This document shows, piece by piece, positions 1 to 31,106 of a stretch of DNA of 31,106 bases (positions are counted from its first letter, which is position 1; each line of letters opens with the position of its first letter). The stretch covers positions 1 through 31,106 of IMG/VR virus record IMGVR_UViG_3300021424_003802, one strand, 5' to 3'. The notes beneath the pieces were generated by a model. That model saw nothing but the letters and a program-made list of their open reading frames with translations, was not told where the DNA came from and ran no database searches. This DNA is from a virus. Position numbers and translations under genes: made by a program.

Positions 1-1678
1 TATTAACTTGATTATAATTACTGTGATTAATAGTTAAAGCATTACCTGAATTAGAACCACCAGTTCCTATTTTAGCAGTACCATATACATGAAGAGTTTT
101 TCCAGGACTCGTCGTTCCAATGCCGACTCTTCCTCCACCAGAGGCTGGTGCGCCACCAGTTACTCTCATAACTTCTTGCTGTGCAGACACACCATCATAT
201 GTTGTAAATTGTAAATGATAACCGCTTATGCCTTTGATGTAATTATCACCATTATTCCATGTGATACCATAGCCTTGAGTTAAAGTTACATTGCCATCAG
301 TAACAGACAATTTTTGTGCTGGACTTGACGTTCCGATACCAACATAACCAGTTGTTCCATGAATCATCAACTTAGAATCGCCAAGAACAACACTGCCACC
401 ATCATCTGCAGTATCGACTAATAGATGTAAGTGCCCTCTAGCTGAGTTATCACCTATCTGTTGTTGAGCAATAGCAGCTTTTCTGTAAAAAGAATTATTT
501 TCTCTATAGCCGAGAGTTATTCCCGTCAATTCTCCATTTGCAGTAGAAGTAGCGCCAAAATGTGCAAATTGACCTGTTGATGTTGCAACCTCTAGTTTAG
601 AATGCGGACTCGTCGTTCCAATGCCGACGTTGCCATTTCTTATAGCGAGTCTCGTTGCCACGCTTCGTGAATCATCTGCTACATCAATACCAAATGTTGT
701 TGCAACATAGCTGCTCCCCACCTCTGTCCAAATTCTTGCCTTATAATATGATTGATTTCCATTATACCAAGAAATTGCTTGACGACCAGTGGCTTGACCT
801 TCATTTTCAAAAAGATAGATTCCATCTCTAGTATTATTATCAGCCACTGTTGTATCAATATACAGTGCATTTGATGTGCCATTATCTAAATATGTTTGAC
901 CGCTGACATGCAGTTTTGTTGCAGGACTCGTCGTTCCAATGCCGACATTGCCTGTCACCAATAACCCACCAGCACTGATGTTCAGCTGACCAGTCATTGT
1001 ATCGCCAGCCTTTAGAACAGTATTATTCGCTTGACCATAAGCAGCATTTGCTTGAGCATAAGAATTATTTGCCTGACCATATGCAGAGTTTGCTTGACCG
1101 TAGGCGTCTAATGCACTGGAAAATTTATAGGTTGTTGATCCATCATCTGACCATCCCCATTTATCGACCGACTCATCCCATCGTAAAAAAGTATTTGTAG
1201 ACGAGCCACGATTTACAGTTATTCCTGCATTTAGAGCTGGTGTGCTACTTACATTTGACAATAGAACAATGTCAGCATCTTCAATCGTAAGAATTTCTGT
1301 ATTCAATGTTGTAGAGCTGCCCGATACAGTTAGATTTCCTGTGACAATTATATCACCAGAAACTGTGCCGCCTGCAGAATTAAATTTTAAATTTGCTGCA
1401 GCATATGCGTTATTTGCTTGATCATGTGCATTTGTTATCGCAGTATTTTGAGAACTTGCAGAGGTATTAAGCGTTGCAAATGTGGTATTAATTGTTGCAA
1501 ATGTAGAATTCGAGTTGGAACTTGCAGTATTCGCTTGTGTATATGCTGCGTTTGCTTGGCTATATGCAGCATTTGCTTGCTCATAAGCACCTTCATGTGC
1601 TGCAGCTAATGAACTTCTCGCACCAGCAGCATGAGTAGATCCAGTTCCTCCCATATCAATTGTTACAATTGTTGTCAT
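1..1678 (-). CDS. Tail fibre protein with VGIGTTSP repeats (3' end outside window)
   Basis: Open frame from an ATG at 1678 to the window edge (559 codons visible, no stop), so the C-terminus is missing. The N-terminal part holds AYxQAN heptads (residues about 32-55, again near 192-220), expected to form trimeric fibre shafts. Between them is a fibre domain ending in LRWDESVDKWGWSDDG, of a kind common in phage fibres. The rest repeats VGIGTTSP or VGIGTSSP four times, followed by KLHV, KLEV or KLSV. In many phage fibres such repeats lead to a C-terminal intramolecular chaperone (peptidase S74 type), which would lie off the window. Likely role: distal host-binding fibre or spike. It is the last visible gene of the fibre cluster, 12 bases after the collagen-like gene. 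The ribosome site is weak (AAGAAAAG). Fibre identity is confident; the receptor is unknown. Confidence 0.85.
   Translation of the reverse strand, partial: MTTIVTIDMGGTGSTHAAGARSSLAAAHEGAYEQANAAYSQANAAYTQANTASSNSNSTFATINTTFATLNTSASSQNTAITNAHDQANNAYAAANLKFNSAGGTVSGDIIVTGNLTVSGSSTTLNTEILTIEDADIVLLSNVSSTPALNAGITVNRGSSTNTFLRWDESVDKWGWSDDGSTTYKFSSALDAYGQANSAYGQANNSYAQANAAYGQANNTVLKAGDTMTGQLNISAGGLLVTGNVGIGTTSPATKLHVSGQTYLDNGTSNALYIDTTVADNNTRDGIYLFENEGQATGRQAISWYNGNQSYYKARIWTEVGSSYVATTFGIDVADDSRSVATRLAIRNGNVGIGTTSPHSKLEVATSTGQFAHFGATSTANGELTGITLGYRENNSFYRKAAIAQQQIGDNSARGHLHLLVDTADDGGSVVLGDSKLMIHGTTGYVGIGTSSPAQKLSVTDGNVTLTQGYGITWNNGDNYIKGISGYHLQFTTYDGVSAQQEVMRVTGGAPASGGGRVGIGTTSPGKTLHVYGTAKIGTGGSNSGNALTINHSNYNQVN
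105..946 (-). repeat. Four dispersed 22-23 bp repeats encoding VGIGTTSP
   Basis: Copies at 105-126, 321-343, 606-628 and 924-946. Three are identical over the shared core (complement begins GTCGGCATTGGAACGACGAG) and the one at 321 differs at several third positions. They encode the VGIGT(T/S)SP boundary motif between fibre domains. Near-identity at synonymous positions suggests recent duplication or gene conversion. Confidence 0.8.
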
Positions 1679-1690
1679 CTTTTCTTACTC

Positions 1691-4318
1691 TTAATAACTT
1701 ACATTCGCGAACGAATGACCACCAAAAAATGTTGTGCCACCATTAAACGTGACCAGTGCTATAATATCTAGTTTATTTGCAATGCCAGAAGCAAGAACAG
1801 GCACTTCAGAATTTGACCAATATACTGTGTTTGAAAAATTCACAACATTTGCTGCAGTCGCTGGTTGTCGTAAAACTAACGTGATTGGACACCCATTACC
1901 AGAAGCAGGTGAATTAGTAAATGTAATTGCAACATTTGCATTTTGCAATGTTAAATCAAAAATATTATTTCCTGCCAAATTTGCAGTAAATGACGATGTA
2001 GTCACTGTTGCAGAATTCACTCTTTCAAAATATCCAAATAATTGTACATTACCAGAGGCAGCAGGACCTTGAGGACCTTGTGGACCAATTGGACCAACAT
2101 CAGTGATGTTGATGGTTCCGACCATTGAAGAGTGATACTGACAAATATAATACAACGTGTTTGGTGCATCGTATGGAACAGCAAACGTGACATCTCCAGT
2201 TTGTGTACCATTATTTGTCACACCACTGCTGTATGCACTGCCTGTACCTGTGACCGCAGCAGTTTTAATCCAGAATGGGTGACCAGATGCGTTTACACTG
2301 AAGATATAAGTAAATCCGCGCAATAAATTTAAAGTTGGATTATTTGATCCATCAATTACATACGCACCAGATCCACTGTTTGTTACAGTATATGTTCGTG
2401 CACCAACTGTGCCTTGTGGTCCTTGTGGACCAGTTGCGCCAGAGGGACCCTGCGGACCTTGTGGACCTTGCGGACCTTGAGGACCTTGTGGACCTTGAGG
2501 ACCTTGTGAACCAGTTGCACCTTGTGGACCCTGTGGTCCAGGAACAGTTGATGCATCACCTTGTGATCCTTGAGGACCTTGAGGACCCTGTGGACCTTGT
2601 GGACCTTGAGGACCTTGTGGACCAGTGCTACCTTGTGGTCCTTGCGGACCTTGTGGTCCAGTGGATCCAACAGAACCCTGTGGACCTTGCGGACCTTGTG
2701 GTCCAGTGCTACCTTGTGGTCCTTGCGGACCTTGTGGACCTTGTGGACCTTGCGGTCCCTGAGGACCACCAGCTGGACCTGATGGACCTTGTGGACCAGC
2801 GTTACCCTGTGACCCTTGAGGACCTTGTGGACCCTGTGGACCTTGTGGTCCCGCAGCACCATTCACGCCTATTGTTCCATTTGCACCTGCAGGACCCTGT
2901 GGACCTTGCGGACCTTGCGGACCTTGCGGACCTTGAGGACCTTGCGGACCTGCAACATTGGAAACACCAGAGGGACCTTGTGGACCCTGTGGACCTTGTG
3001 GTCCTTGTGATCCAGCTGCACCATTTGCACCTGCAGAACCTTGTGGTCCTTGTGGACCTTGCGGACCTTGTGGACCTTGTGGTCCCTGAGGACCACCCGC
3101 TGGACCTGCAGGACCTGCAGGACCTGTTGGACCAGCTGGACCAGCGGCACCTGCCAATCCAATGGCAGCAGATGTAAATGTTCTTGCTTCAATAACTGTA
3201 TTACTTATTGGCGCGACATTAAAAGTAAGTGTGGTGCCAGATACCTGATAATCGACTGTTGGAACTTGCGATGTGCCATCGATGTAAATAAACGCAAGAT
3301 CAGTATTTGAAGAGCGAGTTAAAGTAAATGAGGTGCATGAACCTGTGCCAGTAAATCGATCTGATGTTACACGAGAAATATCTGCAATGTTTAATAAACT
3401 AATCGATCGAGCTTCAATAACTACTCCATTTGATGGTGCAGTATTGAATGTAAGTAACGTTAAACCAACTTGATAATCTACTTCAGCTTTCTGAGCGACA
3501 CCATTAAAATAAACAAATGTTTTTACAGTTGTTGTATTTTGAGAGAGTGTAAATTGTGTGCACGCACCATTTCCCGTAAATCGATCAATCACAAACTCAT
3601 TTGTTGTTGTTGCACCAGAGGGACCTTGTGGACCCTGTGGACCTTGTGGACCTTGTGGACCTTGTGGACCAGTTACACCTTGCGGTCCTTGTGGTCCCTG
3701 AGGACCAGTGACGCCTTGTGGTCCTTGTGGACCTTGTGGACCTGCAACATTGGAAACACCAGAGGGACCTTGTGGACCTTGAGGACCTTGTGGACCTTGC
3801 GGTCCAGAGTCACCAATTGTATAAATCTCAACATTCGCACCATTTGCAGGAGCTGATGTAAACACGATTTGATTATTACTTACATTATAATCAGCATTGC
3901 CTTGTAAAACAGTGTTGACAAATACAAGCGTGTGCGATTCACTAGTTGGTGTGACAGTTAAAGTAAATGTTGTACACGAACCATTGCCCGAAAAGATGTC
4001 TCTTGTAGAGCCAGGATTTCCAGTGCCAGTGCCTCCAAGAGATGTGAACGAGATGTTTGCATTCGAACCATTTGCTGTAACAGAAATAGCAACAGTACTG
4101 GTGTTTACAAAATTAAGGTGTTTATTGGATAAAACTGAGTCACCGTTCGCTGAAACTTGAACAGTATTTGCTGCAGCGTTTACATTTGCAAAAAGATCAT
4201 GACCGCCAACATTGATTGAATTGATATTGGACAGATTTCTTGATGAATCAAGAACAATTGTGTTTGCAGCGTCCAGTCCATTTTTGATACTGAACGTTTT
4301 ATTAAGTGTTGTTGCCAT
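1691..4318 (-). CDS. Collagen-like tail fibre protein with cupredoxin-like domain
   Basis: 875 residues. Residues 1-31 are an N-terminal module shared with the next fibre ([20 protein letters not shown] here). Residues 106-168, about 241-306 and about 316-380 are three copies of a small fibre domain beginning F(S/T)GxG(S/A)CTxFTL, each with a conserved Cys. Gly-X-Y triplets, mostly GPQ, fill residues 172-237 and about 386-640 (roughly 100 triplets), which should give a long collagen triple helix. Residues about 641-738 look like a cupredoxin (His680, Cys726, His729, Met732). A unique C-terminal domain follows (about 753-875). Likely role: trimeric, rod-like adsorption fibre. The 48-base gap upstream has only a weak ribosome site, so this gene probably belongs to the fibre operon starting further upstream. 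Very confident as a fibre; domain functions are inferred. Confidence 0.9.
2105..2398 (-). other. Cupredoxin-like domain within collagen-like fibre
   Basis: Encodes residues about 641-738 of the 875-aa fibre. The segment reads as an alternating beta-strand domain with GHPFWIK near the middle and [16 protein letters not shown] at the end. The spacing His680, then Cys726-x2-His729-x2-Met732, resembles type 1 copper sites, where plastocyanin has His, then Cys-x2-His-x4-Met followed by a similar VG(K/T)I strand. Copper binding is inferred, not shown. A related copy is in the neighbouring 625-aa fibre. Confidence 0.6.
2399..3163 (-). repeat. 9-bp collagen-coding tandem repeat, long block
   Basis: Imperfect tandem 9-bp units, GGWCCTTGY on the plus strand, encoding Gly-Pro-Gln. 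The pattern is broken by short GAN, GST and GSV spacers and by two GPAGG phase shifts that insert one extra Gly. Such repeats easily expand or contract by slippage or recombination. They are coding and in frame. Confidence 0.9.
3608..3805 (-). repeat. 9-bp collagen-coding tandem repeat, short block
   Basis: Second block of GPQ-encoding 9-bp units in the same gene, about 22 triplets, separated from the long block by two globular fibre domains. The non-GPQ spacer GPSGVSNVA occurs in both blocks, which points to copying between them. Confidence 0.85.
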
Positions 4319-4366
4319 CTTCGTTCACTATCCCAAAAGAGCCAACGCCAGATTATAGAGCATTAA

Positions 4367-6244
4367 TTATGGTAAAATGCCATACCTCACTGAGCGAATT
4401 GTATTGATATTATTTGTAGCATTAAATAATAGTCGAACATCACCGCTTGAAATATCTGCGGAGAATGATCCGAGTGATGGACCTGTTTGAATTGTGCCAT
4501 ATTCTGTGATATAAACATTTGTTGCATCTTGAACTAGTACAATTTCTGTAGTATGATAGTTTGTAGAACTATTTGCCTGTACAAAATATTTTGTCGAGGC
4601 AAGTTGTGTTGCCGCAAATTTATCCAAGACAACTTGTCCAGAAGAGGAGGTTGTTACAGTATTTGTTGTAACATTTAAAGATCCAACCTGAAGCGAGAAT
4701 GTTACATTTGCATTCGCAACTGTTAATCCAACACCACCCGACGTAATCGTCACCGCACCATTTAGTGCTGACGTTCCTAATACTGTTAAGGCTGTATTAA
4801 TCGTAACTGGATTATTAAATTGTACAGTGTTACTATAAGTTGTTGTACCTGTAACGTTTAAATTTCCTGAAACGTTCGCAGTTGTAGCACTTATTGTGGT
4901 AACATTAATTAATTCTGCTTCTAAATTCGCAACAAGAGTTGCATTATTAAATGCACCAGTAATTACATTGGCAGTTAAATCACCCGTATAATCTGTAAAG
5001 AGTTTAAACTTACCGCTGTCTGACGCATCGCGGAAAAGACCTGCTTGTTTTGTTGTATCATATACACCAAAGAAACCAATATCAACTGCATCAGAAGTAT
5101 TATTTAATGCGAGTTTAATTAATGAATCTTCAACACTTAAAGTTGAAGTTTCGACAGTCGTTGTGTTTCCGAGTACGAATAAATTTCCAGTAACTGTCAT
5201 ATCCTTGTCGACAGTTACATTTGAAGCGAGAGTTAATGCTGCTGTAGGTCGACCAACGGAGGTAATTGATGCAGTATTCAGAGAAAATTCAATATTTCCA
5301 CGCTGTGCTGATGAACCAGATACTGATCCGCTTACATTAATACTTGCAGAGTTATTAAAGTTTACATTTGCATTTGCAATTAAAAGAGAATCATTGGTGT
5401 ATATTGCGACAAGATTTGCTGCAGCATTGGCTTGAGCATAAGCACCATTCGCTTGAGCATAGGCTCCATTAGCCTGAGCAAAGGCTAGATTTGCTTGAGC
5501 ATAAGCACCATTCGCTTGAGCATAGGCTCCGTTCGCCTGTGCATAAGCGCCATTGGCTTGCGCATAGGCTCCGTTGGCTTGAGCGTAAGCACCATTGGCT
5601 TGAGCATATGCAAAGGTCGATGGTGGTTCAATAACAATGTTACCAACCATGCCACCATGAGCTGTGCACTGATACACATATGTGTTGCCCTGTAATTCAT
5701 ATGGAACTTTCCAGTACAATGTACCAGTAACTTTACCTTGAGCAGCGGAGCCTGTTGTAACAACTCCAGCAGTTGAAACGTGAGTTAATCCAGTTTCAGT
5801 GTTTGCACCACCACTAGAAACACGAATTACAAATGGATGACCTGTTACATTTAAACTAAAGGCGAGTGATTCGCCTGCACGAACATACAATGTCGGATTA
5901 TTAACCGCTGCACCATATTGATCGAAGCGATATGCAGATGCGCCACTATTTGTTACATCTAATCTTGTTACCGCTGGCTGATAACTCGAATTCGCTTGAG
6001 CATAGGCTAAATTAGCGGTTGCATTTGCAACATTCGCAGTAGAATATGCCGAGTTGGCTTGATTATATGCGTTATTAGTATGATCTACTAGATTTAACCC
6101 AGCAACCGTAAGATATGTGCTCGCATTTATAGTGGTTGCATTCGCTGTAACAACATTCGATAAATTTCGATTCGAATCAACAATAATGGTATTTGCGACA
6201 TCAATACCATTTTTGACGCTAAACGTACGATTAAGAGTTGCCAT
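4367..6244 (-). CDS. Tail fibre protein with AYAQANG heptads and cupredoxin-like domain
   Basis: 625 residues. The first 30 residues match the N-terminal module of the collagen-like fibre (MATLNRTFSVKNGIDVANTI here), probably the attachment end. Residues 92-207 form a cupredoxin-like domain with His136, Cys193, His196 and Met199. Residues 211-275 are about nine AYAQANG-type heptads, a predicted helical trimeric shaft. A fibre domain with DIGFFGVYDTTKQAGLFRDA follows. The last 85 or so residues (HTTEIVLVQD, VYITEYGTIQ) match the C-terminus of the next fibre upstream. The start has a good ribosome site (AGGAGA five bases before ATG) and a T4-like late promoter motif (TATAAATA) just upstream. 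Likely role: host-contact fibre. Confident as fibre; exact position on the virion unknown. Confidence 0.88.
   Translation of the reverse strand: MATLNRTFSVKNGIDVANTIIVDSNRNLSNVVTANATTINASTYLTVAGLNLVDHTNNAYNQANSAYSTANVANATANLAYAQANSSYQPAVTRLDVTNSGASAYRFDQYGAAVNNPTLYVRAGESLAFSLNVTGHPFVIRVSSGGANTETGLTHVSTAGVVTTGSAAQGKVTGTLYWKVPYELQGNTYVYQCTAHGGMVGNIVIEPPSTFAYAQANGAYAQANGAYAQANGAYAQANGAYAQANGAYAQANLAFAQANGAYAQANGAYAQANAAANLVAIYTNDSLLIANANVNFNNSASINVSGSVSGSSAQRGNIEFSLNTASITSVGRPTAALTLASNVTVDKDMTVTGNLFVLGNTTTVETSTLSVEDSLIKLALNNTSDAVDIGFFGVYDTTKQAGLFRDASDSGKFKLFTDYTGDLTANVITGAFNNATLVANLEAELINVTTISATTANVSGNLNVTGTTTYSNTVQFNNPVTINTALTVLGTSALNGAVTITSGGVGLTVANANVTFSLQVGSLNVTTNTVTTSSSGQVVLDKFAATQLASTKYFVQANSSTNYHTTEIVLVQDATNVYITEYGTIQTGPSLGSFSADISSGDVRLLFNATNNINTIRSVRYGILP
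5420..5614 (-). repeat. 21-bp tandem repeat encoding AYAQANG heptads
   Basis: About nine imperfect 21-bp units (plus strand GCTTGAGCATAAGCACCATT and variants). Differences are mostly at third codon positions. The seven-residue period with Ala and Gln/Asn at fixed positions suits a trimeric coiled-coil-like shaft whose length could vary by unit gain or loss. Confidence 0.85.
5624..5971 (-). other. Cupredoxin-like domain within heptad fibre
   Basis: Encodes residues 92-207 of the 625-aa fibre. It parallels the copy in the collagen-like fibre: VTNSGASAY, then NNPTLYVRAG, GHPFVIR (His136), and VYQCTAHGGMVGNIVI (Cys193-x2-His196-x2-Met199). The conserved ligand set in two otherwise divergent copies supports a real metal site. 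Function is inferred. Confidence 0.6.
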
Positions 6245-6267
6245 TTAAATCTCCTGGGAATTCTTTC

Positions 6268-6275
6268 TATTTATA
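6268..6275 (-). promoter_or_regulatory. Candidate T4-like late promoter (TATAAATA)
   Basis: The minus strand reads TATAAATA 24 bases upstream of the ATG at 6244, in a 34-base intergenic gap. TATAAATA is the T4 late promoter element recognised by the gp55 sigma factor. Its place before the major fibre genes suits late expression. A single 8-base match in AT-rich DNA is only suggestive. Confidence 0.45.
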
Positions 6276-6278
6276 ATT

Positions 6279-7214
6279 TTAGGCTGTTAAAGCAGTTCTC
6301 ACAAGTTTTACAGTAATAATGTTATTATCAGGGTTATTTGGATGAAATATCAGATTACAGATACCACCAGCGACTGTCATAGAATAAGTACCGAGAGTAT
6401 AGGTATTAATAAGAGTTGCATATTCAGTTATATAAGCGGAAACTCCATCCTGCATCGTAAAGAGTTCGGTAGAATGATATGTATCCACTGTTTTAGACTG
6501 AATAATATATTTTACTGTAGTAAAATTTGAAGAGGAGAAACTATCGATAGTTATTGGAGCATTCGAGGTTGTTGTAAATACATTAAATGTGGTTTCGGTC
6601 GGACCTGAAACGATCACATTTGCAGAGACATATGAGGTGTTAACTGTCGTCGCACCGACTGTAATAGTCGAATTTTGTGTAGCCGACAGATTACCAGCTA
6701 AATTTACAGTAGCAACATTCGCAGTGCTTACATAAATTTGATTCCAAACTTTATTAGATGCACCGAGATTAAACGTATTTGATACATCAGGTATTAAATT
6801 ACTTGTAAAATCTGCAACAACAGAGACGGTATCTGTGTTTACATCACCGATAATTAAATTGCCATTTAGTGATATATCACCGCTTACATTTAAGTTTTGC
6901 TGGACGTTTAAAGTTCCAGTGACTGTACCACCAGCAATATTAAGTTTTAAATTTGCAAGATCGAATGCTGCGTTCGCTTGCGCATATGCCTCATTGGCAG
7001 CAGGACCAGAAGGACCAGTAGGACCAGCTGGACCTTGAGGACCCGTATTTCCTGTTGGTCCTTGAGGACCTTCTGGTCCACGAATGACTGAATCACGAAC
7101 GATTGTGCTACCAGTTTGCGGCTGAACAACCGCAATTTGATTCAGCGAAGGATTTACGACGACAGTTACTGTGTTACTAGTTGCCTGTACGATCGTGGGA
7201 TTTTCTAAACTCAT
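6279..7214 (-). CDS. Short tail fibre protein with collagen-like stalk
   Basis: 311 residues. The N-terminal part (1-46) differs from the other fibres. Residues about 48-73 are a short Gly-X-Y stalk (GPEGPQGPTGNTGPQGPAGP), then one or two AYAQAN/AFDLAN heptads, then a beta-rich fibre domain (GGTVTGTLNVQQNLNVSGDI). The C-terminal 85 or so residues (YHSTELFTMQDG, AYITEYATL) match the end of the 625-aa fibre. The start codon overlaps the stop of the upstream gene (ATGA), indicating translational coupling. Likely role: accessory or short fibre. Confident as a fibre by repeats and context. Confidence 0.85.
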   Translation of the reverse strand: MSLENPTIVQATSNTVTVVVNPSLNQIAVVQPQTGSTIVRDSVIRGPEGPQGPTGNTGPQGPAGPTGPSGPAANEAYAQANAAFDLANLKLNIAGGTVTGTLNVQQNLNVSGDISLNGNLIIGDVNTDTVSVVADFTSNLIPDVSNTFNLGASNKVWNQIYVSTANVATVNLAGNLSATQNSTITVGATTVNTSYVSANVIVSGPTETTFNVFTTTSNAPITIDSFSSSNFTTVKYIIQSKTVDTYHSTELFTMQDGVSAYITEYATLINTYTLGTYSMTVAGGICNLIFHPNNPDNNIITVKLVRTALTA

Positions 7215-7600
7215 AGTCGTGTAACTTCACCATATACAATCACGTCACCGAATAGAAGTTTTGAGACTTTACCTGCACCATCAACTAACTCCAAGTCGTA
7301 AACATATGTCGTCTTGGGAGGTTTTGAGGAAGATTCCATATCAACAGAAATATTTGCAGTTCTAGATGCAGCTAATTCTAATGAGACATTGCCTGTATTT
7401 GCAGTAATTGTAATCTCACCATTTGCTGAGGTAAGAGACTCAGTTACAGTGCTCGAATTATATCCTGGACGAATTTGCATACGAGCAGTATAACTTGCTA
7501 AATTTTGCACTGCATTGTTTGCATCCTTTACAGTGATCGCGAGTCCAAATGTTGAACCCTGCCACATTGAAAGATTATATTTGTTATCGTCGCAATACAT
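7211..7600 (-). CDS. Small tail or baseplate-associated protein
   Basis: 129 residues. It begins CDDNKYNLSMWQGSTFGLAITV, followed by LASYTARMQIRPGYNSSTVTESL and ends with YDLELVDGAGKVSKLLFGDVIVYGEVTR. This order (QG-T-F, YTARMQIRP, YDLEL...G-V) is one I recall from small Ig-like tail or baseplate-upper proteins of many tailed phages; no enzymatic motif is present. It is all-beta by appearance. The ribosome site is TAGGAT. It is translationally coupled to the 311-aa fibre downstream, so it may link the fibre to the baseplate. Family assignment is from memory. Confidence 0.6.
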   Translation of the reverse strand: MYCDDNKYNLSMWQGSTFGLAITVKDANNAVQNLASYTARMQIRPGYNSSTVTESLTSANGEITITANTGNVSLELAASRTANISVDMESSSKPPKTTYVYDLELVDGAGKVSKLLFGDVIVYGEVTRL

Positions 7601-7603
7601 TTT

Positions 7604-8764
7604 TTATCCTATAAATCCTGGTTTGTATACAGTTTTTCCGTTCTCGGATAATGCTGTAAGTTTTTGTTTTCGATTTGGTCCCTTTGTTGTATAAGAAGCG
7701 TGAACCCAACCACTGTTTGGACCTTCTTTTGGATCATAAAACTCTAAGATGATTTGATCGAACTCACAATTTTCACTGACCCACTTGGCAAGATCTGGAT
7801 TTGGGAGCCCATCGATTTCGAAGTCAATCGCCTCACCATTGCAATGTTGAGACTTGCTAGAACCACCAACAGCACTATTAAGGGCAGGACCACGATAGCC
7901 AGAATTAATACGCACGGGCTTATTAAAATGACGCCGCACAGGTTCAAGAATTTTTTCGCATACATTTTTAAGGTTTTGAGCATGATCAGCATTTGGTGTA
8001 TTATCAATTCGCTTTCGAATCGCAGTCTCCGATTTTGTAAATTCTTTTAAATTAAAGTGTTCAGATAATTGCATTTCTGGATTTACTTTTCCAGCAGCAG
8101 GTGCAGCAGCTGGAGCAGGAGCAGCTGCAGGTTTTGCGGCTGGTGCAGGACCACTTAATTGCGCGAAGTATGTGTTCGTCTTAGCCTTGCGATCCTCCAA
8201 GCCGTGAGTACCACCATTAACTTTTTTACTAATGGATAATATCGAAGCATCATTTACTCCTGTGTCACATAATGCCCAAAGTTTATTTTTTTCAAAGAAG
8301 AACATCGCTGACTCAAATGCAAGTTCACCAGCAACAAGGTCTGGATTTGTCATTACATCTGGACGATTGCAGTATTTAGAGAACGCGAGGTAATTATCGC
8401 GACCTGTTAATTGTAATGCACCACGTCCACGAAACTTCCAACCATCACCCGTCATTTCTGCACCATTGCCCATGCGTCCCGCATAGACACGATTCGCAAT
8501 TGCCTCTGGCTTGCGCTCATACTTCAATGCTTCTGCATCTGTCTTAAAATACTTACCAAAAATACCACGCAATCCTTTGGCTCCGTAGTTTAGATTCTCG
8601 GTAAATGCTTTGAATCCACCCGTTTCATGAGCAGTTTGCCCAAAGAAATGCGCAGCGCGAGCTGGTGAAAGTTTATAATAAGCAGCAGCAGCACGCAGAG
8701 TCCCAGGACCCCACGCACCGTCTGCTGTTACGCCAATTTTCTTTTGTAATGCTGCTAAACTCAT
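7604..8764 (-). CDS. Endolysin: GH19 chitinase-like domain fused to M15 peptidase
   Basis: 386 residues. Residues 1-203 match the GH19 lysozyme/chitinase fold: GQTAHETGGF with the general-acid Glu47, GAKGLRGIFGKYF, then GWKFRGRGALQLTGRDNY (109-125). An Ala/Pro linker (206-225) joins it to a C-terminal D-Ala-D-Ala carboxypeptidase-like (M15_3 type) domain: SGYRGPALN, SQHCNGEAIDF (zinc ligands His307 and Asp314) and WVHASY (His355). The protein could therefore cut both the glycan and the peptide of peptidoglycan. No signal peptide is seen, so it would need a holin. The ribosome site is GAGGTGAT. It follows the holin candidate and the lipoprotein, forming a lysis cassette. Alternative: a virion-associated lysin, but the cassette context favours endolysin. 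Confidence 0.9.
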   Translation of the reverse strand: MSLAALQKKIGVTADGAWGPGTLRAAAAYYKLSPARAAHFFGQTAHETGGFKAFTENLNYGAKGLRGIFGKYFKTDAEALKYERKPEAIANRVYAGRMGNGAEMTGDGWKFRGRGALQLTGRDNYLAFSKYCNRPDVMTNPDLVAGELAFESAMFFFEKNKLWALCDTGVNDASILSISKKVNGGTHGLEDRKAKTNTYFAQLSGPAPAAKPAAAPAPAAAPAAGKVNPEMQLSEHFNLKEFTKSETAIRKRIDNTPNADHAQNLKNVCEKILEPVRRHFNKPVRINSGYRGPALNSAVGGSSKSQHCNGEAIDFEIDGLPNPDLAKWVSENCEFDQIILEFYDPKEGPNSGWVHASYTTKGPNRKQKLTALSENGKTVYKPGFIG

Positions 8765-8772
8765 ATATCACC

Positions 8773-9186
8773 TCAAGCAATATTATCTTCATCATCCTCT
8801 GCTGCAGCAACACCAGCGGCAACGCCAACTGCGCCAGCCACAACAAGAGGAGCTACTTCAGCAACAGGCTCTGGAATCAAATCACTTGGTGAAACATCAC
8901 CGAGCGAAACTTCTGGTGCCTTGGGTGGTTCAGGTAATGCATCTGGCTTTTCGCTCTTACCGAGCATAATGCCTGAGAGAATACCAGTAAGAAAGGTTGC
9001 GATTGGAGTAATCAACTCAAAAAACTTTGCATCATTGGGTGACTGACTCATTGGCTGAGTCACAAAGATGAGCGAGTAAAGAACTACAAAAACAATTCCT
9101 GTCAATGTAAATGCAAGTGAGAGACCGACTGTAAATTTAAGTCGCGCCATCAATTCACTTTCTGTATATCTTGGACCTTTAAACAT
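8773..9186 (-). CDS. Putative holin (two-helix membrane protein)
   Basis: 137 residues. Hydrophobic helices at about 18-41 (FTVGLSLAFTLTGIVFVVLY) and 57-75, a Pro/Glu-rich stretch, then an Ala/Val segment at 111-129 that could also touch the membrane, and an acidic end (EDDEDNIA). There is no enzymatic motif. It sits directly before the endolysin gene and after a lipoprotein gene, with a strong ribosome site (AAGGAG). Position, size and topology fit a holin, but sequence alone cannot separate it from another small virion membrane protein. Confidence 0.55.
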   Translation of the reverse strand: MFKGPRYTESELMARLKFTVGLSLAFTLTGIVFVVLYSLIFVTQPMSQSPNDAKFFELITPIATFLTGILSGIMLGKSEKPDALPEPPKAPEVSLGDVSPSDLIPEPVAEVAPLVVAGAVGVAAGVAAAEDDEDNIA

Positions 9187-9188
9187 GA

Positions 9189-9428
9189 TTATTCTCCTTT
9201 GGGTTCACAATTACAATCTTCTGCGGGTGCAGCTTCTTCTTCTACGGGTGATTGCTCTACTGGTTCTGGCAATCCATTTAGTTTATCATAGCACAATCCA
9301 TCAGCCTCACATATTGGGCGATTACACTCAGGCTTATCCTTATTTGCAGGATCCTGACATTCGTAACGATAAGTGTCTGAACACCCAGTTAATAACAAAG
9401 CAGCGAACAAAAATAATACTGCTTTCAT
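9189..9428 (-). CDS. Small Cys-rich lipoprotein, possible o-spanin
   Basis: 79 residues with a clear lipoprotein signal: a hydrophobic start (MKAVLFLFAALLLTGC) and lipobox LTGC, Cys16 being the lipidated residue. The mature part carries Cys24, 35, 40, 46, 72 and 74 in a CQDPANKDKPECNRPICEADG context I recall from lipoproteins of marine T4-like phages. It ends in a Glu/Pro-rich tail. Next to the holin and endolysin it could serve as an outer-membrane spanin, though no partner inner-membrane spanin is seen. A superinfection or envelope role is also possible. The ribosome site is GAGGTAAT. Confidence 0.65.
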   Translation of the reverse strand: MKAVLFLFAALLLTGCSDTYRYECQDPANKDKPECNRPICEADGLCYDKLNGLPEPVEQSPVEEEAAPAEDCNCEPKGE

Positions 9429-9432
9429 TTGA

Positions 9433-11271
9433 TTACCTCTTTCCGTATCTTAAATACATCATTGCACCTGTGGTTTCGTCTTCAACAATAATTGGTGCAT
9501 CTCTGTTATCTAGGGCATATTGTCGAATGTCTTCGCCGAGTGGACCAGCAACCATTGAACGCCAGTGTTGACCTTTGCGCCTTCCGAGAGTTGCTTTGTA
9601 ATAATCATTACTCGGAACTGTAAACACTGCTCGCCCACCAAACATCTTTGGTGGTGGTCGGCGTAGTGGTTCAGGAGATAAAAGCATATCGCGACCTGCA
9701 ATTCCTACATTTACTGCAGATTCCGCACCACTGATTCCTGCAGCACCCATTGAATTTGCTGGCGCATCCTCGTTCATCGACAACATTCTATCATATGCTG
9801 CAGCTGCCTTTTGTGCTTTGGCTTCTATCAAAATTTCTTCATTTAATTCATTAGCATCTGTATTTTTTACTAGTGAAAATTGAATAGTTTTTCTTGCACC
9901 AGAACCTTCATTTTCACTTGGAGAAGAATCTGTGTGTCCTTTTAGATAAAGAGTTTTAGATTTCTTTGCTTTATCGCGATAACCTTTTATAGTAAATCCA
10001 ATTCCATCGCCACTCTTTATGTCATAATATTGAGAATCTTTTGCATTATCGCCAAGACCATATCCAATTTCACTTGTTCGACTACCGTCTTTCTTTGATT
10101 TGATTATATTGTGCCTCATAATTCTCATTGATCCTTCTAAACGTGCAGGTGTGTTGGTGAGAGTGGCAATTAATTGTCTTCTAAGTTCATGGACTTCTGG
10201 TTTATGGTCATGTCCAGAAGAAAAAATCTCTCCCATATGTCTTGTGAATGATTGTGTAACTGAACGTTTATGATGTTTTTTTCTTGATTCTTGTAGATCT
10301 CTATACACTTCAGCCAATCTTTTTCGGTGTGCTGAACTATAACCAGCTTTTTTTAATTCTGCTTCTTTTCTAATATATTCTTTATTTGGTCGACCTTTTG
10401 CATCAGTTGGTTTTATCTTCCCATCAGCAATTTCTTGTGCATAACGTGCATGTCTCAATCCATGTTGTGTTATTCTTCCTGATGCGCTAAATCCCCTTTC
10501 ACCTAAAATAGATTTTAAAGCTGAAGCGTTTTTTTTGATTACTCTATGATGGTCTTTTTGCGCAGCATCTGATGCAGCCTCAGAATCAGAGAAAAACGAT
10601 CCTTTTTTACCAGTGATTTTTTCATAAAATTCATCAACTTTTTTGGATATTTGTCCAAGTCCTGGAGAAAATGCTTTTGTTTCTCCGCCAGACTTTAAAC
10701 TTACTCCAAAAAACCCACCACCTTCTTTTTTATGTCCATGTTGAACTACAATATCAGAATTATTTCCCTCTGCTGATGAATCTTTACCATTTGTTAATGT
10801 ATGAATATCTTTTGCATTTGCAGTGAAATGAACTTTTTGAATGTCTTTGATTCCTTGTTCATTCATATGGGCGATAATGCTTTTTGCAGCATATTGAGCA
10901 TGTGCAACATGTTCATCATAATCTTCTTGATTTAATTCAGAAGACAAATGATCATGCCATTCTTTTGCAGATTTATTACTTGATTCATCTCTAAATTGCT
11001 CCATATGAGCAATATTTGCAATATTAACTTTTTTGTTTTTAGTTCTTTCTAGATTTGAAATTGCTTCTAAAGCAGCTTTGTGTGCTTCATCATGACCATT
11101 TTTCTTATTCGCTTGGTACACTTTCGCATAATGATTAATTAATCCACCAGTGAGAACCTCATGCATCTTACCAGCATTTGCTCTATTTAATCCCCATTCA
11201 GTATCTGCAGACTCTGATAGGAATTTAATCGTTTCAACAATATTTTTGAGTATTTGTGTACTGTATGACAT
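9433..11271 (-). CDS. 612-aa phage protein with possible PD-(D/E)XK nuclease core
   Basis: No firm family name. The N-terminal half has MHEVLTGG (Glu38), then NNSDIVVQHG (Asp173) and, after a short gap, FFGVSLKSGG (Lys193). An early Glu, then D-I-V-V, then a strand ending S-x-K resembles PD-(D/E)XK restriction-type nucleases that use SxK. The middle is Lys/Arg-rich and helical. The last 70 residues (FGGRAVFTVPSNDYYKATLG ... DETTGAMMYLR) form a separate small domain I recall from other marine phage structural proteins. It lies between the lysis cassette and a block of virion-like genes, so it may be packaged. Nuclease activity is a hypothesis only; the annotation could equally be a structural protein. 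Confidence 0.5.
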   Translation of the reverse strand: MSYSTQILKNIVETIKFLSESADTEWGLNRANAGKMHEVLTGGLINHYAKVYQANKKNGHDEAHKAALEAISNLERTKNKKVNIANIAHMEQFRDESSNKSAKEWHDHLSSELNQEDYDEHVAHAQYAAKSIIAHMNEQGIKDIQKVHFTANAKDIHTLTNGKDSSAEGNNSDIVVQHGHKKEGGGFFGVSLKSGGETKAFSPGLGQISKKVDEFYEKITGKKGSFFSDSEAASDAAQKDHHRVIKKNASALKSILGERGFSASGRITQHGLRHARYAQEIADGKIKPTDAKGRPNKEYIRKEAELKKAGYSSAHRKRLAEVYRDLQESRKKHHKRSVTQSFTRHMGEIFSSGHDHKPEVHELRRQLIATLTNTPARLEGSMRIMRHNIIKSKKDGSRTSEIGYGLGDNAKDSQYYDIKSGDGIGFTIKGYRDKAKKSKTLYLKGHTDSSPSENEGSGARKTIQFSLVKNTDANELNEEILIEAKAQKAAAAYDRMLSMNEDAPANSMGAAGISGAESAVNVGIAGRDMLLSPEPLRRPPPKMFGGRAVFTVPSNDYYKATLGRRKGQHWRSMVAGPLGEDIRQYALDNRDAPIIVEDETTGAMMYLRYGKR

Positions 11272-11281
11272 TCAAAAGCCC

Positions 11282-11671
11282 TTAAATCTTCTCTAATATT
11301 TCAGCAATTTTTTCATCTAATGATATTTCTTTTGCAATGATGTCTCTGCCATTTATACCATAAACAGTATTTGGCATTGCAGAAGTATATGCAAGAAATG
11401 TTTTAAGAGCACTATAGTCTTTAGAATCAATTTTACAAAACATCATTCTAGTGCTCGCTTCTACTCCAAAAACGTTTTGAACTACAATAATATGATTTAA
11501 TATTAATCGCTCTTTCAAAACACCTGTGATTCTATTCCGATGTAATAATCGTTTTATATATCGAAGCCTTTTAAAATCTTCATCAAACTCGCTATCAATA
11601 CAGTTAGGTTTATCGTAACACTTTGCTGCAAATAATAATAAATTTTTTTCAGTCAAATTAACAAAAGACAT
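11282..11671 (-). CDS. Conserved small T4-like phage protein (SFxNxT ... LNHIIV family)
   Basis: 129 residues. Signature segments are MSFVNLTEKN, AAKCYDKPNC, FKRLRYIKRLL, LKERLILNHIIVVQNVFGVE and RMMFCKI. I recall this pattern from a short protein kept in many T4-like marine phages, but its function is not known to me. It looks helical and soluble, with no signal peptide and no catalytic motif. It lies 3 bases after the 159-aa gene and 10 bases before the 612-aa gene, so the three are probably co-transcribed. Confidence 0.7.
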   Translation of the reverse strand: MSFVNLTEKNLLLFAAKCYDKPNCIDSEFDEDFKRLRYIKRLLHRNRITGVLKERLILNHIIVVQNVFGVEASTRMMFCKIDSKDYSALKTFLAYTSAMPNTVYGINGRDIIAKEISLDEKIAEILEKI

Positions 11672-11674
11672 ATA

Positions 11675-12154
11675 TCAATATTCGCCAGTATTACCTGAAT
11701 CGTAGTCCATCTTTTTCTGATAATTTTTATTATAATCATTCATATCATCATCATAATCATCATCAATTTCTTTCGCATCATCCATATCATCTGAGTCCAT
11801 CAATTGCTGTAATTCATCTTCATGTACAATCTGTGTATATGCATCTACTTGTGAATTTTTTTGTGTATTATATACAACATAAAGATATAGATCAGTTTCA
11901 CCAAGAGTAAATACTAATTCATTTTCAAATTTTAAAAATTGTTTAGTTGCTTCTGGAGGCATCAACATGCCAAATCGCTCCAATGTTCCACGAAGTTGAT
12001 TATAAAAAATAATTGAATTTTTATAAGGTGCATGTGTGAGGCGATCAAAATCAGCATTGATTGTTTCTTTGTTATTGTTTATCATGCTTGAGTCAACTTC
12101 AATATGCATTGAGTTGCCACGATCTTCATTTATAAATGTTTTAAAATTTAACAT
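11675..12154 (-). CDS. 159-aa protein with capsid-targeting-like N-terminus
   Basis: Not recognised by function. The first ten residues (MLNFKTFINE) match the pattern of the T4 capsid-targeting sequence (MKTYQEFIAE): ten residues, aromatics at 4 and 7, and I-x-E at the end, the cleavage signal of the T4-type prohead protease. The body has a small folded region (LRGTLERFGMLMPPEATKQF, ETDLYLYVVYNTQ). The C-terminal 40 residues are very acidic and Tyr/Asn-rich (DDYDDDMNDYNKNY). The start is well supported by AAGGAG. It precedes the conserved 129-aa gene. If the N-terminus is a true targeting signal, this is an internal head protein. Confidence 0.65.
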   Translation of the reverse strand: MLNFKTFINEDRGNSMHIEVDSSMINNNKETINADFDRLTHAPYKNSIIFYNQLRGTLERFGMLMPPEATKQFLKFENELVFTLGETDLYLYVVYNTQKNSQVDAYTQIVHEDELQQLMDSDDMDDAKEIDDDYDDDMNDYNKNYQKKMDYDSGNTGEY

Positions 12155-12164
12155 TCAATACTCC

Positions 12165-13571
12165 TTATACTTTATTACCAAGTTTAGGTTCCATATTTAT
12201 TTTATTTTTTTCACTCTTTGCATCATTTTTATCTTCTTTTTTTCTAGCAGCAAGAACGCGACCAATAGCATTCATTGGTCCATTTTCTTGTAATTCTCTA
12301 TTACTGAAATCAGTAAATTTATATATTGGAAATAAACCACGATATTGTCCCAATGTTCCTGGATCTAATATTTTTGGATCATCATCGATTGATGGAGTTA
12401 TTAATGGTCTTTTTGGTTTAGTGTCGACTTTCGTTTTTACTTGTGTGACTGTTTTAATTTTTGGTGATGTTTCAGTTTTTGGTTGTAGATCTGGTTTTGC
12501 AGTTATTGTAGAATCAGCTCTACCAACAACAAGGTCTTGTCTGACTGTGGGTGAGGATTTTACTTCTGGTTTTGTTTCAGGTCGAACACCTGGCTTTACT
12601 GATGGTGGTATCACCACAGGAACATCTGTACGAACACCTGGTTTTACTGAAGGAACAACAGGTTGTGGTGCTACAGCTGGTGGAAGATCTATATAAGGCT
12701 CTCTTTCTGGTGCTCGTGATGGAAGATCAATTTTACCAGGCACAAGATTCTTTTGTCTGATTCTTTCCAATGCAGATGCAACAACATCATTTGCAGCTGA
12801 GCCAACAGATTGTGCTTTCTTAATCGCACCTGCAGCAACATCATCTGCTACATCTTTAACATATTTGCCTGCATCGCCTGTAAGACGTAGAGCGCGTGAG
12901 CCTAATGATAGTCCTGGCATATCGGCATTACTTTTCCAGAACTGATCATCTTTTACAATTGATCCAAGATTAGTTTCTTTTCCTGCTGCTCTGTTTTGTG
13001 CAGCCTGTAGACCAACAGCAACTGGGAGACTTACAGCATGAGAAATTAATTCATCACGAACTATACGACCAGCTGATGTTCCTTTATCTACGATGGCAGT
13101 TCCGAGATTGCCTAGACCTGTTTCTACATCCTTAGTTGACTTCATCAACTTATCGAATGCTGCGGAACCTGCTTGAGTCACTAATCTCCTAGCAACGTTT
13201 GCTGCACCACCACCAATTGCTAATAATTCTGGGAATACAGGTTGAATTGGCTTATCATAAATTCCCTTTTTCGCTGAGATTCGCTTGACGAGATCAGCAT
13301 CAGATTCACCAGGATTGCGTTTTAGACCAGCTCTTGCAGCTGAGTCATCAATAATAGCCGAGTTGGCTAATTCATTCAACTGCTCTTTTTTTTTATATAC
13401 CTTTGCTTCGTGCACGTAGTGACCTAGTTTCCGAAAATGTGCTGTCGCGCGAAACACGGCTTGATCTTCATCAGCTGCTTCAACTATAAAATTTGTTGTG
13501 CTTTGCCGACGACGAAGTGATACATGCTCATGCGAAGGATTGGAAGTTGTAAGTGTAACTACATGTTTCAT
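12165..13571 (-). CDS. 468-aa virion-like protein with Pro/Lys-rich tail
   Basis: Function unknown. Residues 1-65 look like a small folded domain (HVSLRRRQSTTNFIVEAADE ... AHFRKLGHYVHEAKVYKKK). Residues about 110-290 are hydrophobic, Ala/Gly-rich helices (LLAIGGGAANVARRLV, SHAVSLPVAVGLQAA) of the kind also seen in the neighbouring large proteins. Residues about 300-415 are an extended Pro/Lys/Val linker with repeats of PSVKPGVR, and the end (LDPGTLGQYRGLFPIYKFTD) looks folded again. Such an architecture suits an internal or ejected virion protein. It lies between the 687-aa and 159-aa genes in an uninterrupted block. Confidence 0.6.
   Translation of the reverse strand: MKHVVTLTTSNPSHEHVSLRRRQSTTNFIVEAADEDQAVFRATAHFRKLGHYVHEAKVYKKKEQLNELANSAIIDDSAARAGLKRNPGESDADLVKRISAKKGIYDKPIQPVFPELLAIGGGAANVARRLVTQAGSAAFDKLMKSTKDVETGLGNLGTAIVDKGTSAGRIVRDELISHAVSLPVAVGLQAAQNRAAGKETNLGSIVKDDQFWKSNADMPGLSLGSRALRLTGDAGKYVKDVADDVAAGAIKKAQSVGSAANDVVASALERIRQKNLVPGKIDLPSRAPEREPYIDLPPAVAPQPVVPSVKPGVRTDVPVVIPPSVKPGVRPETKPEVKSSPTVRQDLVVGRADSTITAKPDLQPKTETSPKIKTVTQVKTKVDTKPKRPLITPSIDDDPKILDPGTLGQYRGLFPIYKFTDFSNRELQENGPMNAIGRVLAARKKEDKNDAKSEKNKINMEPKLGNKV
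12194..12201 (-). promoter_or_regulatory. Possible late promoter motif (AATAAATA)
   Basis: The minus strand reads AATAAATA 40 bases upstream of the ATG at 12154, inside the last codons of the 468-aa gene. It fits the NATAAATA pattern I recall for late promoters of T4-like marine phages. AT-rich sequence makes chance matches likely. Confidence 0.25.
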
Positions 13572-13584
13572 TTATGGTTTCCTA

Positions 13585-15648
13585 TTATCGGCGCCATGGG
13601 AATACTTTTGATTCCGCAATCGTTTCTTCGTTCACAATATCACTGAGTTTTTCAGCAGCCGCCTCACCAGCTACATCACCGACTTTCGAACTGAGTTCAT
13701 TCTTAATTTTCTTTCCGATTTGGGTTCTTCCTGCAGCTGCAGCAAGTCTTGGTAATGCATAACGAGCACCAGCAGCAACTAATGGCGCGATTTCATCTAT
13801 TCTTCCTTTCATTTTCGCAGCAATCTTTTCTCTTCTGTTCTTGAGATATTCATCGCTTTCGTCTGAATCGCCATCATTGTCAACGTCTTCATCTTCACTA
13901 CCAACTTCATCCATTTCTTCTGAAAGCAATCGACTGTAGATTGTTTCTGCAAGACGTAGTTCATATGATTCAGACTCAGACATGATTCTGAGGCGACCAT
14001 ATGTATCATAATAATATGGTGAATCTATATTATCTAGATATACGTCTGCAGTTACTGATTCGTATAATTGATTATTTAAAGTCACACCATATTCTGAGAA
14101 AAATGCACCAATACGAATCAAATGCTCCAAAACAGCATTTTGCATTTGTTTGTATCGATTGTAGTATGCCTTGTATTCGTTTCTTTCATCTTCAGTTGAT
14201 GCAGCCGTTGGAGCTTTAATTACTCTTTTTTCTTGTGTTTTTTTATTTTTAACTGTAAATTGTACTTGCTGATCTAAATTTCCACCTGCTCGTTCTTTTG
14301 CATAATCGTCTCTCGAAGTAGTTTGGCCATCAATTGTAAAATTAACAGGCACTGGTGTACGACCTCGACCTGCAGGAGCGGTGGAACCACCACCAGCTTG
14401 TGCACCACCACCTTGTGCACCACCACCTTGTTCACCACCACCTTGTTCACCACCAGCTGATGTTTCATTACCACCAGTTAGTCGATCGGCGGCTGCGCCA
14501 CCCACTTGTCCAACAAGCGATCCTACGGCTCCAGCTTTTGCACCATCCGAAAATTTTCCACCTGTTAATTTGCTGCCTATACCACCAAGTATTGCATCGC
14601 CTGCAACTTTTCCGATTCCTTGCCCAATAGGATTATTTCGAAAGAAATTACCAACATTTGAAAAAAATCCACTTGCTGCTGGTGATGTTTGTGTGCCACT
14701 TGCTGCTGGTGATGTTTGTGTGCCACTTGCTGCTTGTGGTGTTTGTGCATTACCTCTAAAAATATTACTGATACCAGTACCGATACGTTGTAAAATTCCA
14801 GGTCTCGTTCCTGATGTTGTGCCACCTGTTGCTGGTGTTGTGCCACGTGCGACAGCGTTTTGTTGTCCTCGTCGTCCTCCCCGTCGCGAACCTCGCGCAC
14901 CAACGTTAGATCCTCTTTCTAATAGCAACGAATCAGCACCACGAAACTTCTCAATAGTTTCAAAAACAGCAATCGGTTCATTTACAAAAATCACACCATT
15001 GTCGATTTTAACGATCTTACCGTTTTCTTCGTAAATATCGACGACAATAGCATTCTCTGGAACTTCTTCAGTCTGTTCTAAATCTTCTTTCATTGTCTCA
15101 GATTTTGCTGCTGCGCGAGTCTTACGTTCTGCCATTCTGCGAAGGTTTTCTTCTTTTTCTTTTTTGGCTGCTTCTATGGCTTGAAACACTTCTATAGGTG
15201 GTTTTTCTAATTCGCTAGGCTCGTAGGTTGGTTGGTCCAAAAATGCGCTTGGAAATTTTTCTTTACCTGCTTTTCTACGGGTTTCAATTTCACCTCGAGT
15301 TAATTGAGGTGGGTTTTCGTAATACGCATATCGAGGAACCCAAATTCCACCAGAACCTTTCATTCCACCATACTTTTTGATAGCGGCGCGATTCTCAGGA
15401 GACATTCTCTTAAATTCTTCTTCTGATGGCACCCAGTGAGCCGGATATCCGATACGACCTTCAGAGGGGTCATCTTCTTCGAGAATCATCTGAGGTGCAG
15501 GCTCAGGACGAACCGCCACACGCTGCAATGGTGTCTTCTCAACTAAACTAGTTTTAATGAAGGAAGGCTCAAATCTTGATCGATCATACAGTGCATTTAC
15601 TACTGCTTGGACTGTGGGATCAAGTTTGTTATTATCTTCGTTACTCAT
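13585..15648 (-). CDS. 687-aa modular virion-like protein with Gly-rich repeats
   Basis: Function unknown. The N-terminal third holds YPAHWVPSEEEFKRMSPENR and RGEIETRRKAGKEKFPS, then a small beta segment (ENAIVVDIYEENGKIVKIDN) and a basic GSRRGGRRG patch. Next are 9-residue repeats (ASGTQTSPA) and a glycine-zipper-like hydrophobic region (IGQGIGKVAGDAILGGIGSK ... AGAVGSLVGQVGG) that could contact membranes. A Gly-rich linker of EQGGG/AQGGG units leads to a C-terminal half with SPYYYDTYGRLRI (about 548-560), a motif also found at both ends of the 360-aa neighbour, an acidic stretch, and another Ala-rich helix. It reads as an internal or ejected virion protein. Confidence 0.6.
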   Translation of the reverse strand: MSNEDNNKLDPTVQAVVNALYDRSRFEPSFIKTSLVEKTPLQRVAVRPEPAPQMILEEDDPSEGRIGYPAHWVPSEEEFKRMSPENRAAIKKYGGMKGSGGIWVPRYAYYENPPQLTRGEIETRRKAGKEKFPSAFLDQPTYEPSELEKPPIEVFQAIEAAKKEKEENLRRMAERKTRAAAKSETMKEDLEQTEEVPENAIVVDIYEENGKIVKIDNGVIFVNEPIAVFETIEKFRGADSLLLERGSNVGARGSRRGGRRGQQNAVARGTTPATGGTTSGTRPGILQRIGTGISNIFRGNAQTPQAASGTQTSPAASGTQTSPAASGFFSNVGNFFRNNPIGQGIGKVAGDAILGGIGSKLTGGKFSDGAKAGAVGSLVGQVGGAAADRLTGGNETSAGGEQGGGEQGGGAQGGGAQAGGGSTAPAGRGRTPVPVNFTIDGQTTSRDDYAKERAGGNLDQQVQFTVKNKKTQEKRVIKAPTAASTEDERNEYKAYYNRYKQMQNAVLEHLIRIGAFFSEYGVTLNNQLYESVTADVYLDNIDSPYYYDTYGRLRIMSESESYELRLAETIYSRLLSEEMDEVGSEDEDVDNDGDSDESDEYLKNRREKIAAKMKGRIDEIAPLVAAGARYALPRLAAAAGRTQIGKKIKNELSSKVGDVAGEAAAEKLSDIVNEETIAESKVFPWRR
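14398..14457 (-). repeat. 15-bp tandem repeat, four units
   Basis: Four units of 15 bp (TTGTGCACCACCACC and variants) at 14398, 14413, 14428 and 14443. They encode EQGGG/AQGGG pentapeptides in the linker of the 687-aa protein. Confidence 0.85.
14669..14722 (-). repeat. 27-bp tandem repeat, two perfect units
   Basis: Two identical 27-bp units at 14669-14695 and 14696-14722, followed by a diverged third copy. They encode a nine-residue ASGTQTSPA repeat in the 687-aa protein. Confidence 0.85.
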
Positions 15649-15689
15649 GTTTTTGTTCCTATTATTGATTGAATCAAATCATAATATAT

Positions 15690-15696
15690 TATTTAG
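15690..15696 (-). promoter_or_regulatory. Possible late promoter-like motif (CTAAATA)
   Basis: CTAAATA on the minus strand, 42 bases upstream of the ATG at 15648, in the longest intergenic gap of the window (67 bases). The same heptamer stands 36 bases before the ATG at 27874. The gap also holds a 13-base dyad (TTGATTGAATCAA, 15665-15677). The functional assignment is tentative. Confidence 0.3.
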
Positions 15697-15715
15697 GTTA
15701 TTGAAATTGTTAAAC

Positions 15716-16798
15716 TCACTTATTTAAAATGTTCACTTTCACTCTACCATTCTCATCGTAAAAGAATGGTGAATTATTAAATTTATTGTTTAATTCATCG
15801 AGTGCAAAATTTTCCATCATAGCGGCATTAGGACCTGCTGCAGATCTGCGTGCGCGATCATCCTGGACATTTACAGGACTTGGTCTTGGTCTTGGTCTGA
15901 TTGGTCGTTGTCTCTGTACAGGCGTTAGTCTTGGTCTACCTATGCCTATTGAAGGTGCAGGAGAAGGAGCAGGTGCTGGTGTTGGAGAAGGAGCACCACT
16001 TCCAGGTTTTGGTCTGATTGGTCGTTGTCTCTGTACAGGCGTTAGTCTTGGTCTACCTATGCCTATTCCAGGTCTTGGTCTGACTGGTCTTGTTCTGCCT
16101 ATTATTCCAGGAGGTCGCGCTCCTATTGAAGGTTCTGGTGCAGGTTCTGGTTCAGGAGCAGGTTTTGGTGCAGGTGCAGGAGAAGGAGCAGGTGCTGGTG
16201 TTGGAGAAGGTGCAGGTGCAGGAGAAGGAGCAGGTGCTGGTGTTGGAGAAGGAGCACCACCTGTGCTCTGTGAAGGAGGAGCACCACCTTTGTTTTTCAA
16301 TCTTTCTTGTTTAAATTTTTGATATGCTTTTTCTCTTGGATGATCAGCAGGATTTTGATATGCCCGCATATCGTACATAGTGTCTTTATCTTTTTCTCTG
16401 AATTCAGCACGAAGTTTACTATCTTCGTCGTCAACTTGACGCCCAGGCGTCAATTGACGCCCTGGTGGCGCCACCAGCCCTGGTGGCTCAGGCACCGAGC
16501 CCAGGTCGGCGGGCGAACGCACGGGACCTATCATATTCAGGCTCGAACGAGGCTTATTAGTCGAGCCACCAGTGGCGGGTGGTAAATCATCATCAAAGCG
16601 ATATGTTTTTCCTGTGCGAAAGTCAATTGTTGTGCTTGGTCCTTTTCTTCCAGTGACTGGATCGAAGCGAATATCCATTGTAGAAACATACTGTTCTTCA
16701 AGAACACGAACTCGGAGCCGACCATTTTCATCATAATAGTATGGAGATTCATTAATGATCTCTTCAGCATACAGGTTTTGATTTATGTCTCTACTCAT
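15716..16798 (-). CDS. 360-aa Pro-rich protein with SPYYYDENGR motif at both ends
   Basis: Function unknown. Residues 18-30 read SPYYYDENGRLRV and residues 343-355 read SPFFYDENGRVKV, so the protein is bracketed by two copies of one motif. Between them are a short domain (DPVTGRKGPSTTIDFRTGKT), a GC-rich stretch with nested palindromes, a charged segment, then long Pro/Ala repeats (PAPAPSP, PKPAPEPEP) and two copies of a basic block (GRPRLTPVQRQRPIRP). The extended Pro/Ala rod with a sticky motif at each end suggests a tether or linker protein. The start ATG overlaps the stop of the 889-aa gene (ATGA), indicating coupling. No catalytic motif is seen. Confidence 0.6.
   Translation of the reverse strand: MSRDINQNLYAEEIINESPYYYDENGRLRVRVLEEQYVSTMDIRFDPVTGRKGPSTTIDFRTGKTYRFDDDLPPATGGSTNKPRSSLNMIGPVRSPADLGSVPEPPGLVAPPGRQLTPGRQVDDEDSKLRAEFREKDKDTMYDMRAYQNPADHPREKAYQKFKQERLKNKGGAPPSQSTGGAPSPTPAPAPSPAPAPSPTPAPAPSPAPAPKPAPEPEPAPEPSIGARPPGIIGRTRPVRPRPGIGIGRPRLTPVQRQRPIRPKPGSGAPSPTPAPAPSPAPSIGIGRPRLTPVQRQRPIRPRPRPSPVNVQDDRARRSAAGPNAAMMENFALDELNNKFNNSPFFYDENGRVKVNILNK
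15892..16067 (-). repeat. 59-bp perfect direct repeat
   Basis: Positions 15892-15950 and 16009-16067 are identical over 59 bases, offset by 117 bases (39 codons, so in frame). They encode the basic GRPRLTPVQRQRPIRP block. No substitution at silent sites means the duplication is recent or actively homogenised. The intervening Pro/Ala sequence also recurs near 16170-16261. Confidence 0.9.
16429..16487. repeat. Nested GC-rich palindromic block
   Basis: Two 8-base words and their complements are strung together without slack: TTGACGCC (16436-16443), ca, GGCGTCAA (16446-16453), TTGACGCC (16454-16461), CTGGTGGC (16462-16469), GCCACCAG (16470-16477), cc, CTGGTGGC (16480-16487). 16446-16461 and 16462-16477 are each perfect 16-base palindromes. 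A further dyad, CGTCAA-c-TTGACG, starts at 16429. Another GCCACCAG is at 16565-16572. The block is in frame within the 360-aa gene and encodes APPGRQLTPGRQV-like sequence. Confidence 0.85.
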
Positions 16799-19464
16799 TT
16801 TCGTTCTCCATACAAAAATCTATTTGATGTGTTGGTTAAAAATCCTGCTGTTGCTGCAATCAGTGAATTGTCAGAAACCGAGTATGTTTCTTTTATATTG
16901 TTATTCATTATAGGATAAGTTTTTGGCCATGTGCTTGGATTTTTTGGATCAAAACCCTTTGGCCATGTTTTTGGATCGTTTACATCAATACCTGTGATAT
17001 TTTTAAGTTCATCTGCAATAGGTTTTAAATCAACTCCTGTGGTGCTTTTCACAGCATCCATTGCAGTATTAATTCCTTGTTTTACTTGTTCATCATCATC
17101 TAAATCAACGCCTGTAGTTGTTTTTACTGCACCCTTAACTGTATCCTTAATCATTTTTATGGGATCAGGAAGAGGCATTGGCATTGCACTTTCATTAAAA
17201 GAATTTTTTTGTTTAGCACGTGCACGTGCAGTTGAGGCTTCAATCTCTGCATCACTTTGTGGCACGTAACCAGCTGGATATCCAGGCGTATCAGGAAGCA
17301 TCGATTGTGGAACTAATTCATTTTCAGAAGGATTATCTGTTGGTAGTGCCATTCTCTTTTTCATAATTGCTTTTTCTGTTTTATCAACAATTTTATCACG
17401 CTTGATATCATCACCGAATCCTTTACCAGGAGGAATTACTGATTGATCTGGAAGCATTGATCTATTTGGTAGATCGTCTAATCTCATTTCTTCATCCATT
17501 TTTTCTTTACGTTCTGCACCAAGTTTGGCAGCAATTGCCATCTCACGACGTTTCTCTTTAGACTTACCTTTGAATTGAGGAGCATCTGAGTCTTGGAAAT
17601 CTTTAATTACATCACCCATATCTGCTTTTTCTAAATCAAGTTTCTCACTAACATTTTGTGGAGCTCGACGAAGTGCTTCGATTCCTGTTGGCCATGTTAT
17701 TGGTTTCTCACTAACATTTTGTGGAGCATGAAGATTCATATGCGCTTGACGAAGTGTTTCATGACTCATCTGTTTTTGACTCAATTCCATGGCAATCGCT
17801 GCTTTGCGAGCGCGATTGCGAGTGCTTCGATATAATGCAGGGTGTTTTCCTGGTGGCATTTCTGGACGTTGAGCATTTGGCTCAAATGGTGGTTCCTCAT
17901 TGCTCATTTCATCGCCACTCATCTCTGCCTCTTCTTTCATATCTTTTTTCTTTAATCTCATCAAACTCTTTTGAAATTCGTCTGCCTTTTTTGGATCTTC
18001 TGCAGCAAGTTTCTTAAAGATTTTTAGATTATTCTTATCGACGTCAGATTGTGTTCCCATACGCCATTCTGCACGCCAGTTATATGGCTTGAGTTTCTTT
18101 TGGGCTTCATCAATCTGCTCGACTTCTTCTTTCATACTCTTTGGTTTTTTTCCAGCATTTTTCATGGCAATCGCAATCGCAGCCTGCTGTGCTGGATTGG
18201 CTGCTTCATCCATCTCATCCATCTCATCCATTTCACCGCGCATATAATTTGCTGCAGTGATTATATAATCTTCAGCAAGAGTAATTTTGCTTTGAACCCA
18301 CTCTGGTAAATTTGTATTGTCTTCAAGCATGTCATGAAGCATTTTGGAATTGTGCATAATGCTGCGAAGTTGTGACTTTGCCATATCGCCTTCGTAATCA
18401 TATTCGCCTGAATCTTCATCATCATTCTCATCTGAATCTCTATTCATATTCTTAGATTTCATTGCTAATATTCTCATTGTCAGTGGCATTAATGTTCGTT
18501 GCATTGGACCCTCACATTCTCTTAAGTCTCTGTTTTCTGGTTGTAAATATTTTTTCATTTCATTTTCAATACTATTATCTGAATCATATGGCTTGACTGG
18601 TAATTTTTCTCTGTTATATTCATCTTTACGCTTTTGTATTGTTCCTTTCGCATAGTCGGATTGTTCGGGAGGACCATCGCCTAGTGTTGGAATATCGATT
18701 CCATAAAATGGCTCAGTGTCTATAATGATGGCTGTATCATTAGGATCTAGACCAGTATCTAGATCTAAACCATACATTCGTCTTAGTTCTTCAGTAGATT
18801 TTTCTTTTCGACTTTTTTCTCGTTCCTTTAATTTAGGATCGTTTAGAAGTACATCATTTTCATAGTCTTTCCAGAATGCGGTATTCGTAACCGTGTTTGC
18901 AAAATTTCGTACCATTGCGGCGCCAGGCATATCTTGCATATCTTTTTCTATTTGATCATCTCTCGCCTTTTGTGCTTCTTCTTTAGTTTCATATTTGGTG
19001 CCACGAAAGGAAAATTTTCCATCTTCAGTCTTAGTAATTTCGTACGAATTTTCTTTTTTAGTTTCTTCAAATAAACTTCCAAGACCACCACTTTTGAGAT
19101 ATTCTCCACCTTGCGCAGCATCTCTTGCGGCTCTAATAAGATCTGCATTTGTTTCGCGACCGCCACCCATTCCTTCTCCACTTTCGCGGCGGCGGTCGCC
19201 CATGGCACGAACACGATTAGAAGAGACTTTTAATTGGTTACGTTTTTCTGCAGCCTGACGAATGGCTGCAAGTCTTTGTTTTAGTTGTTTTGCTTGTGTA
19301 ACTTTTTTAAGGCTAGTGGTTGCTGCTGCAGCAGATCTTCCAAAGTGTTCTGGATAATTTAACTGAAACCACGGTTTTCTTTCTGGGAAAGAACGAAAAT
19401 AGTTCTCTCTTCCTGCAGAGGACATTTTTATAACAGCTGGTGCACCTTTTTGCCAACCTTCCAT
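16795..19464 (-). CDS. 889-aa large virion-like protein
   Basis: Function unknown. It is highly charged, helical and low in hydrophobic segments. Residues 100-118 (GGGRETNADLIRAARDA) repeat a stretch of the 1315-aa neighbour almost exactly at DNA level. Later come WVQSKITLAEDYIITAANYM (about 387-406), IAIAMKNAGKKPKSMKEEVEQIDE and FKGKSKEKRREMAIAAKLGA, segments I recall from large structural proteins of marine T4-like phages. An eight-residue APQNVSEK is repeated, and the end has TTGVDL repeats and the TWPKGFDPKNPSTWPK pair. It starts 2 bases after the cupin-like gene's stop and is coupled to the 360-aa gene. A virion or capsid-interior role is likely from context only. Confidence 0.6.
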   Translation of the reverse strand: MEGWQKGAPAVIKMSSAGRENYFRSFPERKPWFQLNYPEHFGRSAAAATTSLKKVTQAKQLKQRLAAIRQAAEKRNQLKVSSNRVRAMGDRRRESGEGMGGGRETNADLIRAARDAAQGGEYLKSGGLGSLFEETKKENSYEITKTEDGKFSFRGTKYETKEEAQKARDDQIEKDMQDMPGAAMVRNFANTVTNTAFWKDYENDVLLNDPKLKEREKSRKEKSTEELRRMYGLDLDTGLDPNDTAIIIDTEPFYGIDIPTLGDGPPEQSDYAKGTIQKRKDEYNREKLPVKPYDSDNSIENEMKKYLQPENRDLRECEGPMQRTLMPLTMRILAMKSKNMNRDSDENDDEDSGEYDYEGDMAKSQLRSIMHNSKMLHDMLEDNTNLPEWVQSKITLAEDYIITAANYMRGEMDEMDEMDEAANPAQQAAIAIAMKNAGKKPKSMKEEVEQIDEAQKKLKPYNWRAEWRMGTQSDVDKNNLKIFKKLAAEDPKKADEFQKSLMRLKKKDMKEEAEMSGDEMSNEEPPFEPNAQRPEMPPGKHPALYRSTRNRARKAAIAMELSQKQMSHETLRQAHMNLHAPQNVSEKPITWPTGIEALRRAPQNVSEKLDLEKADMGDVIKDFQDSDAPQFKGKSKEKRREMAIAAKLGAERKEKMDEEMRLDDLPNRSMLPDQSVIPPGKGFGDDIKRDKIVDKTEKAIMKKRMALPTDNPSENELVPQSMLPDTPGYPAGYVPQSDAEIEASTARARAKQKNSFNESAMPMPLPDPIKMIKDTVKGAVKTTTGVDLDDDEQVKQGINTAMDAVKSTTGVDLKPIADELKNITGIDVNDPKTWPKGFDPKNPSTWPKTYPIMNNNIKETYSVSDNSLIAATAGFLTNTSNRFLYGERK
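17640..17727 (-). repeat. 25-bp direct repeat within the 889-aa gene
   Basis: Identical 25-base copies at 17640-17664 and 17703-17727, offset by 63 bases (21 codons, so in frame), encoding APQNVSEK twice. Confidence 0.8.
19118..19165 (-). repeat. 48-bp segment shared with the 1315-aa gene (copy 1)
   Basis: Matches 22629-22676 at 47 of 48 bases, the single difference being at 19143/22654. It encodes GGRETNADLIRAARDA in the 889-aa protein. The two host genes are otherwise unalike around it. Confidence 0.85.
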
Positions 19465-19466
19465 CT

Positions 19467-19754
19467 TTAACCCTCTAGATTTTCCTGTATTATTACTTTT
19501 AAATCTGTCGTTCCACGTTTAATTCGGTGGTAAGTATATGCTGGAATAACATATTCTTGTCCGACGCTGAGGATCTGCGGGAGCTGATTTTCAAATTGGA
19601 TTTCCCAATTATCTCCTTCAAGAACCTCTACGATTCTATCATTATAATCCCTATGCCATACAAGCTCTTCGCTTAGAATATCCTTTGAAAATGTGCGCAG
19701 GAATACTCCATTATTTAGGTTTTTTTGAATGTATGGACGATTATCTACCACCAT
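19467..19754 (-). CDS. Small cupin-like phage protein
   Basis: 95 residues. LVWHRDYNDRIVEVLEGDNWEIQ is followed by IPAYTYHRIKRGTTDLKVII, a pattern with two separated His residues (34 and 76) and a beta-barrel look typical of small cupin-fold proteins. I recall close relatives with WHRD and H(R)xxxGTTDLK in marine T4-like phages, without known function. The canonical cupin metal motif G(X)5HXH is not complete, so metal binding is doubtful. The start overlaps the end of the 1315-aa gene by 10 bases and its stop is 2 bases before the 889-aa start, so it is coupled on both sides. Confidence 0.65.
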   Translation of the reverse strand: MVVDNRPYIQKNLNNGVFLRTFSKDILSEELVWHRDYNDRIVEVLEGDNWEIQFENQLPQILSVGQEYVIPAYTYHRIKRGTTDLKVIIQENLEG

Positions 19755-22700
19755 TGTTGTCCCGTATTACTGAAAAATCTTGGCCAACGGCATGCCCAAT
19801 AAGATGCACTAGTGCGATCCTTATTTCCATAACAATTATGTCTTGCGATGAATGATTTAACTCTTGCTGGTTCATTTAAACGCTTTCTCATGCCTGATTG
19901 ACTAAAATTAACTTTTATTACGTTACCTTTTTCGTTTTTTACATAAACCGCACCACCTCCGCGTGAACGGAATGGTTTGCCGATTCCCTTTCCTTTCGTG
20001 GGATCACTTTCTTCAAAAATTTCAACCTCTTCATTTTTTGCTGACTGTATCTGCTTGCGTGTGGGTGCACCTTTCTCTCCTGGTTTACGCATGCGTTCGC
20101 CTGATCCACGTTTAATTCGTTCTCGTTTTGCGCGAATATTTGCCCATAATCCAGGACCTGCCTCGAGAATTTGCTCCTCCTCAATTTGATCACAATCACC
20201 ACAGCAATTTGGTGTGCCGCAATTTGTATGATTTAAATTAAGTTCATCAGCAGTTTCAAAAGGAAAATCTAGTAATACTGCTTCACCATTGTATTCACCA
20301 ATTTCACCGATATCACTTTCCAAAAGGTCCTGCTCAGATTCATCTCTTGGTTCATATAGTCCTTCTGCATATAATCGTTTTGCTTCTAGAATCATTGCGA
20401 AGAACATGTCTGAACCTGGTCTGAAGATATTCTCTATCAATGAGATATTATTATCGTTATGATAGTCAACAGCTTCAGAAAGTGTAGGCTTTTCCTTCTG
20501 TTGAGTTTGTGCTCTTAGATTTTTTAAGTCTCTTCCAAGTAACGCTGCATCAATACCAGCTGAGATGGTTGTTCCAGCTAAAGGAAAAAGACCCGCAACA
20601 CCTGACAATCCTTCACCAGCTGCACCAAGATAATCACGTGATCTTAAACGATCAGCAACACCAGCACCAGTGGCAGCGAGACCAAAGCCCACTGGAAGTT
20701 TTCTAGCAGCTGCTTTTGATAAAAATTGGGCAGTAAGTTCTGTTGCTTTTTTGGTTGCTAATTTTGCAGCTGCTGATTGACCAGCTTGAACTGCAGCATC
20801 AATTGATGCTCCAGCATAATCGCCAGTTGCAGCTTTGGCTCCTGCGCCAGCAATAGCAGTACCAGTGCTGATTCTGCTAGTATTACGTCCAACATTTCTA
20901 AGAATATTTGTAGTTCTTGATGGCGTAACAGCAGACGGGTCGTGGGGTCCTGGGACTCTGCGTGCTGGTGGTTTAGGAGGCGCAGTTTGTTTATTTGTTT
21001 TCTTAAACATATCCAATAAGCCTTCAGCCAATGAGATATTATTATCGTTATGATAATTCACGGCTTCATCGAGTGTCGATTCTTTTAAATTAGCTCGCTG
21101 TTTTTGTATATCTCTTGCCAAAAGCGATGCATCGATTGCTGTTGAGGCTGCAGTTCCAGTTCCAGGAAATATTGAAGCAATTCCAGAAGCAAGTTCACCT
21201 GTTGCACCCAAATAATCACCTTCTTTAGCTCGACTTACTGATGATGGAATACTTAGAGCAGCTCCAAGAGCAGCTCCAACTAATGGGACTCTCTTTAAAA
21301 CTGATTTAATTATTGTTAATCTTGCATTCTTTGCAGCCAATTCTGCAGCTTGTTGTTTGAGCAGTTCGGCTTTTGCTAATTCGCGAGCAGATGATTCAGC
21401 TGCTTGTCTTTCAGCAAGTTTTTTATTGTGATCAAGAACAATTTGCTCTAATTCACGACGTTGGACATTCAATCTACTACCGATTGTATTATATTCTTTT
21501 CCATCAGGACCTAGAATGACTGGTCTTGGTGCTCGTGGAGGTGCTTGTGTTTTTCCATCTAAGAATGACGCCATTTCACCAGACTTACTTGTAGTCCACC
21601 CAATTTGCTGTCCATCTTTCATTAATGGATTCATTCCAGCAAATGGTTTTTGATTTTCAAATTTATTTTTGCCGAGATCAACTTTCTGCCAAACCTTTCC
21701 AGATGCATCTCGTTCAATTGGTTTATTTGGATCATATGCTGGATGCTTTCTAAGTTTTGCAGCAGAAGCAAAATCCACAGGAACAACATCGCCTTCTGAT
21801 ATTCCAAGAACAGGAAATCCACTTACAGCATTACCTGTATAATTTTGTGGAACATAACGACGCACTTTAGTTGTTTTTAAATTCGGAGTGAAATCTACAC
21901 CATCCTCTGCGCCGTCGTTTTCGCCTTGCTCTTCCTCTTCTTCATCTTCTTCATCATCCTCTTCGCTTTGTTGCGCGAGGAGCATTGCTTTTTCTTCTTC
22001 GCTTTGCTCTTGGAATTTTTTTCGAATCGATCTGAATGAGTTTCCAGCAATTGCAGAATCTCCTGATTCAGCTGATCCAATTGGTTCACTGCTTGTTGTT
22101 TCTTGTTCTGTTTCTGGTTCGTAAACGTTTGTACCATATACTTCAGGTGGGAAAGCATCTTGAATCTCCTGATCTTGTCCTGGCGTCATTGCTAACGCAT
22201 AATCTCTATACTCGTCTGTGCCAACTAGTTGCATTTCATTTAAATCTTCTGTTGACTCTGCTGTAAATCTAACTGGACGTGCTGGTTGTGGAGGATCAAC
22301 ATCATATCCACTTCCTCTTGCTTTAATTGGTAGTGGTGCTGGTGCTGGTGCTGGTGCTGGTGCTGGTTTAGCTGGAGCAGGAGCAGGAGCTGGTCTAGGT
22401 GTTGCTTCAACAGGTTTACGTGGGAAATACTTAGACAAAATGCTAGAAATAGATGGTGCAGCTACTACACGCGATCCATCTGGCAAAGTATATTGTGGTA
22501 AATCTGCATCTTTTTGCGCACGAGTAAGATGTGCACGTGCACCCGCTGCACGAGCCTCTATTTCTGCAGGATTTCTATAATATCTTTGTTGAGCAGCAGT
22601 TTGACGACTGTTGATGAAGCCATCCCTCGCATCTCTTGCGGCTCTAATAAGATTTGCATTTGTTTCGCGACCGCCAGTTGCGTGTTGAACGGCATGTTGT

Positions 22701-23692
22701 AATTCATGGGCAGCAGTATCTAAGGCATATTTCTTATCATGATTATAAACTTGATTAATCCATATTTTACTTTTACCAACTGTTTCTCCCTGGGTATATT
22801 TTCCTGCATAAGGTGCTGGATATTGCGAGACAACTCGAGTTTCAATATCTTTAAGTTCAGGAAATCTTTTAAATATCTCAGCATTTGGATTAAACACATC
22901 TGAAGCCTTTCCTGTTCGCGGAGTAAGTCCTCTGGCGGGGTCGAATAATGTTGTATCATCAGTTTCTTGCTTCAATTGACCCCATGGATTGCGATGAACT
23001 GCTCCACCTGGAGCTTTTCTTCCTGTTGCATCATAAATTTCTTCTGGAGATTTTCCTGCTTTTTCTAATGCTTTGTACATATCTTCGGCTTCTTTCGTAG
23101 CAGGAACAAATATTTGTCGCGCTTTACCAGCAACATTTGCCAGTCTTCCAATTGGAAGCATGGATGCTGCAGCCGATGCCATCGCTTTTTTATCACCTGA
23201 GCGTCTTGCTCTTTCAATATCACGCGCTGCAAGTGCTTGACCAACTACTGGAATAAAACCAAGACCTGTTTCAATTGCTGTTTGTTTGAGTGATGTATCT
23301 TTTTGTGGATCTAATGAAAAAAAGGATTTAAGGTCTTCCTTCATATAATCTTCAAATAATTTATTAATATCTTGATCATGCTCTACGTGATCGCCCATAT
23401 AACGACCTTCGCCGTATCCGCGACCGCTTGGATCTGCATTTGGATTGTGCAATCTCTCATGTTCACGACGAATTTTTGCTAATTTTTCTTGATACTCTGG
23501 TTTGTCAATTTGTTTTTGTTTTAATTTGCGTGCTCGATATCTTCCGAGAGTTCGTTGTGCATGTTTTGGTTGACCCAATTTCCTTGCTGCAGCAGCTGGA
23601 CTTTGACTATAAGTTGCATTAATGTATTTGTTATATGTTTCAATATCTAATTCATTAATTTGTACAACGTCTTTTTGTAAATCTTTATTCAT
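19745..23692 (-). CDS. 1315-aa polyvalent virion-like protein with HELQH metallopeptidase motif
   Basis: Very large modular protein. Residues 20-85 are basic and helical. Residues 280-395 contain TAAHELQHAVQHATGG (zinc ligands His329 and His333, catalytic Glu330) and, downstream, NPAEIEAR (Glu377 or Glu379 as third ligand), the order seen in zincin domains of phage polyvalent proteins. A Pro/Ala linker (431-455), LVGTDEYRDYALAMTPGQ (489-506) and an acidic run (576-597) follow. Two related hydrophobic modules (about 820-892 and 1015-1088) each end in YHNDNNISL. The C-terminus has a Cys cluster (CGTPNCCGDC, 1158-1167) and a small domain with KGKGIGKPFRSRGGGAVYVK and ARHNC...YWACRWPRFF. Likely packaged and ejected with DNA. 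The start overlaps the preceding stop by 8 bases. Confidence 0.7.
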   Translation of the reverse strand: MNKDLQKDVVQINELDIETYNKYINATYSQSPAAAARKLGQPKHAQRTLGRYRARKLKQKQIDKPEYQEKLAKIRREHERLHNPNADPSGRGYGEGRYMGDHVEHDQDINKLFEDYMKEDLKSFFSLDPQKDTSLKQTAIETGLGFIPVVGQALAARDIERARRSGDKKAMASAAASMLPIGRLANVAGKARQIFVPATKEAEDMYKALEKAGKSPEEIYDATGRKAPGGAVHRNPWGQLKQETDDTTLFDPARGLTPRTGKASDVFNPNAEIFKRFPELKDIETRVVSQYPAPYAGKYTQGETVGKSKIWINQVYNHDKKYALDTAAHELQHAVQHATGGRETNANLIRAARDARDGFINSRQTAAQQRYYRNPAEIEARAAGARAHLTRAQKDADLPQYTLPDGSRVVAAPSISSILSKYFPRKPVEATPRPAPAPAPAKPAPAPAPAPAPLPIKARGSGYDVDPPQPARPVRFTAESTEDLNEMQLVGTDEYRDYALAMTPGQDQEIQDAFPPEVYGTNVYEPETEQETTSSEPIGSAESGDSAIAGNSFRSIRKKFQEQSEEEKAMLLAQQSEEDDEEDEEEEEQGENDGAEDGVDFTPNLKTTKVRRYVPQNYTGNAVSGFPVLGISEGDVVPVDFASAAKLRKHPAYDPNKPIERDASGKVWQKVDLGKNKFENQKPFAGMNPLMKDGQQIGWTTSKSGEMASFLDGKTQAPPRAPRPVILGPDGKEYNTIGSRLNVQRRELEQIVLDHNKKLAERQAAESSARELAKAELLKQQAAELAAKNARLTIIKSVLKRVPLVGAALGAALSIPSSVSRAKEGDYLGATGELASGIASIFPGTGTAASTAIDASLLARDIQKQRANLKESTLDEAVNYHNDNNISLAEGLLDMFKKTNKQTAPPKPPARRVPGPHDPSAVTPSRTTNILRNVGRNTSRISTGTAIAGAGAKAATGDYAGASIDAAVQAGQSAAAKLATKKATELTAQFLSKAAARKLPVGFGLAATGAGVADRLRSRDYLGAAGEGLSGVAGLFPLAGTTISAGIDAALLGRDLKNLRAQTQQKEKPTLSEAVDYHNDNNISLIENIFRPGSDMFFAMILEAKRLYAEGLYEPRDESEQDLLESDIGEIGEYNGEAVLLDFPFETADELNLNHTNCGTPNCCGDCDQIEEEQILEAGPGLWANIRAKRERIKRGSGERMRKPGEKGAPTRKQIQSAKNEEVEIFEESDPTKGKGIGKPFRSRGGGAVYVKNEKGNVIKVNFSQSGMRKRLNEPARVKSFIARHNCYGNKDRTSASYWACRWPRFFSNTGQQWW
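20438..20464 (-). repeat. 27-bp direct repeat, copy 1
   Basis: Identical to 21029-21055. It encodes the YHNDNNISL end of the second hydrophobic module of the 1315-aa protein. The 591-base offset equals 197 codons. Confidence 0.85.
21029..21055 (-). repeat. 27-bp direct repeat, copy 2
   Basis: Identical to 20438-20464. It encodes YHNDNNISL at the end of the first hydrophobic module. Protein flanks are similar but diverged, so the perfect match suggests conversion or a constraint on the DNA. Confidence 0.85.
22629..22676 (-). repeat. 48-bp segment shared with the 889-aa gene (copy 2)
   Basis: Matches 19118-19165 at 47 of 48 bases. Here it encodes GGRETNANLIRAARDA, directly after the HELQH motif of the metallopeptidase domain, where a Gly-Gly segment is expected in this fold. 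This is probably the original site. Confidence 0.85.
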
Positions 23693-25304
23693 TATTATTC
23701 TCGTTATAGTTTCCTGTTAAATACCAGCGCTGTGATGCTGGGTGTTTTATCACCTCCCAAAATATATTATTATCAGAGTACATTGCTTTATTTTCAGAAA
23801 TTAATCGTAATTTATTTACTGGTATTGAGAGTAAATTTGTAATTTGTTTTGTTGTATCAATCAAACTCTTTAAATTATATGACTCACTTATTGTTTGCAT
23901 ATTTTTTATTTGTCTGCGCTTTTCCATGACCTTTGTGTAGTTTCCGCCACGAGCTTTGCGATTTCTTCTTGGATCGATTTTTGGTGGAATCGGTGCATTA
24001 AAATTAATTCCCTCAGCCATTGCTTTACGAATTGCTAAAGTGTGTTTACTTGGAGTTGTCTTTGATTCAGCATCTCCTGGAGCAGGTTCATATGCTCTTG
24101 GATCGCTGTCTGAAAGTTTTGCTTTTTCTTTCCAGTGAGCAGCACGAGCCTTTGCTGTATCTTTATCAAGACCAGCAACGTATTTTTTTGGTAAACCTGT
24201 GTCTTCGTCTTTGTCAATTTTTGGAAATTTCTTCTCGCGAAGAAACACAAATGATTTAAGAGCAGGTATTTCAACAGGCAAAATACCACTCTCTTGTATT
24301 CGTTTTTCAAGATTTAATGTTTGATCTTCAAATAAAAGTTTTTCAAATACACTCGGTGAATGTATGTTCATTGAGTTATTAAACACAAATACGTTGTCAA
24401 GAGATTCAACTAATTTTTCAACAAAAAGAAACTTTTGAATACGTTTTGATTCATTTAATGGAACTTGACGCTGTTCATTTCTCAAACGACTAACTTTATT
24501 TGTAACTGATGTATAGATGTAATCAAAATTATAATTCTCATAAAGATGTTTTACTTTGTTGATTTTATCTAGATCAATTGGACCGTTTATTACGAGATTT
24601 TTATTTTGCTCAAATAACTCATGTGCTGTGCCATTTAAAACTTGATCGATCTGAACTTCCATTAAATCATATTTGGCAAATGTATTCTTCAACACATAAT
24701 CTTTGCCACTGCCTGGACCACCAATTAAGAAAAATGCAGTGGCTGATTCTTTAAGTGCAGCGAATGCAGATCTCAACTTATTATAGAGCATATTCGCAGT
24801 TTCTCTATGTTCTTCTGGGTATTGCTCGACGAATTTATCGCGATTGCCAGCTTTAACTAACTCACGCATTTTAGTTCCTGACATTCCTTCTATGCCTTCT
24901 GTATTCGAGTCGCGTTCACCAGCAGAGGATGTTGTAATATTTTTAATTCCTGGATATTCTTTTTCTTTATATTTGTTTAAAAATTTAAATTTATTTTGAT
25001 CCTCTTCACCACCACCAACAATGTTTATATTTGTATGACCTTGCTCCTGTAGATATCGCATCATATCAATGGGTGTGCGAATTTCTGGATCACTTACAAT
25101 ATTTGCATCAGGAAACATTGCACGAAGTGCAGTAACCTTTGTTTCGTGATCAAGTGGATCACTCTCTGTTCCAGTTGTGTGTGTTGGAAAAATATAATGT
25201 TTTCCACTGGTATTTGCAGCATGATCGATAGTTGCCTGAATGGCAGCTCCGTGCCCAGGATGCGGTGGCTGTAATCGACCAATAAAGATTGATGCGTTGC
25301 TCAT
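23685..25304 (-). CDS. HxGH nucleotidyltransferase fused to P-loop kinase-like domain
   Basis: 539 residues. Residues 1-180 form a cytidylyltransferase-like (NMN/pantetheine adenylyltransferase superfamily) domain: FIGRLQPPHPGHGAAI with HPGH at 15-18, and MSGTKMRE (141-148) in place of the usual ISSTxIR. Residues 190-330 begin with a Walker A motif (GGPGSGKD, 195-202) and look kinase-like, an order that resembles NadR/NadM-type NMN adenylyltransferase plus ribosylnicotinamide kinase. Residues about 360-425 (KKYVAGLDKDTAKARAAHWK ... YEPAPGDAESKTTPSKHT) are a module I recall from other marine phage proteins. A basic C-terminal region follows. Possible role: NAD or nucleotide-cofactor metabolism early in infection. 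Substrates are not determined by the sequence. It overlaps the 1315-aa start by 8 bases. Confidence 0.75.
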   Translation of the reverse strand: MSNASIFIGRLQPPHPGHGAAIQATIDHAANTSGKHYIFPTHTTGTESDPLDHETKVTALRAMFPDANIVSDPEIRTPIDMMRYLQEQGHTNINIVGGGEEDQNKFKFLNKYKEKEYPGIKNITTSSAGERDSNTEGIEGMSGTKMRELVKAGNRDKFVEQYPEEHRETANMLYNKLRSAFAALKESATAFFLIGGPGSGKDYVLKNTFAKYDLMEVQIDQVLNGTAHELFEQNKNLVINGPIDLDKINKVKHLYENYNFDYIYTSVTNKVSRLRNEQRQVPLNESKRIQKFLFVEKLVESLDNVFVFNNSMNIHSPSVFEKLLFEDQTLNLEKRIQESGILPVEIPALKSFVFLREKKFPKIDKDEDTGLPKKYVAGLDKDTAKARAAHWKEKAKLSDSDPRAYEPAPGDAESKTTPSKHTLAIRKAMAEGINFNAPIPPKIDPRRNRKARGGNYTKVMEKRRQIKNMQTISESYNLKSLIDTTKQITNLLSIPVNKLRLISENKAMYSDNNIFWEVIKHPASQRWYLTGNYNENNNE

Positions 25305-25308
25305 ATTA

Positions 25309-26517
25309 TTATTTGCGTAGATCCTTATCAGCAGTGTGATATGTTTTACCCTTTCTTAGATAAGAATTCACACGTGCGTGTCCCCATTGCTGTGGTGTTG
25401 TACCTGGACGATGTCCAGAATTCCATGCAGCCATACCGCGTCTAAAAACTGTTTTAAGCGTGCTTAAAGAAACTCCAAATTTCTTTGCTTTCGCTGATAG
25501 CGAAAGTTTAGACTTTTCTTTTGCTTCCATTAATTGATCGCTGTGAGTGATGCTCTCATTAATCTTTTTTCGTAAATCTTTAAATGATATTTGCTCTGCC
25601 ACTTTTTTTATATTTCCTTTTCCCTTTGGTTTGTATCGTGCAGCTGCGGTCGCTCTTCGTTCAGCTGCACGTGCAGCTGCGATCGCCCTTCGTTCAGCTG
25701 TGGTCGCCCTTCGTCGTAAAACTTCTTCATATCTTTCACGGCTTTTTTGTTTTAATGGTGGAGAAGCACTATTTGTTTTCGATTGTACATTATCTAATGA
25801 TTGTCGAGTAGCATGAGCAGCAATCAATGCTTTAAAGTCTGGTGTGACTGCTTTAGGATTAAGATATTGTCGAAGCGTTTGAGTATCATAAATAACTAGT
25901 TGTTGTTGCTGTTGTTGTTGCTGTTGTTGTTGCTGTTGTTGAGTCATCTGTCTGTCTCTATCTGTAAGTTTTGGTGTTGCAGCTGCTGTGAAAAGTGATG
26001 CTGCAATAAATGGTGTTACTGATGCTGGTGGTGATGCTGGTGATATGTTGGATGCAACTAATGGACCACTAGAACCACCATAAAAATGATCATATGCACT
26101 CTGACCACCTTCCTTCTTAACCATTGCTCGTTGAATAGTATCAATATTTTTTGAATCTATTTGTTTATTTGGATCTAATCCTGATTTTGTAAATACATCA
26201 TCGATATATGCATTAGGATCGTTTGGATATTTTTTCCCAAGCGGCGTATTATCATCTTTTGGTGCATACTTATTAATCATTTGTGCACCTGTCATTCCCT
26301 TGCCAGCATCAATCCTAATTTGACGCTGCATGGCGTTCATACCAGCTTCTTGATCTGGAAAAATCGCAAATCCATGTTCATCAAATCCGATTGCGTTATC
26401 TAATACATATCCAGGTTGTGTTAAATATTGTTGCGTTTTAGCATCAACTGCGCGCAAATTACCTGGATTATTATTTCTAATTGAACGGACTTCGTTTAAT
26501 ATATTTTTATTTGGCAT
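25309..26517 (-). CDS. Lysozyme-like virion protein with polyQ tract and GHRPGTTPQQW domain
   Basis: 402 residues. Residues about 10-145 (IRNNNPGNLRAVD, GFAIFPDQEAGMNAMQRQI, MINKYAPKDDNTP, YIDDVF) match a lysozyme/transglycosylase-like domain common in phage virion proteins. A catalytic Glu is not obvious in this copy. A linker carries 14 consecutive Gln codons, then a basic Arg/Ala-rich helix (RRATTAERRAIAAARAAERR). The last 80 residues (FGVSLSTLKTVFRRGMAAWNSGHRPGTTPQQWGHARVNSY) match the domain I know as DUF5824 from marine viruses; that name is from memory. The start is 1 base after the ligase-like gene's stop with no clear ribosome site, so expression likely depends on coupling. Confidence 0.7.
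   Translation of the reverse strand: MPNKNILNEVRSIRNNNPGNLRAVDAKTQQYLTQPGYVLDNAIGFDEHGFAIFPDQEAGMNAMQRQIRIDAGKGMTGAQMINKYAPKDDNTPLGKKYPNDPNAYIDDVFTKSGLDPNKQIDSKNIDTIQRAMVKKEGGQSAYDHFYGGSSGPLVASNISPASPPASVTPFIAASLFTAAATPKLTDRDRQMTQQQQQQQQQQQQQQLVIYDTQTLRQYLNPKAVTPDFKALIAAHATRQSLDNVQSKTNSASPPLKQKSRERYEEVLRRRATTAERRAIAAARAAERRATAAARYKPKGKGNIKKVAEQISFKDLRKKINESITHSDQLMEAKEKSKLSLSAKAKKFGVSLSTLKTVFRRGMAAWNSGHRPGTTPQQWGHARVNSYLRKGKTYHTADKDLRK
25900..25941 (-). repeat. CAA/CAG polyglutamine repeat
   Basis: Fourteen Gln codons in a regular three CAA, one CAG order (plus strand TTGTTGTTGCTG). The 12-base periodicity indicates expansion of a 12-mer rather than of single codons. Confidence 0.9.
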
Positions 26518-26518
26518 T

Positions 26519-27874
26519 TTATTGTACCGTCTCTACTCGCTCTTCGCCAGATTGTTGCTGTGCTGCCTGTTGTTTCTGGAATCTACCACGATTAAAGTTT
26601 AGACGATTGAAATTTTCACGATCGTTTGCCTTTACAGCAATGTCATTACCAGTCATTGGATTCTTCATAACAATCACGTGACCTTCTTGCGAATTAACAA
26701 TCTCGCCAGTATCTGGATCAGAAATTGTACCTTGCATCAAATTTGTATTTTGTTGTGCATTCGCTTCAAATGCGGGCAGCATTGCTTTCTTGGCATTTGC
26801 AACTTCTTGATGAATGCGGAATGTTTGTCTCCATTTTACTGAATTCATATTGAAATCGTTTAGAGTATCATCACGTTGTTGTGTTAGACTTTGCGCCTTG
26901 GTTTGACTTTTCGCGCCTTCAATCTGACGATTAAATTTTTGTCCAACATGCTCAACAAAATTTTCATAAGTCAAAGGGAGTCCATCACGAATAGTTGCAT
27001 TAACGAAAGTTGAGAAGTGCGCCGCATGTGGAATAGCGTGTTGAAAATCATGTTTTTCGGCTAGTATTCTTACATTTTTAACAGCACGATCATATGCTGC
27101 TTGAGCATCAGTGCTGTAATTTTCTTGATTTGGTCGAGTTGCACGTGGATCAATTACATGCACATCTGGATGTGTTCCGAATGATCGTGTTGGAATATTG
27201 AATTCTCTTCGTGGGAAAGTCAACATCATTTGACCAGTTTTTGGATTTGGTTTCCAATATGCGTTACGATATCCTGTATGAATAGCAATACCAAATTGAG
27301 AATTTAAAATTCTCTGACCAATCCTAGAATTTGCTGGAGCTGAGTAATTAATTAATTGTGGATTTACAGCTACGTTAACATTACCTTCTTCATCTTGATT
27401 TTGTTGTACCATATCAGGCGTATGCATAAAATCGCCTTGGTATATTCCACGCATCGGAGCAATTTTAGGAAGATGCTCGAGTGCTGCCATTATTTTTGCA
27501 GCGAGTCCTGGTTTATCACCGTAATATTCCTGAACTTCTTCTGGAGTTGTGGCAAGTTTCTGCGTAGTTTTATTGAAAGCTGATTTAGAGGCAGCGAAAA
27601 ATGTGCCTGGAGCATATCCGCTATTCTTGGCGCCTTTGGTTGGTGTGCGACCAAAAACAACTGCAGGTGAACCATCATGTTTTACAGAAACACTTGCTTC
27701 TGATGCCTCACCCTTTAGATATTTGTGCATGTTGTCTAGGAAAGACAACGATAAATCTAATCCCTCTTTTCCATGAGGAATTAATAAGTCTTCAACGTGT
27801 TCTAGGTGTCCGCCGTTTAGATCTTCGTTCTCAAACTTTGCGGCTTCAGTGAGATATTGAACAAATCTTAACAT
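26519..27874 (-). CDS. Ligase-like nucleotidyltransferase (KxDG family) with capsid-targeting-like start
   Basis: 451 residues. HLEHVEDLLIPHGKEGL (23-39) and VSVKHDGSPAVVFG (62-75) contain K65-x-D-G, motif I of covalent nucleotidyltransferases (DNA/RNA ligases, capping enzymes), with Lys65 as the expected nucleotide acceptor. FFAASK (92-97) and MRGIYQGDFM (141-150) resemble the following ligase motifs, and QFGIAIHTGY comes later. I know this family as a DUF6267-type protein of marine T4-like phages. The first ten residues (MLRFVQYLTE) fit the T4 capsid-targeting pattern ending L-x-E, so it may be packaged and injected. A Gln-rich C-terminus ends the protein. The ribosome site is GGAAGAGG. Substrate (RNA, DNA or protein) is unknown. 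Confidence 0.75.
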   Translation of the reverse strand: MLRFVQYLTEAAKFENEDLNGGHLEHVEDLLIPHGKEGLDLSLSFLDNMHKYLKGEASEASVSVKHDGSPAVVFGRTPTKGAKNSGYAPGTFFAASKSAFNKTTQKLATTPEEVQEYYGDKPGLAAKIMAALEHLPKIAPMRGIYQGDFMHTPDMVQQNQDEEGNVNVAVNPQLINYSAPANSRIGQRILNSQFGIAIHTGYRNAYWKPNPKTGQMMLTFPRREFNIPTRSFGTHPDVHVIDPRATRPNQENYSTDAQAAYDRAVKNVRILAEKHDFQHAIPHAAHFSTFVNATIRDGLPLTYENFVEHVGQKFNRQIEGAKSQTKAQSLTQQRDDTLNDFNMNSVKWRQTFRIHQEVANAKKAMLPAFEANAQQNTNLMQGTISDPDTGEIVNSQEGHVIVMKNPMTGNDIAVKANDRENFNRLNFNRGRFQKQQAAQQQSGEERVETVQ

Positions 27875-27909
27875 ACGCCTCTTCCACTCTGTGGGATGGT
27901 TATATGTTC

Positions 27910-27916
27910 TATTTAG
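27910..27916 (-). promoter_or_regulatory. Possible late promoter-like motif (CTAAATA)
   Basis: CTAAATA on the minus strand overlaps the stop codon of the epimerase gene, 36 bases before the ATG at 27874. This is where the sugar genes end and virion-type genes begin, so a promoter boundary makes sense. The same heptamer lies before the 687-aa gene. Confidence 0.3.
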
Positions 27917-28797
27917 TTATTTTTTCTAGTCAAGATCCCATATATAATATCGTCAATCGTTTGTTGAATCGTAAACTCTGGATTATATCCGAGATCTCGT
28001 AATTTGGTATTATCCATAAAAAAAGATCGAGATGACTGGACCGTTTTATGGAATTCTTTTTGTTCAATCGTTCGAATTTCTGATCCCGAATCCATAGAGT
28101 CACGAGCATAGCGTATCGTATCTCGGAAGATTATCGGTTTCCCATTTCCAATATTGTAGATAGAGTCCAACTCTCCTTTTGTTCGAACCAAATCGATTGC
28201 TCGAGCGCAATCGCGAACATCAATATAATCACGATAAAAATAACCAGAGTCGTAGAGCTCGATGGGTCGGTTTGCAGCGAGCTCGCCCAATAGATACTGG
28301 AGCGCGTTTTTCTTCGCAGATACTTTTTTATCTTGTTTACCCAATACATTTGCTAATCTCAGAATACGATAGTTTAAATTGAACGTCTCGCAGTAAGACA
28401 TAAGCAGCTGCTCGGCGCATCGTTTTGTAATCGAATAAAATCCTTTTGGATCACAGGGATCAGTCTCAGGAATACCACGTGAACCCTCGCCGAAGCCAGA
28501 GTCCTGCCCATAAACAAACCAAGAACTTATAAAGTTAAAACAACCTTTTTGTCTAGTTTTCTGCATATAACTGCGATAACTATCCAAAACCTTCATTAAA
28601 ATTACAAGGTTTGTATTAATATCTAGTAAAGAATCACGATGCACATTGTAGTTATCAACTGTGCTAATGAAATAAAGAACATTATTAGATCTTACCTCAT
28701 AATTATCTCGATCATTCAGTATCCATGGTGTTTTGGTGGTTCGAACATACTCAGAACCAACAAACCCACTTCCACCAAATATATTTACGATACCCAT
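27913..28797 (-). CDS. NAD(P)-dependent sugar-nucleotide epimerase/dehydratase/reductase
   Basis: 294 residues from the chosen ATG. Extended short-chain dehydrogenase: nucleotide-binding GGSGFVG at 8-14, SSWFVYG (91-97), catalytic YSITK (Tyr121, Lys125), and FYRDYIDVRDCARAIDL and YNIGNGKP typical of NDP-sugar enzymes. A TTG at 28827 would add ten residues before the Rossmann strand and lengthen the overlap with the upstream gene, so the ATG, 13 bases inside that gene's end, is preferred. After the RmlA/RmlB/dehydratase genes, it may perform the reduction or epimerisation that finishes a deoxysugar nucleotide. The exact reaction cannot be read from sequence. Confidence 0.8.
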   Translation of the reverse strand: MGIVNIFGGSGFVGSEYVRTTKTPWILNDRDNYEVRSNNVLYFISTVDNYNVHRDSLLDINTNLVILMKVLDSYRSYMQKTRQKGCFNFISSWFVYGQDSGFGEGSRGIPETDPCDPKGFYSITKRCAEQLLMSYCETFNLNYRILRLANVLGKQDKKVSAKKNALQYLLGELAANRPIELYDSGYFYRDYIDVRDCARAIDLVRTKGELDSIYNIGNGKPIIFRDTIRYARDSMDSGSEIRTIEQKEFHKTVQSSRSFFMDNTKLRDLGYNPEFTIQQTIDDIIYGILTRKNN

Positions 28798-30080
28798 TTT
28801 TGCATTACGCTTTCGTAATATTCCCAAACCTTATCACCATAATGAGGTGGGCAACCAACAAAGAACACATTACTGAGTGCCTTGTTTGCATATGGATATT
28901 TAGAGGCATCGTCAAGATGTTTGTAACCAGGATGCAAGAGAATATTCCCAGCAAAGTAGTTACGAGTCTGAATTCGATTTGCTTCGCAGAATGCCTGGAG
29001 TTTCTCCTTGAGTTCTGGAGTATCTGTAATCAAAGGAACACCGAACCACGAAGGATCAGCCTGATCAAGATTGCTTGCTACTCGAACACCAGGAACATAA
29101 CGCATGAAGAAACTCTTGATGCGCTGGAAATTTAGGCGACGCTTTACATCAATCTCATCAATCTTCTTTAATTGTTCAATGCCAATCGCACCTTGAAGAT
29201 CAAGTGGTTTGAGATTATATCCCATGTTTGAAAAAAGATACTTGTGATCAATTACACCATCATATCCGTCAAGCCATTTGTCAAAACGATTGCCACATGT
29301 ACCGCAAGCCAATAAATTAGCAGCACCGACGCAGCGGCAATCACGACCCCACCAACTAATCGAACGTGCTGTGTTAATAAGTTCTTCGTCATTTGAGCAA
29401 ACCATGCCTCCTTCGCCAGTTGAAATGTGATGTGCAGGATAAAACGAGCACGTCCACGAATAATAATATTCAGTCAATAATTTACCATCCCAGCGAGTAC
29501 CGAGAGAGTCGCAATTATCACCGATCAAAAGTAAATCATGTTTATTACAAATCTCTTGTATACGATCCATGTCGGGTGGATTACCAAGTACAGGTGATAC
29601 AAAAATAGCTGCTGTACGATCTGTAATTTTTTCTTCAAGTTTATTTAAATCAAAATTTAATGTATCCATTTCAATATCAACGAATACTGGAGTCATATTA
29701 TTTTGAATGATTGGAGCAATCGTAGTTGGAAACCCAACAGGAGAAACTAAAACCTCTACACCATCTTCAAGTTTGAGATGTTTTTTAAGAGCAGCGACCA
29801 TTGTGAGATTAGCCGATGAACCAGAATTCACCATATGACAATGTTTCGTATTGAACTTACGACCGAATGCCCACTGAAATTTTGCAACCTGCTCACCAGA
29901 AACAAGCCACTTGCCCGTGAGAAATGCAGTCACACCAGCAATGACTTCTTTCTCATCCCAATATGGACCAGAATAGAATACAGTATCTTTTTCAGGATTG
30001 AATTCTTTACAGTTGTATGCATATTTGGGAGTGCCAACGGCGGCAACCAAATCTTCAATCATCTGTTTCACTTCACTCAT
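28785..30080 (-). CDS. rfbH: PMP-dependent sugar 3-dehydratase of E1/RfbH type
   Basis: 431 residues, DegT/DnrJ/EryC1 fold. The segment SFYPAHHISTGEGGMV has His217 where aminotransferases of this fold have the PLP-binding Lys; this His is the hallmark of the 3-dehydratases E1 (RfbH/AscC/DdhC), SpnQ and ColD. DNCDSLG (Cys190) and GRDCRC ... CGTCGNRF (Cys248, 250, 259, 262) match the Cys-rich region holding the [2Fe-2S] cluster in E1-type enzymes, and DHKYLFSNMGYNLKPLDLQ is also typical. Length is close to E1 (about 437). Role: removal of the C3 hydroxyl from a 4-keto-6-deoxy sugar nucleotide. The upstream dTDP-sugar genes suggest a dTDP substrate, as for SpnQ. The start overlaps the rmlA stop (TAATG) with a GAGGAAG ribosome site. 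Confidence 0.85.
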   Translation of the reverse strand: MSEVKQMIEDLVAAVGTPKYAYNCKEFNPEKDTVFYSGPYWDEKEVIAGVTAFLTGKWLVSGEQVAKFQWAFGRKFNTKHCHMVNSGSSANLTMVAALKKHLKLEDGVEVLVSPVGFPTTIAPIIQNNMTPVFVDIEMDTLNFDLNKLEEKITDRTAAIFVSPVLGNPPDMDRIQEICNKHDLLLIGDNCDSLGTRWDGKLLTEYYYSWTCSFYPAHHISTGEGGMVCSNDEELINTARSISWWGRDCRCVGAANLLACGTCGNRFDKWLDGYDGVIDHKYLFSNMGYNLKPLDLQGAIGIEQLKKIDEIDVKRRLNFQRIKSFFMRYVPGVRVASNLDQADPSWFGVPLITDTPELKEKLQAFCEANRIQTRNYFAGNILLHPGYKHLDDASKYPYANKALSNVFFVGCPPHYGDKVWEYYESVMQKWVS

Positions 30081-30952
30081 TATCTCTTCCTCAAAATTTG
30101 GCCAAGATATTTGCCATAATCTGACTTACTATACTTTTCTGCGGAACGACGAACATCATGCTCAGTAATCCATGCATTCTTATACGCAATTTCTTCTGGG
30201 CATGCAATCATCATTCCTGTTCTCTTTTGCACTGAACCCACAAACATAGAGGCTTCCGATAGAGATTCAAATGTTCCTGTATCAATCCAAGCAATCCCAC
30301 GATTTAAATACTCAATCTTGCAATCGAAATTCTCCAGATAAAGATTGTTAATATCAGTAATTTCTAACTCGCCTCGCGCAGAGGGTCTAATCCTCCAAGC
30401 ATATTCTACTACTTTATTGTCGTAAAAGTAAAGTCCAGTGACAGCATAATTACTTGGTGCAATTTTAGGTTTCTCAACAATCTTAATTGGATGACCCTCT
30501 GTATTTTGCTCAACAACACCAAATCTTTCTGGGTCAGATACATGATAGGCGAAGAGTGTACAACCAGCATTATTCCAAGTTGCTGCATTGAATCGATTAA
30601 TCAATTCGTTTCCATAAAAAATATTATCGCCAAGAATCAGCGTAACATCATCTCTACCAATCCATTTATCGGCAATACGAAAACACTCAGCAATTCCTTT
30701 TGGTTCTAATTGAACTTCATAAGAAATTTCTACTCCCCATTGAGATCCATCGCCGCAAAGACGTTTAAATGCTGCGGCATCATTCGGTGAATTGATAATC
30801 AAAATATCTCGAATACCTGCCATCATTAGCGTTGATAATGGATAATAAACGAGAGGTTTATCATAAACAGGCAATAACTGTTTTGATGTAACTTCAGTGC
30901 ATGGATATAATCTTGTTCCTAGTCCACCAGATAGTATAATTCCTTTTCTCAT
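30080..30952 (-). CDS. rmlA: Glucose-1-phosphate thymidylyltransferase
   Basis: 290 residues from the ATG at 30952. It has the full RmlA signature: GIILSGGLGTRLYPCT with the pyrophosphorylase loop, SKQLLPVYDKPLVYYPLSTL, GDGSQWGVEISYEVQ, LGDNIFYG, FGVVE, EKPKIAPSNYAVTGLYFYD and WIDTGTFESL. It makes dTDP-glucose from glucose 1-phosphate and dTTP. A GTG at 30961 would extend the protein by three residues, but the ATG overlaps the stop of the rmlB fragment as ATGA and aligns with family starts. A GGAG ribosome site lies in the end of rmlB. Very confident. Confidence 0.95.
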   Translation of the reverse strand: MRKGIILSGGLGTRLYPCTEVTSKQLLPVYDKPLVYYPLSTLMMAGIRDILIINSPNDAAAFKRLCGDGSQWGVEISYEVQLEPKGIAECFRIADKWIGRDDVTLILGDNIFYGNELINRFNAATWNNAGCTLFAYHVSDPERFGVVEQNTEGHPIKIVEKPKIAPSNYAVTGLYFYDNKVVEYAWRIRPSARGELEITDINNLYLENFDCKIEYLNRGIAWIDTGTFESLSEASMFVGSVQKRTGMMIACPEEIAYKNAWITEHDVRRSAEKYSKSDYGKYLGQILRKR

Positions 30953-31106
30953 TTGTACCACTCCAATGTTTTACGAATTCCCTCAGTGATATTAGTCTTT
31001 GCTTTCCATCCGAGTTCTCGTTCAAGTTTTGACGAATTCATTGCGTATCTAAAATCATGACCTTTACGATCAGTTACAAAATTGATCCAGTTCTGATACA
31101 TGTGAA
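30949..31106 (-). CDS. rmlB: dTDP-glucose 4,6-dehydratase, C-terminal fragment
   Basis: The last 51 codons and stop of a gene entering from the right edge. The peptide (NWINFVTDRKGHDFRYAMNS, then SKLERELGWKAKTNITEGI and RKTLEWYK) is the standard RmlB ending: FVxDRxGHDxRYA, a Ser-Lys helix, ELGW and EGIRKTxEWY. The family makes dTDP-4-keto-6-deoxyglucose from dTDP-glucose and is usually paired with rmlA, as here with an ATGA overlap. The N-terminal Rossmann part and catalytic residues lie outside the window. Confidence 0.85.
   Translation of the reverse strand, partial: HMYQNWINFVTDRKGHDFRYAMNSSKLERELGWKAKTNITEGIRKTLEWYK

Follow-up and report, generated by a model that had tools for sequence, protein, structure and literature searches.

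Residues 92-207 of a tail-fibre protein encoded by a 31,106-base record of an aquatic virus of bacteria (the whole stretch analysed, here called the window) form, according to structure prediction, a cupredoxin-fold domain, the fold of the blue copper proteins that work in photosynthesis and respiration. It has a complete His-Cys-His-Met type 1 (blue-copper-like) site, and on balance we favour reading it as an outward-facing copper-binding module, used in fibres and baseplates, that serves stabilisation and surface contact. To judge from the sequence, the metal would be copper. Tail-fibre and baseplate-like genes form a block on the minus strand of the record, and the fibre in question is built as follows:

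4367..6244, minus strand: tail-fibre protein of 625 amino acids, an open reading frame with ATG start that matches PHROG tail families
5972..6082, minus strand: heptad-repeat stretch N-terminal to the domain, seen in the translation
5624..5971, minus strand: cupredoxin-like domain, residues 92-207, called copy 1 (AlphaFold2, Foldseek, VIA, Pfam)
5420..5611, minus strand: heptad-repeat stretch (AYAQANG) C-terminal to copy 1, seen in the translation and as a tandem repeat

A preliminary description of the sequence had named the domain and its residues His136, Cys193, His196 and Met199. Its positions are exact, residues 92-207 running from 5971 to 5624, and the heptad-repeat setting that it had assumed is real, since heptads flank the domain on both sides. 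From N- to C-terminus, our reading of the translation yields an N-terminal part, heptad repeats, the cupredoxin domain, heptad repeats, a beta-rich part and a C-terminal domain. The AYAQANG heptads are underlain by a 21-base tandem repeat at 5421-5612, and phrog_677 matches residues 15-206 of the protein (E 1.1e-29).

That the fold is cupredoxin-like had likewise been proposed, and structure prediction with fold search supports it. AlphaFold2, supplied with residues 87-212 and an alignment of 85 sequences from the window and the loci, returned a model of copy 1 with a pLDDT of 94.4 and a pTM of 0.88. With this model, Foldseek found 56 PDB matches at E<=0.001. All 50 matches listed are cupredoxin-fold proteins (best E 1.6e-5), provided that EfeO and cytochrome oxidase subunit II are counted as such, as we assume; they include rusticyanin, AcoP, copper nitrite reductase, amicyanin, plastocyanin, pseudoazurin and laccases. 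The query-normalised TM-scores are moderate (0.41-0.55), and the domain therefore belongs clearly, if distantly, to the fold. In VIA-align 2, 268 of 999 chains reached a Z of at least 8, the highest being copper nitrite reductase (Z 11.0, rmsd 2.4 over 109 residues); residues 24-137 of 2dv6 gave Z 10.7 and rmsd 2.2 at 24% identity. By its predicted model and the structures that match it, copy 1 thus has the cupredoxin-type beta-barrel that defines the superfamily. In the numbering of our alignment A1 (see below), Cys107 ends the strand 102-107 of the model, and the loop after this strand holds His110 and Met113, an arrangement compatible with convergence of the ligand side chains. Predicted structures that match the model include those of cyanophage fibres, connectors, proteases and some giant-virus beta-sandwich proteins.

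Sequence families place the domain in the same neighbourhood. The Pfam family Copper-bind (PF00127) finds copy 1 with E 0.0015 and 19.4 bits (19.0 in a second scan), which is below the curated 21.2, and at E<=0.1 it finds only 31 of the 85 A1 members. In the PDB, phmmer gave six matches, every one of them to plastocyanin or amicyanin (E 0.05-0.48). A profile search listed 60 matches, 57 of which are copper proteins or cytochrome oxidase subunit II; the remaining three weak ones (E 0.24) are an unrelated toxin chain, which we take as chance. In NCBIfam, copy 1 matches amicyanin and plastocyanin far under the equivalog cut-offs (TIGR02656, 14.3 versus 87.85; TIGR02657, 15.5 versus 110.2), and membership in either equivalog was rejected for this reason. 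With three bacterial copper proteins, hhalign aligned the C-terminal 29 columns only. The plant-named At5g54830-like domain (PF25489) is matched by 19 of the 85 A1 members, the one at window positions 5609-5986 included (best E 2.3e-6); it may share the fold group of the fibre domain. A free host-type plastocyanin (petE) was rejected, because the domain sits inside a fibre; in cyanophages, petE is a separate gene according to the excerpted text of PMC3037559.

The ligands deserve a closer look. Alignment A1 comprises 85 sequences with a mean identity of about 40%, redundant places (more than 90% alike) having been removed beforehand; a cut sequence of 75 residues (L041) was dropped before the 173 places were counted. 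Only six columns are invariant, P31, H50, P51, C107, H110 and M113, which correspond to Pro117, His136, Pro137, Cys193, His196 and Met199 of the fibre, an invariance that leaves out one known exception, the ligand-less L001:8371-8790, which A1 excludes. With that exclusion understood, the proposed ligands of copy 1 are encoded at these positions:

5837..5839, minus strand: codon of His136 (in GHPF), proposed ligand 1, invariant in A1 (85/85)
5648..5668, minus strand: codons of Cys193-Thr-Ala-His196-Gly-Gly-Met199, the C-x2-H-x2-M loop with the other three proposed ligands, all three invariant in A1 (85/85)

His136 is found in the motif GHPFVIR, and Cys193, His196 and Met199 in VYQCTAHGGMVGNIVI. 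In the best phmmer alignment these four residues fall on His, Cys, His and Met of plastocyanin, the copper ligands of that protein. The type 1 set typical of the superfamily, His ... Cys-x-x-His-x(n)-Met, is present in this order and is conserved. The residues between the ligands are variable (entropy 1.6-2.9 bits), and 93 distinct C-x2-H-x2-M loops were seen. The whole 625-residue fibre contains five His, three Met and a single Cys, and this sole Cys is the proposed ligand. Among 200,000 shuffles of the protein, C..H..M turned up in five and HP(40-75)C..H..M in none; together with the conservation in A1, this led us to reject a chance motif for copy 1.

An HMM search through all open frames of 224 loci collected 267 domains, 188 of them distinct. 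All four ligands are present in 175 of the 188, one reads HCHQ, eight have at most one ligand, and four are truncated by a locus end or a stop. The conservation of the ligands in homologues, on which the preliminary description had made its site depend, is thereby confirmed. No non-truncated domain has two ligands, and the only one with three is an acidobacterial relative (L173:5854-6333) in which Gln replaces the axial Met (CQFHSSQ). A Met to Gln change at the axial ligand is known from stellacyanin. Such an all-or-none pattern would be expected from selection on a joint metal site; packing would be hard put to explain it. Of course, the search peptides themselves held the ligands, so domains without a ligand-bearing search peptide were counted separately. 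They number 89: 78 are HCHM, three are truncated, and eight have at most one ligand. We therefore rejected the idea that the conservation is a search artefact, the more so as eight of the 11 gp9 loci had been found via whole gp9.

The exceptions are instructive. Members of the family without ligands are L001:8371-8790, L222, L223 and L224. Three virus records hold both an intact and a ligand-less copy, the latter in open frames of 4,364-4,855 amino acids. The ligand-less frame of L223 comes directly after what we read as a probable baseplate protein gene. Its ligand-less copy was modelled with a pLDDT of 89.0, and by our count 46 of the 50 PDB matches listed are cupredoxin-fold proteins, among which we presume to include the A domains of coagulation factors; the other four are SO1698 and were not counted. 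A ligand-less copy thus retains the predicted fold, and the metal site is therefore not needed to specify it. Where the site is intact, it is probably kept for a reason beyond fold specification alone.

The window contains another copy, at 2389-2105, which the preliminary description had overlooked:

1691..4318, minus strand: collagen-repeat fibre protein of 875 amino acids that carries copy 2 (Pfam Collagen, E 4.8e-40; phrog_677 and phrog_9158 within residues 636-740)
2105..2389, minus strand: cupredoxin-like domain, copy 2 (GHPFWIK ...), with all four ligands present in the translation; 46% identity to copy 1, E 3.4e-13

In a tree, copies 1 and 2 fall in separate groups, and copy 2 adjoins a mainly cellular group (support 0.76). 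The 875-residue fibre also has repeated GNGxCTxFTL-like stretches ahead of its collagen part; the first of them matches Phage_T7_tail (E 0.0008) and DUF4183 (E 0.0015), both under the cut-off.

The module is common in phages. The preliminary description had mentioned similar segments in marine phages, and rightly so: of 50,697 phage records, 329 match copy 1 at E<=1e-3, nearly all of them from cyanobacterial phages; for copy 2, the number at this threshold is 354. The organism names of the matching records begin with Synechococcus, Cyanophage, Prochlorococcus, Marine, Pelagibacter, Actinomycetia or uncultured. The gp9 of marine T4-like cyanophages, annotated as the baseplate wedge-tail fibre connector, has the module as its C-terminal domain. 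The gp9 of P-RSM4 is matched by 332 records, in 287 of which the match spans at least 80% of the protein; all 34 of the listed matches with this coverage extend to the last residues. His, Cys, His and Met are kept in the gp9 of all 11 phages inspected. Aeromonas phage Aeh1 matches gp9 within the first 41 residues only; the module is therefore absent from some T4-like gp9. P-RSM4 and Syn30 have a divergent C-x2-H-x2-M module in the baseplate protein adjoining gp9. One to four copies are found in each of 20 virus records (20/20), all of which, the window included, had been picked as carriers. In the whole genome of one cyanophage, S-CREM2, no match to the module was detected. The virion proteome of S-CREM2 includes a baseplate wedge protein of similar length, as the excerpt of PMC10665884 has it; we rejected it as a carrier because the domain is absent from its sequence. 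For S-SM1, 41 virion proteins are reported in PMC3037559, in the main text of which no mention of gp9 was found. The records and literature examined do not mention a metal site for gp9.

The position of the module in its proteins differs widely. In C-terminally closed frames, 36 of 124 distinct phage domains end within 15 residues of the C-terminus, and 78 lie more than 150 residues before it. The window fibre itself is not a gp9. When the whole 625-residue protein was compared with the phage records at E<=1e-8, the matches lay within residues 87-207 or 541-616 only (14 of 14 records), and this identity was rejected because there is no whole-length similarity and because phrog_677 aligned in its C-terminal part only.

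Cells have the domain too. With copy 2 as the query, 27 cellular loci were found, in Alphaproteobacteria (OCS116, PS1, Rhodobiaceae), Flavobacteriia, Acidobacteria and others. Bacterial GHPFWIK domains are 47-63% identical to copy 2. The ligands are kept throughout, apart from the one Met to Gln change and a domain cut by a stop (L192). About one third of the carrier proteins have, by eye, a secretion- or lipoprotein-like start, and some also hold CHRD, DUF7282, Lipoprotein_15 or collagen in the same protein. Proteins of the OCS116 and PS1 clades (L189, L186, L188, L172 and others) contain two successive copies, both with full ligand sets. At least one cellular locus is surrounded by ordinary chromosomal genes. 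In the flavobacterial family of G014, itself a carrier, matches occur in 7 of 80 genomes; the cellular version is therefore patchy. By sequence similarity, the module occurs in phage fibres, in the gp9 connectors of baseplates and in cellular proteins of a surface-like type.

How does the domain compare with better known systems? Amicyanin resembles it in the C-x2-H-x2-M spacing and appears among the Foldseek and phmmer matches. It is, however, a free periplasmic electron carrier. In plastocyanin-type sites, such as those of plastocyanin and amicyanin, Asn follows the first ligand His, whereas the fibre domain has His-Pro, with Pro at this place in 85 of 85 A1 sequences. Multicopper oxidases also carry His-Pro at the first type 1 ligand. 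Plastocyanin shares the ligand order His, Cys, His, Met, all four aligned, but its ligand loop is two residues longer. The cupredoxin domains of copper nitrite reductase and multicopper oxidases are the best VIA matches (Z about 10-11); these are parts of enzymes with further copper centres, none of which is seen in the fibre. Marine cyanophage gp9 has the same module and ligands at its C-terminus, while the window copies are internal to fibres. As in the tail tips gp37 of T4 and gpV of P2, the proposed metal would be held by an external tail protein; there, however, the His sites lie between chains, whereas here a type 1 site would lie inside one domain. In the literature searched, which lay mostly outside subscription journals, no phage structural protein was described as having a cupredoxin domain or a copper site. 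New here are copy 2, the all-or-none ligand pattern, the module in cyanophage gp9 and the cellular relatives.

As functions, the preliminary description had offered fibre stability, copper sensing or receptor binding, each still a conjecture. A plausible mechanism can be outlined. The module would have been inserted between two heptad-repeat stretches of the tail fibre. In plastocyanin, both termini are at the end opposite the copper; because of this, and of the insertion between coiled-coil stretches, the copper end would be directed outward, away from the fibre axis. Cytoplasmic copper being scarce, the site would be filled after the virion has left the reducing cytoplasm, in the periplasm or post-lysis. 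The copper affinity of type 1 sites is high enough for such late loading. Once bound, copper would clamp the loop that bears three of the four ligands, protect the exposed beta-sandwich and shield the thiol in oxic water. It might also present a rigid surface for contact that depends on copper. Such a part in display and contact is a proposal.

Not every element of this scheme is needed to account for the site. With the same fold and a real metal site, the function could be purely structural, copper or a different thiophilic metal (zinc or silver, for instance) stiffening an exposed spacer that has no part in host contact. The occurrence of the module in very different proteins and places (36 of 124 near the C-terminal end, 78 of 124 more than 150 residues before it, and ending gp9) suits such an all-purpose building block better than a tip specialised for a receptor. 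Yet the ligand-less copy keeps its predicted fold, so the fold can manage without the site, and the cellular relatives retain the same site on other scaffolds; we consider a purely structural function unlikely, if still a serious competitor. Another assumption is that the four residues are simply inherited or serve core packing and that the virion carries no metal at all. The bacterial cytoplasm, indeed, has almost no free copper. The four residues are, however, lost or retained jointly while the residues between them vary, and the sole single change is the Met to Gln known from stellacyanin, which makes a metal-free domain quite improbable. Electron transfer, or sensing of the redox state at the host surface, comes to mind because the classical single-domain cupredoxins with such a site are electron carriers. 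But the domain is covalently built into a fibre, and no redox partner gene was found among the window proteins scanned; we hardly believe in a redox role, and stabilisation plus surface contact is the more likely function.

A more adventurous idea is docking that depends on copper: the loaded domain would mimic a secreted host cupredoxin and be recognised by a copper-handling protein of the host surface. A Trojan-horse idea of this kind, with iron, was reportedly put forward for phages in 2016; docking would be its copper version. The bacterial domains that come as close as 47-63% identity to copy 2, about a third of them with secretion- or lipoprotein-like starts, speak for it, as does the grouping of copy 2 beside the mainly cellular group. 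In T4, however, gp9 is a connector and not a tip, and we regard docking as rather improbable. A precedent exists in azurin, which is secreted by a T6SS and binds OprC, a TonB-dependent outer-membrane copper transporter, according to the excerpt of PMC6907878.

If the favoured reading, a copper-binding module for stabilisation and contact, is true, a type 1 copper site conserved in phage tails would link trace-metal chemistry to infection, and copper would join the few metals already known from such tails. Marine cyanophages rank with the most abundant viruses in the sea, and copper may be borne on the exterior of the tails of many ocean viruses. One might go further and suppose that most marine T4-like and many other aquatic phages are copper-bearing, with type 1 copper centres displayed on their baseplate connectors and fibres, and that copper from the water arms a surface that recognises copper proteins of the host, thus tuning infection. 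This is a long shot.

Some other features of the window are worth recording. The 625- and 311-residue fibre proteins share, by eye, a similar C-terminal domain of about 85 residues (4367-4620 and 6279-6530, minus strand), which a tail fibre of phage S-SM2 matches at 43%. A likely two-domain lysin is encoded at 7604-8764 (minus strand), with a GH19-like part (E 7.4e-6) and a Peptidase_M15_3 part (E 6.4e-19). At 27913-30961 (minus strand), three sugar-nucleotide genes adjoin each other, an epimerase, a DegT-type aminotransferase and a nucleotidyl transferase, perhaps with a role in glycan modification.

What the first reader, a model, noticed from the sequence alone, without database searches (positions are those of the whole stretch)
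26519..27874. Ligase-like enzyme with a T4-type capsid-targeting N-terminus
The first ten residues (MLRFVQYLTE) match the T4 internal-protein targeting peptide MKTYQEFIAE in length, aromatic positions and terminal L/I-x-E cleavage motif. The body has the covalent nucleotidyltransferase motif KHDG (Lys65). Together they suggest a nucleic acid ligase or nucleotidylating enzyme that is packaged, trimmed by the prohead protease, and injected with the DNA, in the way T4 injects Alt.
Basis: partly seen in the sequence, partly recalled or inferred. Interest (0 to 1): 0.75.

Follow-up and report, generated by a model that had tools for sequence, protein, structure and literature searches.

The report
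Phage ligase-like enzyme with packaging tag
A protein family of unknown function, widespread in ocean viruses of bacteria, looks like a distant cousin of DNA/RNA ligases and in many viruses starts with the same ten-residue tag that phage T4 uses to load proteins into its head, so it is probably packed in the virus particle and delivered into the host with the DNA.

Summary
The 451-aa gene (26519-27874, minus strand, AAGAGG ribosome site) is Pfam DUF6267, function unknown, found in more than 460 phage records. In 69 aligned relatives K65, D67, G68, D148, E397, G398 and K415 are invariant, i.e. motifs I, III, IV and V of the covalent nucleotidyltransferases (DNA/RNA ligases, capping enzymes). 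A confident AlphaFold2 model of a short relative has 38 such enzymes as its first 38 PDB neighbours, best E only 0.04. The start fits T4's capsid targeting sequence at all four mapped determinants (4, 7, 8, 10); 68 of 94 distinct relatives match (0.34 expected on shuffling). The same start sits on unrelated neighbours (HIGH-type nucleotidyltransferases, kinases, HAD phosphatases). Published cyanophage virion proteomes fit: detected enzymes carry it, while tag-less DUF6267 proteins of S-CREM2 and S-SZBM1 were not detected. The enrichment is modest (pooled p=0.007). Packaging and catalysis of this protein are not shown.

The parts
26519..27874 (-). DUF6267 gene, 451 aa, predicted packaged covalent nucleotidyltransferase (ligase-like)
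   Evidence: Pfam DUF6267 3.3e-60; phrog_455 5.9e-49; AF2 model pLDDT 91.4
27845..27874 (-). T4-type capsid targeting sequence, residues 1-10 MLRFVQYLTE; predicted cleavage after Glu10 (before Ala11)
   Evidence: register 4/7/8/10 as mapped in T4 IPIII (PMC9026906); 68/94 relatives; residues 1-21 have pLDDT<50
27788..27808 (-). conserved HLEHVED (residues 23-29) at the start of the folded domain
   Evidence: H23 and H26 invariant, E28 and D29 at least 90% in A2
27671..27682 (-). motif I KHDG (residues 65-68), catalytic Lys65
   Evidence: K65, D67, G68 invariant
27575..27601 (-). motif Ia-like FFAASKSAF (residues 92-100), Lys97
   Evidence: F93 and K97 invariant
27428..27448 (-). motif III-like GIYQGDF (residues 143-149), Asp148
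   Evidence: D148 invariant, Q146/G147 at least 90%
26753..27112 (-). helical insertion (residues 255-374) between motifs III and IV, much shorter in cyanophage forms
   Evidence: secondary structure of the two models
26669..26686 (-). motif IV EGHVIV (residues 397-402), Glu397-Gly398
   Evidence: E397, G398, V400 invariant
26621..26641 (-). motif V region IAVKAND (residues 412-418), Lys415
   Evidence: K415 invariant
23685..25304 (-). neighbour: HIGH-type (NMNAT/cytidylyltransferase-like) domain plus P-loop GGPGSGKD; no targeting peptide here
   Evidence: phrog_3041 1.2e-37 and phrog_455; such a gene follows DUF6267 in 42 of 52 loci and is fused in 4
11675..12154 (-). second window gene with a capsid-targeting-like start, MLNFKTFINE

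Best explanation
The gene encodes a divergent member of the covalent nucleotidyltransferase (polynucleotide ligase / capping enzyme) superfamily that is loaded into the prohead core by a T4-type capsid targeting sequence, cut after Glu10 by the phage's gp21-type protease, kept in the mature head and delivered with the DNA. In the host, Lys65 would take AMP from ATP or NAD+ and pass it to a 5'-phosphate end, most likely for RNA or DNA repair in the first minutes of infection, working with a HIGH-type nucleotidyltransferase and, in relatives, kinases and phosphatases. Shown: family, invariant motifs, fold neighbours, tag conservation, tag on unrelated proteins. Inferred: packaging, cleavage, injection, adenylylation, ligation, substrate.
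For: Invariant K65/D67/G68, D148, E397/G398, K415 in superfamily order. Model of the short form (pLDDT 91.8): first 38 PDB neighbours all DNA ligases, RNA ligases or capping enzymes; long form: DNA ligase IV ranks 1-3, T4 Rnl2, DNA ligase III and capping enzyme among the top hits; viral library: first named non-family hits are RNA ligase 2 and DNA ligase. Tag. T4-type protease in 6 of 6 DUF6267 genomes tested. gp23 cleavage-like sites of relatives have the same shape as the tag end: GLLTE-A, AVLTE-A, AFLSE-A, T4 SFLTE-A. Virion proteomes: S-CREM2 SAM hydrolase, kinase, cytidylyltransferase and ORF13 carry the tag and are in the virion, its tag-less DUF6267 (ORF87) is not listed; S-SZBM1 cytidylyltransferase tagged and in the virion, adjacent tag-less DUF6267 not listed; S-SCSM1 NMNAT tagged and in the virion.
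Against: No single Foldseek PDB match reaches E 0.001 and global TM-scores are low; profile-profile comparison with T4 Rnl2 is no better than decoys. In S-SZBM1 only 1 of 3 tagged proteins was detected in the (shallow) proteome. About 30% of the family lacks the tag. No tagged DUF6267 has yet been sought in a virion. The regex also hits RecA-like proteins, probably by chance.
Confidence: 0.7

Rival explanations
1. Ligase-superfamily enzyme that acts late in the infected cell; the N-terminal peptide is a generic amphipathic start, or serves head assembly only, and nothing is delivered to the next host.
For: DUF6267 sits beside replication genes in cyanophages and Melnitz; tag-less versions are common; virion detection may reflect carry-over in CsCl preparations, as the authors themselves warn.
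Against: All four T4 determinants are conserved in both deep clades while the linker varies; the tag is on unrelated enzymes and tracks virion detection in S-CREM2 (p=0.012).
Confidence: 0.17
2. The nucleotidyltransferase fold has been kept for another chemistry or role (end capping, protein AMPylation, or a catalytically idle nucleic-acid clamp).
For: Long helical insertion between motifs III and IV; nearest folds include mRNA capping enzymes; no recognised OB domain; HIGH-type partner suggests nucleotide or NAD chemistry.
Against: All catalytic residues are invariant, which argues against a dead enzyme; RNA and DNA ligases outrank capping enzymes.
Confidence: 0.25
3. KxDG and the N-terminus are coincidences in an unrelated structural protein.
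For: No significant sequence match to any ligase profile.
Against: Motif set invariant in order; exclusive ligase-superfamily fold neighbours for the short model, and ligases at the top for the long model in two libraries.
Confidence: 0.05

Closest known systems
T4 internal proteins IPII/IPIII and their capsid targeting sequence MKTYQEFIAE
   Same: 10-residue N-terminus, aromatics at 4 and 7, L/I at 8, Glu at 10, small residue after; T4-type prohead protease in relatives
   Different: Cargo is a conserved predicted enzyme, not a small basic protein; residues 2, 3, 5, 6 and 9 vary
Polynucleotide ligase / mRNA capping enzyme superfamily (Naegleria RNA ligase 6vt9, T4 Rnl2, DNA ligases III/IV)
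   Same: Motifs I, III, IV, V and predicted core fold
   Different: No detectable sequence homology, no OB domain recognised, helical insertion between III and IV, conserved N-terminal HxxHxED
Virion-borne enzymes of cyanophages S-CREM2, S-SZBM1, S-SCSM1 (cytidylyltransferase/NMNAT, SAM hydrolase, APH/ChoK kinase)
   Same: Same targeting-like start; HIGH-type enzyme is the usual operon neighbour of DUF6267
   Different: Unrelated folds; in S-CREM2 and S-SZBM1 DUF6267 itself lacks the tag and was not detected
T4 Alt
   Same: Would be a packaged, processed, delivered enzyme
   Different: Alt is an ADP-ribosyltransferase with a 7-residue propeptide; no homology

Membership tests
Pfam DUF6267 (PF19782) | profile match over curated cut-off | tested here: met
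   204.9 bits against a cut-off of 27
Covalent nucleotidyltransferase superfamily | motif I KxDG with invariant Lys | tested here: met
Covalent nucleotidyltransferase superfamily | motif III acidic residue, motif IV EGxV, motif V Lys in order | tested here: met
   D148, E397-G398-x-V400, K415 invariant
Covalent nucleotidyltransferase superfamily | nucleotidyltransferase fold | tested here: inconclusive
   first 38 PDB neighbours all of the superfamily, but best E 0.041, prob 0.72
Covalent nucleotidyltransferase superfamily | sequence-profile homology to a known member (T4 Rnl2) | tested here: not met
   hhalign 0.4%, decoys score as high
Covalent nucleotidyltransferase superfamily | lysyl-AMP formation and end sealing | not testable with these tools
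   needs biochemistry
T4-type capsid targeting sequence | aromatic residues 4 and 7, L/I at 8, Glu at 10 | tested here: met
   F4, Y7, L8, E10
T4-type capsid targeting sequence | same signal on unrelated proteins of the same phages | tested here: met
   about 70 proteins in 22 blastp clusters; second gene in the window
T4-type capsid targeting sequence | gp21-type prohead protease in the genome | tested here: met
   6 of 6 related genomes; the window itself is a fragment without head genes
T4-type capsid targeting sequence | protein packaged and cleaved after Glu10 | not testable with these tools
   only indirect virion data on other tagged proteins
T4 Alt (ADP-ribosyltransferase) | ART domain | tested here: not met
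   only DUF6267 found

The most novel reading that the evidence does not exclude
DUF6267 is an NAD+-dependent ligase whose partner (often adjacent, sometimes fused, NMNAT-like enzyme) turns the released NMN back into NAD+: a self-recharging, head-delivered repair unit that starts mending host-cut tRNA or phage DNA before any phage gene is expressed.
Probability: 0.1. Interest if true: 0.88.

Novelty: new variant of a known kind. Interest (0 to 1): 0.66.

Why it matters
It would give a function to a family in several hundred phage records that Pfam and PHROGs call unknown, add a packaged nucleic-acid enzyme to T4-like biology, and turn a ten-residue rule into a predictor of head cargo in abundant marine phages. 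It would also explain why cyanophage virion proteomes keep finding cytidylyltransferases and kinases. The rule is testable on existing mass-spectrometry data.

Tried and rejected
PDB sequence searches with the protein and with alignment A1 gave nothing useful, only chance spidroin hits. hhalign against a T4 Rnl2 alignment gave 0.4%, and block-shuffled decoys scored as high, so sequence homology to Rnl2 is not claimed. S-SCSM1 ORF90, a virion protein upstream of its NMNAT, was suspected to be DUF6267 but is not. Alt-type ADP-ribosylation was rejected for lack of an ART domain. S-SZBM1 taken alone does not show tag enrichment in virions (p=0.35). The HIGH-type neighbour could not be pinned to NAD or cytidyl chemistry: its profile matches PPAT, RibF, NadR and NadM only weakly. 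A first structure job was interrupted and repeated.

Full report
What is there. The window is a 31.1-kb viral fragment (IMG/VR record G000) with tail-fibre, endolysin and sugar genes and a run of large unknown proteins. The gene at 26519-27874 on the minus strand encodes 451 aa, starts with ATG behind AAGAGG and belongs to Pfam DUF6267 (3.3e-60) and phrog_455, both of unknown function. tblastn finds relatives in 466-469 of 50,697 phage records at 20-40% identity, nearly all T4-like marine phages, mostly cyanophages. No paper in the library names DUF6267.

The enzyme half. In 69 relatives the invariant residues include K65, D67, G68, K97, D148, E397, G398 and K415; the same ones stay invariant when 301-324 aa cyanophage forms are added. 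That is the order of motifs I (KxDG), Ia, III, IV (EGxV) and V (K) of the covalent nucleotidyltransferases, by established knowledge of that superfamily. AlphaFold2 gave confident models of the window protein (pLDDT 91.4, pTM 0.88) and of a short relative (91.8, 0.85). For the long form Foldseek ranks DNA ligase IV 1st to 3rd, with T4 RNA ligase 2, DNA ligase III and vaccinia capping enzyme also near the top, and in the viral library the first named non-family hits are RNA ligase 2 and DNA ligase. For the short form the first 38 of 114 PDB matches are all DNA ligases, RNA ligases or capping enzymes, led by Naegleria RNA ligase. No PDB match is individually significant (best E 0.041), because of divergence and probably a helical insertion between motifs III and IV. 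Sequence profiles do not see the link. I take superfamily membership as very likely (about 0.9) and true end-joining activity as likely (about 0.6).

The packaging half. In T4, residues 4 and 7 of the IPIII capsid targeting sequence direct packaging and residues 8 and 10 direct cleavage by gp21, which cuts after L/I-x-E (PMC9026906). The window protein has F4, Y7, L8, E10, then Ala11, and residues 1-21 are disordered in the model. Of 94 distinct family N-termini 68 match a pattern fixed, and 64 do so in exact register; shuffling gives 0.34. On a tree built without the N-terminus, tagged proteins occur in both deep clades with 11 gains or losses; cyanophage short forms have none. In the same loci about 70 other proteins in 22 blastp clusters start the same way, against 8 of 8983 internal methionines: HIGH-type nucleotidyltransferases, an adenylate kinase (1.9e-37), HAD-type phosphatases (weak polynucleotide-kinase match), P-loop proteins and an ART-like protein. 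Some matches, such as RecA-like proteins, are probably chance. All six DUF6267 genomes tested have a T4-type prohead protease, and the likely gp23 cleavage sites of relatives (GLLTE-A, AVLTE-A, AFLSE-A) resemble the end of the tag.

Published virion proteomes as a test. In S-CREM2 (PMC10665884, Table 3) the virion-associated SAM hydrolase (MKDFDSFLEE), kinase (GTG start, then KRFDAFLTE), cytidylyltransferase (MKNFSSFLTE) and ORF13 (MKDLHSFLTE) carry the tag, and the Cas9-like protein has a shifted copy (FASFMAEAA). Its DUF6267, ORF87, starts MNKATKPLTHIEHPED and is not in the table. Of 5 pattern matches among 217 genes 4 are in the virion (p=0.012). In S-SZBM1 (PMC9146016) the only enzyme in the virion is the cytidylyltransferase (MRFRQFIIEA), while the adjacent tag-less DUF6267 is not listed; two other tagged small proteins were not detected, so alone this set is not significant. 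Pooled p=0.007. S-SCSM1 NMNAT (MKSFLQFLKEA) is also in the virion. In S-CRM01 the kinase, a protein class that PMC10665884 reports in that virion, carries MISFDQFLSE while the DUF6267 has no tag. So the tag moves between DUF6267 and its partners; in the window phage it is on DUF6267 and not on the HIGH-type neighbour. The proteome authors note that detection may reflect incomplete purification. No cyanophage paper in the library discusses the targeting sequence; the one paper holding both terms is a T4 review.

Context and mechanism. A HIGH-type nucleotidyltransferase gene lies within 6 kb downstream in 42 of 52 loci and is fused to DUF6267 in four; its exact chemistry is unresolved. The simplest reading is a head-delivered nucleic-acid repair or nucleotide-handling set with DUF6267 as the sealing enzyme. 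Host defences that cut tRNA or DNA act early, so delivery with the genome would be useful; this is inference. The most novel reading, an NAD+-dependent ligase recharged by its NMNAT-like partner, fits the linkage but has no direct evidence.

Verdict.

Noticed in passing
window 11675-12154 (-): A 159-aa protein of unknown family starts MLNFKTFINED, another capsid-targeting-like N-terminus; L091:15801-16253 encodes a relative starting MQTFKQFLEEE.
   Followed up: partly
window 9433-11271 (-): 612-aa protein with KFLSESAD near its start; its apparent relative L067:8535-9998 begins MLNFSNFLLEEKLNKNQYGKLHEVLVGG, so this may be a packaged family too.
   Followed up: partly
window 25309-26517 (-): 402-aa protein combining an endolysin/tape-measure-like N-terminus, a poly-Gln tract and a C-terminal DUF5824 module that also matches the C-terminus of the phrog_3041 cytidyltransferases.
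   Followed up: no
L085:1661-2287, L116:9387-10001, L059:1430-2053: HAD-type phosphatases (FDIDDTLFHT) with the tag lie close upstream of DUF6267; weak match to a polynucleotide kinase PHROG.
   Followed up: partly
L132:11224-11799, L129:1239-1823: Adenylate-kinase-like proteins (ADK 1.9e-37 for L129) with the tag directly downstream of DUF6267.
   Followed up: partly
L069:8144-8680, L099:6088-6624: Tagged proteins with a YHGT motif, weakly ART/PARP-like: possible Alt-like delivered ADP-ribosyltransferases.
   Followed up: no
S-CREM2 OR473000.1:7704-10313 (L149): Virion-detected Cas9-annotated protein with a targeting-like stretch LRFASFMAEAA near residues 17-27; S-CRM01 g128 has a similar start.
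   Followed up: no
L088, L094, L107, L114: DUF6267 fused in one chain to the HIGH-type nucleotidyltransferase.
   Followed up: partly
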